Assembly (NCBI GenBank): GCA_018716015.1
Contig: DVKM01000075.1
Coordinates: 1-47,751 of the forward strand
DNA: 47,751 bases
Source: Candidatus Enterenecus stercoripullorum
GTDB lineage: Bacteria; Bacillota; Clostridia; Oscillospirales; Oscillospiraceae
Direction of reading: 5' to 3'
The translations under genes and the position numbers were made by a program. The notes below the pieces were generated by a model. It saw nothing but the letters and a program-made list of their open reading frames with translations. It made no database searches and had not been told where the DNA came from. Positions 1 to 47,751 of this stretch are shown here, one piece after another. How positions within the stretch are numbered: position 1 is the stretch's first letter; the number at the start of each line of letters is the position of its first letter.

Positions 1-268
1 CCGCCTCAGCGTGTCGAAGGACTTCCTCCGGGAGTAGAAAGCTGTACAGCGCAGGGGGGAGCTCGAGGGGGCGAAGCCCGCCTCGAATCCAATTGAATGC
101 CCCGCAAAGCCTTGCTGCGCAAGGCGTGCGGCGAGCGTAGCGAGGACTTTCACACTGCGTAGCTGTGTGAAAGTAACGGCATTTTCAGGCTGTCAAAAAA
201 GTCCGACAAGACTTTTTCGACAGCCTGAGGCGGCACGCGAAAAGCGTGCCGCCTCTTCGTTCTGCGTA
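1..268. repeat. Non-coding edge region rich in inverted repeats
   Basis: No credible gene is seen. The stretch holds several short inverted repeats: GCCTTG/CAAGGC at 109-125, ACTTTCACAC/GTGTGAAAGT at about 148-174, and the two strong stems at 186-255 listed separately. The sequence looks like an intergenic repeat of the kind scattered through Oscillospirales genomes, but whether it recurs elsewhere in this genome cannot be seen here. Confidence 0.4.
186..255 (-). terminator. Tandem stem-loops downstream of the VanY-type gene
   Basis: Two adjacent stems lie just past the minus-strand stop at 269. The proximal one (227-238 with 244-255) is GC-rich. The distal one (186-199 with about 214-227) contains A/T runs beside a CAGGCTGTC/GACAGCCTG core. 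Together they look like a double intrinsic terminator for the minus-strand gene. Confidence 0.6.
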
Positions 269-1228
269 TTACTGGGCCAGGTACTCCTCCAGGCAGATGC
301 CCTGCTCGGTGATGGCCTTGGAGGCCTCCTCGCCTACATAGCGGTAGTGCCAGGGCTCGTACCCCACGCCGGTGAGGTCGCTCTTGTCCGTGGGGTAGCG
401 GAGGATGAAGCCGTACTCCCAGCAGTGGGCCATAAGCCACTGCTGGAGGGGCGTGTCCTCCTGTCCCTCGTCCAGCACCTGGTACTCCACCGAGACGATG
501 TCCACCGCCAGACCGGCCTGGTGCTCGCTGGTGCCGGGGTGGGCTACCCACACGGCGGCCTGCTCCTCCGCCGTCACCCGGTCGGAGCCCTGGTCTATGT
601 AGAACTGGACCTTCCGCTCATAGAGCTGGGACTGCTTGTCCCAGGTGCGGAAGGAGGAGCAGATCAGGGGGTTGTAGCCAGCCGCCCGGGCGTCGTCCAT
701 CATCTCCTGAAGGGCCGGATAGATCCGGCTGTCCACAGCGTGGCCGTTGGACAGCTCCGTCAGCTCCCCGGCCTCATAGTCCTCCGGCAGAGGGTTTTCC
801 CAGTTGATGAGCTGCAAATTCCAGGCGGTGGTGTCCACAGCGGGGATCTCGGGCTCCTGGGCGATGGGGGAGCTGTCGGGGATCTCAGGCTCCGCCGGTT
901 CCTGGACGCCGGCGTCTCCGGTTGTCTCGGAACCGGTGTCTGAGGCATCCGTGCCGCCGCTGTTCTCGCCGCTGTCCTGGCCGTCCTCCGAAGGAGCGGC
1001 GCCGTCCGTCTGGTCCGCGCCGCCCACGACGGCGGGGTCCTCGCTCTTCGCCGGGGCCTGTTCGGTGGCCTGCCCGAGAATAAAGCCTCCGCAGAAAAGG
1101 ACGAGGCATAGAAGCAAAAGCAGCGCCGGAAATTTTCGCCTGCGGCGGCGGACCTTGCGGCGGACAGCGCGGCTGACGCGCTCCTGGTCGCTGACGTCCC
1201 AGTCAATATGTTCGTTCTTATGTGCCAT
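269..1228 (-). CDS. VanY-type D-alanyl-D-alanine carboxypeptidase, membrane anchored
   Basis: 319 residues. A basic cytoplasmic N-terminus (1-32) is followed by one membrane segment (about 33-52), an acidic Ser/Thr/Gly-rich linker (about 55-130) and a C-terminal peptidase M15B/VanY domain. The zinc ligands of the family are visible: His236 and Asp243 in SEHQAGLAVD and His294 in EPWHYRYV. The enzyme is expected to trim the terminal D-alanine from peptidoglycan stem peptides on the outer face of the membrane. The ATG at 1228 is chosen because AGGAGG lies just upstream; an in-frame extension to 1357 has no ribosome site. No VanS/VanR or other resistance genes are nearby, so this looks like a housekeeping wall enzyme rather than part of a glycopeptide-resistance cluster. 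Confidence 0.88.
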   Translation of the reverse strand: MAHKNEHIDWDVSDQERVSRAVRRKVRRRRRKFPALLLLLCLVLFCGGFILGQATEQAPAKSEDPAVVGGADQTDGAAPSEDGQDSGENSGGTDASDTGSETTGDAGVQEPAEPEIPDSSPIAQEPEIPAVDTTAWNLQLINWENPLPEDYEAGELTELSNGHAVDSRIYPALQEMMDDARAAGYNPLICSSFRTWDKQSQLYERKVQFYIDQGSDRVTAEEQAAVWVAHPGTSEHQAGLAVDIVSVEYQVLDEGQEDTPLQQWLMAHCWEYGFILRYPTDKSDLTGVGYEPWHYRYVGEEASKAITEQGICLEEYLAQ

Positions 1229-1375
1229 AGGAAAACCTCCTGATTGCCTGGGGTGCTTGTCCCTTCCCGGCGGGTGAATCTTTTGTTCGGCCCGCCGGGG
1301 CGCCCCGGCGGCCTTCACACGTATAGACGGAGGAGAGGGGAAAAATGTTTCAAACACGCGGGGCGAAAAAAGGAA

Positions 1376-2350
1376 TCAGGCGTCGGCCAGGATTTCCGCC
1401 TTGCGCTGGAGCAGATCGTCCCCCAGAAGCAGCGCCTGGACCTGCTCAAAGCCCAAACGGGCGATGGTGTCCGCGAACCGCTCTCCCGCCGTCCCCTGGT
1501 CCTTGAAGAGCAGGATGGCCTTCTCCACCAGGGCCAGGACCTCCTCCTCGCCGGTAAACATGTGGTCCATGGCCTGTCCCTGGGCGGAGCGCTTGCCCCA
1601 CCGGCCACCCAGATAGACCTTGTAGCCGTTGACGTACTGATCGGCGGCGTGGAAGGGGCACTTGCCCACGCAGCGTCCGCAGTGGTTGCAGGCCGCCGGG
1701 TCGATGACCACTTTGCCGTCCTCCAGATGGGCCACATGGATGGGGCAGTTCTTCTCCATCTGGCAGACCTTGCAGCCCCGGCATTTCTCCAGATCCACCA
1801 CCGGCAGCCGCTGGCCCACGATGCCCACATCGTTGAGGTCCGGCTTCAGGCAGTTGTTGGGGCAGCCGCCCACGGCGATCTTGAACTTGTGGGGCAGCTT
1901 CACCTGACGGTAGCCCTCATAGAACAGGCGGTGGACCTTCTCCGACAGGGCGAAGGTGTCAATGAGGCCGTACTGGCAGGTGGTTCCCTTGCAGGACACC
2001 ACGGGCCGGACCTTGGCGCCGGTGCCCCCGGTCTCCAGGCCCCGCTCCGCCAGGAAGGCGCGCAGGGGTTCGATATTCTCATAGGGGACCCCCTGGATCT
2101 CCAGGGTCAGCCGGGCGGTCATGGTCACCTCCCCGGAGCCGAACTGCCGGGCGGCCTGCGCCACGGCGGTCATCTGCTCGCCGGTGAGCTTGCCGTTGAC
2201 AGTGATGACCCGGACGTTGAAATGGTCCGCCGTCCGCTTGTCCCACAGGCACCCCAGCCCCTTTACCCGGGCCACCTCGTCTTTGGGCAGTGAACATTTG
2301 ATTGTGTCGGGGGACAGGACCTGGATCTCGCTGGCGTCGAATGTCTGCAT
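1376..2350 (-). CDS. Siroheme/[4Fe-4S] nitrite-sulfite reductase-like protein with two ferredoxin clusters
   Basis: 324 residues. The N-terminal half is the ferredoxin-like nitrite/sulfite reductase fold. Its siroheme-[4Fe-4S] cysteine set is complete: Cys120 and Cys125 (CKGTTC), Cys163 and Cys167 (CPNNC). A dicluster ferredoxin insert follows with CxxCxxCxxxxxC (190-202) and CxxCxxCxxxC (221-231). This order resembles AsrC of anaerobic sulfite reductase and related single-subunit proteins. No asrA or asrB partner is in the window, so the physiological substrate (sulfite, nitrite or other) is open. The ATG at 2350 has AGGAGGAG 7 bases upstream; an earlier in-frame ATG at 2386 has no ribosome site. 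It has its own strong promoter at 2398-2426. Confidence 0.85.
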   Translation of the reverse strand: MQTFDASEIQVLSPDTIKCSLPKDEVARVKGLGCLWDKRTADHFNVRVITVNGKLTGEQMTAVAQAARQFGSGEVTMTARLTLEIQGVPYENIEPLRAFLAERGLETGGTGAKVRPVVSCKGTTCQYGLIDTFALSEKVHRLFYEGYRQVKLPHKFKIAVGGCPNNCLKPDLNDVGIVGQRLPVVDLEKCRGCKVCQMEKNCPIHVAHLEDGKVVIDPAACNHCGRCVGKCPFHAADQYVNGYKVYLGGRWGKRSAQGQAMDHMFTGEEEVLALVEKAILLFKDQGTAGERFADTIARLGFEQVQALLLGDDLLQRKAEILADA

Positions 2351-2397
2351 AGACTGCTCCTCCTTTATTGATCGCTTCCCAAACATATGACGCTACT

Positions 2398-2426
2398 ATT
2401 ATAGTGTCGGCCCCGTCCCCTGGCAA
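2398..2426 (-). promoter_or_regulatory. Promoter of the reductase-like gene
   Basis: On the minus strand TTGCCA (2421-2426) is followed after 17 bases by TATAAT (2398-2403). It lies 48 bases upstream of the reductase start. Confidence 0.7.
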
Positions 2427-2447
2427 GAGGAAAATCCCAACCCGGTC

Positions 2448-2476
2448 TTGCTCTTTCGGAAAAAATCGGATATACT
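2448..2476 (+). promoter_or_regulatory. Promoter of the DacF-type carboxypeptidase gene
   Basis: TTGCTC (2448-2453), a 17-base spacer, then TATACT (2471-2476), with a second TATAAT overlapping just downstream. It is divergent from the reductase promoter 22 bases away. Confidence 0.6.
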
Positions 2477-2527
2477 ATAATTTACTATGCTTTATCTCAC
2501 ATGGATTCACTGACAGGAGCGAAGCGG

Positions 2528-3664
2528 ATGGACAATCAGTATCCTTTCAGCATATCAGAGGAGGAGCGGGCCCGGCGGCGGGCCCAGCGGATCGCCGCCC
2601 GGCGGCAGCGCCAGCGGGAGCGGCGGCGGCGTTTGCTGCTGCGGGCGGTTCCCGCGGCGGCGCTGCTGTGCGTGGCGGTGGGGCTGCTGGCCTTCAGCAC
2701 CGGGGGCCATGCGGAGGACGCCGGCAGCGGGAAGGCGATCCGACCCGTCCAGGTCCGCCACGAGACGGGGAACACGGCCCAGGCGGCGGCTGTGTCTCTT
2801 ATGACAAAGGCGGCGCCTGCGATCTCCTATGCCGCCGTGGCAACGGAGGACACCGCCCAGGTGGGGGAGGAGCTGGCCAGCCAGTACGCCGTGGTGGTGG
2901 ACCTGGGGGAGGGGACCATCCTGGCCCAGAAAAACGCCGACGCGGTCATCAGCCCCGCCTCCATGACCAAGATCCTCACCGTCCTGGTGGCGGCGGAGGA
3001 GGTGGCGAACCACGGCAGCCTGGACGACACGGTGGTCATCGACTTTGATATCACCAACTACTGCTACCTCAACGAATGCTCCGTGGCGGGCTTTCTCAAG
3101 GACGAGGCGGTGACGGTCCGGGACCTGTTCTACGGGGCCATCCTGCCCTCCGGGGCCGACGCCTGCCTGGGGCTGGCCAAGTACGTGGCCGGGTCCCAGG
3201 AGGACTTTGTGGTCTTGATGAATGAGAAGGTGGAGGAGCTGGGGCTCAGCGACACGGCCCACTTCGCCAACTGCATCGGCCTGTATGACGACGCCAACAC
3301 CTGCACCGTCTACGACATGGCCATGATCCTGAAGGCGGCCCTGGACAACGAGCTGTGCCGCCAGGTCCTGACCACCAAGGTCTATGAGATCCCCGCCAGC
3401 GAGGCCCACCCGGAGGGGATGGTCCTGTCCAACTGGTTTTTGCGGAAGATCGAGGACCACGTGCCGGAGGGGCTGGAGGTCCTGGGGGCCAAGACCGGCT
3501 TTGTGGACGAGTCCGGCAGCTGCGCCGCCAGCTACGCCCAGCTCAGCGGCGGCGGCGAATATATCTGTGTCACCGGCAACGCCTTCAGCTCCTGGCGGTG
3601 CATCAAGGACCATGTCCAGCTTTACACCACCTATCTCCCCGGCCTGGAGCCTGTGCTGGAGTGA
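2528..3664 (+). CDS. D-alanyl-D-alanine carboxypeptidase, DacF/PBP5-like serine enzyme
   Basis: 378 residues. An Arg-rich cytoplasmic tail (1-36) precedes a membrane segment (about 37-56); the rest is extracytoplasmic. The penicillin-binding motifs are visible: Ser145-x-x-Lys148 (SMTK), a second-motif position reading SGA (208-210) in place of canonical SGN, and Lys322-Thr-Gly. Peptidase S11 enzymes remove the terminal D-alanine of muropeptides. The start at 2528 has AGGAG upstream, whereas an ATG at 2501 has no ribosome site. A perfect bidirectional terminator follows. Many PBP5-like proteins have a C-terminal amphipathic anchor; this one is held by its N-terminus instead. Confidence 0.88.
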   Translation: MDNQYPFSISEEERARRRAQRIAARRQRQRERRRRLLLRAVPAAALLCVAVGLLAFSTGGHAEDAGSGKAIRPVQVRHETGNTAQAAAVSLMTKAAPAISYAAVATEDTAQVGEELASQYAVVVDLGEGTILAQKNADAVISPASMTKILTVLVAAEEVANHGSLDDTVVIDFDITNYCYLNECSVAGFLKDEAVTVRDLFYGAILPSGADACLGLAKYVAGSQEDFVVLMNEKVEELGLSDTAHFANCIGLYDDANTCTVYDMAMILKAALDNELCRQVLTTKVYEIPASEAHPEGMVLSNWFLRKIEDHVPEGLEVLGAKTGFVDESGSCAASYAQLSGGGEYICVTGNAFSSWRCIKDHVQLYTTYLPGLEPVLE

Positions 3665-3689
3665 GGCGGGGATATCCGATCATACAGCA

Positions 3690-3725
3690 AAACGAGGGAC
3701 GCGGCTTATGCCGCGTCCCTCGTTT
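3690..3725. terminator. Bidirectional terminator between convergent genes
   Basis: A perfect 16-bp stem (3690-3705 with 3710-3725) closes a TTAT loop. The arms begin and end in AAA/TTT, so it can act for both the carboxypeptidase gene and the convergent ABC operon. Confidence 0.85.
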
Positions 3726-3744
3726 GATCTTTCTGGTTCTGGTT

Positions 3745-4485
3745 TTACCGGGCCATGAACCGGGAGAGGAACTCCCTGGTCCGCTGCTGCTTCGGGGCGG
3801 CGAGGACCTCCTCCGGCTTCCCCTCCTCGCAGATGATCCCATCGGCCATAAACACCACATGGGTGCTCACATCCCGGGCAAAAGCCATCTCGTGGGTGAC
3901 CACCAGCATGGTCATGCCGTTTTGCGCCAGGTCCTGCATGACGGAGAGCACCTCTCCCACCATCTCCGGGTCCAGGGCGGAGGTGGGCTCGTCAAAGAGC
4001 AGCACCTCCGGCTCCATGGCCAGGGCCCGGGCGATGGCCACTCGCTGCTTCTGGCCGCCGGAGATCTGCCGGGGCTTGGCGTTGATGTAGGGGGCCATGC
4101 CCACCTGATCCAAGTACTTCATGGCGTTCTCCCGGGCCTGAGCCCTGGATTTTTTCAGCACCTTCACCTGGCCCACTACGCAGTTTTCCAGCACGGTCAT
4201 GTTGTTGAACAGGTTGAAGGACTGAAACACCATGCCCACCTTGGAGCGGTACTGGGTGGCCTTCACCCCCTTGCCGGTCATATCCTGGCCGTGGAAGAGG
4301 ATCTGGCCGCTGGTGGGGGTCTCCAGCAGGTTGATACACCGCAGCAGGGTGGACTTGCCCGAGCCGGAGGCCCCGATGATGCTCGTCACGTCGCCCGGGC
4401 GGACGGTGAAGTCGATGTCCTTCAGAACCTCATGGCTGCCGAAGGACTTGGACAGGTGCCGCACTTCTAAGATCGCGCCGCTCAT
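3745..4485 (-). CDS. Polar amino acid (lysine) ABC importer, ATP-binding subunit
   Basis: 246 residues, the usual length for GlnQ/HisP-type ATPases. Walker [10 protein letters not shown] (38-46), Q-loop Gln88, signature ISGGQ (about 141-145), Walker B VLLFDE (161-166) and the later switch histidine (VVTHEM) are all intact. It powers import by the permease encoded immediately upstream; its ATG overlaps the permease stop by one base (TAATG), indicating translational coupling. It is the last gene of the three-gene operon. The lysine riboswitch at the head of the operon, not the protein sequence, is the reason for proposing lysine as substrate. Confidence 0.9.
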
Positions 4486-5369
4486 TACCGCTCCCCCCTG
4501 TCCCGTCCGTGTTTCAGCGCCTGCCGGGTGCGCTCCCGCTCTTCCTTGCCGCGCTCGTCAAAGGGGGTGCCCCGGCCGGGATGATTGTAGGTGCCGGCGG
4601 TCATGGTCAGCGCGTCGGCCTGCACCAGCTCGTAGTTGTCGCTGCCGTCCAGCCGCCGCTCCAGCAGGCGCAGCAGAAGAGAGGCGATGAGGGTCATAGT
4701 GAGGTAGCCGATCATCTCGATGGCGGCGGATTGGAAATACATGTTGTTGTTGCCCACGATGTTCCGGTGCTGGCCGAAGAACTCGATAAAGCCGATGACG
4801 AACATCACCGAGGTGTCCTTGATGTTGATGATGAAGTTGTTGCCGATCTGGGGCAGGATGTTTCGGAAGGCCTGGGGCAGGATGACGCTGGTCATGGTCT
4901 GCACGTGGGTCATGCCGATGGCCCTGGCCCCCTCGGTCTGCCCCGGGTCGATGGAGATGATGCCCCCCCGCACAGACTCGGCCATGTAGGCGCCGGTGTT
5001 GATGGACACCACGATGATGGCGGCCAGCCACAGCCCGCTGTTGCCCCGGAACATGATCTGCTGGTCGGTAAAGTAGGGCAGGCCGTAGTAGATGAACACC
5101 GCCTGGAGCACCATGGGGGTGCCCCGGAATACCTCTACATAGATCCGCACGATCACCCGGATGAACTTGAGCACAAAGCGCTTGAGGAGGGGATCGTTTT
5201 TGGTGTAGGGGATGGTGTTCAGGATGCCGCACAGCAGGCCGATGAGGCAGCCAATGACAGTGGCTGCCACCGCCAGGATCAGGGTGCTGCGGATGCCCAC
5301 CAGGTACCGGTCCCAGTACTGCATCCAGAGGGCGGCCATGTCCTGGCCCAGTTCAATGAATTTATCCAT
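4485..5369 (-). CDS. Polar amino acid (lysine) ABC importer, permease subunit
   Basis: 294 residues. A HisMQ-type permease with several hydrophobic segments and the cytoplasmic coupling-loop motif of the family ([14 protein letters not shown] region, about residues 140-155), which docks with the ATPase. The C-terminal 45 residues are charged and lie beyond the usual permease end. The start at 5369 has AGAAAGGAG upstream. It sits between the binding-protein gene and the ATPase gene in one operon; only one permease gene is present, so the channel would be a homodimer. Confidence 0.9.
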
Positions 5370-5399
5370 GGGGGAGACGCGCTCCTTTCTGACACAAGG

Positions 5400-5431
5400 C
5401 CCTCCACCCGGCGCTCAGACCAGGTGGAGGG
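5400..5431 (-). promoter_or_regulatory. Intercistronic stem-loop after the binding-protein gene
   Basis: A 9-bp stem (5400-5408 with 5423-5431) lies between the stop of the binding-protein gene and the ribosome site of the permease gene. It has no T-tract. Such stems often protect the upstream message or cause partial termination, giving more binding protein than permease; that role is inferred from position. Confidence 0.5.
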
Positions 5432-5450
5432 TGTGCGGTGGTGTGAAAGC

Positions 5451-6434
5451 TCAGATCTCGGGCTGGACGGCGATGGCCTCGGCCATGATGGCGTTGAACT
5501 GCTCCTCGTTCAGCTCGCTGATGACGGTATTCAGGGCGTCCAGCAGCTGGGTGTTGCCCTTAACTACGGACATACCGATGTTTACGTTCTCAGCCCGCTC
5601 CTCTTCGCTGGCGAACTGGAAATCCCCGTCGGTGCCGGAGAAGTTCAGAATGACCAGATTGCCGTTCTTGGACATGGCGGCGGTGGCGGTGGGCATATCG
5701 GTGCAGATGAAATCCACGGTGCCGCTCTCCAGGGCCATGATCATGGCCGGGGCGGTGTCCGCGGGGGCTTGGACCTGGGCGTCGGGGATCTGGGGCAGGC
5801 AGGAGGTGTACCAGATGGTGCCGGACTGAGCGGTGCACAGGCCGCCGGACAGGTCGTCAATGGAGGTGGCGGAGGCGTACTGGCTGTCCTTGGTGGTGAC
5901 GCACACGATGGTGGCGTAGTAGTAGGGACCGGCCATGTCCACCTCTTCCAGGCGGTCAGCGGTCATGGACTGGCCGGCGATGGCCACGTCGATGACGCCG
6001 CTCTGCAGCCCGGCGGTAAGACCGCCCCACTCCAGGGCCATGACCTCCAGCTCCCAGCCATAGGCGTCACAGATGCGCTGGGCCATCATCACGTCATAGC
6101 CGTTGGCGTAGGAGCCGGGGTTGTTGACGATGGGCACCGCGCCGTTGGAGTCGTCGGTCTGGGTCCAGTTATAGGGGGCGTAGGCGCACTCCATGCCCAC
6201 GGTGAGCACCCCGTCCTCCACGCCGGGGATAGAGCTGGTGTCCACACCAGTGAGGTCCGCCACCGGGGGGATTTTCACGGCGGGGGCCTCAGACTCCACA
6301 GGTGCCTCGGAGCCGGAGGCGGGGGGTTCAGAGCTGTTGGCGGGGGGCTGGGAGGTACCGGCGTCGCCGCCGCAGGCGGCCAGGGAGAGCGCCAGGGCGG
6401 CGCTGAGCAGCAGGGCAATGGTTCTTCTCTTCAT
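5451..6434 (-). CDS. Polar amino acid (lysine) ABC importer, substrate-binding lipoprotein
   Basis: 327 residues. A signal peptide with Lys/Arg start and lipobox LAAC puts the lipidated cysteine at residue 21. A Ser/Pro/Ala/Glu-rich linker follows (about 22-60), then an SBP_bac_3 (periplasmic-binding-protein type II) domain that captures the amino acid outside the cell. It is the first gene behind the lysine riboswitch leader, so lysine (or a related basic amino acid) is the likely ligand. Ribosome site GAAAGAGGAAA precedes the ATG at 6434. The family also binds cystine, glutamine and others, and the protein alone does not decide. Confidence 0.9.
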   Translation of the reverse strand: MKRRTIALLLSAALALSLAACGGDAGTSQPPANSSEPPASGSEAPVESEAPAVKIPPVADLTGVDTSSIPGVEDGVLTVGMECAYAPYNWTQTDDSNGAVPIVNNPGSYANGYDVMMAQRICDAYGWELEVMALEWGGLTAGLQSGVIDVAIAGQSMTADRLEEVDMAGPYYYATIVCVTTKDSQYASATSIDDLSGGLCTAQSGTIWYTSCLPQIPDAQVQAPADTAPAMIMALESGTVDFICTDMPTATAAMSKNGNLVILNFSGTDGDFQFASEEERAENVNIGMSVVKGNTQLLDALNTVISELNEEQFNAIMAEAIAVQPEI

Positions 6435-6500
6435 GTTCGTTTCCTCTTTCCTTTTCAGTGTGGTCCGCCCCGGCTGGGGCGGCGGCCATGGACCGCAAAT

Positions 6501-6536
6501 GTCTTTTTCTTTCCCCTGCGGGGGAAAGAAAAAGAC
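6501..6536. other. Perfect 16-bp hairpin in the lysine-riboswitch leader
   Basis: A perfect 16-bp stem (6501-6516 with 6521-6536) with a 4-base loop lies between the lysine aptamer and the importer gene. It is the obvious candidate for the switching hairpin of the expression platform, but it is not followed by a T-run on either strand, so it is not a textbook terminator. A second, GC-rich stem (6465-6471 with 6476-6482) follows closer to the gene. Confidence 0.5.
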
Positions 6537-6596
6537 CGTGAACCGCAGATGCGATCATGGTCAACCAATATCCTCCGGGAAAGAGGCCTATTTCCA

Positions 6597-6762
6597 CCAT
6601 GATAGCGCTTCACACGATGGTGTGACAGTCCGCCGGGTATTCCCCTGCGGCCCAGGCAGCGGGAAACCGGACCAGTTTCCCGTCCTTCGGCGGCGACGCC
6701 TTTCGCCGGAGGCAGTCGTCCATGCCCTCCGGGTACTCATCGGTACCGCGCCTCTATCATCG
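6597..6762 (-). promoter_or_regulatory. Lysine riboswitch (L-box aptamer)
   Basis: On the minus strand the conserved L-box landmarks appear in order: GATAGAGGCGCG at the 5' side, GAGTA, GCGAAAGG, GTCGCCGCCGAAGG, GCTGCCTGGGCCG, GGACTGTCAC and GAAGCGCTATCAT at the 3' side. The outer helix P1 pairs ATGATAG (6754-6760) with CTATCAT (6599-6605). The order and spacing match lysC-type L-boxes. Lysine binding is expected to switch off the downstream ABC importer operon (6434 to 3745). The leader starts at the consensus promoter at 6778-6806. Confidence 0.93.
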
Positions 6763-6777
6763 GTTCAATTTGTGGGT

Positions 6778-6806
6778 ATTATAGTCCGGCATCTGCAATC
6801 TGTCAA
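6778..6806 (-). promoter_or_regulatory. Consensus promoter of the lysine importer operon
   Basis: Minus strand TTGACA (6801-6806), exactly 17 bases, TATAAT (6778-6783). Both boxes match the sigma-A consensus perfectly. The predicted start near 6771 gives an RNA that begins just before the riboswitch aptamer. Confidence 0.85.
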
Positions 6807-6949
6807 CAGGGAAGTGTAAATTTTGGGTATTTGCGTGAAAAATGGGGGCGATAGGCCGGAATTTATGCCAAAAAGAGAGAAGGAGGTGGGACAGAAAACC
6901 TGCAAAAAGAGGAAAAACGAAAGAAGTCATGAAAAAACTGCAACACCTC

Positions 6950-6978
6950 TTGCAAATTTGGGGCGGTTGCAGTATACT
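6950..6978 (+). promoter_or_regulatory. Promoter of the YitT-family gene
   Basis: TTGCAA (6950-6955), a 17-base spacer and TATACT (6973-6978). It lies about 100 bases upstream of the start at 7078. The stretch 6807-6949 holds no other recognisable element. Confidence 0.65.
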
Positions 6979-7077
6979 CATGGCGCCGTGTCGAAAATGG
7001 CGGGGCCGCCGGAAGGAAATCCGGGGAACTGTGGGGAGAGGAGCGCCCTGAAGCGCAGCGCAGGGTGAAAAAGAGAG

Positions 7078-7935
7078 ATGAAGCGTCTGTTGGATCGGAA
7101 CGCCTGGCTGGAGTATCTTTGGATCACCCTGGGCGCGGTGCTGGTGGCGGGGGGCGTGTACTTTTTCAAGTTCCCCAATAACTTCAGCTTTGGCGGAGTG
7201 TCCGGCCTGTGTATTGTGCTGGCCCAGGTACTCCCCTTCACGGCGGGGCAGCTGAACCTGGTGCTCAACCTGGCCCTGCTGGTGGTGGGGTGGATCGCTC
7301 TAGGTAAGCGCTTTGCGGTAAAGACGGCCTACGCCACAGTGGTGGTGTCCGTGCTCACCGAGCGGCTGGAGGTGTGGTGCCCGCTGAGCGCACCCCTCAC
7401 CGACCAGCCCCTGCTGGAGCTGATTTTCGCCATTCTGTTGCCCGCCGCGGGGACGGCCATCCTGTTTCAGCACGAGTCCAGCAGCGGCGGCACGGATATC
7501 CTGGCCCTGATCATGAAGGATCGAGCGGGGGTGGACATCGGCAAAGGGCTGATTTTCAGCGACGTGGCCATTGTGGTGTGCGCCGCGCTGGTATTTGATG
7601 TGAAAACAGTGCTGTTCTCCACCCTGGGCCTGCTGGCCAAGTCCCTGGTGGTGGACGAGTTCATCAAGAATATGAACCTGAGCAAGTGCTTCATTGTCAT
7701 CTGTGACGACGCGGGGCCCATCTGCAAATACATCACAGAGGTTTTGCAGCGCAGCGCCACGGTGTCCGAGGGGCAGGGAGCTTTCACCGGGCGGCCCAAG
7801 CAGCTGGTGTTCACCGCGCTGAAGCCCTCCCAGGCCTACCGCCTGCGCACCTTCATCCATAAAGAGCAGCCCCAGGCCTTCATGATGATTTCCACCAGCA
7901 GCGAGATCGTGGGTAAGGGATTCATGAGGCAGTAA
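7078..7935 (+). CDS. YitT family membrane protein (DUF161/DUF2179)
   Basis: 285 residues. The first two thirds carry about five hydrophobic segments with the conserved [12 protein letters not shown] stretch and the [12 protein letters not shown] motif typical of YitT proteins. The C-terminal third is the soluble DUF2179 domain ending in a KGFMRQ tail. The molecular role of the family is not established; a transporter-like function is usually supposed. The gene stands alone, with its own promoter at 6950-6978 and a strong terminator at 7958-7990. Confidence 0.85.
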
Positions 7936-7957
7936 CTGCGTAACGCATGAAAATTGT

Positions 7958-7990
7958 GCGGGGGGCCGGAGCTTTCTCCGGCCCCCCCGC
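7958..7990 (+). terminator. Terminator after the YitT-family gene
   Basis: A long GC stem (GCGGGGGGGCCGGAG with its complement) closes a short TTT loop 23 bases past the stop. The T-tract is weak (CTTCAT). Confidence 0.65.
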
Positions 7991-8083
7991 TTCATCCCGC
8001 GGCCAGGCAGGGGAACGGGAGACGGGGATATTGCAGCCCTCCTGTTTATTCACAATTTCCTCTTTTTTCTCCTGCGGCAATGT

Positions 8084-8091
8084 GGTATACT
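8084..8091 (+). promoter_or_regulatory. Extended -10 promoter upstream of secA
   Basis: TGG-TATACT (-10 box 8086-8091) has the extended TGn element. No convincing -35 box lies 17 bases upstream, only a T-rich tract at 8061-8069. The surrounding ATGTGGTATACTA is the same as at 18206-18217, upstream of the metallophosphoesterase gene. Confidence 0.5.
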
Positions 8092-8200
8092 ACGAGATAA
8101 TTGGGTCAATGTACCTACTGCCCGCCCCGGCGCCTTTGGGCGGGGCCGGAACTCGGCCCAGGGCAGGCAAAAGGACACAGGAAGAAAGGACACAGAGGTT

Positions 8201-10990
8201 ATGGGTCTGTTTTCAAAAGTATTCGGCTCCCGCTCCCAGCGGGAGGTCAAGGCGCTCACGCCCTTGGTGGACAAGATCGAGGCGCTGGGCGAGGAGATGA
8301 AGGGGCTCAGCGACCATGAGCTGCGGGCCAAAACCGACCAGTTCAGGGACCGGCTGGCCAAGGGGGAGACGCTGGACGACATCCTCCCCGAGGCCTTCGC
8401 CGTCTGCCGGGAGGCGGACGAGCGGGTGCTGGGTATGCGCCCCTACCGGGTGCAGCTCATCGGCGGCATCATCCTTCACCAGGGGCGCATCGCCGAGATG
8501 AAGACCGGCGAGGGCAAAACCCTGGTGGCCACCCTGCCGGCCTACCTGAACGCCCTGGCGGGCAGGGGCGTTCACATCGTCACCACCAACGACTACCTGG
8601 CCAAGCGGGACTCGGAGTGGATGGGCAAGGTGTACCGCTTTTTGGGCCTCACCGTGGGCCTGGCTATCCACGGGGTGGACAAGGCGGGCAAGAAGGCGGC
8701 CTATGCCGCCGACATCACCTACGGTACCAACAACGAGTTCGGCTTTGACTACCTGCGGGACAACATGGCCATCTACGCCAGCGAGCTGGTGCAGCGGGGC
8801 CACGCCTTCGCCATTGTGGACGAGGTGGACTCCATCCTTATTGACGAGGCCCGCACCCCTCTGATCATCTCCGGTCAGGGGGAGCAGTCCACCCAGCTCT
8901 ATCAGCTGGTGGACAATTTCGTGGCCCGGCTCAAGTGCCTGAAGGTGGCCTCGGTGGACGCCAAGCAGGAGGAATCCGGCGACATCGACGTGGACTACAT
9001 CGTGGATGAGAAGGCCCGCACCGCCACCCTTACTGCCCGGGGCGTGGCCAAGGCGGAGCAGCAGTTCAACATTGAAAACCTCTCCGACCCGGAAAACTCC
9101 ACCCTGTCCCACCACATCAACCAGGCCATCAAGGCCCATGGGGTGATGAAGCGGGACATTGACTACGTGGTGAAGGACGGCGAGGTCATCATCGTGGACG
9201 AGTTCACCGGCCGGCTGATGTACGGCCGGCGGTACAACGAGGGCCTGCACCAGGCCATCGAGGCCAAGGAGCACGTCACCGTGGCCCGGGAGTCTAAGAC
9301 CCTGGCCACCATCACCTTCCAGAACTACTTCCGCCTGTACGACAAGCTCTCCGGTATGACGGGTACCGCCATGACCGAGGAGGAGGAGTTCGGGCAGATC
9401 TACAACCTGGATATTGTGGAAATTCCCACCAACAAGCCCCTGCGGCGCAAGGACCAGCCCGACTATGTGTTCAAGACCAAGGCGGGCAAATACCGGGCCA
9501 TCGTCAAGCAGATTCAGGCCTGCCATGAGAAGGGCCAGCCGGTGCTGGTGGGCACGGTGTCCATCGAGGTGTCCGAGCTGGTCAGCGGGATGCTTTCCAA
9601 GGCGGGCATCAAGCATAATGTCCTGAACGCCAAGCACCATGAAAAGGAAGCGGAGATCGTGGCCCAGGCGGGCAAGCTGGGGGCGGTCACCGTGGCCACC
9701 AACATGGCCGGCCGCGGCACTGACATCATGCTAGGGGGCAACGCGGAGTTCCTGGCCAAGGCCCAGCTGCGCAAGGCGGGTATGAGCGACGAGCTCATCG
9801 CCGAGTGCGACGGCCACGCCGAGACGGACAACCCGGAGATTCTGGAGGCCCGCCGGGCTTTTGCCGAGGCCGAGGGCAGGTTCAAGGAGGAGATCCGGGC
9901 GGAGGCGGAGCAGGTCCGGGCCGCCGGGGGACTATATATCCTGGGCACCGAGCGCCATGAGTCCCGGCGCATCGACAACCAGCTGCGGGGCCGCGCCGGA
10001 CGTCAGGGCGACCCTGGGGAGAGCCGGTTCTTTCTGTCTCTGGAGGACGACATCCTGCGCCTGTTCGGTTCTGAGCGCATTCAGAATATGATGGAGACCC
10101 TGGGGGTGGACGAGGATACCCCCCTGGATCAGAAAATGCTGTCCAACGCCATTGAGTCTGCCCAGAAGCGGGTGGAGTCCCGGAACTTCCAGACCCGGAA
10201 GACGGTGCTGGAGTACGACGATGTGATGAACACCCAGCGGGAAGTCATCTACAAGCAGCGCCGCCAGGTGCTGGACGGGGAGGACGTCCACGGGGCCATT
10301 GAGAACATGCTGGACACCATCATCACCAGCACTATCTCCGGCCACGCTGGAGAGCAGGGCTGTCTGGACGAGGCGTCCTTCCAGGCGGCCACCGCCCACC
10401 TGTCCGGCAGCGTGTTTACCCCGGACCAGCTGTTGGACTTCCGGAAGAAGGCGCCCGGCCTGAGCGCCGACGAACTGAGCCGGGAGATGCTGGAGACCGC
10501 CAAGGAGAACTACGCCAGACGGGAAGAGGAGATCAACACCCAGATGGCGCCCCTCATGGGCAGCTCCGGAAAGGTGCCCATGCGGGAGCTGGAGCGGGTG
10601 ATCCTGCTGCGGGTGGTGGACGAATACTGGATGGACCAGATCGACGCTATGCAGGAGCTGCGCCAGGGCATCGGCCTGCGGGCTTATGGTCAGTCCGACC
10701 CGGTGGTGGAGTACAAGCGGGAAGGCTACGACATGTTCGAGCAGATGATCGCCGCCATCCAGGAGGAGACCATCCGCCGGTTGTTCACCGTCCGGCTGAA
10801 GACCAACGAGGAGATTAAGCGGGAGCGGGTGGCCAAGATCACCGGCGAGTCGGGGGCCTCCGACGGCACCGTCAAGAAGCAGCCGGTGAAAAAGACCGTT
10901 AAGATCGGCCGCAACGACCCCTGTCCCTGTGGCAGCGGGCTGAAATGGAAGAAGTGCACCTGCAAGGAATATCACCCTGACCTGGGCTGA
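8201..10990 (+). CDS. secA: Preprotein translocase ATPase SecA
   Basis: 929 residues, near the typical full length. It is the motor that drives unfolded preproteins through SecYEG. Walker A GEGKT is at 103-107; Walker B with [20 protein letters not shown] follows near residues 205-225; the preprotein cross-linking, helicase-like second nucleotide domain ([26 protein letters not shown]) and helical scaffold follow in order. The C-terminus carries the zinc/SecB-type tail CPCGSG...KKCTC (Cys908, Cys910, Cys919, Cys921). The ATG at 8201 has AAAGGACACAGAGG upstream. A hairpin-prone GC-rich leader precedes it; no secA regulator such as secM was seen. Confidence 0.97.
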
Positions 10991-11123
10991 GCCCCATCCG
11001 GCAGAAAGATGATTGGGGAAGAAAACGGGAAGCGTGGAAGCAGCCTGAAGGGAATAAGCGCCCGCCGGGGCGGGTGCCGGGCAGAGCGAGTGGGAGATTC
11101 GCCTGCACGGAAAGGAGCGGCCT

Positions 11124-11936
11124 ATGAAGATCATTGAGGAAACAAAGCAAGGCGTCCCCTTCCTCCAGGCGGACGGTATCCGGGACGCCGGAGGCGCGGC
11201 CCACGGGTTTTCCACCCGGCTGGGGGGTATGTCCCAGGGCATGTGGGCGTCCCTGAACCTGGGAGTGAGCCGGGGGGACAACCCCGAGCATGTGCGGGAG
11301 AACTACCGCCGGTTTTTCTCCGCCATCGGCGCGGACGGGAAGAAACTGGTGACAACTAATCAGGTACACGGCGGCAAGGTCCGGGTGGTGACTGCCGCGG
11401 ACTGGAAGGACGATCCCTATGAGCGGGCGGACTATGAGGCCGACGGCCTGATGACAGACACCCCCGGTGTGGTGCTGCTGATCTATTCCGCCGACTGCAT
11501 CCCTGTGCTGCTCTACGACCCGGTGCGCCGGGTGGCGGCCGCCGTCCACGCCGGCTGGCGGGGGACTGCTGCGGGGATTGCCGCCACCGCGGTGGAACGG
11601 ATGAAAGAGGTATATGACTGCAAGCCGGAGGACATTTTAGCCGCGGTGGGCCCCGGGATCGGTCCGTGCTGCTTTGAGACCCATGAGGATGTGCCCAACG
11701 CCATGATGGCCGCTGTGTCCTCCGCGGCCCTGCCCTATATCAAGGTGCTGGAGAGCGGGAAGTTCTCCCTGGACCTGAAGGGCATCAACGCCCGGCTGCT
11801 GGACAAAGCAGGGCTGGACCCGGACCACATCGCGGTGTGCCAGGACTGCACCGCCTGCATGGGTGAGAAGTACTGGAGCCACCGGCGCATGGGCAATAAC
11901 CGGGGATCTATGGCCGCCGCCATCCAGTTGTTATGA
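11124..11936 (+). CDS. pgeF: Peptidoglycan editing factor / YfiH-family laccase-domain protein
   Basis: 270 residues. It matches the Cu-oxidase_4/YfiH fold with the conserved metal ligands His82 (NQVHG), Cys125 (SADCIP) and His142 (HAGWRG), plus VGPGIGPCCFE near residue 175. The family is named PgeF for its role in limiting misincorporation of L-Ser in muropeptides, and members also show purine nucleoside phosphorylase-type activity; which applies here is not shown. Ribosome site AAAGGAG precedes the ATG. Its stop overlaps the next gene's start (ATGA), so the two are coupled. Confidence 0.9.
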   Translation: MKIIEETKQGVPFLQADGIRDAGGAAHGFSTRLGGMSQGMWASLNLGVSRGDNPEHVRENYRRFFSAIGADGKKLVTTNQVHGGKVRVVTAADWKDDPYERADYEADGLMTDTPGVVLLIYSADCIPVLLYDPVRRVAAAVHAGWRGTAAGIAATAVERMKEVYDCKPEDILAAVGPGIGPCCFETHEDVPNAMMAAVSSAALPYIKVLESGKFSLDLKGINARLLDKAGLDPDHIAVCQDCTACMGEKYWSHRRMGNNRGSMAAAIQLL

Positions 11937-13459
11937 GAAAGCTGACGGCCCTGCTGCTGACGGCGGCGCTGGCCCTTGGCCTTTGGGGATGCGCGGCGGG
12001 AGAGGGAGATCCCTCCCCCAGCCTGTCTCCGGAGCCGACCGCCACCCAGCGGCCTCAGGCTCAGCCCCTTGCCCTGGCCTATGACCCCCAGTTGTCCTTG
12101 CATCCCATCACCGGCCAGAGCCAGGTGAACCTGGACCTGGCCGGACTGGTCTATGAGGGGCTTTACGAGCTGGACCGCTCCTTTGAGCCCCAGCCCGCCC
12201 TGGCCCAGTCCGCCTCGGTCAGTGAGGACGCTCTGGCGTGGACCATTACCCTGCGCTCCGGCGTGGCTTTTTCCGACGGCACGCCCCTGACCGCCGCCCA
12301 TGTGGTCAGCTCGCTGAACGCCGCCCGAAACAGCACCCTGTATGGGCCGCGGCTGAGTGCTGTCACCTCGGTATCGGAGGCCAATGGAGTGGTGGCAATT
12401 TACCTGTCCAGCCCCAACGGGGCCTTGCCTGCCCTGCTGGACATCCCCATTGTGCTGGAACAGGAGAGCGGGATCCCCCTGGGGACGGGACGCTACCGCT
12501 TCGTGCAGGTGGGGGACAGCCTGAGCTTACAGGCCAATGGCAACTATGACGGGGCAGTACCCTATGACATTATTCCGCTGCAGGCGGTAACCGGGGCGGA
12601 TGAGCGCATTGCCGCCTTTGACAGCGGGGATGTGACGGCAGTGGTCACCGATTTTTCCTCCTCCTATGCCCTGGGCTATTCCGGCAGCTATGAGACCTGT
12701 GATTTCCCCACAACCACGCTGCTGTATGTAGGGTTCAAAACCACGGCGGGAGCCTGTGCTTCCCCCCAGGTGCGCCAGGCGTTTTCCAAGGCATTTGACC
12801 GGGAGGAACTGGTGAGCGCCCTGCTGGCCGGCCACGGAGACGCGTCCAGCCTGCCTGTCTCCCCGCTGCACCAGGACTATGACCCCCAGGCGGCCGCCTT
12901 GCTGGACTATGACGCCCCGGGCGGGAGGGAACTGCTCCTTTCCTCCGGATATACCCAGGGGGAGGACGGGCTGCTCTACCGGGGCAGCGCGCCTTTGAGC
13001 GTCACCATTGTAGTGAACAACGACAGTGCGCCCAAGCAGGCGGCGGCGGATTTCCTAGCACAGTGCCTTGGTGAGCTGGGGGTGTCGGCCACGGTGAATA
13101 AGCTACCCTGGGAGGAGTATCTCAGGGCCCTGTCCTCCGGCCAGTTTGACCTGTACATCGGGGAAGTGCGCATGACCGGGGACTTTGACCCTACCGCCCT
13201 GCTGACGGGGGCGCTGAACTACGGGGGCTATGCCAGCCAGACCATGCCCGGGCTGTTGGCCGCCTGGCGGGCAGCTGGGGATGAGGCGAGAACTCAGGCA
13301 GCTTCCCAGCTTTGGCAGGTCTTTGCCCAGGACGCGCCCATAGCTGCGTTGTGCTTCAAGCGGGGCTCCATGCTCATCCGGTGGGGGATGGTGACCAACG
13401 TGCAGCCCACCCAGGCCGACCCCTACTGGAACATGGAACAGTGGCAGATGGCGCAATAG
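11933..13459 (+). CDS. Family 5 (peptide/nickel-type) ABC substrate-binding lipoprotein, orphan
   Basis: 508 residues. Signal peptide with lipobox LWGC puts the lipidated cysteine at residue 20. The body is a complete SBP_bac_5 domain: SFEPQPALAQS and the FSDGTPLTAAHVVSSL stretch (about 100-125) and QVRQAFSKAFDRE (about 280) are typical DppA/OppA landmarks. Proteins of the family bind di- and oligopeptides, nickel complexes or sugars. No permease or ATPase genes lie nearby, so it must share a transporter encoded elsewhere or act as a chaperone or sensor. The four-base overlap with pgeF suggests co-expression, and a link with wall-derived peptides is a guess from that pairing. Confidence 0.87.
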   Translation: MRKLTALLLTAALALGLWGCAAGEGDPSPSLSPEPTATQRPQAQPLALAYDPQLSLHPITGQSQVNLDLAGLVYEGLYELDRSFEPQPALAQSASVSEDALAWTITLRSGVAFSDGTPLTAAHVVSSLNAARNSTLYGPRLSAVTSVSEANGVVAIYLSSPNGALPALLDIPIVLEQESGIPLGTGRYRFVQVGDSLSLQANGNYDGAVPYDIIPLQAVTGADERIAAFDSGDVTAVVTDFSSSYALGYSGSYETCDFPTTTLLYVGFKTTAGACASPQVRQAFSKAFDREELVSALLAGHGDASSLPVSPLHQDYDPQAAALLDYDAPGGRELLLSSGYTQGEDGLLYRGSAPLSVTIVVNNDSAPKQAAADFLAQCLGELGVSATVNKLPWEEYLRALSSGQFDLYIGEVRMTGDFDPTALLTGALNYGGYASQTMPGLLAAWRAAGDEARTQAASQLWQVFAQDAPIAALCFKRGSMLIRWGMVTNVQPTQADPYWNMEQWQMAQ

Positions 13460-13547
13460 GAACGGTAGTAAGCCCACACAGCGGGCGTGAGAATAGGACA
13501 AACCCGGCGCGGGAGCGGTCCGGGCGAGATAAGGGAGAGAACAGGGA

Positions 13548-16500
13548 ATGAGCCAAGTATTTCGATGCTATGTGGAGAAGCGGCCCGGGTTTGACGTGGA
13601 GGCGGCCAAGACCCTGCGGGAGCTGCGGGATCAGCTGGGCATTGCCGGCCTGACCGGCCTGCGGCTGTTCAACCGCTACGATGTGGAGGGGGTGGACGAG
13701 GCGGTCTATCAGGCAGCCAAGCCCACGGTGTTCTCCGAGCCCCAGTGCGACCACATCTATGATGAGCGGCTGCCCCAGCTGCCGGAGGGGACCACCCTGC
13801 TGGCAGTGGAGGCGCTGCCCGGCCAGTATGACCAGCGGGCCGACTCCTGCGCCCAGTGCATGATGCTGCTGGCCGGCGTGGCCAAGCCTGCGGTGGCCAA
13901 CGCCCGGGTGTACGCCATGACCGGTAGCCTGAGTCAGGGGGACCTGGATAGGATCCGGGGCTATCTCATCAACCCCGTGGAGTGCCGCCAGGCCTCCATG
14001 GAGAAACCCCATACCCTGGCCCGGGGCTATGACACCCCTGACCATGTGGCGGTGCTCGCCGGGTTTACTGCCCTGGATGAGACGGGGCTGGAGAAGATGC
14101 TGGGCGACTACGGCCTGGCCATGGACTTGGCAGACCTGAAATTCCTTCAGAGCTATTTCCGGGACGAGGAGGGCCGGGATCCCACCATTACCGAGGTGCG
14201 TGTGGTGGACACCTACTGGTCCGACCACTGCCGGCACACCACCTTCTCCACCCACATCAATTCCGTAGAGATCATGGACCAGAAGGTGGCCGAGTCCTAC
14301 CGCCGCTATCTGGATGCCCGGGTGGAGGTGTACGGCAAGGAAAAGGCCAGCGTCCGGCCCCAGACCCTGATGGACATCGCAACCATCGGCGCCAAGACCC
14401 TGAAGAAACGGGGGCTTTTAAAAAATCTGGACGAGAGCGAGGAGATCAACGCCTGCTCCATCCGGGTCAAGGCGGTGGTGGACGGTCAGGAGGAGGACTG
14501 GCTGCTCTTGTTCAAAAACGAGACCCACAACCACCCCACGGAGATCGAGCCCTTCGGCGGAGCGGCCACCTGCATCGGCGGCTGCATCCGGGACCCCCTG
14601 TCCGGCCGGGCCTATGTCTATCAGGCCATGCGCCTGACGGGCTGCGGCGACCCCCGGGCGCCCATGGGCCAGACCTTAGAGGGCAAGCTGCCCCAGCGCA
14701 AGCTGGCCCAGACCGCGGCGGCGGGCTATTCCTCCTACGGCAACCAGATCGGCCTTGCCACCGGCTTGGTGGACGAGGTATACCATGAGGGGTACGTCGC
14801 CAAGCATCTGGAGGTGGGTGCCGTGGTGGGCGCCGCGCCAGAGGCCAATGTGGTCCGGGAGCGCCCTGTGCCGGGGGACGTGGTCATCCTGCTGGGCGGG
14901 CGCACCGGGCGGGATGGCATCGGCGGGGCCACCGGGTCCTCCAAGAGCCACAACCAAGCCTCCCTGACCACCATGGCCAGCGAGGTGCAGAAGGGCAACG
15001 CCCCCGAGGAGCGCAAGATCCAGCGGCTGTTCCGCGACCCGGCGGTGACCCGGCTTATTAAGCGGTGCAACGACTTCGGCGCCGGCGGGGTGAGCGTGGC
15101 CATCGGCGAGCTGGCCGACGGGCTGTCCATCGACCTGGACGCGGTGCGCAAGAAATACGACGGGCTGGACGGCACGGAGCTGGCCATCTCCGAATCTCAG
15201 GAGCGCATGGCCGTGGTGGTGGCCGCCCAGGACGAGGCGGTGTTCCTCGCCGCCGCCCAGAGGGAGAACCTGGAGGCCTACCGGGTGGCGGTAGTTACCG
15301 AGAATCCCCGGATGGTCATGACCTGGAAGGGGCAGACCATCGCCGACCTGTCCCGGGCCTTTTTGAATACCAATGGCGCGGTGAAACGCGCCAGCGTGTT
15401 TGTGCCCGCCCGGAAGAGCGGCGTCCCCGCTCCCTTTGCCGATCTGCGGTCAGTGGCGGGCAGCTTGAAATGCGGCTCCCGCCGGGGGCTTGCCGAGCGG
15501 TTTGACGGCTCCGTCGGCGCGGCCTCGGTGCTCATGCCCTACGGCGGCGCCACCCAGCGCACCCCCACCCAGGTGATGGCGGCCACTCTGCCGGTGGAGC
15601 CAGGCAAGGTGACCGAGACCTGTTCGGTGATGAGCTGGGGCTTTGACCCCGACTGGATGTCTGCCGACCCCTACGGCGGGGCGGGGGCGTCGGTGGTGCT
15701 GTCCATGGCCAAGCTGGTGGCCGCCGGCTGCGACCCCCAGGCGGCCTACCTCACCTTCCAGGAATACTTTGAAAAGCTGCGGGAGGAGCCCGAGCGCTGG
15801 GGAAAGCCCTTCCAGGCGCTGCTGGGTGCTTTGGACGCCCAGCTGGGGCTGGGGGCTGCGGCCATCGGCGGCAAGGACTCCATGTCCGGGTCCTTCCTGG
15901 ATCTGGACGTGCCCCCCACCCTGATCTCCTTCGCGGTGGCCCCCGCCCTGGCCAGCCAGGTGCTCTCCCCGGAGTTCAAGGCTCCGGACCACCCGGTATA
16001 CCTGTTCCCCGTGAGGAGAACGGACGACTACGAGGGTATGAAAAAAGCCTGGGCCTGCCTGCACAATCTGGCCCAGGCGGGCAAGGTGGCCGCGGCCTGG
16101 GCGGTGGAGGCCGGCGGTGTGGCCGAGGGCGCGATGAAGATGGCCTTGGGCAACCACATCGGCTTCCTGGCCGATGCCGGAGTGCAGGCCCCCTGGTACG
16201 GCCACATGCCCGGCGCCATTATGGCGGAGCTGACCCAAGAGGTCTATGACTGTGCTGCGGTGCGCATCGGCATGACCACGAAGGAGCCGGTGGTGGCCAT
16301 CGGCGAGGACAGCGCCGGCGTGGACGAGCTGCGCAGCCTGTGGGAAGGGGTGCTGGAGGAGGTCTACGCCACCGACCTGGGCACCCAGCCCACCCCGGTG
16401 GAGCCCATCTCCTATGACCGGCGCTCCCCCGCGGTGTTTTGCGGCGAGATCGCCCGGCCCCGGGCGGTGATCCCCGTGTTCCCCGGCACCAACTGCGAGT

Positions 16501-17255
16501 ACGACACCGCCTCCTCCTGCCGCAAGGCGGGTATTGAGCCGGAGATTTTGGTCATCCGCAACCTGAGCCCCAAAGATCTGGAGGAGTCTGCCGACGCACT
16601 GGACGCCGCCATCAGCCGCAGCCAGATGATCGTGCTGCCCGGCGGGTTCTCCGGCGGGGACGAACCGGACGGATCGGCCAAGTTTATCGTGTCCTTTTTC
16701 CGCAACCCCAAGCTCATGGACGGGGTACATGACCTGCTGAAAAACCGGGATGGCCTGATGTTGGGCATCTGCAACGGCTTCCAGGCCCTGGTGAAGCTGG
16801 GGCTGGTGCCCTATGGGGAGATCCGCCCCGCCACTCCGGACAGCCCTACCCTGACCTTCAACCTCATCGGACGCCATCAGAGCCGGTATGTCACCACCCG
16901 GGTGGCCTCGGTGCGCTCCCCCTGGATGCTGCTTAGCCATGTGGGCGATGTGCACGCCATTGTCATCTCCCACGGGGAGGGCCGGTTTGTGGCCCCCCAG
17001 GCCGTGGTGGATGGGCTCATCGCCAGCGGCCAGGTGGCTACCCAGTATGTAAACCCGGCCACCGGCCTACCGGACATGGGCATCGACTGCAATCCCAACG
17101 GGTCCGTGTTCTGCATCGAGGGGATCTTCTCCCCCGACGGCCGGGTGTTCGGCAAGATGGGCCACACCGAGCGCAGCGGAGTGTACATCGCCAAAAATAT
17201 TCCCGGAGACAAGCTCCAGCCCCTCTTTGAGTCGGGTGCGCTGTACTTCCGGTAA
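13548..17255 (+). CDS. purL: Phosphoribosylformylglycinamidine synthase, large single-chain type
   Basis: 1235 residues, the length of the clostridial large FGAM synthase. It converts FGAR, glutamine and ATP to FGAM, the fourth step of purine synthesis. Landmarks in order are the N-terminal PurS-like region, the synthase motif TYWSDHCRHTTF (about residue 225), the ATP-site KNETHNHPTEIEPFGGAATCIGG stretch (about 325), the second AIRS-like half (DSMSG near 785), and the C-terminal glutamine amidotransferase with PGGFSGGDE, the nucleophile cysteine in GICNGFQ and the ISHGEGRF triad region. No other pur genes and no guanine riboswitch are nearby. A bidirectional terminator follows. Confidence 0.96.
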   Translation: MSQVFRCYVEKRPGFDVEAAKTLRELRDQLGIAGLTGLRLFNRYDVEGVDEAVYQAAKPTVFSEPQCDHIYDERLPQLPEGTTLLAVEALPGQYDQRADSCAQCMMLLAGVAKPAVANARVYAMTGSLSQGDLDRIRGYLINPVECRQASMEKPHTLARGYDTPDHVAVLAGFTALDETGLEKMLGDYGLAMDLADLKFLQSYFRDEEGRDPTITEVRVVDTYWSDHCRHTTFSTHINSVEIMDQKVAESYRRYLDARVEVYGKEKASVRPQTLMDIATIGAKTLKKRGLLKNLDESEEINACSIRVKAVVDGQEEDWLLLFKNETHNHPTEIEPFGGAATCIGGCIRDPLSGRAYVYQAMRLTGCGDPRAPMGQTLEGKLPQRKLAQTAAAGYSSYGNQIGLATGLVDEVYHEGYVAKHLEVGAVVGAAPEANVVRERPVPGDVVILLGGRTGRDGIGGATGSSKSHNQASLTTMASEVQKGNAPEERKIQRLFRDPAVTRLIKRCNDFGAGGVSVAIGELADGLSIDLDAVRKKYDGLDGTELAISESQERMAVVVAAQDEAVFLAAAQRENLEAYRVAVVTENPRMVMTWKGQTIADLSRAFLNTNGAVKRASVFVPARKSGVPAPFADLRSVAGSLKCGSRRGLAERFDGSVGAASVLMPYGGATQRTPTQVMAATLPVEPGKVTETCSVMSWGFDPDWMSADPYGGAGASVVLSMAKLVAAGCDPQAAYLTFQEYFEKLREEPERWGKPFQALLGALDAQLGLGAAAIGGKDSMSGSFLDLDVPPTLISFAVAPALASQVLSPEFKAPDHPVYLFPVRRTDDYEGMKKAWACLHNLAQAGKVAAAWAVEAGGVAEGAMKMALGNHIGFLADAGVQAPWYGHMPGAIMAELTQEVYDCAAVRIGMTTKEPVVAIGEDSAGVDELRSLWEGVLEEVYATDLGTQPTPVEPISYDRRSPAVFCGEIARPRAVIPVFPGTNCEYDTASSCRKAGIEPEILVIRNLSPKDLEESADALDAAISRSQMIVLPGGFSGGDEPDGSAKFIVSFFRNPKLMDGVHDLLKNRDGLMLGICNGFQALVKLGLVPYGEIRPATPDSPTLTFNLIGRHQSRYVTTRVASVRSPWMLLSHVGDVHAIVISHGEGRFVAPQAVVDGLIASGQVATQYVNPATGLPDMGIDCNPNGSVFCIEGIFSPDGRVFGKMGHTERSGVYIAKNIPGDKLQPLFESGALYFR

Positions 17256-17267
17256 AACCACAAAATG

Positions 17268-17299
17268 CAGCCCCAGCCGGTTCGAACCGGCTGGGGCTG
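17268..17299. terminator. Bidirectional terminator after purL
   Basis: A perfect 32-base palindrome (arms 17268-17282 and 17285-17299) lies between the convergent purL and 17317-17754 genes. It is followed by TTTG on the plus strand and by ATTTTG on the minus strand. Its centre GGTTCGAACC mimics a tRNA T-loop by chance. Confidence 0.85.
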
Positions 17300-17316
17300 T
17301 TTGCTGCACTGAAATT

Positions 17317-17754
17317 TTACTTCGCCGCCCGCACCAGGGCGTCCAGCACCTCCAACTGCTTGGGCATGAGCAGTTTGCGCTTGGGATAGCGGGCGGTGTA
17401 GCCCAGCAGGATCCGGGCCGCGTCCCCTGGGGCCAGCGCGTCCAGCAGGGGCAGGGCATAGTACTCCGCCGCCTGGAACATCAGCTGGGAGTTGTGGTCA
17501 AAACCCTTTGCGTTCAGCAGCATGAACTCCGCCGCTTCGGCCGCCAAAGCGGCGTCCGCTCCATCCAGTTGGGCCACGCAGGCCTCCAGCCGCTGGAGAA
17601 AGCGCTTGGCGATCACCCGCTCCCCGGCGGGGGGGCCGGTGAGGAATCGGGAGATCCCCTGAAAGGCGCCCCCCTCCCGGAGCATCAGGCGGCGGTCGTC
17701 CAGATATTCCTCATAGCATTGCCGCAGGGATTGCAGCCCATTGGACAGCTCCAT
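17317..17754 (-). CDS. Conserved-looking hypothetical protein paired with yerC
   Basis: 145 residues, not recognised. It is predicted soluble and mostly helical, with no signal peptide, membrane segment or obvious catalytic motif. A GPPAGERVIAKRFLQRLE segment and a C-terminal YPKRKLLMPKQLEVLDAL stretch are the most distinctive parts. The ATG at 17754 lies two bases after the stop of the upstream yerC-like gene, whose 3' end supplies the GGAGTCCTGAGT ribosome site, so the two are surely co-translated. A role linked to the YerC regulator is plausible only from position. Confidence 0.7.
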   Translation of the reverse strand: MELSNGLQSLRQCYEEYLDDRRLMLREGGAFQGISRFLTGPPAGERVIAKRFLQRLEACVAQLDGADAALAAEAAEFMLLNAKGFDHNSQLMFQAAEYYALPLLDALAPGDAARILLGYTARYPKRKLLMPKQLEVLDALVRAAK

Positions 17755-17756
17755 AC

Positions 17757-18056
17757 TCAGGACTCCTTCTTTTCCTTGCGCCGCTGGATCATCTTCCGAA
17801 AGCCGCCGGCACCGAAGGAGAAGATCCGGTTGACCCGGCTGATGGTGGCCGAGCTGGCCCCGGTTTTCTCCAGAATATCCGTATAGACCATCCCCTCGTC
17901 CAGCAGGATGGCCACGTCGTAGCGCTGTTCCAGGGCCCGCAGCTCCCCCACGGTGCACAGATCGTCAAAAAAGGCGCAGCACTCGTCCAGATCCTTCAGC
18001 TCCAGAATGCTCTCGTAAAGGGCCATGCTGCGCTGTTTGTTCGATACCTTCGGCAT
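17757..18056 (-). CDS. yerC: TrpR-like DNA-binding protein, YerC/YecD family
   Basis: 99 residues. It carries a TrpR-type helix-turn-helix; residues near VYTDILEKTGASSATISRVNR form the reader helix region, and DECCAFFDDLCTVGEL the preceding core. The YerC/YecD branch is widespread in Firmicutes; it lacks evidence of tryptophan binding and its regulon is not established. The ATG at 18056 has AAGGAGG five bases upstream; a TTG 18 bases earlier would overlap that site. The basic tail FRKMIQRRKEKKES ends the protein. No trp genes are nearby. Confidence 0.85.
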   Translation of the reverse strand: MPKVSNKQRSMALYESILELKDLDECCAFFDDLCTVGELRALEQRYDVAILLDEGMVYTDILEKTGASSATISRVNRIFSFGAGGFRKMIQRRKEKKES

Positions 18057-18147
18057 GATATCCTCCTTTTGCAACGGCTGGCGGATTAGCCCGGGGAGAC
18101 AGCCGGATGGCCCGCCGCCGTATGCCCGTGTAAAACCTGTCGCCTAC

Positions 18148-18176
18148 ATTCTAACAGATTGAAGCGGCAAAGTAAA
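18148..18176 (-). promoter_or_regulatory. Promoter of the yerC pair
   Basis: Minus strand TTTACT (18171-18176), 17 bases, TAGAAT (18148-18153), about 90 bases before the yerC start. Confidence 0.55.
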
Positions 18177-18187
18177 CCGCTTTTTGC

Positions 18188-18216
18188 TTCTCAAGTTGGG
18201 GGGGATGTGGTATACT
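18188..18216 (+). promoter_or_regulatory. Extended -10 promoter of the metallophosphoesterase gene
   Basis: TTCTCA (18188-18193), 17 bases, TATACT (18211-18216) with an extended TGG before the -10. It is divergent from the yerC promoter. Confidence 0.6.
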
Positions 18217-18282
18217 AATGAGTACGGAAATCGAGGCGGAGGAGATCGGCCGATCTGCCGCCAGAAAGGAGGCGCGTCGAAA

Positions 18283-19389
18283 TTGGACCAGTTTGCCACC
18301 GTGATCCGGCCGGAGATTCCGGCGGGCCGCCGGGTGATCGCCGTCAGCGACATTCACGGGAACCTGCCCTTTCTGAAGGGCGTGCTGGAAAAGGCGAAGT
18401 TTTCCCCGGCGGATGTGCTGGTGCTGGTGGGTGACCTGTTTGAAAAGGGGAAGAACAGCCTGGCAACCCTGCGCTATCTTTTGGAGCTGCAGCAGACCCA
18501 CACCGTATATCCCCTGTGCGGGAACTGCGACCATATCGACCGGATCTTTCTGGAAAACCGCCCTGGGGTGGACCAGCGGCTGTGGCCGGTCTTTCGCTAT
18601 TGGGGTGCGCGCTCCCTGATTTTGCAGCTGGCCGTTGAGCTGGGCATGAAGGCGGAGGGGCCGGAGGATTTGCCGGCCATCCGCCAGGCTGTGCGGGAGC
18701 GCTTTCCCCGGGAAACCCGGTTTTTGCTGACGCTGCCCCATATTCTGGAGGCGGGCAACTATATCTTTGTCCACGGCGGGATTCCCCGGGAGGACCGGCT
18801 GGAGGAGTTAGAGGCCTATCCCTGCATGAAAAACGACGATTTTCTGGGGCAGGGCCTGTCCTTTCATAAGTGGGTGGTGGTGGGCCACTGGCCTGTGACC
18901 CTGTATAACCCCCGTATTCCCACTGCCAGGCCCTTGATCTGCCGGGAGCGGCACATCGTATCCATTGACGGGGGCTGCGTGCTCAAGCTGGACGGGCAGC
19001 TCAACGCCTTGATGATTCCGGACGTCCATGGGGATGATATGGATTATGTGGCCTATGACGGCCTGCCGGTGGTGGTGGCCGACCAGGAGCAGCAGGCCAG
19101 CGCCAATTCCATCAATATCCGCTGGAGCGACAGCGCCATTGAGGTGCTCCGGGAGGAGGGGGACTGCTGCTGGTGCCGGCATCTGTCCACCGGGCGGGAG
19201 CTGTGGATCTTGAAGGAGTACATCTATCCCAGGAGGTCTGACGGAAAGCTGCACTGCGAGGACACCACCGACTATCTGCTGCCAGTGTCCCCGGGGGACC
19301 GGCTGGCCCTGGTGCGGCGCAGCAGCCGGGGGTATATGGTGAAGAAGCACGGCGCCACCGGCTGGTACCGGGGTCGCCTGCGGGAGTGA
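18283..19389 (+). CDS. Calcineurin-like metallophosphoesterase with C-terminal extension
   Basis: 368 residues. The metal-binding motifs of the family are present: SDIHGN (about 22-27), VGDLFEKG (about 52), GNCDH in place of GNHD (about 82), VHGGI (about 163) and GHWP (about 203). This pattern fits PrpE/ApaH-like protein or nucleotide phosphatases. The last 85 residues are unrelated to the phosphatase core and look like an SH3-type or other beta domain (YLLPVSPGDRLALV, YMVKKHGATGWYRG). The start is a TTG at 18283, ten bases after AGAAAGGAGG; no better ATG exists. The FAD protein gene follows 29 bases downstream, probably in one operon. Confidence 0.82.
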   Translation: MDQFATVIRPEIPAGRRVIAVSDIHGNLPFLKGVLEKAKFSPADVLVLVGDLFEKGKNSLATLRYLLELQQTHTVYPLCGNCDHIDRIFLENRPGVDQRLWPVFRYWGARSLILQLAVELGMKAEGPEDLPAIRQAVRERFPRETRFLLTLPHILEAGNYIFVHGGIPREDRLEELEAYPCMKNDDFLGQGLSFHKWVVVGHWPVTLYNPRIPTARPLICRERHIVSIDGGCVLKLDGQLNALMIPDVHGDDMDYVAYDGLPVVVADQEQQASANSINIRWSDSAIEVLREEGDCCWCRHLSTGRELWILKEYIYPRRSDGKLHCEDTTDYLLPVSPGDRLALVRRSSRGYMVKKHGATGWYRGRLRE

Positions 19390-19418
19390 AGCGCCAAGGA
19401 AAGGAACAGGAGACGGAC

Positions 19419-20819
19419 ATGAACAACCGCTATGACGTCATGATTTTGGGGACCGGGGAGGCCGGTATTTTCGCCGCCTATGAGCTGGCCCGGAAGTGCC
19501 CCGGTACGAAGGTGCTGGTGGTGGAGCAGGGCGAAGATATCTACCACCGCAGCTGCCCCATTGTAGCCGGCAAGGTGAAAAGCTGCATCCAGTGCAAGGT
19601 ATGCGGCACCATGTGCGGCTTTGGGGGCGCGGGGGCTTTTTCCGATGGGAAATTCAACTTCACCACCGCCTTTGGCGGCTGGCTCACCGATTTTCTGGAG
19701 CCTGCCGAGGTGATGGAACTCATCGACTACGTGGACGCCATCAACGTGGAACATGGGGCCACCACCCAGGTGTACTCCACCTCCACCTCCCAGGCCAAGA
19801 CCCTGGAGCGGCAGGCTTTGCAGTACGATCTGCACCTGCTCCAGGCCCGGTGTAAGCACCTGGGCACCGAGAACAACCTGCGTATCCTCACCAACATCTA
19901 TGAGCACATCCGGGATAAGCACACCTTCCTGTTCCACACCCCGGTGCGGGAGATCGAAGTGGACCCGGCGGGGGGCTATGTGCTGGTGACGGAACAGGGG
20001 GAGCGGTATGCCGCCCCCTATCTCATCGCGGGCCCGGGGCGCAGCGGGGCGGAGTGGTTTTCAAACCAGTGCAAGAAACTGGGGCTGGAGCTGATCAACA
20101 ACCAGGTGGACATCGGCGTGCGGGTGGAGCTGCCAGCCACCATTTTCGAGCACATCACCGACGCGGTGTACGAGTCCAAGCTGGTCTACCGCACCAAGCA
20201 GTACGGGGACCAGGTGCGCACCTTCTGCATGAACCCCTACGGCCATGTGGTGGCGGAGAATGTGGAGGGTATCAACACCGTCAACGGCCACTCCTACTCC
20301 GATCCCAAGCTCCAAAGTGAGAACACCAACTTCGCCCTGCTGGTGTCCAACCGCTTCACCCAGCCCTTTAACGAGCCCTACCGCTACGGCAAGCACATCG
20401 CTTCCCTGAGCAACATGCTGGCGGGCGGGGTGCTGGTGCAGCGCTTCGGGGATTTGATCTCCGGCATCCGCACCAACGACCACCGGCTGAGCAAGTCCTT
20501 CACACGGCCCACCCTCACCGCAGCGGTGCCCGGCGACCTGTCCCTGGCCTTGCCCAAGCGGCAGCTGGATGATATCATCGAGATGATATACGCCCTGGAT
20601 AAGCTGGCCCCCGGCACGGCCAATTATGATACCCTGCTGTACGGCGCGGAGGTGAAGTTCTATTCCGCCCGCATCAGCCTGTCCAACGAGCTGGAGACTG
20701 CCCTGCCCGGCTTTTTCGCCGTAGGCGACGGCGCGGGGGTCACCCGCGGCCTGGCCCAGGCAGGGGCGTCGGGGATCAAGGCGGCCCGGGTGGTGGTCCA
20801 ACGGCTGAATCAGGAATAA
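19419..20819 (+). CDS. FAD-dependent oxidoreductase (COG2509-like)
   Basis: 466 residues. The N-terminal dinucleotide site reads MILGTGEAGIFAAYEL, followed by an acidic end of the second strand (VVEQGED). A cysteine-rich stretch CIQCKVCGTMCGFGGAGAFSDGK (about 60-82; six residues separate key cysteine pairs) is typical of the uncharacterised NAD(FAD)-utilising dehydrogenases. The C-terminus has GFFAVGDGAGVTRGLAQAG, the second FAD contact. Substrate unknown. The ATG at 19419 has AACAGGAG upstream. It probably shares a transcript with the phosphoesterase. Confidence 0.85.
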   Translation: MNNRYDVMILGTGEAGIFAAYELARKCPGTKVLVVEQGEDIYHRSCPIVAGKVKSCIQCKVCGTMCGFGGAGAFSDGKFNFTTAFGGWLTDFLEPAEVMELIDYVDAINVEHGATTQVYSTSTSQAKTLERQALQYDLHLLQARCKHLGTENNLRILTNIYEHIRDKHTFLFHTPVREIEVDPAGGYVLVTEQGERYAAPYLIAGPGRSGAEWFSNQCKKLGLELINNQVDIGVRVELPATIFEHITDAVYESKLVYRTKQYGDQVRTFCMNPYGHVVAENVEGINTVNGHSYSDPKLQSENTNFALLVSNRFTQPFNEPYRYGKHIASLSNMLAGGVLVQRFGDLISGIRTNDHRLSKSFTRPTLTAAVPGDLSLALPKRQLDDIIEMIYALDKLAPGTANYDTLLYGAEVKFYSARISLSNELETALPGFFAVGDGAGVTRGLAQAGASGIKAARVVVQRLNQE

Positions 20820-20967
20820 GACTTTCCCGGTCCAGGCCGCAGAGGAAATATGGGGTCCCCACAAAAGGGAAACTTTTGTGGGGAAAGGAGACGCAGCGGA
20901 ACGACTGAGCTTTCGCTGTCAGGGGGAAGCGAGGGTTGTGGAACTTGCGGCGACACGGCCCAGGCTG

Positions 20968-20998
20968 CCCCCCTTCCGAAGCTGCTTCGGAAGGGGGG
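20968..20998 (+). terminator. Terminator after the FAD oxidoreductase gene
   Basis: A perfect 14-bp stem (20968-20981 with 20985-20998) closes a CTG loop and is followed by CTTTCC. An additional 11-bp stem (20857-20867 with 20873-20883) lies closer to the stop. Confidence 0.7.
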
Positions 20999-21237
20999 CT
21001 TTCCAATACAGGGCTATATAGTGAACGGATAATTTTTTTGTCAGTGCTTTTATCCCCAAAAGGTTCTGAAAAGGGGGAAAGATACAATAGGGCAAAATTC
21101 CCGCACACAGGTTGGATCAGTGGATTTCAACAACTTCCACAGAGTTTTCCACATGGCCGCGGACTCAGAGAACGGATAGAACCGGTAGACATAAAGAATG
21201 TCAAGAGTTATTTTATAGGCAATACTCTGAAAAAAGG

Positions 21238-21269
21238 AACCGGCAGCCCCTTCCTGCGGGCTGCCGGTT
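21238..21269 (-). terminator. Terminator after pepF
   Basis: A 12-bp stem (21238-21249 with 21258-21269) lies 22 bases past the pepF stop. On the minus strand it is followed by CCTTTTTTC, a good T-tract. Confidence 0.85.
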
Positions 21270-21291
21270 TTGGAGCATACCAACGGAATAA

Positions 21292-23097
21292 TCAGTCGGC
21301 CATAAGGGCTTTCATTTCGTCCAGTAGGGAGCCGAACAGGTCCAGGGCGTCCTGTATGGGCTTGGGGCTGGACATGTCCACTCCGGCCCCCTTGAGCAGG
21401 TCTACCGGATCCTGGGAACAGCCTCCAGACAGGAAGCCCAGGTAGTCCTTCACCGCGCGCTCGCCTTCTTTCAGGATGCGGCGGGACAGGGCGATGGCGG
21501 CGGAATAGCCGGTGGCGTACTGGTAGACGTAGTAATTGTAGTAGAAGTGGGGGATGCGGGCCCACTCCAGGGCGATCTCGTCGTCGGACACCATATCAGG
21601 GCCGTAGTATTTCTCGTTGAGGGCCTTGTACTCCTTGGACAGCAGGTCGGCGGTGAGAGTCTCCCCCTGGGCGTTGAGCTGGCCCATGCGCAGCTCGAAC
21701 TCAGCGAACATGGTCTGGCGGTAGAGGGTGCCCTTGAACTGCTCCAGGAAGTGATTGATCAGCCAGGCACGCTCCTTTTTGTCGGCGGTCCGGCCCAGCA
21801 GGTATTCCATAAGCAGGGCTTCGTTGCAGGTGGAGGCCACCTCAGCCACAAAGATCACATAGTCCCGGTAGGGGGCGGGCTGATTCCGGTTGGACAGGTA
21901 GGAGTGGACGGCGTGGCCCATCTCGTGGGCCAGGGTAAACATGCTGTCCAGGTTGTCCTGGTGGTTGAGCAGGACATAGGGATGGCACAGGGCTCCGGCG
22001 GAGTATGCCCCGGAGCGCTTGCCCACATTTTCCCGCACGTCGATCCAGCGGTGGTCAAAGCCCTCCTTGATGATGGCCCGGTAGTCCTCGCCCAAGGGCG
22101 CCAGGGCCTCATACACGGTCTGCTTGGCCTGGGGGAAGGAGATGACCTTGTCCGCGCCGGACACCATGGGGGCGTAGATGTCGTACATGTGCAGCTGGTC
22201 CACCCCCAGCAGCTTCTTACGCAGGCGCACATAGCGGTGGAGCTTGTCCAGGTTGGCGTTTACCGTGTCAATGAGGTTGTGGTACACCTGGGGAGGCACC
22301 CGGGTGCCCGCCACCGCGGCGGCCAGAGGGCTTTCGTAATTCCGGGCGGTGGCATAGAACTGCAGCTGCTTGACCTGGGCGGAGAGCACTGCGGCAGCGG
22401 TGTTGCGCACGGAACCATAGGTCTTGTAGTAGGTCTGGAAGGCGTTTTCCCGCAGGGCGCGGTCCTCGCTCATCTGAGTTGGGACGAAGGAGCCGGCCGA
22501 CAGGGGGACGGCGTTGCCCTGTCCGTCCACGGCGTCGGGGAAGGTCAGGTCGGCGTTGGTGAGCTTGCCGTAAATATCCTGGGGAGCCTGGGCCATCTCG
22601 CCGGTGGCGGCCAGTAGCTTCTCCTCTGCGTCGGACAGCACATGGGCCCGCCGGTCCTGAAGGACCTGGAAGGTGCGGCGGTACAGCTCCAGGCCGGGCT
22701 CCTGGGCATAGAACTGCTCCAGGGACTCCGGAGCAATGCGGATCAACTCCGGGGTGGCGAAGGCGGAAGCGCTGTTCATCTCCACCAGAGCGCTCATCAG
22801 CTTGCCCTGCATGGCTTGGTACTCAGGCACCCGGGTATCCTGGTCGCCCTTGCGGAAAGCGTAGTTGGCCAGGTTGTTGACATGGGTGTCCACCTCCTGG
22901 TTCAAATCCATAAACTCCAAAAGGGTCTTGGCGCTCTCAGCCAGGCGGCCGGCGTAGCCGGGAATGCGGGCGGCCAGGGCGCGGGTCTCGTCCAGATCCT
23001 TCTGCCAGGCCTGGTCGTTGGGATAGAGGTCGGTGAGGTCCCAGGTCTCTTCCACAGGGACCTCACTGCGTTCGGGAATTTTTTTGATCTCAGCCAT
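21292..23097 (-). CDS. pepF: Oligoendopeptidase F (M3 metallopeptidase)
   Basis: 601 residues, the standard PepF length. The zinc site HEMGH (His391, Glu392, His395) is intact, with the downstream glutamate region near FVAEVASTCNEALL that supplies the third ligand. The N-terminal TWDLTDLYPND start is characteristic of the family. It is a cytosolic enzyme that cuts short peptides. The ATG at 23097 has GGAGG eight bases upstream; a longer in-frame extension to 23223 has no ribosome site. It is monocistronic with its own terminator. Confidence 0.95.
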   Translation of the reverse strand: MAEIKKIPERSEVPVEETWDLTDLYPNDQAWQKDLDETRALAARIPGYAGRLAESAKTLLEFMDLNQEVDTHVNNLANYAFRKGDQDTRVPEYQAMQGKLMSALVEMNSASAFATPELIRIAPESLEQFYAQEPGLELYRRTFQVLQDRRAHVLSDAEEKLLAATGEMAQAPQDIYGKLTNADLTFPDAVDGQGNAVPLSAGSFVPTQMSEDRALRENAFQTYYKTYGSVRNTAAAVLSAQVKQLQFYATARNYESPLAAAVAGTRVPPQVYHNLIDTVNANLDKLHRYVRLRKKLLGVDQLHMYDIYAPMVSGADKVISFPQAKQTVYEALAPLGEDYRAIIKEGFDHRWIDVRENVGKRSGAYSAGALCHPYVLLNHQDNLDSMFTLAHEMGHAVHSYLSNRNQPAPYRDYVIFVAEVASTCNEALLMEYLLGRTADKKERAWLINHFLEQFKGTLYRQTMFAEFELRMGQLNAQGETLTADLLSKEYKALNEKYYGPDMVSDDEIALEWARIPHFYYNYYVYQYATGYSAAIALSRRILKEGERAVKDYLGFLSGGCSQDPVDLLKGAGVDMSSPKPIQDALDLFGSLLDEMKALMAD

Positions 23098-23330
23098 TGT
23101 CTTGCCTCCAAAAATCAGAATGATGGGCACAGTCTCATCGCCCGTAATCATAGCACAGTGGAAGGAATTGTACAAGACCCAGAAACCCGGGGACACGGGG
23201 CGGCAATAAGATGCTGTTGCCAAATTGTCACCCTTTTGTTGTTGTCTTTTGCTCTTGCCTGTGATACCCTGGAAAAAATTCCTGGTGGGCGCAAGCCCGG
23301 CCGGAACGGAAAACCCGAGGAGGTGTCACG

Positions 23331-23780
23331 ATGAAATTAGCCGAAGCATTGCAGGAGCGCTCGGACCTCAACCGCCAGATTGAGCAGTTGAAGTTCCGCT
23401 TGGTCAACAATGCTGTGGTCCAGGAGGGGGAGGCCCCCGCCGAGGACCCGGTTCAGCTGCTGGAGCAGATAAACCACAGCATAGCCCGGCTGGAGGAGCT
23501 GATGGCCGCCATCAACCTGGCCAACTGCCGCACGGTGGTGGATGGCATGACCTTGACCCAGCTCATTGCCCGAAAGGACTGCCTGCGCCTGAAGGTGGAG
23601 GCCTACCGGGATTTGGCGGAGGCGGCCAGCCAGACCGCCCACCGGGCCACCCGCTCGGAGATCCGCATCCTCAGTGCCGTGGACGTCAAGGCTGTCCAGG
23701 GGGAGGCGGATTCCATGGCCAAGGAGCTGCGTTTGCTGGACAATCAGCTCCAGCAGACCAACTGGATGACAGAACTGTAA
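23331..23780 (+). CDS. DIP1984 family (septicolysin-annotated) protein
   Basis: 149 residues, predicted to be mainly coiled helices: MKLAEALQERSDLNRQIEQL at the start, a central VDGMTLTQLIARKDCLRLKVEAY stretch and a Gln-rich LLDNQLQQTNWMTEL end. This matches my recollection of the DIP1984 family, often labelled septicolysin without functional evidence. No signal peptide or membrane segment is present, so a secreted toxin role is unlikely. The ribosome site GAGGAGGTG is strong. A structured tRNA-like RNA begins about 25 bases after its stop, and the first good plus-strand terminator is at 24000-24036, so gene and RNA appear to share a transcript. Confidence 0.8.
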   Translation: MKLAEALQERSDLNRQIEQLKFRLVNNAVVQEGEAPAEDPVQLLEQINHSIARLEELMAAINLANCRTVVDGMTLTQLIARKDCLRLKVEAYRDLAEAASQTAHRATRSEIRILSAVDVKAVQGEADSMAKELRLLDNQLQQTNWMTEL

Positions 23781-23801
23781 CCGGCGGCGGCTGGTAGCCG
23801 G

Positions 23802-23900
23802 CGGTGCGAATGTGATCTCAGCGGCTGAGAATGAGTCCGCAGGTGGCATGCGTCCAAGGGCAGGCGCCGGGTTCGAATCCCGATGGAATCGTAATGCCCC
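23802..23900 (+). ncRNA. tRNA-like structured RNA downstream of the DIP1984 gene (possible Y RNA-like)
   Basis: Three arms in tRNA order can be drawn. A D-like arm TCTC-AGCGGCT-GAGA (23816-23830) has the GG of a D-loop. A middle arm CGCA-GGTGGCA-TGCG (23838-23852) has a seven-base loop but G instead of U at the position before the anticodon. A T-like arm CGGG-TTCGAAT-CCCG (23868-23882) is a near-perfect T-loop. There is no clean seven-pair acceptor stem and no CCA end; a weak closing helix (23805-23809 with 23889-23893) is possible. It is therefore not a decoding tRNA. Bacterial Y RNAs (Yrl) are known tRNA mimics with such arms, which is the best match I can offer; no Ro60 gene is in the window. 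Exact ends are unknown. Confidence 0.6.
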
Positions 23901-23999
23901 GACCGCGCACGACCGTATTGTGACCGTTACATTGTATCACCCAGCATTGGCCGCCGGCGAGGGCGGGCACGGGGGCCCGCCGCCCGGAAAAGGCAGCGA

Positions 24000-24036
24000 C
24001 AGAGCGTCTGGTTTCTACACCAGACGCTCTGTTTTG
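24000..24036 (+). terminator. Terminator of the DIP1984/tRNA-like RNA transcript
   Basis: A perfect 13-bp stem (24000-24012 with 24019-24031) with a six-base loop is followed by TTTTG on the plus strand. It also lies just past the convergent ABC permease stop at 24042 and may serve both. A GC stem (23962-23968 with 23975-23981) precedes it. Confidence 0.8.
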
Positions 24037-24041
24037 TCTAG

Positions 24042-25658
24042 CTATTTCACCCGGAAGGTTCGGGGGGCCCGGAGGTAGACCAGGGCGAGGATGACGGCGG
24101 AGTACACCACCGTCACCGCCAGCACCAGCAGGGTGAACCAGGAAGGGGTGCTGCGGATCTGGATGCAGGCGTAGCACACCGCATACACCGAGAAGTTGAT
24201 GGCGGAGAAAAAGGGATTTTTCACCTGCAGGTCCGAGGTGTAGGGCTGGAACAGGTAGTACATGCCCAGGCAGTGGACGGAGAAAAACACCCCCAGGCAC
24301 AAAATGGCGGCCAGGAAGATCAGGTACTCATCCAGGGGCGGGCGCCCTCCGGCACATAGGGTGAGCACCGTGAACATGACGCACACCGCCCCGGACACCG
24401 CCAGATTGACCCCGCACAGCCGCTGGAACCGGAGCAGGAAGTTCTTCAATATCACATCCCCCTGGCGGTACCAGGGGTACTTCAGCATGGCCAGGTCGCA
24501 GTTGTAGAACATGGCCTTACAGATGCGGGTGCCCACGGTGTTGTCCATGAAGTACAGGAAGAACACGCAGTAGGGCAGGGACAGGGGGACCAGGTCGAAC
24601 ATCTCCGCCGTCTCCCTGCCCCGGAATAGGAGCAAGGCCACGGCCCCCACCACTGTCACCCCGGCGAGAATGGCCAGCACGATTTTCACCGGCTTGTAGA
24701 GCATCCGGCGGTGGCGGCGGAAGAACAGGGCCTGGAGATAGGGCCAGCCGGTGAGCCGGGATTCCCCCTCCGCCGTCAGGTCGCTATCCTTGAGCTGCAC
24801 ATCACTGAATTGGGAGCCGGAGGCCTTTTTCTTGGCCAGCTCAGGAGAGACAGACTCCGCCTTGCAGGTGTCCAGCACCAGGCGGTAGTAGCTGGGGAAG
24901 CGGACCATGTAGACCGCCCCCAGTGCACCCAGCACAGCCAGCACGGCCACAACCGCCGGGTGGAGCAGCGCGTCCTGGGGGCGGGCCTGGGGCCAAACCA
25001 GCAGACAGACGGAGGCTCCCACTATGCCCAACACTACCAGCAGAATGATGTACCACACCTTGCTGCCGATGCTCACCCCGGTGCGGCTGTAGAGGGCCAG
25101 GTGGATGGCCTCGGCGGCCAGGCGGACAAAGGCCAGCTCCAGGCCGATGACCAGCCCTGCCCAGGCCCCCGCTCCCAGCAGGGTAGTGACGATCATGAGC
25201 AGGGGGGTGAAGCCGGCCAGCTCAGCCAGATGGTGGCCCAGGCCGGTGATCATCTGATAGCGCTTGGCGCTCATGCCCATCATGCGCACGCAGACATATT
25301 TTAGCTGGGAGGGGGCCACCGCGTGGGGCTGGAGCATGGTGCCGATCAGAAAGCTGAACCATAGGAAAATCCAGCAGAAGGGGCCAAGGTTGGCCGGGGC
25401 CAGAGCATCCTGGGGGCCGTCCAGAGCCAGGGAGGCGGAGAAGAGCAGCAGCGCCGCCAGATACAGCACCTTGCCCACCACGGCCTTTAAGGCCCACCAC
25501 AGGCTCTGAAAGACGAACAGGGCGAACTTGCCCTCTTCGGCGGAGTAGAGATGGTCGGTGAGCAGCCGGCGGATCAGGGGCAGGCGGCCGATCCAGTAGA
25601 TGAGCTTGTTGCCCCGGATGGCCCCATTGATGCGAAAGATGGTCCAGGCGTTACCCAT
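24042..25658 (-). CDS. ABC exporter membrane subunit (large permease)
   Basis: 538 residues with roughly ten to twelve hydrophobic segments spread over the full length, in two halves separated by a soluble stretch (about 280-325) holding SPELAKKKASGSQFSDVQLKDSD. It resembles the putative ABC exporter permeases of Firmicutes rather than importers. The ATG at 25658 overlaps the upstream ATPase stop by eight bases, with GGGGAGGAAC as ribosome site, so the pair is translationally coupled. Substrate unknown; no binding protein is present, which fits export. Confidence 0.75.
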   Translation of the reverse strand: MGNAWTIFRINGAIRGNKLIYWIGRLPLIRRLLTDHLYSAEEGKFALFVFQSLWWALKAVVGKVLYLAALLLFSASLALDGPQDALAPANLGPFCWIFLWFSFLIGTMLQPHAVAPSQLKYVCVRMMGMSAKRYQMITGLGHHLAELAGFTPLLMIVTTLLGAGAWAGLVIGLELAFVRLAAEAIHLALYSRTGVSIGSKVWYIILLVVLGIVGASVCLLVWPQARPQDALLHPAVVAVLAVLGALGAVYMVRFPSYYRLVLDTCKAESVSPELAKKKASGSQFSDVQLKDSDLTAEGESRLTGWPYLQALFFRRHRRMLYKPVKIVLAILAGVTVVGAVALLLFRGRETAEMFDLVPLSLPYCVFFLYFMDNTVGTRICKAMFYNCDLAMLKYPWYRQGDVILKNFLLRFQRLCGVNLAVSGAVCVMFTVLTLCAGGRPPLDEYLIFLAAILCLGVFFSVHCLGMYYLFQPYTSDLQVKNPFFSAINFSVYAVCYACIQIRSTPSWFTLLVLAVTVVYSAVILALVYLRAPRTFRVK

Positions 25659-26367
25659 GTTCCTCCCCCTCGTCCTTGAGAATGTCCACAATACGCTGCT
25701 CAAACTCAGGAGTGTGGATGAGAGCCGGGTCCACCGCTTCCAGAAGGCCGTGGTTGAGCACCACGATCTCGTCGCATAGGTCGGTGGCCAGCTGTAGGAT
25801 GTGGGTGGAGAAGATGAGAATGTGCTCGTCCCTCATCTCCCGCAGCAGGTTCTTCATCTCCAGGGCGGCCACCACGTCAAAGGAGGTCAGGGGCTCGTCC
25901 AGCAAAATCACCGGCGGGCGGCCGATGAGGAAGCACAGCATCTGCACCTTATTCTTCATGCCGTGGGAGTAGCCCCGCATGAGCCGGTGGCGGTCGTCCG
26001 GGTCGATGCCCACCAGGGCCAGCCAGTCGTCGGGGGTGCGGCCCGTCTGGCCCGGATCCCCGGTGATCTCCAGGAAGAACTTGACAAATTCATAGCCGGT
26101 GAGAAATTCCGGCACCACCGGGGTGGACAGCACGTAGCCGATATCCCCCTGCCCCAGGGGCCGGGGCGAAGCGCCATTCAACGCCAGCTCCACCTTGCCG
26201 CTGTCCGGGGGATACTCGGCGGACAAGCAGTTAAAGAGGGTGGTCTTGCCCGCCCCATTGCGGCCTAACAGGCCGTAGATGCCCTCCCTGGGGAAGGTGT
26301 AGCTGGCCCCTTTGAGCACCTGCTTGGTGCCAAAGTTCTTTACCAGCTCCTGTATGATCAGTTCCAT
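25651..26367 (-). CDS. ABC exporter ATP-binding subunit
   Basis: 238 residues. Walker A GRNGAGKTT is at 35-43. The signature region reads YSHGMKNK instead of the usual LSGGQ, as in many exporter ATPases of the CcmA/BcrA type. Walker B ILLDEPLTSFD follows, and the switch histidine is in FSTHILQL. It pairs with the large permease encoded just downstream. The ATG at 26367 has GGAGGAGAG upstream; a TTG 15 bases earlier would overlap that site. The operon has its own promoter at 26415-26443. Confidence 0.87.
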   Translation of the reverse strand: MELIIQELVKNFGTKQVLKGASYTFPREGIYGLLGRNGAGKTTLFNCLSAEYPPDSGKVELALNGASPRPLGQGDIGYVLSTPVVPEFLTGYEFVKFFLEITGDPGQTGRTPDDWLALVGIDPDDRHRLMRGYSHGMKNKVQMLCFLIGRPPVILLDEPLTSFDVVAALEMKNLLREMRDEHILIFSTHILQLATDLCDEIVVLNHGLLEAVDPALIHTPEFEQRIVDILKDEGEEHG

Positions 26368-26414
26368 AGCCCTCTCCTCCAAACCGGGAAATTTCCGGAA
26401 GTTTCTTGTCTCTC

Positions 26415-26443
26415 AGATTAGCGGACCTGCCCCGCGCTGTCAA
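26415..26443 (-). promoter_or_regulatory. Promoter of the ABC exporter pair
   Basis: Minus strand TTGACA (26438-26443), 17 bases, TAATCT (26415-26420). A dyad TGGACAT-GA-ATGTCCA (26477-26492) lies about 35 bases upstream of the -35 box and could be an operator. Confidence 0.65.
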
Positions 26444-26496
26444 TAGTTCAGAGCATAAGATTGTTTTAAGATTGACTGGACATGAATGTCCAAAAC

Positions 26497-27666
26497 TCAC
26501 CGCTGGAACATGATTTTCTCACTGCCAAACATCCGGGTCAGGCCCCATACGCCAATGGCGGTATACACCAGGTTGGAAACCACAGCGACCAGCAGGAAGG
26601 TCCAGTTCAGCTCCAGGGCGAAGATGCCCACCATGGCCTGCACGCTGTTGTAGAAGGGGATGAAATAGGCCCACAGATTGGCGCTTGCCCCGCCGCCGAA
26701 CATGGCGGTGACTCCCACCACCATGGCCAGGATCATCAAGGGGGTGACGTAGGTCTGGGCCTCCTTGATGGTCTTGGCAAAGGCGGAGATCAGGGAGATA
26801 CAGGCCACCAGGAACAGCACTGTGGACAGGATGATGAGGCACAGGGCCAGGTAGTGGACGGGGGTGTAGGCGGCCCCCACATTGCCCTCCAGCTGCATGA
26901 GGGCGGGCATGGACAACAGAGTGCCGATGGTGCTGGACAGCCCCGAGAGCAGGGCGATGATGGACAGGGCGAAAATCTTGCCCAAAGCCAGGTCGCTGCG
27001 CTTCAGCGGGGTGATGAGCAAGGTGGCGATGGTGCCCCGCTCCTTCTCCCCGGCGATGGACTCCGGGGCGGTGGCCATGCACCCGGAAAAGAGAAAGAGC
27101 ATCAGCAGCATGGGCATCATGGAGGACAGGAAGGTGCCGGCGGTGTCCGCGTCGGTGGCCAGGTCATAGACCTGACTTCCCGGGTTGACGTCAAACTTGT
27201 TGGACAGGGAGGACTCGTAGCTGTCCAGCAGGGTGTACATCATCTCGTAGGCGGCGGAGGAGTCCACGCTGGCGGAGTTGTAGTACAGCTCCACCGCCGG
27301 GGCCGGAGCGCCGGAGGACACGTCGTAGGCAGACACCTGAGCGTCGAAATCTGAGGGGAATACCGCCAGAAGGTCCAGCTCCTGATCCGCAATCAGGGTT
27401 TTGGCCTGGTCCACATCGGCGGCAGACTGGATTTCCAGTCCTGCCTGCCCGGCCAGAGTGGACAGGGAATCGGGCAGCGCCACTGCCTGAACCACGGGGA
27501 CAAAATCTTCGTCCACAGAGAACTGGCTGGACAAAGCCGAGCCCATGAAGGTGTACACCGCGAAGATCAGCACGCCGGGCAGCAGGATGGTGCCCAGGGC
27601 GGTACGCTTGTCTCCGAAGAAGCGGGCCAGCTCCTTGCGGAAAATGGTGAACATTCCGTTTTTCAT
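26497..27666 (-). CDS. NatB-like ABC-2 permease
   Basis: 389 residues, the size of Bacillus NatB. The N-terminus MFTIFRKELARFFGDKRTA and first membrane segment are followed by a large extracytoplasmic domain (about 45-180) and five further membrane segments (about 185-385), with the ESIAGEKERGTIATLLITPL coupling motif near residue 205. This is the ABC-2 exporter layout. NatAB exports sodium in Bacillus, but relatives give resistance to antimicrobial peptides, so the substrate is open. Its start overlaps the stop of the ATPase gene by four bases (ATGA). Confidence 0.85.
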   Translation of the reverse strand: MKNGMFTIFRKELARFFGDKRTALGTILLPGVLIFAVYTFMGSALSSQFSVDEDFVPVVQAVALPDSLSTLAGQAGLEIQSAADVDQAKTLIADQELDLLAVFPSDFDAQVSAYDVSSGAPAPAVELYYNSASVDSSAAYEMMYTLLDSYESSLSNKFDVNPGSQVYDLATDADTAGTFLSSMMPMLLMLFLFSGCMATAPESIAGEKERGTIATLLITPLKRSDLALGKIFALSIIALLSGLSSTIGTLLSMPALMQLEGNVGAAYTPVHYLALCLIILSTVLFLVACISLISAFAKTIKEAQTYVTPLMILAMVVGVTAMFGGGASANLWAYFIPFYNSVQAMVGIFALELNWTFLLVAVVSNLVYTAIGVWGLTRMFGSEKIMFQR

Positions 27667-28442
27667 GCTTCGCTTCCCATCCTTTCCACATAGAGCTCAA
27701 AGAACCGGTCCTCCAGGCTCTTGCCCTGGCATACCTCATCCAGGGCACCGCACAGGGCCATGGAGCCGTCAATGATAATCCCCACCCGGTCGCACAGCTT
27801 TTCCACCAGGGAGAAGATGTGGGTGGAAACCACCACTGTCTTGCCCAGCTGGCGCAGCTCCTGGAGAAAGTCGGTGACAACCTTGGCGGTGATGACGTCC
27901 AGACCGTTGGTGGGTTCGTCAAAAATGATGATGTCTGGGTCGTGGACGATAGAGATGACCAGGGACACCTTCTGCTTCATGCCGGTGGACAGGTCAGCCA
28001 CCTTCACCTCGGCAAACTGGTCGATGCCGAAGCGGGAGAACAGGGCCTGCTTCCGGGAGTTGCGCACCTCGTCTGGGACCTGGTGCAGGTCGGAGAAGAA
28101 GTCGTACAGGTAGTTGGGGGTGAAGAAGTCCTCCAACTTCAACTCGCTGGTGAGAAAGCCGATGCGGGAGCGCACCTGCTCCGGCTGGGAGACGATGCTG
28201 GCCCCGTCCACCAGGGCGTCCCCGGCGTCGGGCTTGATGAGGGTGGCCAGCAGGCGCAGAGCGGTGGTCTTTCCCGCCCCGTTGGGACCCAGCAGGCCGA
28301 AGATCTCCCCCCGGCGGGCGGTGAAGGACAGGCTGTCTACCGCCACCTTCACCTTCTGCTTGGTTTTCTCGATTTTCTGCTGTTTGGAGGACAGCCGGAA
28401 AGTCTTGCGCAGACCCTGGACGTCCAGAATGAGGTCAGACAT
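27663..28442 (-). CDS. NatA-like ABC ATP-binding protein
   Basis: 259 residues. Walker A GPNGAGKTT (52-60), signature LSTGMKQK, Walker B IIIFDEPTNGLD and switch histidine VSTHIFSL are all intact. A Lys/Gln-rich insertion (about 19-32) sits before the second strand, as in NatA relatives. It drives the NatB-like permease encoded next. Its start overlaps the 3' end of the CPBP protease gene by eight bases, so ATPase, permease and protease are coupled. Confidence 0.88.
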   Translation of the reverse strand: MSDLILDVQGLRKTFRLSSKQQKIEKTKQKVKVAVDSLSFTARRGEIFGLLGPNGAGKTTALRLLATLIKPDAGDALVDGASIVSQPEQVRSRIGFLTSELKLEDFFTPNYLYDFFSDLHQVPDEVRNSRKQALFSRFGIDQFAEVKVADLSTGMKQKVSLVISIVHDPDIIIFDEPTNGLDVITAKVVTDFLQELRQLGKTVVVSTHIFSLVEKLCDRVGIIIDGSMALCGALDEVCQGKSLEDRFFELYVERMGSEA

Positions 28443-29289
28443 TTGTATCAGGCTCCTTTTCAGAGGATGGGCGGAAGAGCGGAATCAAACCCTTCCAGGT
28501 GAGCAGGCAGGCCGCGATGCCCACCAAAAGCAGGACGGCAAGCACCAGCAGGCCGTTGGCCTGGGCCAGTTGGGGCAGGGAGAGGATCTGGCCGATGGTG
28601 TTGAACACAATGTGGGTGAGGATGCTGGGCAGAATGGAGCCGGCACGCCAGGCCATGACACCCAGCACCAGCCCCAGCACAAAGGCATAGCCCATCCACA
28701 CCGGCTGGCCGTGGCACAAAGCGAACATCAGGGCGGAGAGCAGCACCGCCGGCCAGCCGGGCAGGGCCCGGGCCAGCCGGGACTGGATCAGTCCCCGGAA
28801 GACTACTTCCTCTGTGACGGGGGCGGCCAGGGCCACAGACAGGAAGGGGAGCAGCCCGGTATTGTTCAGAGCGACGGAGGCCTGGGCGTAGTCGGCCATC
28901 CAGGCCGCGGGCAGGAAGGCCAGGGCCAGGGTCACTGCCGCATAGAGCAAAGGGGCGGCCGAGGTGGCTCCCATCGCTTCCAGGACGGGGACGGGGCGAA
29001 GCTGAACCTGCTGGAAAACGTGCTTTCTGCGGGCCAGGAAAAAGACGGCCAGAAAGGCCAGGGTGAGCAGGTTGGAGATCAGAGTCATTGGGAGGGCATA
29101 GGACGTGAGCAGCTCCGCCATCTGGAGCAGATCCACTGTCCCGGTTTCCAGCACCACGGAGAGAGCGGCGCTGATGGAAAAGCAGAGGGCCACCAGGGTC
29201 TGGCTGCCCAGGAACAGGGCCAGGTATGCGATGGCCTTGCCCAAGGCGGTCAGGATCTGAACCGCACGGTTGGAATTTGTTTCGTTCAT
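28435..29289 (-). CDS. CPBP (Abi/Rce1-like) intramembrane metalloprotease
   Basis: 284 residues with about seven or eight membrane segments. The catalytic motifs of the family are present: Glu160-Glu161-x3-Arg165 (EEVVFR), His193 (FALCH) and His226-x3-Asn230 (HIVFN). Members process prenylated proteins in eukaryotes and in bacteria are tied to bacteriocin immunity and maturation. Here it is embedded in a NatAB-like exporter operon, and in other bacteria I recall NatB-type permeases fused to CPBP domains, so a shared function is likely. The ATG at 29289 has AAGGAAG upstream. Confidence 0.87.
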   Translation of the reverse strand: MNETNSNRAVQILTALGKAIAYLALFLGSQTLVALCFSISAALSVVLETGTVDLLQMAELLTSYALPMTLISNLLTLAFLAVFFLARRKHVFQQVQLRPVPVLEAMGATSAAPLLYAAVTLALAFLPAAWMADYAQASVALNNTGLLPFLSVALAAPVTEEVVFRGLIQSRLARALPGWPAVLLSALMFALCHGQPVWMGYAFVLGLVLGVMAWRAGSILPSILTHIVFNTIGQILSLPQLAQANGLLVLAVLLLVGIAACLLTWKGLIPLFRPSSEKEPDTNV

Positions 29290-29306
29290 GTCAGAACACT
29301 TCCTTC

Positions 29307-30098
29307 TTATAATATATAGGATCTGGTGGCGGATAGCTTGATGGACCAATAACTGTAGGCACACTGTCCCACGCCCCAGATGAGGCACACTGCCAGGATG
29401 GGCAGGAACCCGGTGCTGAAGAACAGGGCGGACAGGGTAAATATCAGCCACAGGGCCAGACAGGCCGTGGAGTTGGCGCAGTAGGCCTTATAGGCGCACT
29501 GGCCGATGAGGAGCTTCTCCGCCTCATCGCAGCTTTCAAACCACTTCTGCCGGAAGCGTATGTCGTAGATGGAACCCTTTTTCTCCGGCGCCATGCGCTT
29601 GGCCAGGTCCACCACCCGCTGCTGAATCAGCAGGGTCTCCGCCAAGACGGCGAGGAAGGAGAGCAGGACGACCAGAAACTGCGAAAGATAGCGGTCATCC
29701 TGTATGATGGGCCCCGCATAGGCCGCCCCCATGAGAAAGAGGGCTAGCAGGTTAAAGATGCCCCCCAGCCACAGGACAATGGACAACGTGCCGTCCATCT
29801 GATTGAAAACCTCTTCATCCTCCCCATCCCAGGCTGCAAACCGCTTTTTGGCGCGGCGGTACAGGGGAACGGACAGGATAGGCTGGAGTGCCGCGCAGGC
29901 CAGCAGTATCCAGGGGGCGATGTACAGGGAGAAAAATTCCCCCGTCTGCTTCAGCGCCCCGGCCAGCCTGTCCAGGCCGAAGGCCGCGGCGCAGTAGCCG
30001 AAGGCGCCCCCCACCAGGGCAGCGCAGAACATGATGAGCAAAAATTTGGGCAGAGCGTTTCGGTTGGCCTGCCGGATCGCGTCGTCAGCTTTCTTCAT
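29307..30098 (-). CDS. DUF3169-like membrane protein
   Basis: 263 residues with about six hydrophobic segments in pairs (about 18-42, 57-78, 106-128, 136-158, 212-232, 236-255). The layout and the FNQMDGTLSIVLWL and KGSIYDIRFRQKWFESCDEAEK stretches fit the uncharacterised DUF3169 family. Such genes commonly sit beside a short XRE regulator, as here: its start lies inside the 3' end of the regulator gene (14-base overlap). No function is established. Confidence 0.7.
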   Translation of the reverse strand: MKKADDAIRQANRNALPKFLLIMFCAALVGGAFGYCAAAFGLDRLAGALKQTGEFFSLYIAPWILLACAALQPILSVPLYRRAKKRFAAWDGEDEEVFNQMDGTLSIVLWLGGIFNLLALFLMGAAYAGPIIQDDRYLSQFLVVLLSFLAVLAETLLIQQRVVDLAKRMAPEKKGSIYDIRFRQKWFESCDEAEKLLIGQCAYKAYCANSTACLALWLIFTLSALFFSTGFLPILAVCLIWGVGQCAYSYWSIKLSATRSYIL

Positions 30099-30306
30099 GG
30101 GAATGGTCCTCCTCCAGGATAAAGATGTCCTCCACCCGGGCGCGGCAGATTTTGGCCAGCTTGAGGGCCAACGTGACCGACGGGGAGTAGTCCCCCCGCT
30201 CGATGAGGCTGATGGTCTGGCGGGATACTCCCGCCAGGTGGCCCAGCTCCTGCTGGTTCACGTTCAGTGCCGCCCGGTATTCCTTCAATCGGTTTTTCAG
30301 CGGCAT
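30085..30306 (-). CDS. XRE-family helix-turn-helix regulator (short)
   Basis: 73 residues, almost entirely the HTH_3 domain: RAALNVNQQELGHLAGVS then RQTISLIERGDYSPS, the reading helix and its cap. It has an acidic/His tail (EEDHSHEES). Proteins of this size typically autoregulate and control adjacent membrane protein genes. The palindrome at 30441-30468 over the operon promoter is its likely site. The start is the ATG at 30306. Confidence 0.9.
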   Translation of the reverse strand: MPLKNRLKEYRAALNVNQQELGHLAGVSRQTISLIERGDYSPSVTLALKLAKICRARVEDIFILEEDHSHEES

Positions 30307-30324
30307 ATCAGCACCCCTTTCCGG

Positions 30325-30405
30325 TCACTTGCTCTTTTGAGAGACGCGCGCCCTGCCCAGCAGGCACAGCGCGGCGGAGAGGATAACGAACAGCGTGAGC
30401 GCCAT
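30325..30405 (-). CDS. Small single-span membrane peptide (26 residues)
   Basis: 26 residues: a hydrophobic segment (MALTLFVILSAALCLLG) followed by a basic tail (RARVSQKSK). The case for translation is the strong AAAGGAGGT site seven bases before the ATG at 30405, and its place as first gene of the XRE/DUF3169/CPBP/NatAB operon, directly after the operator-promoter. It is too short for a family call. It might be a leader peptide or a small regulator of a membrane partner; both are inference. Confidence 0.55.
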   Translation of the reverse strand: MALTLFVILSAALCLLGRARVSQKSK

Positions 30406-30440
30406 GAGCATACCTCCTTTGATCTGACGGCTTTCCTTGT

Positions 30441-30468
30441 CATTTTGACAATTATCATTGTCAAAATG
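30441..30468. promoter_or_regulatory. Palindromic operator of the XRE cassette
   Basis: A perfect 12-bp inverted repeat (30441-30452 with 30457-30468, spacer TATC) built on CATTTTGACAAT. It covers the predicted transcription start just downstream of the -10 box, and a further TGACAATGATA copy lies between the -35 and -10 boxes. This is the expected site for the XRE repressor. Confidence 0.75.
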
Positions 30469-30469
30469 A

Positions 30470-30498
30470 AATATATCATTGTCACGCTGCGCTGTCAA
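30470..30498 (-). promoter_or_regulatory. Promoter of the XRE/DUF3169/CPBP/NatAB operon
   Basis: Minus strand TTGACA (30493-30498), 17 bases, TATATT (30470-30475). The operator palindrome begins directly downstream. Confidence 0.8.
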
Positions 30499-30564
30499 GT
30501 AAAAATTCAAAAACATGGGAGCAGGGCTGAAAAAGTAGAAAATAAAGAAATTTGACGAAAAGGG

Positions 30565-30593
30565 TTGTCAAAAAGGGCGATATTATGTAAAAT
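30565..30593 (+). promoter_or_regulatory. Promoter of the GH25 lysozyme gene
   Basis: TTGTCA (30565-30570), 17 bases, TAAAAT (30588-30593), about 47 bases before the start codon. It lies in an AT-rich stretch. Confidence 0.6.
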
Positions 30594-30639
30594 AAAATAA
30601 TATCATTTGCGTTGCTCAGAACAGAAAAAGGAGAGAGCT

Positions 30640-31968
30640 ATGAAAAGAAGAACCATCGCGCTGTTGCTCACCGTCGCCCTGGCGGTATCCATGCTAGTGC
30701 TGCCCGGCACGGGGGCCCAACTCAACCGGGTGATGAATTTTACCGACGTCTCAGAGGAGAACTGGTATTATGATTATGTGAAGGATTTGTACGAGGCCAA
30801 TATCATCGACGGCTATGGCAACGGCATTTTTGCCGGCGATCTCACCGTCACTTGGGGACAGGCGTTCAAACTGATCACCCTGGCCATCGGTTGCCGGATC
30901 CCCGCCCCGGTGCCAGGGGAGAGCTGGGCCTACCCCTACATTGAGCTAGCCATCGACAACCGCTTGGTATATGCCTTCGATAAGGACTATCTCGCCGACA
31001 GCCCCACCCGTCTTCAGGTGGCCCACATGGTCGCCCGGGCGCTGGATTTGTTGAGCATTTCTCAGGGGGAGAGCCCCTTTGTGGACTGCGATGACGGCTA
31101 TGTGACCCATCTGTATGAGAAGGGGATCCTATGGGGCGCGGGGGAGGACCGCTTCGCGCCGGACTCCCCCATCACTCGGGCGGAGATGACGGCCATCATC
31201 TGGCGCGTGTACAACCTGGAAGTGAGCGAGGGCATGTTCCGCCACAGCAATTACTGGGTGGAGCCCTTCAGCGCGGACGAGGTGGAGCCCTTTGGCTATG
31301 ACACATCCCTGTTCTCTCTGGATGGGGAGTTCATGACCTACGGGGATGAAACGGCGGTGTACGAGATCGGCGTGGACGTCTCCGAGCACAAGCTGGAGAT
31401 TGACTGGGAGGCAGTGGCCGCCTCCGGGGTGGACTTTGCCATCCTCCGCATCGGCGGGCGCTTCATGCAGTCCGGAGGCCTGTATGAGGACGCGTACTTC
31501 CGGGAAAACCTGGAGGGGGCCCAGGCCGCTGGGCTGAAGGTGGGCGTGTACTTCTTCTCCCAGGCTATCAACGCGGAAGAGGGACTGGAGGAGGCGGAGT
31601 TTGTGCTGGAGCTGCTGGACGGCGCCCGGCTGGACTATCCGGTGATCTGCGACTGGGAGTACCTGGGGGGCAGTACCGCCCGCACCTACGGGGTGGAGCC
31701 CGCCGATATCACCGCCGGCATCGATGCCTTCTGCTCCCGGGTGGAGGAAGAGGGCTACCAGGGGATGTTGTACTTCAACGCATACTGCGGCTATATCAAG
31801 ATGGACCTGCGGGATCTGACGGATTATGATTTCTGGTATGCCCAGTACAGCACCCGGCCCAGCTACCGCTACCATTTTCAGATGTGGCAGTACACCTCCA
31901 CCGGCAGTGTGCCCGGTATCAACGGCAACGTGGATATGAACATCAGCTTTGTGCCCTACGGCGGCTGA
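30640..31968 (+). CDS. Secreted SLH-domain GH25 lysozyme (N-acetylmuramidase)
   Basis: 442 residues. A cleavable-looking signal peptide (1 to about 26) precedes three SLH-like repeats (FTDVSEENWYYDYVKDL at about 34, WAYPYIELAI at about 97, FVDCDDGYVTHLYEKG at about 146), which anchor proteins to secondary cell-wall polymers. The C-terminal half is a GH25 domain with the acid pair in IGVDVSEH (Asp246) and CDWEYLG (Asp338, Glu340), which cleaves the MurNAc-GlcNAc bond. The ATG at 30640 has AAAAGGAGAG upstream. It stands alone between its own promoter and terminator, so a role in wall turnover fits better than a phage endolysin. Confidence 0.88.
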   Translation: MKRRTIALLLTVALAVSMLVLPGTGAQLNRVMNFTDVSEENWYYDYVKDLYEANIIDGYGNGIFAGDLTVTWGQAFKLITLAIGCRIPAPVPGESWAYPYIELAIDNRLVYAFDKDYLADSPTRLQVAHMVARALDLLSISQGESPFVDCDDGYVTHLYEKGILWGAGEDRFAPDSPITRAEMTAIIWRVYNLEVSEGMFRHSNYWVEPFSADEVEPFGYDTSLFSLDGEFMTYGDETAVYEIGVDVSEHKLEIDWEAVAASGVDFAILRIGGRFMQSGGLYEDAYFRENLEGAQAAGLKVGVYFFSQAINAEEGLEEAEFVLELLDGARLDYPVICDWEYLGGSTARTYGVEPADITAGIDAFCSRVEEEGYQGMLYFNAYCGYIKMDLRDLTDYDFWYAQYSTRPSYRYHFQMWQYTSTGSVPGINGNVDMNISFVPYGG

Positions 31969-31980
31969 GCAGGACGAGAA

Positions 31981-32016
31981 AAAATCAGCCCTCTCCCATT
32001 GGAGAGGGCTGATTTT
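31981..32016. terminator. Bidirectional terminator between the lysozyme gene and obg
   Basis: A perfect 16-bp stem (31981-31996 with 32001-32016), CATT loop, flanked by A and T runs on both sides; it serves both convergent genes. Confidence 0.9.
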
Positions 32017-32046
32017 TATAACAAATCGAAAAATTAAGCGGAAGAT

Positions 32047-33330
32047 CTACTTTTTGTATTCAAATTCCAGGTTGTACAGGCATACCGGATCGCCGTCCTG
32101 GACGCCCTGGTTCTCCATCTGCTGGAATACCCCGGCCTCCCGCAGCCGTTTGTCAAACCAGTTGCGGCTCTCGTAGTCGGAGAAGTTGACGTTGGCCATG
32201 AGCTGGCGCAGCCAGGGCCCGTCCACCAGCCAGGTGCCGTCGTCATCCCGGGTGATCTCCAGGGGGGCAGAGGTGTCCACTTCCGGGGGCCGCTCCACAT
32301 AGGTGGGCTCATACACCAAAATGGGGGGCAGCTGGGCCAGCAGGGCGGCGGCGGCGTACATCAGTTCCCGGGTGCCCTGGTGGGTGGCGGCGGAAATCTC
32401 ATACAGGGTGCAGCCCCTGGCCTCCACATGGGCGCGCAGCCGCTCCAGCAGCTCCGGGTCTTCCATGATGTCCACCTTGTTGGCGGCCACCAGCATGGTG
32501 CGGCCGGCCAGCTCCGGAGACCAGCGCTCCAGCTCCGAACAGATGGCGTCAAAGTCGGCCACCGGGTCCCGGCCCTCGCTGCCGGAAACGTCCACCACAT
32601 GGATGAGCAGGCGGCAGCGGTCGATGTGCCGGAGGAAGTCGTGGCCCAGGCCGGCGCCGTCGGCAGCCCCCTCAATGATACCGGGGATGTCCGCCAGCAC
32701 GAAGGACTGCCCGTCCTCCATAGGCACTACCCCCAGGTTGGGGGACAGGGTGGTGAAGTGGTAGTTGGCGATCTTGGGTTGAGCCCGGGTGACCACGCTC
32801 AGGAGGGTGGACTTGCCCACATTGGGAAAGCCCACCAGTCCCACGTCAGCCAGCAGCTTCAGCTCCAGGAGGACCTCCCGGCTCTGGCCGGGCAGACCGG
32901 CCTTGGCAAATCGGGGCACCTGCCGGGTGGGGGTGGCGAAATGCTTGTTGCCCCAGCCGCCGTTGCCCCCCTTGGCCAGGATAAAGTCCCCGTCCCCGGA
33001 CATGTCGCAGATGATCTCCCGGGTCTCCAGATCCCGCACCACAGTGCCCCGGGGGACCTTGATGATCAAATCCGCGCCGTCCTTGCCGGAGCACCGCTTG
33101 CCCATGCCGTTCTGGCCGTTTTCCGCAGTATACTTGCGTTTATACCGGAAGTCCATCAGGGTGGACATATGGGAGTCCACCCGCAGCACCACATTGCCGC
33201 CCCGGCCGCCGTCCCCGCCGTCGGGGCCCCCGGCGGCCACATATTTTTCCCGGTGAAAAGAGACGCCGCCGCCGCCCCCGTTGCCTGCTTTGACCACAAT
33301 GCGGGCGGTGTCAATGAATTGATTGGCCAT
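32047..33330 (-). CDS. obg: GTPase Obg/CgtA
   Basis: 427 residues. The glycine-rich Obg fold (1 to about 158) is followed by the G domain: G1 GFPNVGKST (about 166-174), G3 DIPG (about 212), G4 NKVD (about 283). A C-terminal OCT domain (about 345-427) is the extension found in Firmicutes. Obg binds the 50S subunit and couples ribosome assembly with growth and, in Bacillus, sporulation. The TGGAGGT site lies just before the ATG. It follows the rplU-prp-rpmA genes in the usual order but is separated from them by a lipoprotein gene and a strong terminator. Confidence 0.96.
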   Translation of the reverse strand: MANQFIDTARIVVKAGNGGGGGVSFHREKYVAAGGPDGGDGGRGGNVVLRVDSHMSTLMDFRYKRKYTAENGQNGMGKRCSGKDGADLIIKVPRGTVVRDLETREIICDMSGDGDFILAKGGNGGWGNKHFATPTRQVPRFAKAGLPGQSREVLLELKLLADVGLVGFPNVGKSTLLSVVTRAQPKIANYHFTTLSPNLGVVPMEDGQSFVLADIPGIIEGAADGAGLGHDFLRHIDRCRLLIHVVDVSGSEGRDPVADFDAICSELERWSPELAGRTMLVAANKVDIMEDPELLERLRAHVEARGCTLYEISAATHQGTRELMYAAAALLAQLPPILVYEPTYVERPPEVDTSAPLEITRDDDGTWLVDGPWLRQLMANVNFSDYESRNWFDKRLREAGVFQQMENQGVQDGDPVCLYNLEFEYKK

Positions 33331-33379
33331 AATTACCTCCAGTCAAAAGGGGCCCGGTGGGAGCCGGGGAAGGGGGGGA

Positions 33380-34117
33380 TCAAAATTGGTTGGGGGCATC
33401 CTCGTAGAGGAAACCGCCGCTGCCGGAATCCCATCGGAGCGTGCCCCGAGCCGTCAGGGTATACTCCATCCCGGCCTCCTCGTTGAGGGTGCCGGTGACG
33501 GAACATGCCAACAAGGTATCCGGGGTATGTCCGGGGACGCAGTAGGTGAACGTCTCCGTATAGCTTTCCCTGTCGTATTGGTAGGGAATCCACCAGGTGG
33601 GGTCCAGCGGCTGGGACTGCCACTGCCTGGCGTCAATCAGGAACAGCTCCTGGGTCTGGGTCCATGCCCCGGCGCCCTCGGTATCGCACAGGACAAAGAC
33701 CCGGCAGCGGCCGTCCCCCTGGGTGGGGAACACATGGACGGACACCCGGTCCCCAGTGAGGCTGCGCTGGGAGAGAAGCTGGCGGGTGTCCCGGTCATAG
33801 AGGGCGGCGATGGCGTGGTCGTACCCGGCTCCGTGGGGCGGGGTGTCCGGAAAGCGGTACAGGATCAAAACCTCATCCGCACCGGCCTGGGTAAAGCTGC
33901 CGTAAAAGAGCTCGGAGGGGATCAGCGCCTCCTGCAAGTCCTGCTCACCGTCAAGGGCCTGGGCGAGGGTATCGTCCGCCTGGGGGTCCAGCTGCTCCAG
34001 CAGGTCCAAGCGCGGGCTTGACTCAGCGGCGGGAGGATTCTGCGCGGCGGTGCAGCCGGCGGTAAGCGTTAAAAGAAGGGCCAGCGCGAGGAAACGGCGA
34101 AGGACTTGTAATTTCAC
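33380..34117 (-). CDS. Hypothetical lipoprotein between rpmA and obg
   Basis: 245 residues. Signal peptide with lipobox LTAGC puts the lipidated cysteine at residue 22; the rest is a soluble extracytoplasmic domain with no recognised family. An acidic N-terminal stretch (about 30-60) leads to beta-rich sequence; a repeated pattern of aromatic plus Thr (ELFLIDARQWQSQ, YTETFTYCVPG) suggests a beta fold. The start is the GTG at 34117 with GGAGAGG upstream; no ATG fits. An AGTATA (TATACT on the minus strand) at 34168-34173 is a possible -10 box. It is 49 bases upstream of obg and may be co-transcribed with it. Confidence 0.72.
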   Translation of the reverse strand: MKLQVLRRFLALALLLTLTAGCTAAQNPPAAESSPRLDLLEQLDPQADDTLAQALDGEQDLQEALIPSELFYGSFTQAGADEVLILYRFPDTPPHGAGYDHAIAALYDRDTRQLLSQRSLTGDRVSVHVFPTQGDGRCRVFVLCDTEGAGAWTQTQELFLIDARQWQSQPLDPTWWIPYQYDRESYTETFTYCVPGHTPDTLLACSVTGTLNEEAGMEYTLTARGTLRWDSGSGGFLYEDAPNQF

Positions 34118-34327
34118 AGCAACACGTCCTCTCCGGAAGAGTATTTTGGAAGCGCAGGACTTATGGTAGTATAACCACAGACAGTACATTAATGGATATG
34201 TGAAATCAATACATATGCGCCCTATAAAACAAAAAAACAGCAAGAAAAACCAATCCACCGACAACCCATTTTACATCAAATTACAGAAAAACACAAGAAA
34301 AAACAGCAATTTCGGAAAGTTGCCGCA

Positions 34328-34378
34328 GCAAAAAATTATGGAGAATTGCACGCTAGGCAATTCTCCATAATTTTTTGC
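34328..34378 (-). terminator. Terminator after the rplU-prp-rpmA operon
   Basis: A perfect 22-bp stem (34328-34349 with 34357-34378) with a seven-base loop lies 23 bases past the rpmA stop. A/T runs lie within the stem ends. It separates rpmA from the lipoprotein and obg genes. Confidence 0.8.
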
Positions 34379-34401
34379 AATATAAGGGATAAACAGCTGA
34401 C

Positions 34402-34683
34402 TTACTGAGCGATTTCGTACACGGAGACCTTCTTGCGGTCTTTGCCCATGCGCTCGAACTTCACGGTGCCGTTCACCTTGGCGAACAGGGTGTCGTCGCT
34501 GCCCTTACCCACGTTGGTGCCGGGGTGAATGTGGCTACCACGCTGCCGCACCAGAATGTTGCCGGCCAGCACGAACTGGCCGTCGGCCCGCTTAACGCCC
34601 AGGCGCTTGGCCTCGGAGTCCCGGCCATTCTTGGTGGAACCGCCGCCCTTTTTGTGGGCGAAGAACTGAATGCTGATCTTCAT
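34402..34683 (-). CDS. rpmA: Ribosomal protein L27 with cleavable N-terminal extension
   Basis: 93 residues. The Firmicute-type N-terminal extension MKISIQFF precedes the mature start [15 protein letters not shown]. Cleavage after FF by the Prp protease, encoded just upstream, is known for this arrangement and is needed to free the tail that reaches the peptidyl transferase centre. Of the two adjacent ATG codons, 34683 is preferred because the AAAAGGA site would be only two bases from the other. Confidence 0.95.
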
Positions 34684-34726
34684 CATGGTCCTTTTCCGTC
34701 CTTTCTGTCAAAGGTAGTAGGAGGCC

Positions 34727-35074
34727 TTACGCCTCCTCGTCATCGTCGTCCAGCCGGACGGCGAGATGTTCGGGGTATTCCTCAGAGAGGGATTCCAGGT
34801 AGACCATCAGGCCGGTCAGGAGAGTCTGACAGGTGACCTCGTTGGTATTTCCCAGCCCGCCGGGGAGTTTGAGGGAGAGGAAGCCCTCCTGCTGGCGCAT
34901 CTTCACCGGGGCGGCCAGGCCCAGCACCTCATTGACGGTGCACTCCACCAGGCCTACGGCGGCGGAGATGGCGGCGCAGACGATGTCGTTTCCCGCTTGC
35001 GCGTATCCGCTGTGTCCTTCCACTGTGAAGCCGTCCAGGCGGTCCTCAGCGCTGTGGAACGTAACGGTGGTCAT
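34727..35074 (-). CDS. prp: Ribosomal-processing cysteine protease Prp
   Basis: 115 residues. The catalytic pair His21 (GHSGYA) and Cys33 (DIVCAAIS) is intact. It removes the N-terminal extension of L27 and lies between rplU and rpmA, as in other Firmicutes (formerly ysxB). The C-terminus is strongly acidic (DDDDEEA). Confidence 0.93.
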   Translation of the reverse strand: MTTVTFHSAEDRLDGFTVEGHSGYAQAGNDIVCAAISAAVGLVECTVNEVLGLAAPVKMRQQEGFLSLKLPGGLGNTNEVTCQTLLTGLMVYLESLSEEYPEHLAVRLDDDDEEA

Positions 35075-35085
35075 CGCCCCTGTCC

Positions 35086-35397
35086 TCAGGCGTTGACCTT
35101 CGTGATCTCCACCTTGGTGTAGGGCTGACGATGGCCCTGACGGCGGCGGTAGTTCTTCTTAGGTTTGTACTTGAACACCAGCACCTTCTTGCCCTTACCG
35201 TTCTTCACCACGTTGGCGGTGACGGAGGCGCCGTCCACAGTGGGGGCGCCGAACTTGGCGGTCTCGCCGTCCAGAATGGCCAGAACCTTGTCGAAGGTGA
35301 TAGAGCTGCCGGCCTCGGCGTCCAGCTTTTCGATGTAGAGGACGTCGCCCTCGGTCACCTTGTACTGCTTGCCGCCGGTCTCGATGATTGCGTGCAT
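35086..35397 (-). CDS. rplU: Ribosomal protein L21
   Basis: 103 residues, the usual length. It starts [14 protein letters not shown] and ends in the [11 protein letters not shown] basic tail that binds 23S rRNA. The ATG at 35397 is the conserved start; in-frame sequence upstream belongs to the leader. It is the first gene of rplU-prp-rpmA and has a long leader with direct repeats and a good promoter at 35662-35690. Confidence 0.96.
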
Positions 35398-35661
35398 TGC
35401 TTGCACCTGCCTTTCCTTTATAACGGGCTCGCTGTCGGGGGAGGGGATAAACCCACTTGTAGAAGTGCCATCCGGGCTGCTCGCAACGGATTCGCGCTTC
35501 TTTGCTGTCACGCTGCGCCTGCTCACGACGCCCGGCTTCCTTACGACTCGGGACACAAACGAAATTGCCCTGCAATTTCTGGTTTGTATCCCTCGCTCCA
35601 GTCCATCCGGGCTGTTCGCAACGGCTTCACGCTTCTTTGTCCCATTCAAAGCGGCTTTGAC
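35398..35661 (-). repeat. rplU leader with a 37-bp direct repeat
   Basis: The long leader holds two near-identical copies of a 37-base element (about 35468-35504 and 35603-35639; three mismatches seen), each starting CCATCCGGGCTG on the plus strand. Between them is a stem GAAATTGC-CCT-GCAATTTC (35561-35579) flanked by ACAAAC/GTTTGT. It may be a regulatory leader or a mobile intergenic repeat; the sequence does not decide. Confidence 0.6.
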
Positions 35662-35690
35662 AGTATATCAGTGAGGCACACAAAAGTCAA
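35662..35690 (-). promoter_or_regulatory. Promoter of the rplU-prp-rpmA operon
   Basis: Minus strand TTGACT (35685-35690), 17 bases, TATACT (35662-35667). A near-palindrome (35700-35723) just upstream could terminate hemZ transcription. Confidence 0.75.
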
Positions 35691-35735
35691 GGACTTTTTC
35701 CGCCTTTTTGCAAAAAACGGCGGCCAGGCTAGCCT

Positions 35736-37226
35736 TTAAAGCCGCTGAGCCAGTTGACGCTGGAAAGAGACCGCTTCTTTGATGTGGCCGGCCAGTTTAT
35801 CTGCTGACTCCAGATACTCCCTGGGATACTTGGGGTTGGACAGCCGGGTGATCTTACCCGTGTCCGGATTGACCAGTTTGGTGATGCCCCCGGCCCCCAG
35901 GGACAAAACGGACTGGAGTTCCTCCATCATGATGACGTTATAGTCACACCGGGTCCCCGGCAGGCACCAGCCCACATTTTCAAAGGAGCCGGACATATAT
36001 TTCTGCCGGTAGAGATAATAGGGGCGGTATCCAGCGGCGGTCAGGCGTGCCCGGGCGGTGTGGAGCATATCGGACACCGCCTCCGGGCTGCACAGGGCGC
36101 TGTGCTCCTCCATCAGCCGGGATCCCTTCTTCAGGGCCAGGGTGTGGACGGTGATGTTGGCGGGGGCCATGGCCAGCACTTCCTCCAGGGTGCGGGCAAA
36201 TCCAGCCGGGCTGTCTCCCGGCAGGCCGGCGATGAGATCCATGTTCACCAGGCCGCCGAAGTGGGCCCGGGCCAGCTCCATGGCCTGGCGGATCTGCTGG
36301 GCGGTGTGGGTCCGGCCCATGGCCCGCAGCACGCTGTCCTCCATGGTCTGGGGGTTGATAGAGATGCGCTGGACGCCGTGGCTGCGCAAAACCTTTAGCT
36401 TGTCCTCTGTAATGGTGTCCGGCCGGCCCGCCTCCACGGTGAACTCCCGGCATCGGCCCATGGGCAGGTGCTCCTCCACGGCGGATAAAACCTGCTCCAG
36501 CTGGGGCGCGGACAGAGTGGTGGGGGTGCCGCCCCCCATATAGGCGGTGGAGATGTGGAGCCCGGCGGCAGACAGCGCCGCTCCGGCCGAGGCGATCTCC
36601 CGGCACAAAGCGTCCACATAGGGCGCTATCAGGGCCAGAGCGCCCCGCACATCGGAGGAAATGAAGGAGCAGTAGGCGCACCGGGTGGGGCAGAAGGGAA
36701 TGCCCAGATAGAGGGAGAGCCCGTCCCGGCCCAGCCCCCGGCCCACCTCCAGGGCGGCCTTAGCGCACTCCAGGGCCAGCTGGGCCCGGTCCGGGGCCAC
36801 CCGGTACACATCGGTGAGGGCGGCCAGAGCCTGCCCTTCGCTGGCTCCCGACGCCATCAGCCGGGTGGGCAGCTTCACCGGGCGCACGCCGGTGAGGGCG
36901 CCCCAGGGGGGCTGGGCGCCCAGGGCCTGCACACCGGCGTCGTAGAAGGCCAGGCGGACCACCCGCTGCTCCATCCGCCGCCGGTCCAGCTCATCGGCGC
37001 ATTGCGCAAGTTCCGCCCCATGGCTGGCGGCATAGCGTTGGTTTTCCCACCAGAGGATGGCCTGGGCCGTCAGACGGTCTCCGGAGTGCTCCAGGCAGAC
37101 CAGCGCGGACGGGGAGGCCCCGTCCGGCTCCCCCTGGGGATAGTGGGGAAGCTGGCCGGGAAACAGGGTCATCATGGTCTGTTCCACGGCGTAGCGGTAG
37201 TCGTGGCCTTGCAGATACAGGTCCAT
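35736..37226 (-). CDS. hemZ: HemZ-type coproporphyrinogen dehydrogenase-like radical SAM enzyme
   Basis: 496 residues. The radical SAM cluster motif is CPTRCAYC (Cys179, Cys183, Cys186), preceded by a 170-residue N-terminal domain found in HemZ but not in HemN or HemW. GGGTPTTLS follows, with the NPDTGKITRLSNPKYPREY end of the HemZ branch. The annotated reaction is oxygen-independent oxidation of coproporphyrinogen III, but related proteins act in heme handling, and no other heme genes are in the window. It starts two bases after the stop of the MBL hydrolase gene, so the two are coupled. Confidence 0.88.
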   Translation of the reverse strand: MDLYLQGHDYRYAVEQTMMTLFPGQLPHYPQGEPDGASPSALVCLEHSGDRLTAQAILWWENQRYAASHGAELAQCADELDRRRMEQRVVRLAFYDAGVQALGAQPPWGALTGVRPVKLPTRLMASGASEGQALAALTDVYRVAPDRAQLALECAKAALEVGRGLGRDGLSLYLGIPFCPTRCAYCSFISSDVRGALALIAPYVDALCREIASAGAALSAAGLHISTAYMGGGTPTTLSAPQLEQVLSAVEEHLPMGRCREFTVEAGRPDTITEDKLKVLRSHGVQRISINPQTMEDSVLRAMGRTHTAQQIRQAMELARAHFGGLVNMDLIAGLPGDSPAGFARTLEEVLAMAPANITVHTLALKKGSRLMEEHSALCSPEAVSDMLHTARARLTAAGYRPYYLYRQKYMSGSFENVGWCLPGTRCDYNVIMMEELQSVLSLGAGGITKLVNPDTGKITRLSNPKYPREYLESADKLAGHIKEAVSFQRQLAQRL

Positions 37227-37228
37227 GC

Positions 37229-37861
37229 TCAGCCTTCCATGGCCTGGAGCAGGTAATAATTACTCCGGCGCTCCTCGTCCAGGGTGGTCATCCCCTCGTG
37301 GCCGGGGCACACCTGATAGTCCCCGGGCAGGGCGGCCAGCTTGCGCAGGGAGTTCATGATCTGCTCATAGCTGCCCCCCTCCAGGTCGGTGCGGCCGATG
37401 GAGCCCCGGAACAGGGTGTCGCCGGTAAACAGCACGTTTTCCCCCTTCAGGGTGACCGAGCCGGGGGTGTGGCCTGGAGTTTCCAGCACCTCCAGGGTGA
37501 TGGGGCCGACGGTCACCTTGTCGCCCTGCTGGTAGCAGCGGATATTGCCGAAGGAACTGACGGCGGGGAAGGTGGAACCGAACATGCGCACCGTCTTTTG
37601 GGTGTTGTCCACGTCGGCGCTGTGGCAGTAGATGGGAAGCTCCGGCCAATGCTCCCGCAGGCCGGGGATGCCCAAGATGTGGTCGAAGTGGCTGTGGGTG
37701 AGCAGGATGGCCTGGGGCTCCAGCCCCTGCCCCTGAAGGTAGGCGGCCACTTGCTCGCCGTTGTCACCGGGGTCTACGATGCCGCAGCGGTTGTCGCTCT
37801 CCTCCCAGAAAATGTAGCAGTTGGTGCCGATCATGCCCAGGGGCATCACTTTGATCTTCAT
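37229..37861 (-). CDS. MBL-fold metallo-hydrolase (glyoxalase II-like, YqgX type)
   Basis: 210 residues. Zinc ligands are in THSHFDH (His56, His58, Asp60, His61), with downstream GHTPGS and CPGHE histidines. The fold and length match the GloB-like hydrolases of Firmicutes. The exact substrate, S-lactoylglutathione-like thioester or other, is unknown. The ATG at 37861 has GGAGGAATCCT upstream. It is first gene of an operon with hemZ, from the promoter at 37905-37933. Confidence 0.88.
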   Translation of the reverse strand: MKIKVMPLGMIGTNCYIFWEESDNRCGIVDPGDNGEQVAAYLQGQGLEPQAILLTHSHFDHILGIPGLREHWPELPIYCHSADVDNTQKTVRMFGSTFPAVSSFGNIRCYQQGDKVTVGPITLEVLETPGHTPGSVTLKGENVLFTGDTLFRGSIGRTDLEGGSYEQIMNSLRKLAALPGDYQVCPGHEGMTTLDEERRSNYYLLQAMEG

Positions 37862-37904
37862 AGGATTCCTCCGTTCCAAGATAGGTAGGGTGTGGTTTGA
37901 GGCT

Positions 37905-37933
37905 ATTTTACCCTGTTAAAAGCCGGTTGTAAA
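37905..37933 (-). promoter_or_regulatory. Promoter of the MBL hydrolase-hemZ operon
   Basis: Minus strand TTTACA (37928-37933), 17 bases, TAAAAT (37905-37910), with a 44-base leader region before the ATG. Confidence 0.7.
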
Positions 37934-38002
37934 GCGGGGTTTTCTGAAAAGAAAGGCGCCCAGGCGGCGTGCCCGGGCGCGGGGATGGCTGATGGGAGCG
38001 GC

Positions 38003-38881
38003 TCAGAGCCCGGCCAGGGTGCGAAAGACCAGCCGAAACAGCTCCAGCAGGGTGGCCAGATCCTTCCCATCCCGGTCCAGGGTGGGATTGTACTCCACGC
38101 ACTCAAAACAGCAGGTGCGGCCGGTGCCCAGGACAGACTGAATGATGGTATGGACCTGGGCCAGGGTCAAGCCGTTGGGGATCTGATACCCGGTGGAGGT
38201 AAACTGGCTGGGGTCCAGGCTGTCCACGTCAAAGCTGATGTGGACCCGCTTGTGGGCAAGCCGGGGGAGGATTTCTCCCAGCGCCCGTTCCAGCCCGGCC
38301 CCGGCCAGCTGCTCCGGGGTGTAGAGGTGGGCGCTCTGCGCGGCCAGAATGCCGTATTCCGGGGGATCGACGCTCCGCCCGCCTAAAATGTACAGGTTTT
38401 TCCCCAGTAGGTTCACCTTCTGCCGGCCCACAGTGAGCGCCTCGCCGCACAGCCCACAGGCCGCGGCCAGATCCATGCCATGGATACAGCCGGTGACGGA
38501 GGTCTCCTCGGTGTTGATGTCGGCGTGGGCGTCGATGTAGACCACGGCAATCTGATCCGGGCCGTAAAATTCGCTCAGGGCGGCCAGAGAACCCATGGCG
38601 ATGGAGTGGTCCCCGCCCACCACCATCGGGAACTGTCCCCGCTCCAGGGCGGTGAGCAGATTGGCCCGCAGCGTGCGGCTGACCGCCATGACGGTGTCCA
38701 GATGCAGCAGATTGGGGGGATAGTGGGCGCAGGGATCCAGCTTTTCCATGGGGTAGCAGGCGGCGTCCCCCAGCAGGGCGGGCAGGCCCGCCCGGACCAG
38801 GGCGTCATAGGCAAATTCCGTACCCCGGGAGGGGGAGCCGCAGGAGACGGCCGCCTCCAGCAGCGCGTAATGTTGCTCCAT
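38003..38881 (-). CDS. rocF: Arginase (ureohydrolase family)
   Basis: 292 residues. The binuclear manganese ligands are visible: His92 (GGDHS), Asp117, His119 and Asp121 (DAHAD), Asp218 and Asp220 (DVDSLDP). The substrate loop reads INTEETSVTGCIHGM, close to the arginase NTxxTSxxGNxHGM pattern, which favours arginine over agmatine; formiminoglutamase or guanidine-type activity cannot be excluded. It hydrolyses arginine to ornithine and urea. It starts 34 bases after the cysK stop, so it is second gene of a cysK-arginase operon. No other arc or roc genes are nearby. Confidence 0.85.
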   Translation of the reverse strand: MEQHYALLEAAVSCGSPSRGTEFAYDALVRAGLPALLGDAACYPMEKLDPCAHYPPNLLHLDTVMAVSRTLRANLLTALERGQFPMVVGGDHSIAMGSLAALSEFYGPDQIAVVYIDAHADINTEETSVTGCIHGMDLAAACGLCGEALTVGRQKVNLLGKNLYILGGRSVDPPEYGILAAQSAHLYTPEQLAGAGLERALGEILPRLAHKRVHISFDVDSLDPSQFTSTGYQIPNGLTLAQVHTIIQSVLGTGRTCCFECVEYNPTLDRDGKDLATLLELFRLVFRTLAGL

Positions 38882-38915
38882 TGCAGTAAAGTCCTTTTGA
38901 TAAAATAAGCAGGCG

Positions 38916-39863
38916 TCAGGCCGTGCCGTCTCCGCCGGCAAACAGGGAGGTGGAGAGGTAGCGCTCCCCGGAGTCTGGCAGCAGCGTCACGATGGTCTTG
39001 CCCGCAAATTCCCGCCGCCGGGCCACGGCCATGGCGGCCCACAGGGCGGCGCCGGAGGAGATGCCCACCAGCAGTCCCTCCCGGCTGCGCAGCAGCCGGG
39101 CTGTGGCATAGGCGTCCTGCTCGGTGACGGGGAGGACCTGGTCAAAAATAGCGGTGTCCAGCGCGCCAGGCAGAAAATTGGGGCCGATGCCCTGAAGGCC
39201 GTGGGGGCCGGCGCGCCCGGCGCTGAGCAAGGGGGAGGAGGCGGGCTCCACCGCAACCACCCGCAGGGCGGGGTTGCGCTGTTTCAAATAGCCCCCCGCC
39301 CCGGTGATGGTGCCGCCAGTGCCCACCCCGGCCACAAAGACGTCCACCTTCCCGCCGGCGTCCTCCCAGATCTCCGGCCCGGTGGTATCCCGGTGGACCT
39401 GGGGATTGGCGGGGTTTTCAAACTGGTCGGGTATAAAGCTGCCCGGAATATCCCGGGCCAGCGCCTGGGCCCGGTCCACCGCCCCCTGCATCCCAAGAGC
39501 GCCGGGGGTGAGCACCACCTGGGCGCCGTAGGCGGCCATGAGCTGGCGGCGCTCCACGCTCATGGTGTCCGGCATGACAATGACCGCCTTGTAGCCCCGG
39601 ACGGCGGCCACCCAGGCAAGGCCGATGCCGGTGTTGCCCGAGGTGGGCTCAATGATGGTGCCACCGGGAGGAAGAAGGCCCCGGCGCTCCGCGTCCTCCA
39701 CCATGGCCAGGGCCGCCCGGTCCTTGACAGACCCGGCGGGATTGAAAAACTCCAGTTTTGCCAGCAGCCGGGCGGCAAGGCCCTCTGCGGCCGCCAGGCG
39801 TTTGAGTTCCAGCAGCGGCGTATGTCCCACCAGCTGTTCCGTGCAGGTATAAAGGTGTCCCAT
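38916..39863 (-). CDS. cysK: Cysteine synthase A (O-acetylserine sulfhydrylase)
   Basis: 315 residues. The pyridoxal phosphate lysine is Lys47 (NPAGSVKDR); the substrate loop PTSGNTGIGLA and the phosphate-binding GVGTGGTITG are intact. It makes cysteine from O-acetylserine and sulfide in the cytosol. The ATG at 39863 has GGGAGGGAA upstream. It has a consensus promoter at 39908-39937 and a short leader with no room for a T-box. It is followed by arginase in the same operon. Confidence 0.94.
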   Translation of the reverse strand: MGHLYTCTEQLVGHTPLLELKRLAAAEGLAARLLAKLEFFNPAGSVKDRAALAMVEDAERRGLLPPGGTIIEPTSGNTGIGLAWVAAVRGYKAVIVMPDTMSVERRQLMAAYGAQVVLTPGALGMQGAVDRAQALARDIPGSFIPDQFENPANPQVHRDTTGPEIWEDAGGKVDVFVAGVGTGGTITGAGGYLKQRNPALRVVAVEPASSPLLSAGRAGPHGLQGIGPNFLPGALDTAIFDQVLPVTEQDAYATARLLRSREGLLVGISSGAALWAAMAVARRREFAGKTIVTLLPDSGERYLSTSLFAGGDGTA

Positions 39864-39907
39864 GGCGTTCCCTCCCGGCCGTTGGTACAACGGCGATATT
39901 ACTCCTG

Positions 39908-39937
39908 ATTATAAGGTCCGGCGGCGGGCGCTGTCAA
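39908..39937 (-). promoter_or_regulatory. Promoter of the cysK-arginase operon
   Basis: Minus strand TTGACA (39932-39937), 18 bases, TATAAT (39908-39913). Both boxes are consensus; the leader to the cysK ATG is under 40 bases. Confidence 0.8.
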
Positions 39938-39991
39938 GAAGGGGAATGGATCGAAAAGCCGGGCCAGCACCCAGGCCCGGAAAAGGAAAAA

Positions 39992-40014
39992 CCCGCCTGC
40001 ATACAGCAGACGGG
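39992..40014 (-). terminator. Terminator after rpsT
   Basis: A 9-bp stem with one mismatch (39992-40000 with 40006-40014) is followed on the minus strand by TTTTTCC. A second GC stem (39959-39965 with 39974-39980) follows. Confidence 0.75.
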
Positions 40015-40025
40015 CTCACTGGCGC

Positions 40026-40289
40026 TCAGGCCAGCTTGTTCAGCTTCAGGGTCATGGCGCTCTTCTTGTTGGCGGCATTGTTGCGGTGAAGCAGACCCTT
40101 GGCGGCAGCCTGGTCCACAGCCTTGACGGCCACCTTATAAGCGGCATCGGCCTCGCTGCGGTTGCCACCGGCCACCGCGGCCTCAAACTTCTTCAGATCG
40201 GTCTTCAGCGCGGACTTCTGAGCCTTGTTCTGAGCGGCCTTGGTGGCGTTCACCAGAACACGCTTCTTGGCAGACTTGATATTGGGCAA
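40026..40289 (-). CDS. rpsT: Ribosomal protein S20 (TTG start)
   Basis: 87 residues, the standard length. The mature sequence PNIKSAKKRVLVN follows a TTG at 40289, seven bases after GGAGGAGGT; an in-frame GTG three codons earlier would overlap that site. A UUG start is also used by E. coli rpsT, where it takes part in autoregulation. It is monocistronic, with promoter at 40351-40379. Confidence 0.95.
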   Translation of the reverse strand: MPNIKSAKKRVLVNATKAAQNKAQKSALKTDLKKFEAAVAGGNRSEADAAYKVAVKAVDQAAAKGLLHRNNAANKKSAMTLKLNKLA

Positions 40290-40350
40290 ACCAAACACCT
40301 CCTCCGATGATTAAGATAATTTCAGTATGGTTTTTCCATAGCAGATATGT

Positions 40351-40379
40351 ATTCTAACATTAAAAAGGGGAAAATGCAA
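40351..40379 (-). promoter_or_regulatory. Promoter of rpsT
   Basis: Minus strand TTGCAT (40374-40379), 17 bases, TAGAAT (40351-40356). Confidence 0.7.
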
Positions 40380-40477
40380 CCCTAAATTTTCTTTTTCCGC
40401 ATAGAAAATTTTATCCCGCAAAAGCTAGACCGGTATCGGAAAAGTTCCACAACATCTTGGGGAAGGGAGCGGAGGAC

Positions 40478-41353
40478 ATGGGACAGCAGCGGACAGACCT
40501 GGCCATGGAGGCCCACGCGCTCTGGCAGGAGCAGGCGGGGGCGGGACAGCGGCTGCGGGGCGTGCGCTCAGTAGCCGACCGGATTGAGGGCTTTGAGAGC
40601 CATGTGGTGGATGTGCTGGACCAGCAGGGGGCAAAGGCCCTGGGCAAGCCCCAGGGGCGGTATATCACTCTGGAATTGGACGGACTGCTGCGCCGGGAGG
40701 AGGACTCCTTTGCCCGGGCGGTGCAGGCGGTGGCCCGGCTGCTGGGGCCCATGCTGCCGGAACAGGGCGAGGTTCTGGTGGTGGGGCTGGGCAATCGGGC
40801 CATTACGCCGGACCTGGTGGGGCCGCTGGCGGTGGAGCACACCCTGGTGACCCGGCACCTGGTGGGGCGGCTGGAGATGTTCGGCCATCTGCGGCCGGTG
40901 GCAGCCCTGGCGGCAGGGGTGTTGGCCACCACTGGTGTGGAGAGCGGCCAGCTCATCCAGGCGGTGGTGGGGCGGTTGAAACCGGCCTGCGTCATAGCCG
41001 TGGACGCCCTGGCCTCCCGGTCGGTGGAACGGCTGTGCCGGACGGTGCAGCTGTCTGACTCGGGTATCGTGCCGGGGTCCGGGGTGGGCAACCACCGCAT
41101 GGCTCTCGACGCGCACACCCTGGGAGTGCCGGTGCTGGCGGTGGGGGTACCCACAGTGGTGGAGGCCTCCACCCTTATCATGGACCTACTGGGGCGGGAG
41201 GATATGGAGGATCTGCCCGGCGGCCAGCTGTTCGTCACCCCCCGGGAGGTGGACAGCCGGGTGGCGGACCTGGCCCGGGTCATCGGCTATGGGGTGAGCC
41301 TGGCTCTCAACCCGGAGCTGAGCGTGGAGGAGCTGACCATGCTGGTGGATTGA
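40478..41353 (+). CDS. gpr: Germination protease Gpr
   Basis: 291 residues. The N-terminus MGQQRTDLAMEAHAL holds the RTDLAxEA element where the zymogen is processed. GLGNRAITPDLVGP and the GVPTVVEAST stretch are typical of peptidase A25. The enzyme degrades small acid-soluble spore proteins during germination, so the organism is expected to make endospores. Expression in other spore-formers is in the forespore under sigma-G; no convincing sigma-G promoter was found here by eye. The ATG at 40478 has GGGAGCGGAGGA upstream. Confidence 0.93.
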   Translation: MGQQRTDLAMEAHALWQEQAGAGQRLRGVRSVADRIEGFESHVVDVLDQQGAKALGKPQGRYITLELDGLLRREEDSFARAVQAVARLLGPMLPEQGEVLVVGLGNRAITPDLVGPLAVEHTLVTRHLVGRLEMFGHLRPVAALAAGVLATTGVESGQLIQAVVGRLKPACVIAVDALASRSVERLCRTVQLSDSGIVPGSGVGNHRMALDAHTLGVPVLAVGVPTVVEASTLIMDLLGREDMEDLPGGQLFVTPREVDSRVADLARVIGYGVSLALNPELSVEELTMLVD

Positions 41354-41398
41354 CCCTCTGGGCCGGAGCCGGAGGAATGACCTCGACAAAACTTTCGG

Positions 41399-41427
41399 TT
41401 GTCCTTTCCCGAGGGGTCTGCTATACT
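41399..41427 (+). promoter_or_regulatory. Promoter of the YihY-family gene
   Basis: TTGTCC (41399-41404), 17 bases, TATACT (41422-41427). Confidence 0.65.
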
Positions 41428-41468
41428 GAGACCATCCGGGATTGGGGGAAGGAAAGGAGGGGGCCGGG

Positions 41469-42347
41469 TTGAAGCGCATTTTGAAGAAAGCCGGGCAAAT
41501 CGCGGCGGTGCGGTATGTCACCGAGATGGTCGGGCTCTATTTCAGCAAGCGGGTCAGCCGGGCCGCCGCCGAGTTGGCCTACTTCCTGATCCTGACCTTT
41601 TTTCCCATTCTCATCTGCCTGTCCGCCTTTCTGAAACAGCTCAATCTGGATCTGGCGGCCATGCTGGAGGAGGCCAACTACCTTCTGCCGGACAGTGTGA
41701 TCGCCATTTTCCAGGATTACCTGAACTATCTCAATGGGAACCAGTCGGTGGCCATGTTCCTCACGGGGATTTTTCTGGCGGTGCTGTTCGCCTCCGCAGC
41801 CATGCGGGGACTGATGAACATCATGCACGAGATCTATGGCAGGGCCACTTTTCTGGGGCTGCGGCAGATTGGGGCCAGCGTCCTGTTTTCCGTGCTGCTG
41901 CTGGTCACGGTGTACCTTTCCCTGGCGGTGGTGGTCACCGGGAACTGGTTTTTCCACCTGTTGGGACAGGTACTCCGGCTGGAGAATCTGGTGGAACGGT
42001 TTGGGACCTGGCAGTGGGTGAAATATGTGCTGCTCATCGCCATAGTGTTCCTGTTCATTCTGCTGCTCTACCGCTTTACCGCCCCCTGGGACAAGCCCCG
42101 GCCGCCGGTAGTGCCCGGGGCGGTGGGCGCCGCTGTAGCCCTGGCCGTCGCGTCCATGATCTTTTCTGATATTATGGGCAATTCCGCCCGATATTCCCTG
42201 GTGTACGGGTCGCTGACCTCGGTGATCATCCTGCTGATCTGGCTATACCTGTGCGGCAATGTGGTGATCATGGGCAATGTGGTCAACTATGTCATCTACC
42301 GGCACCGGAAACAGAGGCGGCAGCGGGAGAAGGACACAGCGGATTAG
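41469..42347 (+). CDS. YihY/BrkB family inner membrane protein
   Basis: 292 residues with six or seven membrane segments. The AAELAYFLILTFFPILI start of the conserved domain and the YGSLTSVIILLIWLYL stretch near the C-terminus are family hallmarks. The family was once labelled RNase BN, which is not supported; a transport or lipid-related role is supposed. The start is a TTG at 41469 after AAAGGAGG; an earlier in-frame TTG at 41442 has no ribosome site. Its basic tail (HRKQRRQRE) is cytoplasmic. A perfect terminator follows. Confidence 0.87.
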   Translation: MKRILKKAGQIAAVRYVTEMVGLYFSKRVSRAAAELAYFLILTFFPILICLSAFLKQLNLDLAAMLEEANYLLPDSVIAIFQDYLNYLNGNQSVAMFLTGIFLAVLFASAAMRGLMNIMHEIYGRATFLGLRQIGASVLFSVLLLVTVYLSLAVVVTGNWFFHLLGQVLRLENLVERFGTWQWVKYVLLIAIVFLFILLLYRFTAPWDKPRPPVVPGAVGAAVALAVASMIFSDIMGNSARYSLVYGSLTSVIILLIWLYLCGNVVIMGNVVNYVIYRHRKQRRQREKDTAD

Positions 42348-42356
42348 AAGTGCGCC

Positions 42357-42384
42357 AAGCGCCCGGGAGCCTTCCCGGGCGCTT
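42357..42384 (+). terminator. Terminator after the YihY-family gene
   Basis: A 12-bp stem (42357-42368 with 42373-42384) is followed by TTCACG; it begins ten bases past the stop. Confidence 0.75.
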
Positions 42385-42470
42385 TTCACGTTGTGGCCCT
42401 TCGGGCCCAGGTGCGGTGCATAAACCGCCCCAGAGAATGCCAGACTATATCTTATCAAGGGGGCGGGAGC

Positions 42471-42935
42471 ATGTGGCAGATCGGTGTTTGGGAGCAGAAT
42501 GAGGGACTGGCGGAGCGGGTGACCGCGCTGGCTCCGGGTGGGGCCGCGCTGGTGCGGGCCTGCCGCCATCCGGCCCTGCTGGCGGGGCTGAAGCTGGATC
42601 TGCTGGTAGTGTCTCCGGGGGCCACTGGCTGGGCCGGCGCCCCTGCCCTATCCTGCCACACCGCGCTGCTGCCCGGCGGGCTGTCTGCCCTGACCCGAGC
42701 GCTGCCGGCGGAGACGGTGGTGAGCTACGGCGCGGCCAGCCGCAACACCCTCACCCTGTCCAGCCTGGAGGAGCGCCGGGCGGCGGTGGCGGTGCAGCGG
42801 GAGTTTATTGCCCTGGACGGCCGGGCGGTGGAACGGCAGGAATTGGTGCTGCCCTATGACGGCACCGCCCCGGACCTATTCCTGGTGCTGGCCGGCGCGG
42901 CCCTGCTGTTGGGCCGGTTCCCAGGGGAGCGCTGA
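42471..42935 (+). CDS. Hypothetical protein, alanine/leucine-rich
   Basis: 154 residues, not recognised. It starts MWQIGVWEQNEGLAERV and has alternating hydrophobic strands and helices (LDLLVVSPGATGW, ETVVSYGAASRNTLTLSS) that could form a small Rossmann-like fold. No signal peptide is visible; a hydrophobic C-terminal stretch (LFLVLAGAALLLGRF) is too short to be a sure anchor. The ATG at 42471 has AGGGGGCGGGAG upstream. It lies alone between two terminators. Its coding case rests on codon pattern and the ribosome site. Confidence 0.6.
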   Translation: MWQIGVWEQNEGLAERVTALAPGGAALVRACRHPALLAGLKLDLLVVSPGATGWAGAPALSCHTALLPGGLSALTRALPAETVVSYGAASRNTLTLSSLEERRAAVAVQREFIALDGRAVERQELVLPYDGTAPDLFLVLAGAALLLGRFPGER

Positions 42936-42962
42936 GACGGTGAGTAACCTTTCTAAAGGTCT

Positions 42963-42990
42963 GACAGAAGGACATTGCTGTCCTTCTGTC
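42963..42990 (+). terminator. Terminator upstream of miaB
   Basis: A perfect 12-bp stem (42963-42974 with 42979-42990), TTGC loop, followed by TTGTTTTG. It ends the 42471-42935 transcript; the miaB promoter overlaps its T-tract. Confidence 0.85.
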
Positions 42991-43019
42991 TTGTTTTGTT
43001 CATAAATTCATGATATAGT
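42991..43019 (+). promoter_or_regulatory. Promoter of the miaB-mreD-PBP2 operon
   Basis: TTGTTT (42991-42996), 17 bases, TATAGT (43014-43019), about 53 bases upstream of the miaB start. Confidence 0.55.
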
Positions 43020-43072
43020 GGGGGAAAATCCGATGGCGGCTGTGCCGCCTTTTCATATGGAGGGACTATACC

Positions 43073-44485
43073 TTGAATCGAACTACCCCTGTGATCCCCC
43101 AGGAGGATATCCTGCGCCAGCGGGAATGCTGCGCAGAAATCCGAGGCTTAAACAGCCAGCTGGCCAGCGCGCCCACCGCCTATGTGGACACCTATGGCTG
43201 CCAGCAGAACGAGGCAGACTCGGAGCTGATCCGGGGCATGCTGACGGAAATGGGCTATGAGATGACGGACACGGACAAGGACGCCGACGTCATCGTAATC
43301 AACACCTGCGCCATCCGGGAGCACGCCGAGCAGCGGGTGCTGGGCAATGTGGGCGCTCTGGTCCACGGGAAGCGGCGCAAGCCCAACCAGATCATCTGCC
43401 TGTGCGGCTGCATGGCCCAGGAGGCTCATGTGGCGGAAAAGCTGCGGGAGTCCTACCGCCATGTGGACCTGGTGTTCGGCCCCCACGCTCTGTGGAAGTT
43501 CCCCGAGCTGCTGCGCCGGGTGTACCTGCGCCGGGGCCGGGTATTTGAGACGGAAAATTCCGACGGGGCCATCGCCGAGGGCCTGCCGGTGCGCCGGTCG
43601 GGCAAGGTGAAGGCCTGGGTGTCCATCATGTACGGGTGCAATAACTTCTGCACCTACTGCATCGTGCCCTATGTGCGGGGCCGGGAGCGCAGCCGGGAGC
43701 CGGAGGCCATTTTAGAGGAAATTCGCCAGCTGGTGGCGGAGGGTTATAAAGACATCACCCTGCTGGGTCAGAACGTGAACTCCTACGGCAAAGACCTGGG
43801 GAAGGACGTGGACTTCCCCGATCTGCTGGAGCGGGCGGCGGCCATCCCGGGAGAATTTCTCCTGCGGTTCATGACCAGCCACCCCAAGGACGCCACCGAG
43901 AAGCTCTTTGACGTGATGGCCCGGTGCGAAAAGGTGGCCCCGGTAATTCACTTGCCTTTCCAGTCGGGCAACACCCGGGTCTTGCAGGCCATGAACCGCC
44001 GGTACACCCGGGAGCAGTACCTGGACAAGGTGCGGGCCCTGCGGGAGCGTATCCCCGGCGTGGTGCTCACCAGCGATGTGATCGTGGGCTTTCCGGGGGA
44101 GACCACCCAGGAGTTTGAGGATACCCTCTCCTTAATCGAAGAAGTGCGCTTTGACGCGCTGTTCACCTTTATTTATTCCCCCCGGAAGGGGACCCCGGCC
44201 GCCGAGATGCCCGACCCCATACCCAAGGAGGAGAAGTCGGCCAACTTTAACCGCCTGGTGGAGGCGCAAAATCTCATCTCTTTGGAAAAGCACCAGGCCT
44301 ACATCGGCACGGTGCAGCGCTGCCTGGTGGACGGGGAGAGCGAGGACCCCCGCAACAACCTCAATGCCCGCACCCCCGGCGGCCGGCTGGTCCATTTAAG
44401 TGGTGATCCGGCGCTGGTGGGGCAGTTTGTGGATGTGAAGATTGTGGACTGCTCCACCTGGGCATTATTCGGAGAGCTGCTATGA
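43073..44485 (+). CDS. miaB: tRNA-2-methylthio-N6-dimethylallyladenosine synthase MiaB
   Basis: 470 residues. It adds the 2-methylthio group to i6A37 of tRNAs reading UNN codons. The UPF0004 domain holds the auxiliary cluster cysteines Cys43 (TYGCQQNE), Cys79 (NTCAIRE) and Cys113 (CGCMAQ). The radical SAM cluster is CNNFCTYC (Cys189, Cys193, Cys196). A C-terminal TRAM domain (about 405-470) binds tRNA. The start is a TTG at 43073, eight bases after GGAGGG; no ATG fits. Its stop overlaps the next gene by four bases (ATGA). Confidence 0.94.
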   Translation: MNRTTPVIPQEDILRQRECCAEIRGLNSQLASAPTAYVDTYGCQQNEADSELIRGMLTEMGYEMTDTDKDADVIVINTCAIREHAEQRVLGNVGALVHGKRRKPNQIICLCGCMAQEAHVAEKLRESYRHVDLVFGPHALWKFPELLRRVYLRRGRVFETENSDGAIAEGLPVRRSGKVKAWVSIMYGCNNFCTYCIVPYVRGRERSREPEAILEEIRQLVAEGYKDITLLGQNVNSYGKDLGKDVDFPDLLERAAAIPGEFLLRFMTSHPKDATEKLFDVMARCEKVAPVIHLPFQSGNTRVLQAMNRRYTREQYLDKVRALRERIPGVVLTSDVIVGFPGETTQEFEDTLSLIEEVRFDALFTFIYSPRKGTPAAEMPDPIPKEEKSANFNRLVEAQNLISLEKHQAYIGTVQRCLVDGESEDPRNNLNARTPGGRLVHLSGDPALVGQFVDVKIVDCSTWALFGELL

Positions 44486-44985
44486 CCCAACGGGATACCA
44501 TGATCAAGGTGGCGGCCTACGGCGTTTCCCTGGTTGTCCTCATGATCCTCAACTACTATGTGCTGGGGCCCTTGCCCATCTCCCAGCCACTGTTGCTGCT
44601 GTGTGCAGCGGTGGCGGTGGGCACCCTGGAGGGGGCGCGGTTCGGCGCAGGGTTTGGCCTGGCGGCGGGGCTGGTGATGGCCACGGTAGGACACACCGGC
44701 CTGGCCTGCATCCCTGCGCTCACCGCGATAGGGTGGGCGTCCGGCCTGATGACCCAACACGTATTGCGCCGGGATCTGGTGGGACATATCCTGTGTACGC
44801 TGGCCGCGCTGCTGATGTGGGAACTCTGGCAGGTGGGCAGCCGTCTGGCCTCCGGGGTGGCGAACATCGGCCCACTGCTTCGGGTGGCGGGGCCGGAGCT
44901 GCTGTGGTCGCTGGTATTTGCGTTCCCCGCCTATTGGATCGGAAGGTTCTGCTGCCGGTATTACGGGAGGATCTACCATGAGTAA
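44482..44985 (+). CDS. MreD-like membrane protein
   Basis: 167 residues with five or six membrane segments (about 7-27, 35-70, 75-95, 103-123, 137-157). It lies directly before a class B penicillin-binding protein, the position of mreD in many genomes, and the size and hydrophobic pattern fit a rod-shape MreD. Sequence identity to MreD is not obvious by eye. Overlaps of four bases with miaB and eight with the PBP gene show tight translational coupling. mreB and mreC are not in the window. Confidence 0.7.
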   Translation: MTQRDTMIKVAAYGVSLVVLMILNYYVLGPLPISQPLLLLCAAVAVGTLEGARFGAGFGLAAGLVMATVGHTGLACIPALTAIGWASGLMTQHVLRRDLVGHILCTLAALLMWELWQVGSRLASGVANIGPLLRVAGPELLWSLVFAFPAYWIGRFCCRYYGRIYHE

Positions 44986-47086
44986 ACTCTATGACCCTCA
45001 CTGGGAGAAGGAGGCCCGCACCGAGGAGGAGAGTCGGAAACTTCAGGTGCGCACCGGTGTGCTGGTGGGCATTTTCGGGGCGATCCTGCTGACCTTCGTG
45101 GTAGTGCTGTACCAGACCCAGATCGTCCACGGACAGGATTACCTGAACAGCGCCAATTACAGCGTGCAGGAGGAGGAGACGGTGGACAGCGTCCGGGGGG
45201 AGATCCTGGACCGGTATGGCCGGGTGCTGGTGACCAATTCTGTCCGCTACGACATCACGCTGGACACCGCCCTGATGGGGGAGGACCGCAACGAAATTTT
45301 ATCTGAGCTGCTGGAGCTGTGTCGGGAGCAGGGGGTGGCGTGGAACGACTCCCTGCCCGTCAGCGCCTCCCAACCCTGGACCTACACCAAAACAGACAGC
45401 CTGTTCAGCTATGAGTGGGAGGACGAGGAGGGAACCGTCACTGTCCGGGCCACCAACCTGGGCCGCCTGGCCCAGGGCCGGGGCTGGATTGAGTCAGCGG
45501 AGACGGCGGATGTGACCGCGGAAGAATTGCTGCGGGCCATGGCAGCTACCTTTGGCCTGGAGATCGGGGAAAACGAACCGGTTTCCCAGGTCCACCGGCA
45601 GCTCATCGGGGTGCTCTATGAGCTCTACCTGCGCTCCTATGAGATTCTCACCTCGGAATATACCTTTGCCTCGGATGTGGACATCACCTTCATCTCCGCG
45701 GTCAAGGAGCGGGCCCTCACCGGGGTGCTCATTGAGACCGAGACTTCCCGGGCATACAACACCCCGTCCGCCGCCCACGTGCTGGGCTATACTGGGGATA
45801 TCACTCCTGAGCTGTGGCCCACCTACCAGGAGCTGGGGTATGCCATGAACGCCACGGTGGGCCGGGCCGGGGTGGAGCAGGCCTTTGAGGAATACCTGCA
45901 CGGCGCCAGCGGCCGGCGGCAGATTGAGACAGATGACAACGGCAAGATCGTTGCCCAGCAGTGGCTGGAGGAGCCGGATCCCGGGGACAATGTGGTGCTC
46001 ACCCTGGATTCCAGTCTCCAGGCGGTGACGGAACGGTATCTGGCTGACTTTATTGAGGCGCTGGAAAATCCCGCCGGGGGGGCGGCGGTGGTGATGGACA
46101 TGACCGGCGGGGTGCTGGCCATGGCCTCCTATCCCACCTATGATCCAGGGGACTTTTGGGAGCTGTATGGAGACCTGTCGTCGGATACCCAGCGTCCCCT
46201 GGTCAACCGGGCTACCATGGGGCTGTATGCCCCCGGCTCCACCTTCAAGATGGTGACGGCGGTGGCGGGGTTATCCAGCGGAGTGATCACCCCGATCACC
46301 CAGGTGCGGTGCACTGGTCTCTATCACTATTACGGAGTGAATCAGGCCTGTTGGATCTATCCCGGAAACCATGGTCTGGAGAACGTGACCCAGGCCATCA
46401 CCGACTCCTGCAACATCTTCTTCTATGACACCGGTGCCAACCTGGGCATTGCCACCCTCCAGGATTACGCCCGGCAGTTTGGCCTGGGGGAGTATACCGG
46501 CATTGAGATCCCGGAATACCGGGGGCAGATGGCCGGGCCGGAGGCGGCGGAGACTGTGGGGCAGACCTGGTACGGCGGCGAGGTGCTGTCCGCCGCTATC
46601 GGCCAGAGCCTGAGCCAGTTTACCCCCATTCAGCTGGCCAACTATGTGGCTACCCTGGTCAATGGCGGCAATCACTATCAGGCCCATTTGCTCAAAGAGG
46701 TCAAGTCCAGCGATTACAGCCAGGTGGTGTATGAGTATGAGCCGGAGCTGCTCAACTCCATCGCCATTGACCAGACGGACTTGGACGCAGTGCTGGAGGG
46801 GATGTATAATCTGTCCCAGACTGCCTCCATGGCCCAGTATTTTGCCAGCCTGCCGGTGAGCGTGGGCTGTAAGACGGGCACTGCCGAGGTGAGCGGGCAG
46901 GAGGCCACGGCCACCTTTGTCTGCTTTGCCCCCTATGACAACCCCCAGGTGGCCATCGCCCTGGTGGCGGAGAAAGGCTCCTCCGGCGGCAATCTGGCCC
47001 AGGTGGCCGCAGGCATTCTGGCCCAGTATTTCTCCACCGAGGATTCCCAATCCTCTCCCGCCCAGGAGAATACCCTGATCCGCTAA
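44978..47086 (+). CDS. mrdA: Class B penicillin-binding protein 2 (elongation transpeptidase)
   Basis: 702 residues. A short cytoplasmic tail and one membrane segment (about 27-47) lead to a PBP dimerisation domain (about 60-330, with DSVRGEILDRYGR at its start) and the transpeptidase domain. Catalytic motifs are Ser421-TF-Lys424, Ser477-Cys-Asn and Lys632-Thr-Gly. It cross-links peptidoglycan in the elongation machinery with RodA and MreD. The ATG at 44978 has GGGAGGATCTACC upstream. It ends the miaB-mreD-PBP2 operon with a strong terminator. A sporulation-specific SpoVD-type role is less likely given the mreD-like neighbour and the lack of a PASTA domain. Confidence 0.9.
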   Translation: MSKLYDPHWEKEARTEEESRKLQVRTGVLVGIFGAILLTFVVVLYQTQIVHGQDYLNSANYSVQEEETVDSVRGEILDRYGRVLVTNSVRYDITLDTALMGEDRNEILSELLELCREQGVAWNDSLPVSASQPWTYTKTDSLFSYEWEDEEGTVTVRATNLGRLAQGRGWIESAETADVTAEELLRAMAATFGLEIGENEPVSQVHRQLIGVLYELYLRSYEILTSEYTFASDVDITFISAVKERALTGVLIETETSRAYNTPSAAHVLGYTGDITPELWPTYQELGYAMNATVGRAGVEQAFEEYLHGASGRRQIETDDNGKIVAQQWLEEPDPGDNVVLTLDSSLQAVTERYLADFIEALENPAGGAAVVMDMTGGVLAMASYPTYDPGDFWELYGDLSSDTQRPLVNRATMGLYAPGSTFKMVTAVAGLSSGVITPITQVRCTGLYHYYGVNQACWIYPGNHGLENVTQAITDSCNIFFYDTGANLGIATLQDYARQFGLGEYTGIEIPEYRGQMAGPEAAETVGQTWYGGEVLSAAIGQSLSQFTPIQLANYVATLVNGGNHYQAHLLKEVKSSDYSQVVYEYEPELLNSIAIDQTDLDAVLEGMYNLSQTASMAQYFASLPVSVGCKTGTAEVSGQEATATFVCFAPYDNPQVAIALVAEKGSSGGNLAQVAAGILAQYFSTEDSQSSPAQENTLIR

Positions 47087-47100
47087 GCGCATTTATGACA

Positions 47101-47143
47101 GACCGCCTCCGGCGTTCCATCCCATGGAATGCCGGGGGCGGTC
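47101..47143 (+). terminator. Terminator after the PBP2 operon
   Basis: A 20-bp stem with two wobble pairs (47101-47120 with 47124-47143) starts 14 bases past the stop and is followed by TTACC. Confidence 0.8.
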
Positions 47144-47447
47144 TTACCCATACGGGGAGACAAATAATTCTCTTTGACGAATAAAACGGGACAAAACTTG
47201 CAGAAAATGCATCGTGGCATAAAGCCCGATTATTTCCAATTCTTGAGTTTGCAGAGCTTCCACAGCTTCCACAAAGTTTTCCACAAGCGGTGGCGTGCAA
47301 CTTGGGGCAAATCCTGCAAAAAATAGGTTGACATAAGAAAAGTCAAGGGCTTTCTTTCCGCCGATTTATACAAAGTTGACCTGGCAGATACTGGCCGGAC
47401 ACAAAAGTGGTGTGCGGGACCTGATTCAGAAAGCCTGACATAAAAAG

Positions 47448-47489
47448 ACACCCCTGGCCGCAGCAAAAAGCTGCCGAAGCCAGGGGTGT
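47448..47489 (-). terminator. Terminator of the edge ABC ATPase gene
   Basis: An 11-bp outer stem (47448-47458 with 47479-47489) encloses a smaller GCAGC/GCTGC stem. On the minus strand it is followed by CTTTTTA. It lies directly past the stop at 47493. Confidence 0.85.
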
Positions 47490-47492
47490 TTG

Positions 47493-47751
47493 TCACAGGA
47501 CCTTGGAGAGAAAATCAATGGTGCGCTGCTCCTTGGGATGGGCGAAAAAGGCATGGGGCTCGTTCTGCTCCAGGATGTGTCCCCCGTCCATGAACAGCAC
47601 CCGGGTGCCCACCTCCCGGGCAAAGCCCATCTCGTGGGTGACCACCACCATGGTCATACCCTCCTGGGCCAGCTCCTTCATCACCTCCAGCACCTCGCCC
47701 ACCATTTCCGGGTCCAGGGCGGAGGTGGGCTCGTCAAAGAGCATCACCTTG
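47493..47751 (-). CDS. Polar amino acid ABC transporter ATP-binding protein, cut by the window edge
   Basis: Only the C-terminal 85 or so residues are in the window; the gene runs off the right end. It begins in Walker B ([13 protein letters not shown]) and includes the switch histidine ([13 protein letters not shown]). It closely resembles the lysine-importer ATPase at 3745-4485 (same DPEMVGEVL and THEMxFAR stretches), so it belongs to the same GlnQ/HisP type. The substrate and the rest of the operon lie outside the window. Confidence 0.9.

Follow-up and report, generated by a model that had tools for sequence, protein, structure and literature searches.

The question raised by this locus is whether the DNA behind a DIP1984-family gene encodes a structured RNA and, if so, how gene and RNA belong together. 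The gene lies in the window (the whole stretch of DNA that was analysed, 47,751 nucleotides), which was taken from a draft genome of 1.83 Mb in 114 contigs. The original prediction assigned the gene to the DIP1984 (DUF6847) family, and this was confirmed by matches above the curated cut-offs of Pfam PF20935 (E 1.4e-48, 164.9 bits; cut-off 27) and NCBIfam NF038048 (E 2e-52, 177.3 bits; cut-off 70). DIP1984 is the lone plus-strand gene here, flanked by two genes on the minus strand, one for an M3 oligopeptidase and one that matches nothing in Pfam. The closest named relatives of the protein come from Oscillospiraceae MAGs, one of which is Candidatus Pelethomonas. The features that we assign to the gene and to the predicted RNA are as follows; R1 is the covariance model of the RNA.

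23331-23780, plus strand: DIP1984-family (DUF6847) gene, 149 aa, presumed protein partner (PF20935, NF038048)
23781-23790, plus strand: 5' strand of the outer helix P1, CCGGCGGCGG, pairing with CCGCCGCCCGG at 23977-23987 (sequence)
23793-23975, plus strand: structured RNA core of ~185 nt, the whole covariance-model match (R1, 153.5 bits, E 2e-51; the window RNA is a row of the training alignment A2, and its R1 match holds by construction)
23793-23796, plus strand: conserved GGUA (GGTA in 30 of 32 aligned RNAs)
23797-23804, plus strand: 5' strand of the closing helix P2, pairing with 23951-23958 (covariation)
23805-23808, plus strand: 5' side of the internal loop between P2 and P3, UGCG here, GGCG commonest (column counts)
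23809-23813, plus strand: 5' strand of helix P3, pairing with 23944-23948 (covariation)
23816-23830, plus strand: pseudoknot stem S1, UCUCA (23816-23820) with UGAGA (23826-23830) (position-constrained pseudoknot test)
23821-23840, plus strand: pseudoknot stem S2, GCGG (23821-23824) with CCGC (23837-23840) (position-constrained pseudoknot test)
23850-23867, plus strand: hairpin P5, GCGUC (23850-23854) with GGCGC (23863-23867), GGGC in its loop (covariation)
23858-23861, plus strand: 5' strand of the pseudoknot PK2, GGGC, in the P5 loop, pairing with 23896-23899 (covariation)
23868-23882, plus strand: T-arm, CGGG-UUCGAAU-CCCG (covariation; 35 of 60 loci)
23896-23899, plus strand: 3' strand of PK2, GCCC (covariation)
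23939-23941, plus strand: near-invariant ACC ahead of the P3 3' strand (alignment)
23944-23948, plus strand: 3' strand of P3 (covariation)
23949-23950, plus strand: 3' side of the P2-P3 internal loop, GG here, GA commonest (column counts)
23951-23958, plus strand: 3' strand of P2 (covariation)
23959-23974, plus strand: conserved 3' motif GAGGGYGGGNNNGGGG (alignment A2)
23977-23987, plus strand: 3' strand of P1, CCGCCGCCCGG (sequence)
23998-24033, plus strand: hairpin of 15 pairs with a short run of T behind it, perhaps a terminator that also serves the convergent gene (sequence and fold)

A conserved stretch of ~185 nt was common to the loci read, with the full form GGUAGY...GAGGGYGGGNNNGGGG. 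Its helices were examined in A2, a structure-blind MAFFT alignment of 32 RNAs. P2 was paired in 95.3% and 89.1% of cells in its two halves, with changes on both sides at 8/8 pairs, and P3 in 99.4%, with such changes at 5/5 pairs. The T-arm stem was paired in 93.0% of cells (3/5 pairs changed on both sides) and PK2 in 82.8% (2/4 pairs), the latter occurring as GGGC/GCCC, GAGC/GCTC, and GGAC/GTCC. The weakest helix was S2 (61.5% of cells, 3/6 pairs), followed by P5 (66.8%, 6/6 pairs). The internal loop at 23949-23950 read GA in 20 RNAs, GG in five, AA in four, AG in two, and TA in one. In the ACC columns, A was present in 31/32 rows and the next C in 32/32; the full ACC was read off the alignment. 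The outer helix P1, by eye absent from some distant members, is lineage-specific as judged from the sequences. The stretch 23781-24036 had a folding z of -3.3, to which the hairpin at 23998 contributes part.

The covariation score of A2, for a structure based on L012 and on visual inspection, was 0.462 vs 0.219 in shuffles, none of 500 being as high, and controls with a slid structure reached at most 0.128. Cells paired at 82.6% (68.5% in shuffles), changes on both sides occurred at 27/34 pairs (21.9 in shuffles), and 180 cells carried a double change vs 69.1 (sd 6.6), a number reached in 0/500 shuffles. Further pair types were less striking (66 vs 61.4, equalled in 29/500 shuffles). When 61 distinct matches were placed on the model alignment, 90.1% of cells paired, a figure biased towards the structure to which that alignment was fitted. 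By the criterion used, the T-arm was found in 35/60 downstream regions, with a conserved loop and changing stems; these 60 loci are not all distinct, and L067 is short by one pair. GGUA and the 3' motif were jointly absent by eye in L058, L062, and L069, which are Acinetobacter and Psychrobacter loci. Since these motifs are lacking there and the T-arm in 25/60 loci, no motif is universal. Neither the pairing of GGUA with ACC nor extra helices after GCCC gave anything clear by eye or in a pairwise column scan.

An H-type pseudoknot of at least 8 pairs directly after P3 was present in 36/50 RNAs, compared with a mean of 7.4 and a maximum of 13 in shuffles; among the 14/50 rows with fewer than 8 pairs, several result from a misplaced script anchor (e.g., L042, L045, L046, L049, L051, L056, L057). 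Without the position constraint the test is weak, with 16/59 loci individually at p<=0.05, and the pseudoknot claim is based on the position-constrained, pooled test. On the evidence of these alignments, we conclude that the structured RNA of ~185 nt behind DIP1984 is real.

The type of mismatch bears on which strand folds. P2, P3, and the T-arm contained 34 G-U cells (19+6+9) vs 9 A-C cells (7+1+1), and therefore the DIP1984-sense strand is probably the folded one. PK2 showed the reverse, with 5 G-U vs 9 A-C cells, and some rows are off by one base there. The excess of G-U favours a sense-strand RNA over a DNA element, a reading that we return to below.

We then consider how closely this RNA keeps to DIP1984. 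With a cut-off of E<=1e-3, R1 matched behind 57 of the 62 DIP1984 loci fetched, which belong to four phyla. The misses were two loci at contig ends (L026, L029), two second copies of DIP1984 (L056 and L057, with E 0.095 and 0.42), and L058, which lies on a plasmid of A. baumannii and shows a divergent form of the RNA when aligned to L062 and L069. Outside the training alignment, the model matched behind the gene in 25/30 loci, some of which are close duplicates of training rows or of one another (e.g., L008 of L021, L036 of L035, L063 of L061). At the weak or partial DIP1984 loci (L019, L052-L055), the RNA was found only in L053, in which the gene is cut by the contig end.

Among 60 relatives, the RNA was present in 18/18 genomes with DIP1984 over the cut-off, and R1 matched in 2/42 genomes without it. 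One of these two, G033, carries a remnant, and the match in the other, G026 (71 nt, E 6e-4), was taken for chance. Across 398 genomes of the phylum, DIP1984 passed the cut-off in 23, and the RNA was found (E<=1e-3) in 22 of these; in the 23rd, G203, the RNA was found by the locus-level R1 search, the genome-wide searches using stricter filters. Five of the remaining genomes also had the RNA. These were G278, where it stands beside the cut-off DIP1984 gene of L053, and four without DIP1984 in which the match is partial or weak, namely G310 with a 3' half and G279, G317, and G404 with matches of 30-91 nt (E 6e-5 to 4e-4). The window genome is included in both sets. G033 is a near relative that lacks 632 bp, a segment containing the DIP1984 gene and the 5' portion of the RNA, while the flanks are 93.7% and 93.8% identical to L014. 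The comparison indicates that gene and RNA were lost together in this genome.

In the loci read, the RNA lies downstream of DIP1984 on the same strand and in a single copy. The pair occurs in Bacillota, Cyanobacteriota (Picosynechococcus), Actinomycetota (Streptantibioticus, Streptomyces, Mycolicibacterium), and Pseudomonadota (Paracoccus, Psychrobacter, Acinetobacter), and the distribution of DIP1984 across the genomes surveyed is patchy. A protein search also placed DIP1984 in 369 plasmid records, 340 of which are from Acinetobacter, and the RNA was inspected in eight plasmid records (L058-L061, L066-L069). No DIP1984 relative was found in viral contigs, and no DNA match to the Acinetobacter gene and RNA in E. 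coli genomes. The linkage of an RNA to DIP1984 in the original prediction thus held up, with conservation and covariation, the lack of which had been named as grounds against it, both found behind the homologues. As sampled, these alignments and searches show a conserved, covarying RNA that is closely linked to one protein family and to nothing else.

The tRNA-like arms originally drawn in this RNA fared unevenly. The T-arm at 23868-23882 with its loop TTCGAAT is present and its stem covaries. The helix TCTCA/TGAGA of the supposed D-like arm (23816-23830) also exists; however, it is not a D-arm and forms stem S1 of a pseudoknot with GCGG/CCGC. The middle arm CGCA/TGCG at 23838-23852 has to be given up, as its pattern occurs in 2/32 aligned RNAs and the conserved hairpin there is P5. 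It was correct that an acceptor stem in the sense of a tRNA is lacking, but the separate closing helix P2/P3 had been overlooked. Mimicry of tRNA is accordingly limited to a real T-arm that 25/60 loci do without.

That the RNA is not a normal tRNA agrees with all scans. ARAGORN found no tRNA or tmRNA gene in the window and no tRNA gene in the scanned downstream stretches of homologous loci, and in the covariance-model search no tRNA family reached its gathering score over the RNA. No Rfam family did so, the only match in the window being a lysine riboswitch elsewhere, and tmRNA had no Rfam match over the RNA in the window. In an Rfam scan of 17 loci at E<=5, the sole overlap with the RNA was a chance match on the opposite strand (L030, E 2.1). 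Sub-threshold matches of tRNA-Sec (RF01852) on the RNA strand were seen in L012 (E 0.07-0.11) and L031 (E 2.7). The likeness to this class II tRNA is weak (L012, 19.9 bits vs a gathering score of 47) and lies in the order of a D-like stem, a long variable-arm-like hairpin, and a T-arm. Unlike tRNA-Sec, the RNA has no acceptor stem, anticodon arm, or CCA, and its D-like stem belongs to a pseudoknot. A likeness of the T-arm in the window to mascRNA-menRNA (RF01684; 17.7 bits vs a gathering score of 42.5, E 0.68) is at chance level.

A decayed ordinary tRNA gene, or a DNA element such as an integration site or a replication structure, could be argued from the T-arm-like hairpin, the sub-threshold tRNA-Sec matches in L012 and L031, and the orphan 3' halves of the RNA in G087 and G310. 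However, ARAGORN recognised no tRNA in the window, and the homologues retain a different, covarying fold, which is unlike the expected course of decay. Against a DNA element stand the G-U and A-C counts given above (with the opposite tendency in PK2) and the 16 kb surrounding the G087 copies, where inspection of the ORF starts by eye revealed no recognisable integrase. We consider this reading largely refuted from sequence comparison and scarcely credible. The idea of an integration site was prompted by the 3' halves in G087 and G310 together with G445, which has a second full-length RNA copy behind a different gene (L046 2947-3135).

Another question is whether the RNA serves only the mRNA on which it may lie. 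The original prediction had treated gene and RNA as one unit ending in a terminator near 24000. The hairpin at 23998-24033 exists in sequence and fold, but the terminator scan, which needs at least 5 T in 8 bases, called none in 23100-24100. A promoter scan recognised no plus-strand sigma-70-like promoter upstream of the RNA or of DIP1984. A 3' element that acts in cis, controlling how stable the DIP1984 mRNA is or how it is terminated or translated, with no role in trans, would fit the missing promoter and the downstream, same-strand position of the RNA in the loci read. However, the fold is elaborate for such an element, with two pseudoknots and long-range closure. The distance from the stop codon to the RNA also varies, with an extra hairpin inserted between them in L004 and L006, and the second copy in G445 stands behind another gene. 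We regard a purely cis-acting element as unlikely.

The protein offers a further set of clues. The AlphaFold2 model of DIP1984 (mean pLDDT 86.1) has a mostly helical fold, and the sole PDB matches at E<=0.001 in a fold search with this model were the chains of 3kdq, the C. diphtheriae homologue; the window protein is a clear member of this DIP1984/DUF6847 family. Among the 50 of 591 fold-search matches listed, no RNA-binding analogue and no toxin nuclease stands out, and no synthetase is present. A tRNA-binding coiled coil like that of SerRS, a candidate prompted by the sub-threshold tRNA-Sec match, was rejected with only 3kdq at E<=0.001 and no synthetase among the matches listed. Ten residues are invariant in 25 DIP1984 proteins (Q31, G33, L43, I61, N65, E110, R134, Q141, N144, W145). 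The proteins have a net charge of about zero or are slightly acidic, the window protein having 18 K+R and 23 D+E. The entries for DIP1984, DUF6847, and 3kdq in Pfam, NCBIfam, and the PDB state no function, and the open-access literature searched on DIP1984, DUF6847, and septicolysin contained nothing that links the family to an RNA.

Septicolysin is the name of the DIP1984 gene in some plasmid records. This name, the presence on plasmids, the patchy distribution, and the combination of a small gene with a pseudoknotted RNA would suit a type III toxin-antitoxin system, with DIP1984 as the toxin and the RNA as the antitoxin. In such systems, pseudoknot repeats characteristically stand in tandem ahead of the toxin gene. 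In the loci read, the RNA is instead single and downstream, one genome has a second copy elsewhere, and the fold-search matches listed do not point to a toxin nuclease. A toxin-antitoxin function is therefore highly improbable in our view. An RNA partner also argues against a cytolysin as the meaning of septicolysin.

The closest parallel is found in the Y RNAs, to which the original prediction had tentatively assigned the RNA. According to PMC8394870, YrlA has a long stem joining its 5' and 3' ends and a T-arm, is 90-150 nt long, and binds Ro60 through the stem and PNPase through the tRNA-like part. PMC4726728 and PMC4030889 place the Ro60 site at the stem and bulge of Y RNA, and PMC7790460 describes rtcBA operons that include the genes for Ro60 and Y RNA. 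As in YrlA/Ro60 so described, the DIP1984-linked RNA has a long helix joining its ends (P2, P3) and a T-arm-bearing domain, and the protein gene adjoins the RNA, in one case among rtcB-like and rtcA genes. Its predicted layout of long closing stem and T-arm resembles that of a Y RNA. Unlike in YrlA as described there, its neighbour is DIP1984 and not Ro60, its length is ~185 nt, and its ends carry the conserved GGUA and GAGGGYGGG; its two pseudoknots are absent from the Y RNA descriptions consulted. Among the features of a Y-type tRNA-like domain, the T-arm is present in 35/60 loci, the D-arm is a pseudoknot stem, and there is no acceptor. In the window genus, GNCGAA / UUGACC is a frequent sequence of the loop region, one that we take to be like the bacterial Y consensus.

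A genuine bacterial Y RNA (Yrl), bound by Ro60/Rsr and accompanied by DIP1984 in an accessory role, would explain this layout, the loop sequences, and the rtc setting in Acinetobacter. The survey of Ro60 speaks against it. TROVE/Ro60 matches occurred in 2/40 DIP1984 genomes, many of which are drafts, and the search for a Ro60/Rsr gene in the window genome, an 87% complete draft, gave no TROVE match; five DIP1984 genomes in a single contig (G081, G107, G355, G441, G445) were also without one. Because 38/40 DIP1984 genomes have no TROVE/Ro60 match, membership in the Y RNAs is unsupported. Across the 398 genomes of the phylum, TROVE was found in 9, DIP1984 in 23, and both in 2, most TROVE matches being partial; the two are not mutually exclusive. 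Applied to the nine TROVE loci (~1.5 kb on each side), R1 gave 7.1 bits (E 0.043), 6.6 bits (E 0.064), and 2.4 bits (E 1.8), which is unconvincing, and these nine matches are partial and some are possibly not true Ro60 genes. Scanning the same loci with the Y consensus motif as we presume it gave one match each in 3/9, also unconvincing. No Y RNA family matched in the Rfam scans, and Rfam 15 may hold no bacterial Y RNA model. With TROVE scarce, R1 weak near TROVE, and no Rfam match, we rejected membership, which appears very doubtful, and kept the analogy.

We consider it probable that one dedicated ribonucleoprotein cassette, an analogue of Ro60-Y RNA, is made up of the DIP1984 gene as one half and the ~185-nt RNA as the other. 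The DIP1984 protein likely acts with the RNA, since gene and RNA are closely paired across genomes. That the RNA is transcribed, that DIP1984 binds it, and each functional step given here are what we infer from the sequences. In this ribonucleoprotein, a long closing helix (P2, the conserved internal loop, and P3) would bear a compact, doubly pseudoknotted domain, to which many lineages add a T-arm. DIP1984 would be the dedicated partner, probably gripping the conserved loop of the closing helix together with GGUA and GAGGGYGGG on its flanks. If Ro60-Y RNA is a guide, the RNA may scaffold the DIP1984 protein or gate its access to other RNAs. With the protein on the closing stem, the domain with the pseudoknots would be the part that engages client RNAs or enzymes, and the T-arm may attract enzymes that read T-arms (TruB or TrmA, for example) or an exonuclease. 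For a wider reading the evidence seems evenly poised: this may be a new class of ribonucleoprotein, analogous to the Ro-Y RNA particle but doing without Ro60. Damaged or structured RNAs would then be handled by a small helical protein together with an RNA that has two pseudoknots and often a T-arm, a pair present in at least four phyla and on plasmids.

The RNA and its pairing with DIP1984 are called new because neither fits any of the families tested; among systems that may work in a comparable way, the Ro-Y RNA particle comes closest. The open-access literature searched (DIP1984, DUF6847, septicolysin, 3KDQ, and structured RNAs) contained no description, and papers on RNA-repair operons or Y RNA outside that set may mention it. 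DIP1984, a crystallised family of no assigned function, thereby gains a close RNA partner, and its function becomes testable. The RNA adds a large pseudoknotted class, found in at least four phyla, outside the matched Rfam 15 families. Should it function in the manner of Ro-Y RNA, a different protein would stand at the centre of the same scaffold logic.

The neighbouring genes give one hint at a process. On one Acinetobacter contig, the order is an rtcB-like gene, an uncharacterised 166-aa gene, DIP1984, the RNA, and rtcA, a setting that hints at RNA quality control or repair. A dependence on RtcB was considered and rejected, RtcB being detected in 16/40 DIP1984 genomes and undetected in the window genome, where an RtcB-type profile of guessed accession likewise had no match. 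The link to repair therefore rests on this contig. Gene context was compared at 32 loci, over ~6 kb per side for 18 of them and less for the others, some being ended by the contig. The largest groups of genes other than DIP1984 span three loci, all from the window genus, and the other groups are pairs.

The gene and its RNA appear to have been lost together in one genome. Compared with the DIP1984-RNA locus L014, the corresponding locus of genome G033 (L088) lacks 632 bp that hold the DIP1984 gene together with the 5' portion of the RNA, and the RNA 3' end is retained:

L088, 1501-1573, minus strand: remnant of the RNA (3' end)

This remnant is read as the scar left when both were lost jointly.

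Two copies were found of the RNA in G445 (locus L046) and of DIP1984 in G070 (locus L122):

L046, 1980-2168: full-length RNA match
L046, 2947-3135: full-length RNA match
L122, 5992-6450, minus strand: DIP1984 gene
L122, 7984-8442, minus strand: adjacent DIP1984 gene

In L046, DIP1984 precedes the first RNA match only, and between the two RNA matches sits a gene of 208 aa that weakly matches an AbiEi-type antitoxin. The RNA match downstream of the second DIP1984 gene of G070 was weak (L057, E 0.42). Orphan 3' halves of the RNA were present in L117 (G087) and L112 (G310); one lies approximately 13.3 kb from the full copy on the same strand, and the neighbours of the other resemble mobile-element genes.

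In four genomes of the same genus (loci L004, L006, L007, and L018), an AT-rich inverted repeat of the CTTTTTC/GAAAAAG type, possibly a small repeat element, separates the DIP1984 stop codon from the RNA.

In the Acinetobacter plasmid records H47, H52, and H53, DIP1984 genes are named septicolysin, a cytolysin name, which is doubtful because DIP1984 is a putative partner of the RNA. Record CAKLQH020000004.1 (L062) is a 232-kb contig that bears the label Acinetobacter phage. At 708-4265 it has rtcB-like, unknown, DIP1984, RNA, rtcA, and pepD-type genes, and it looks like a mislabelled piece of bacterial chromosome.

The window also contains another RNA element:

6595-6764, minus strand: lysine riboswitch (RF00168, 96 bits)
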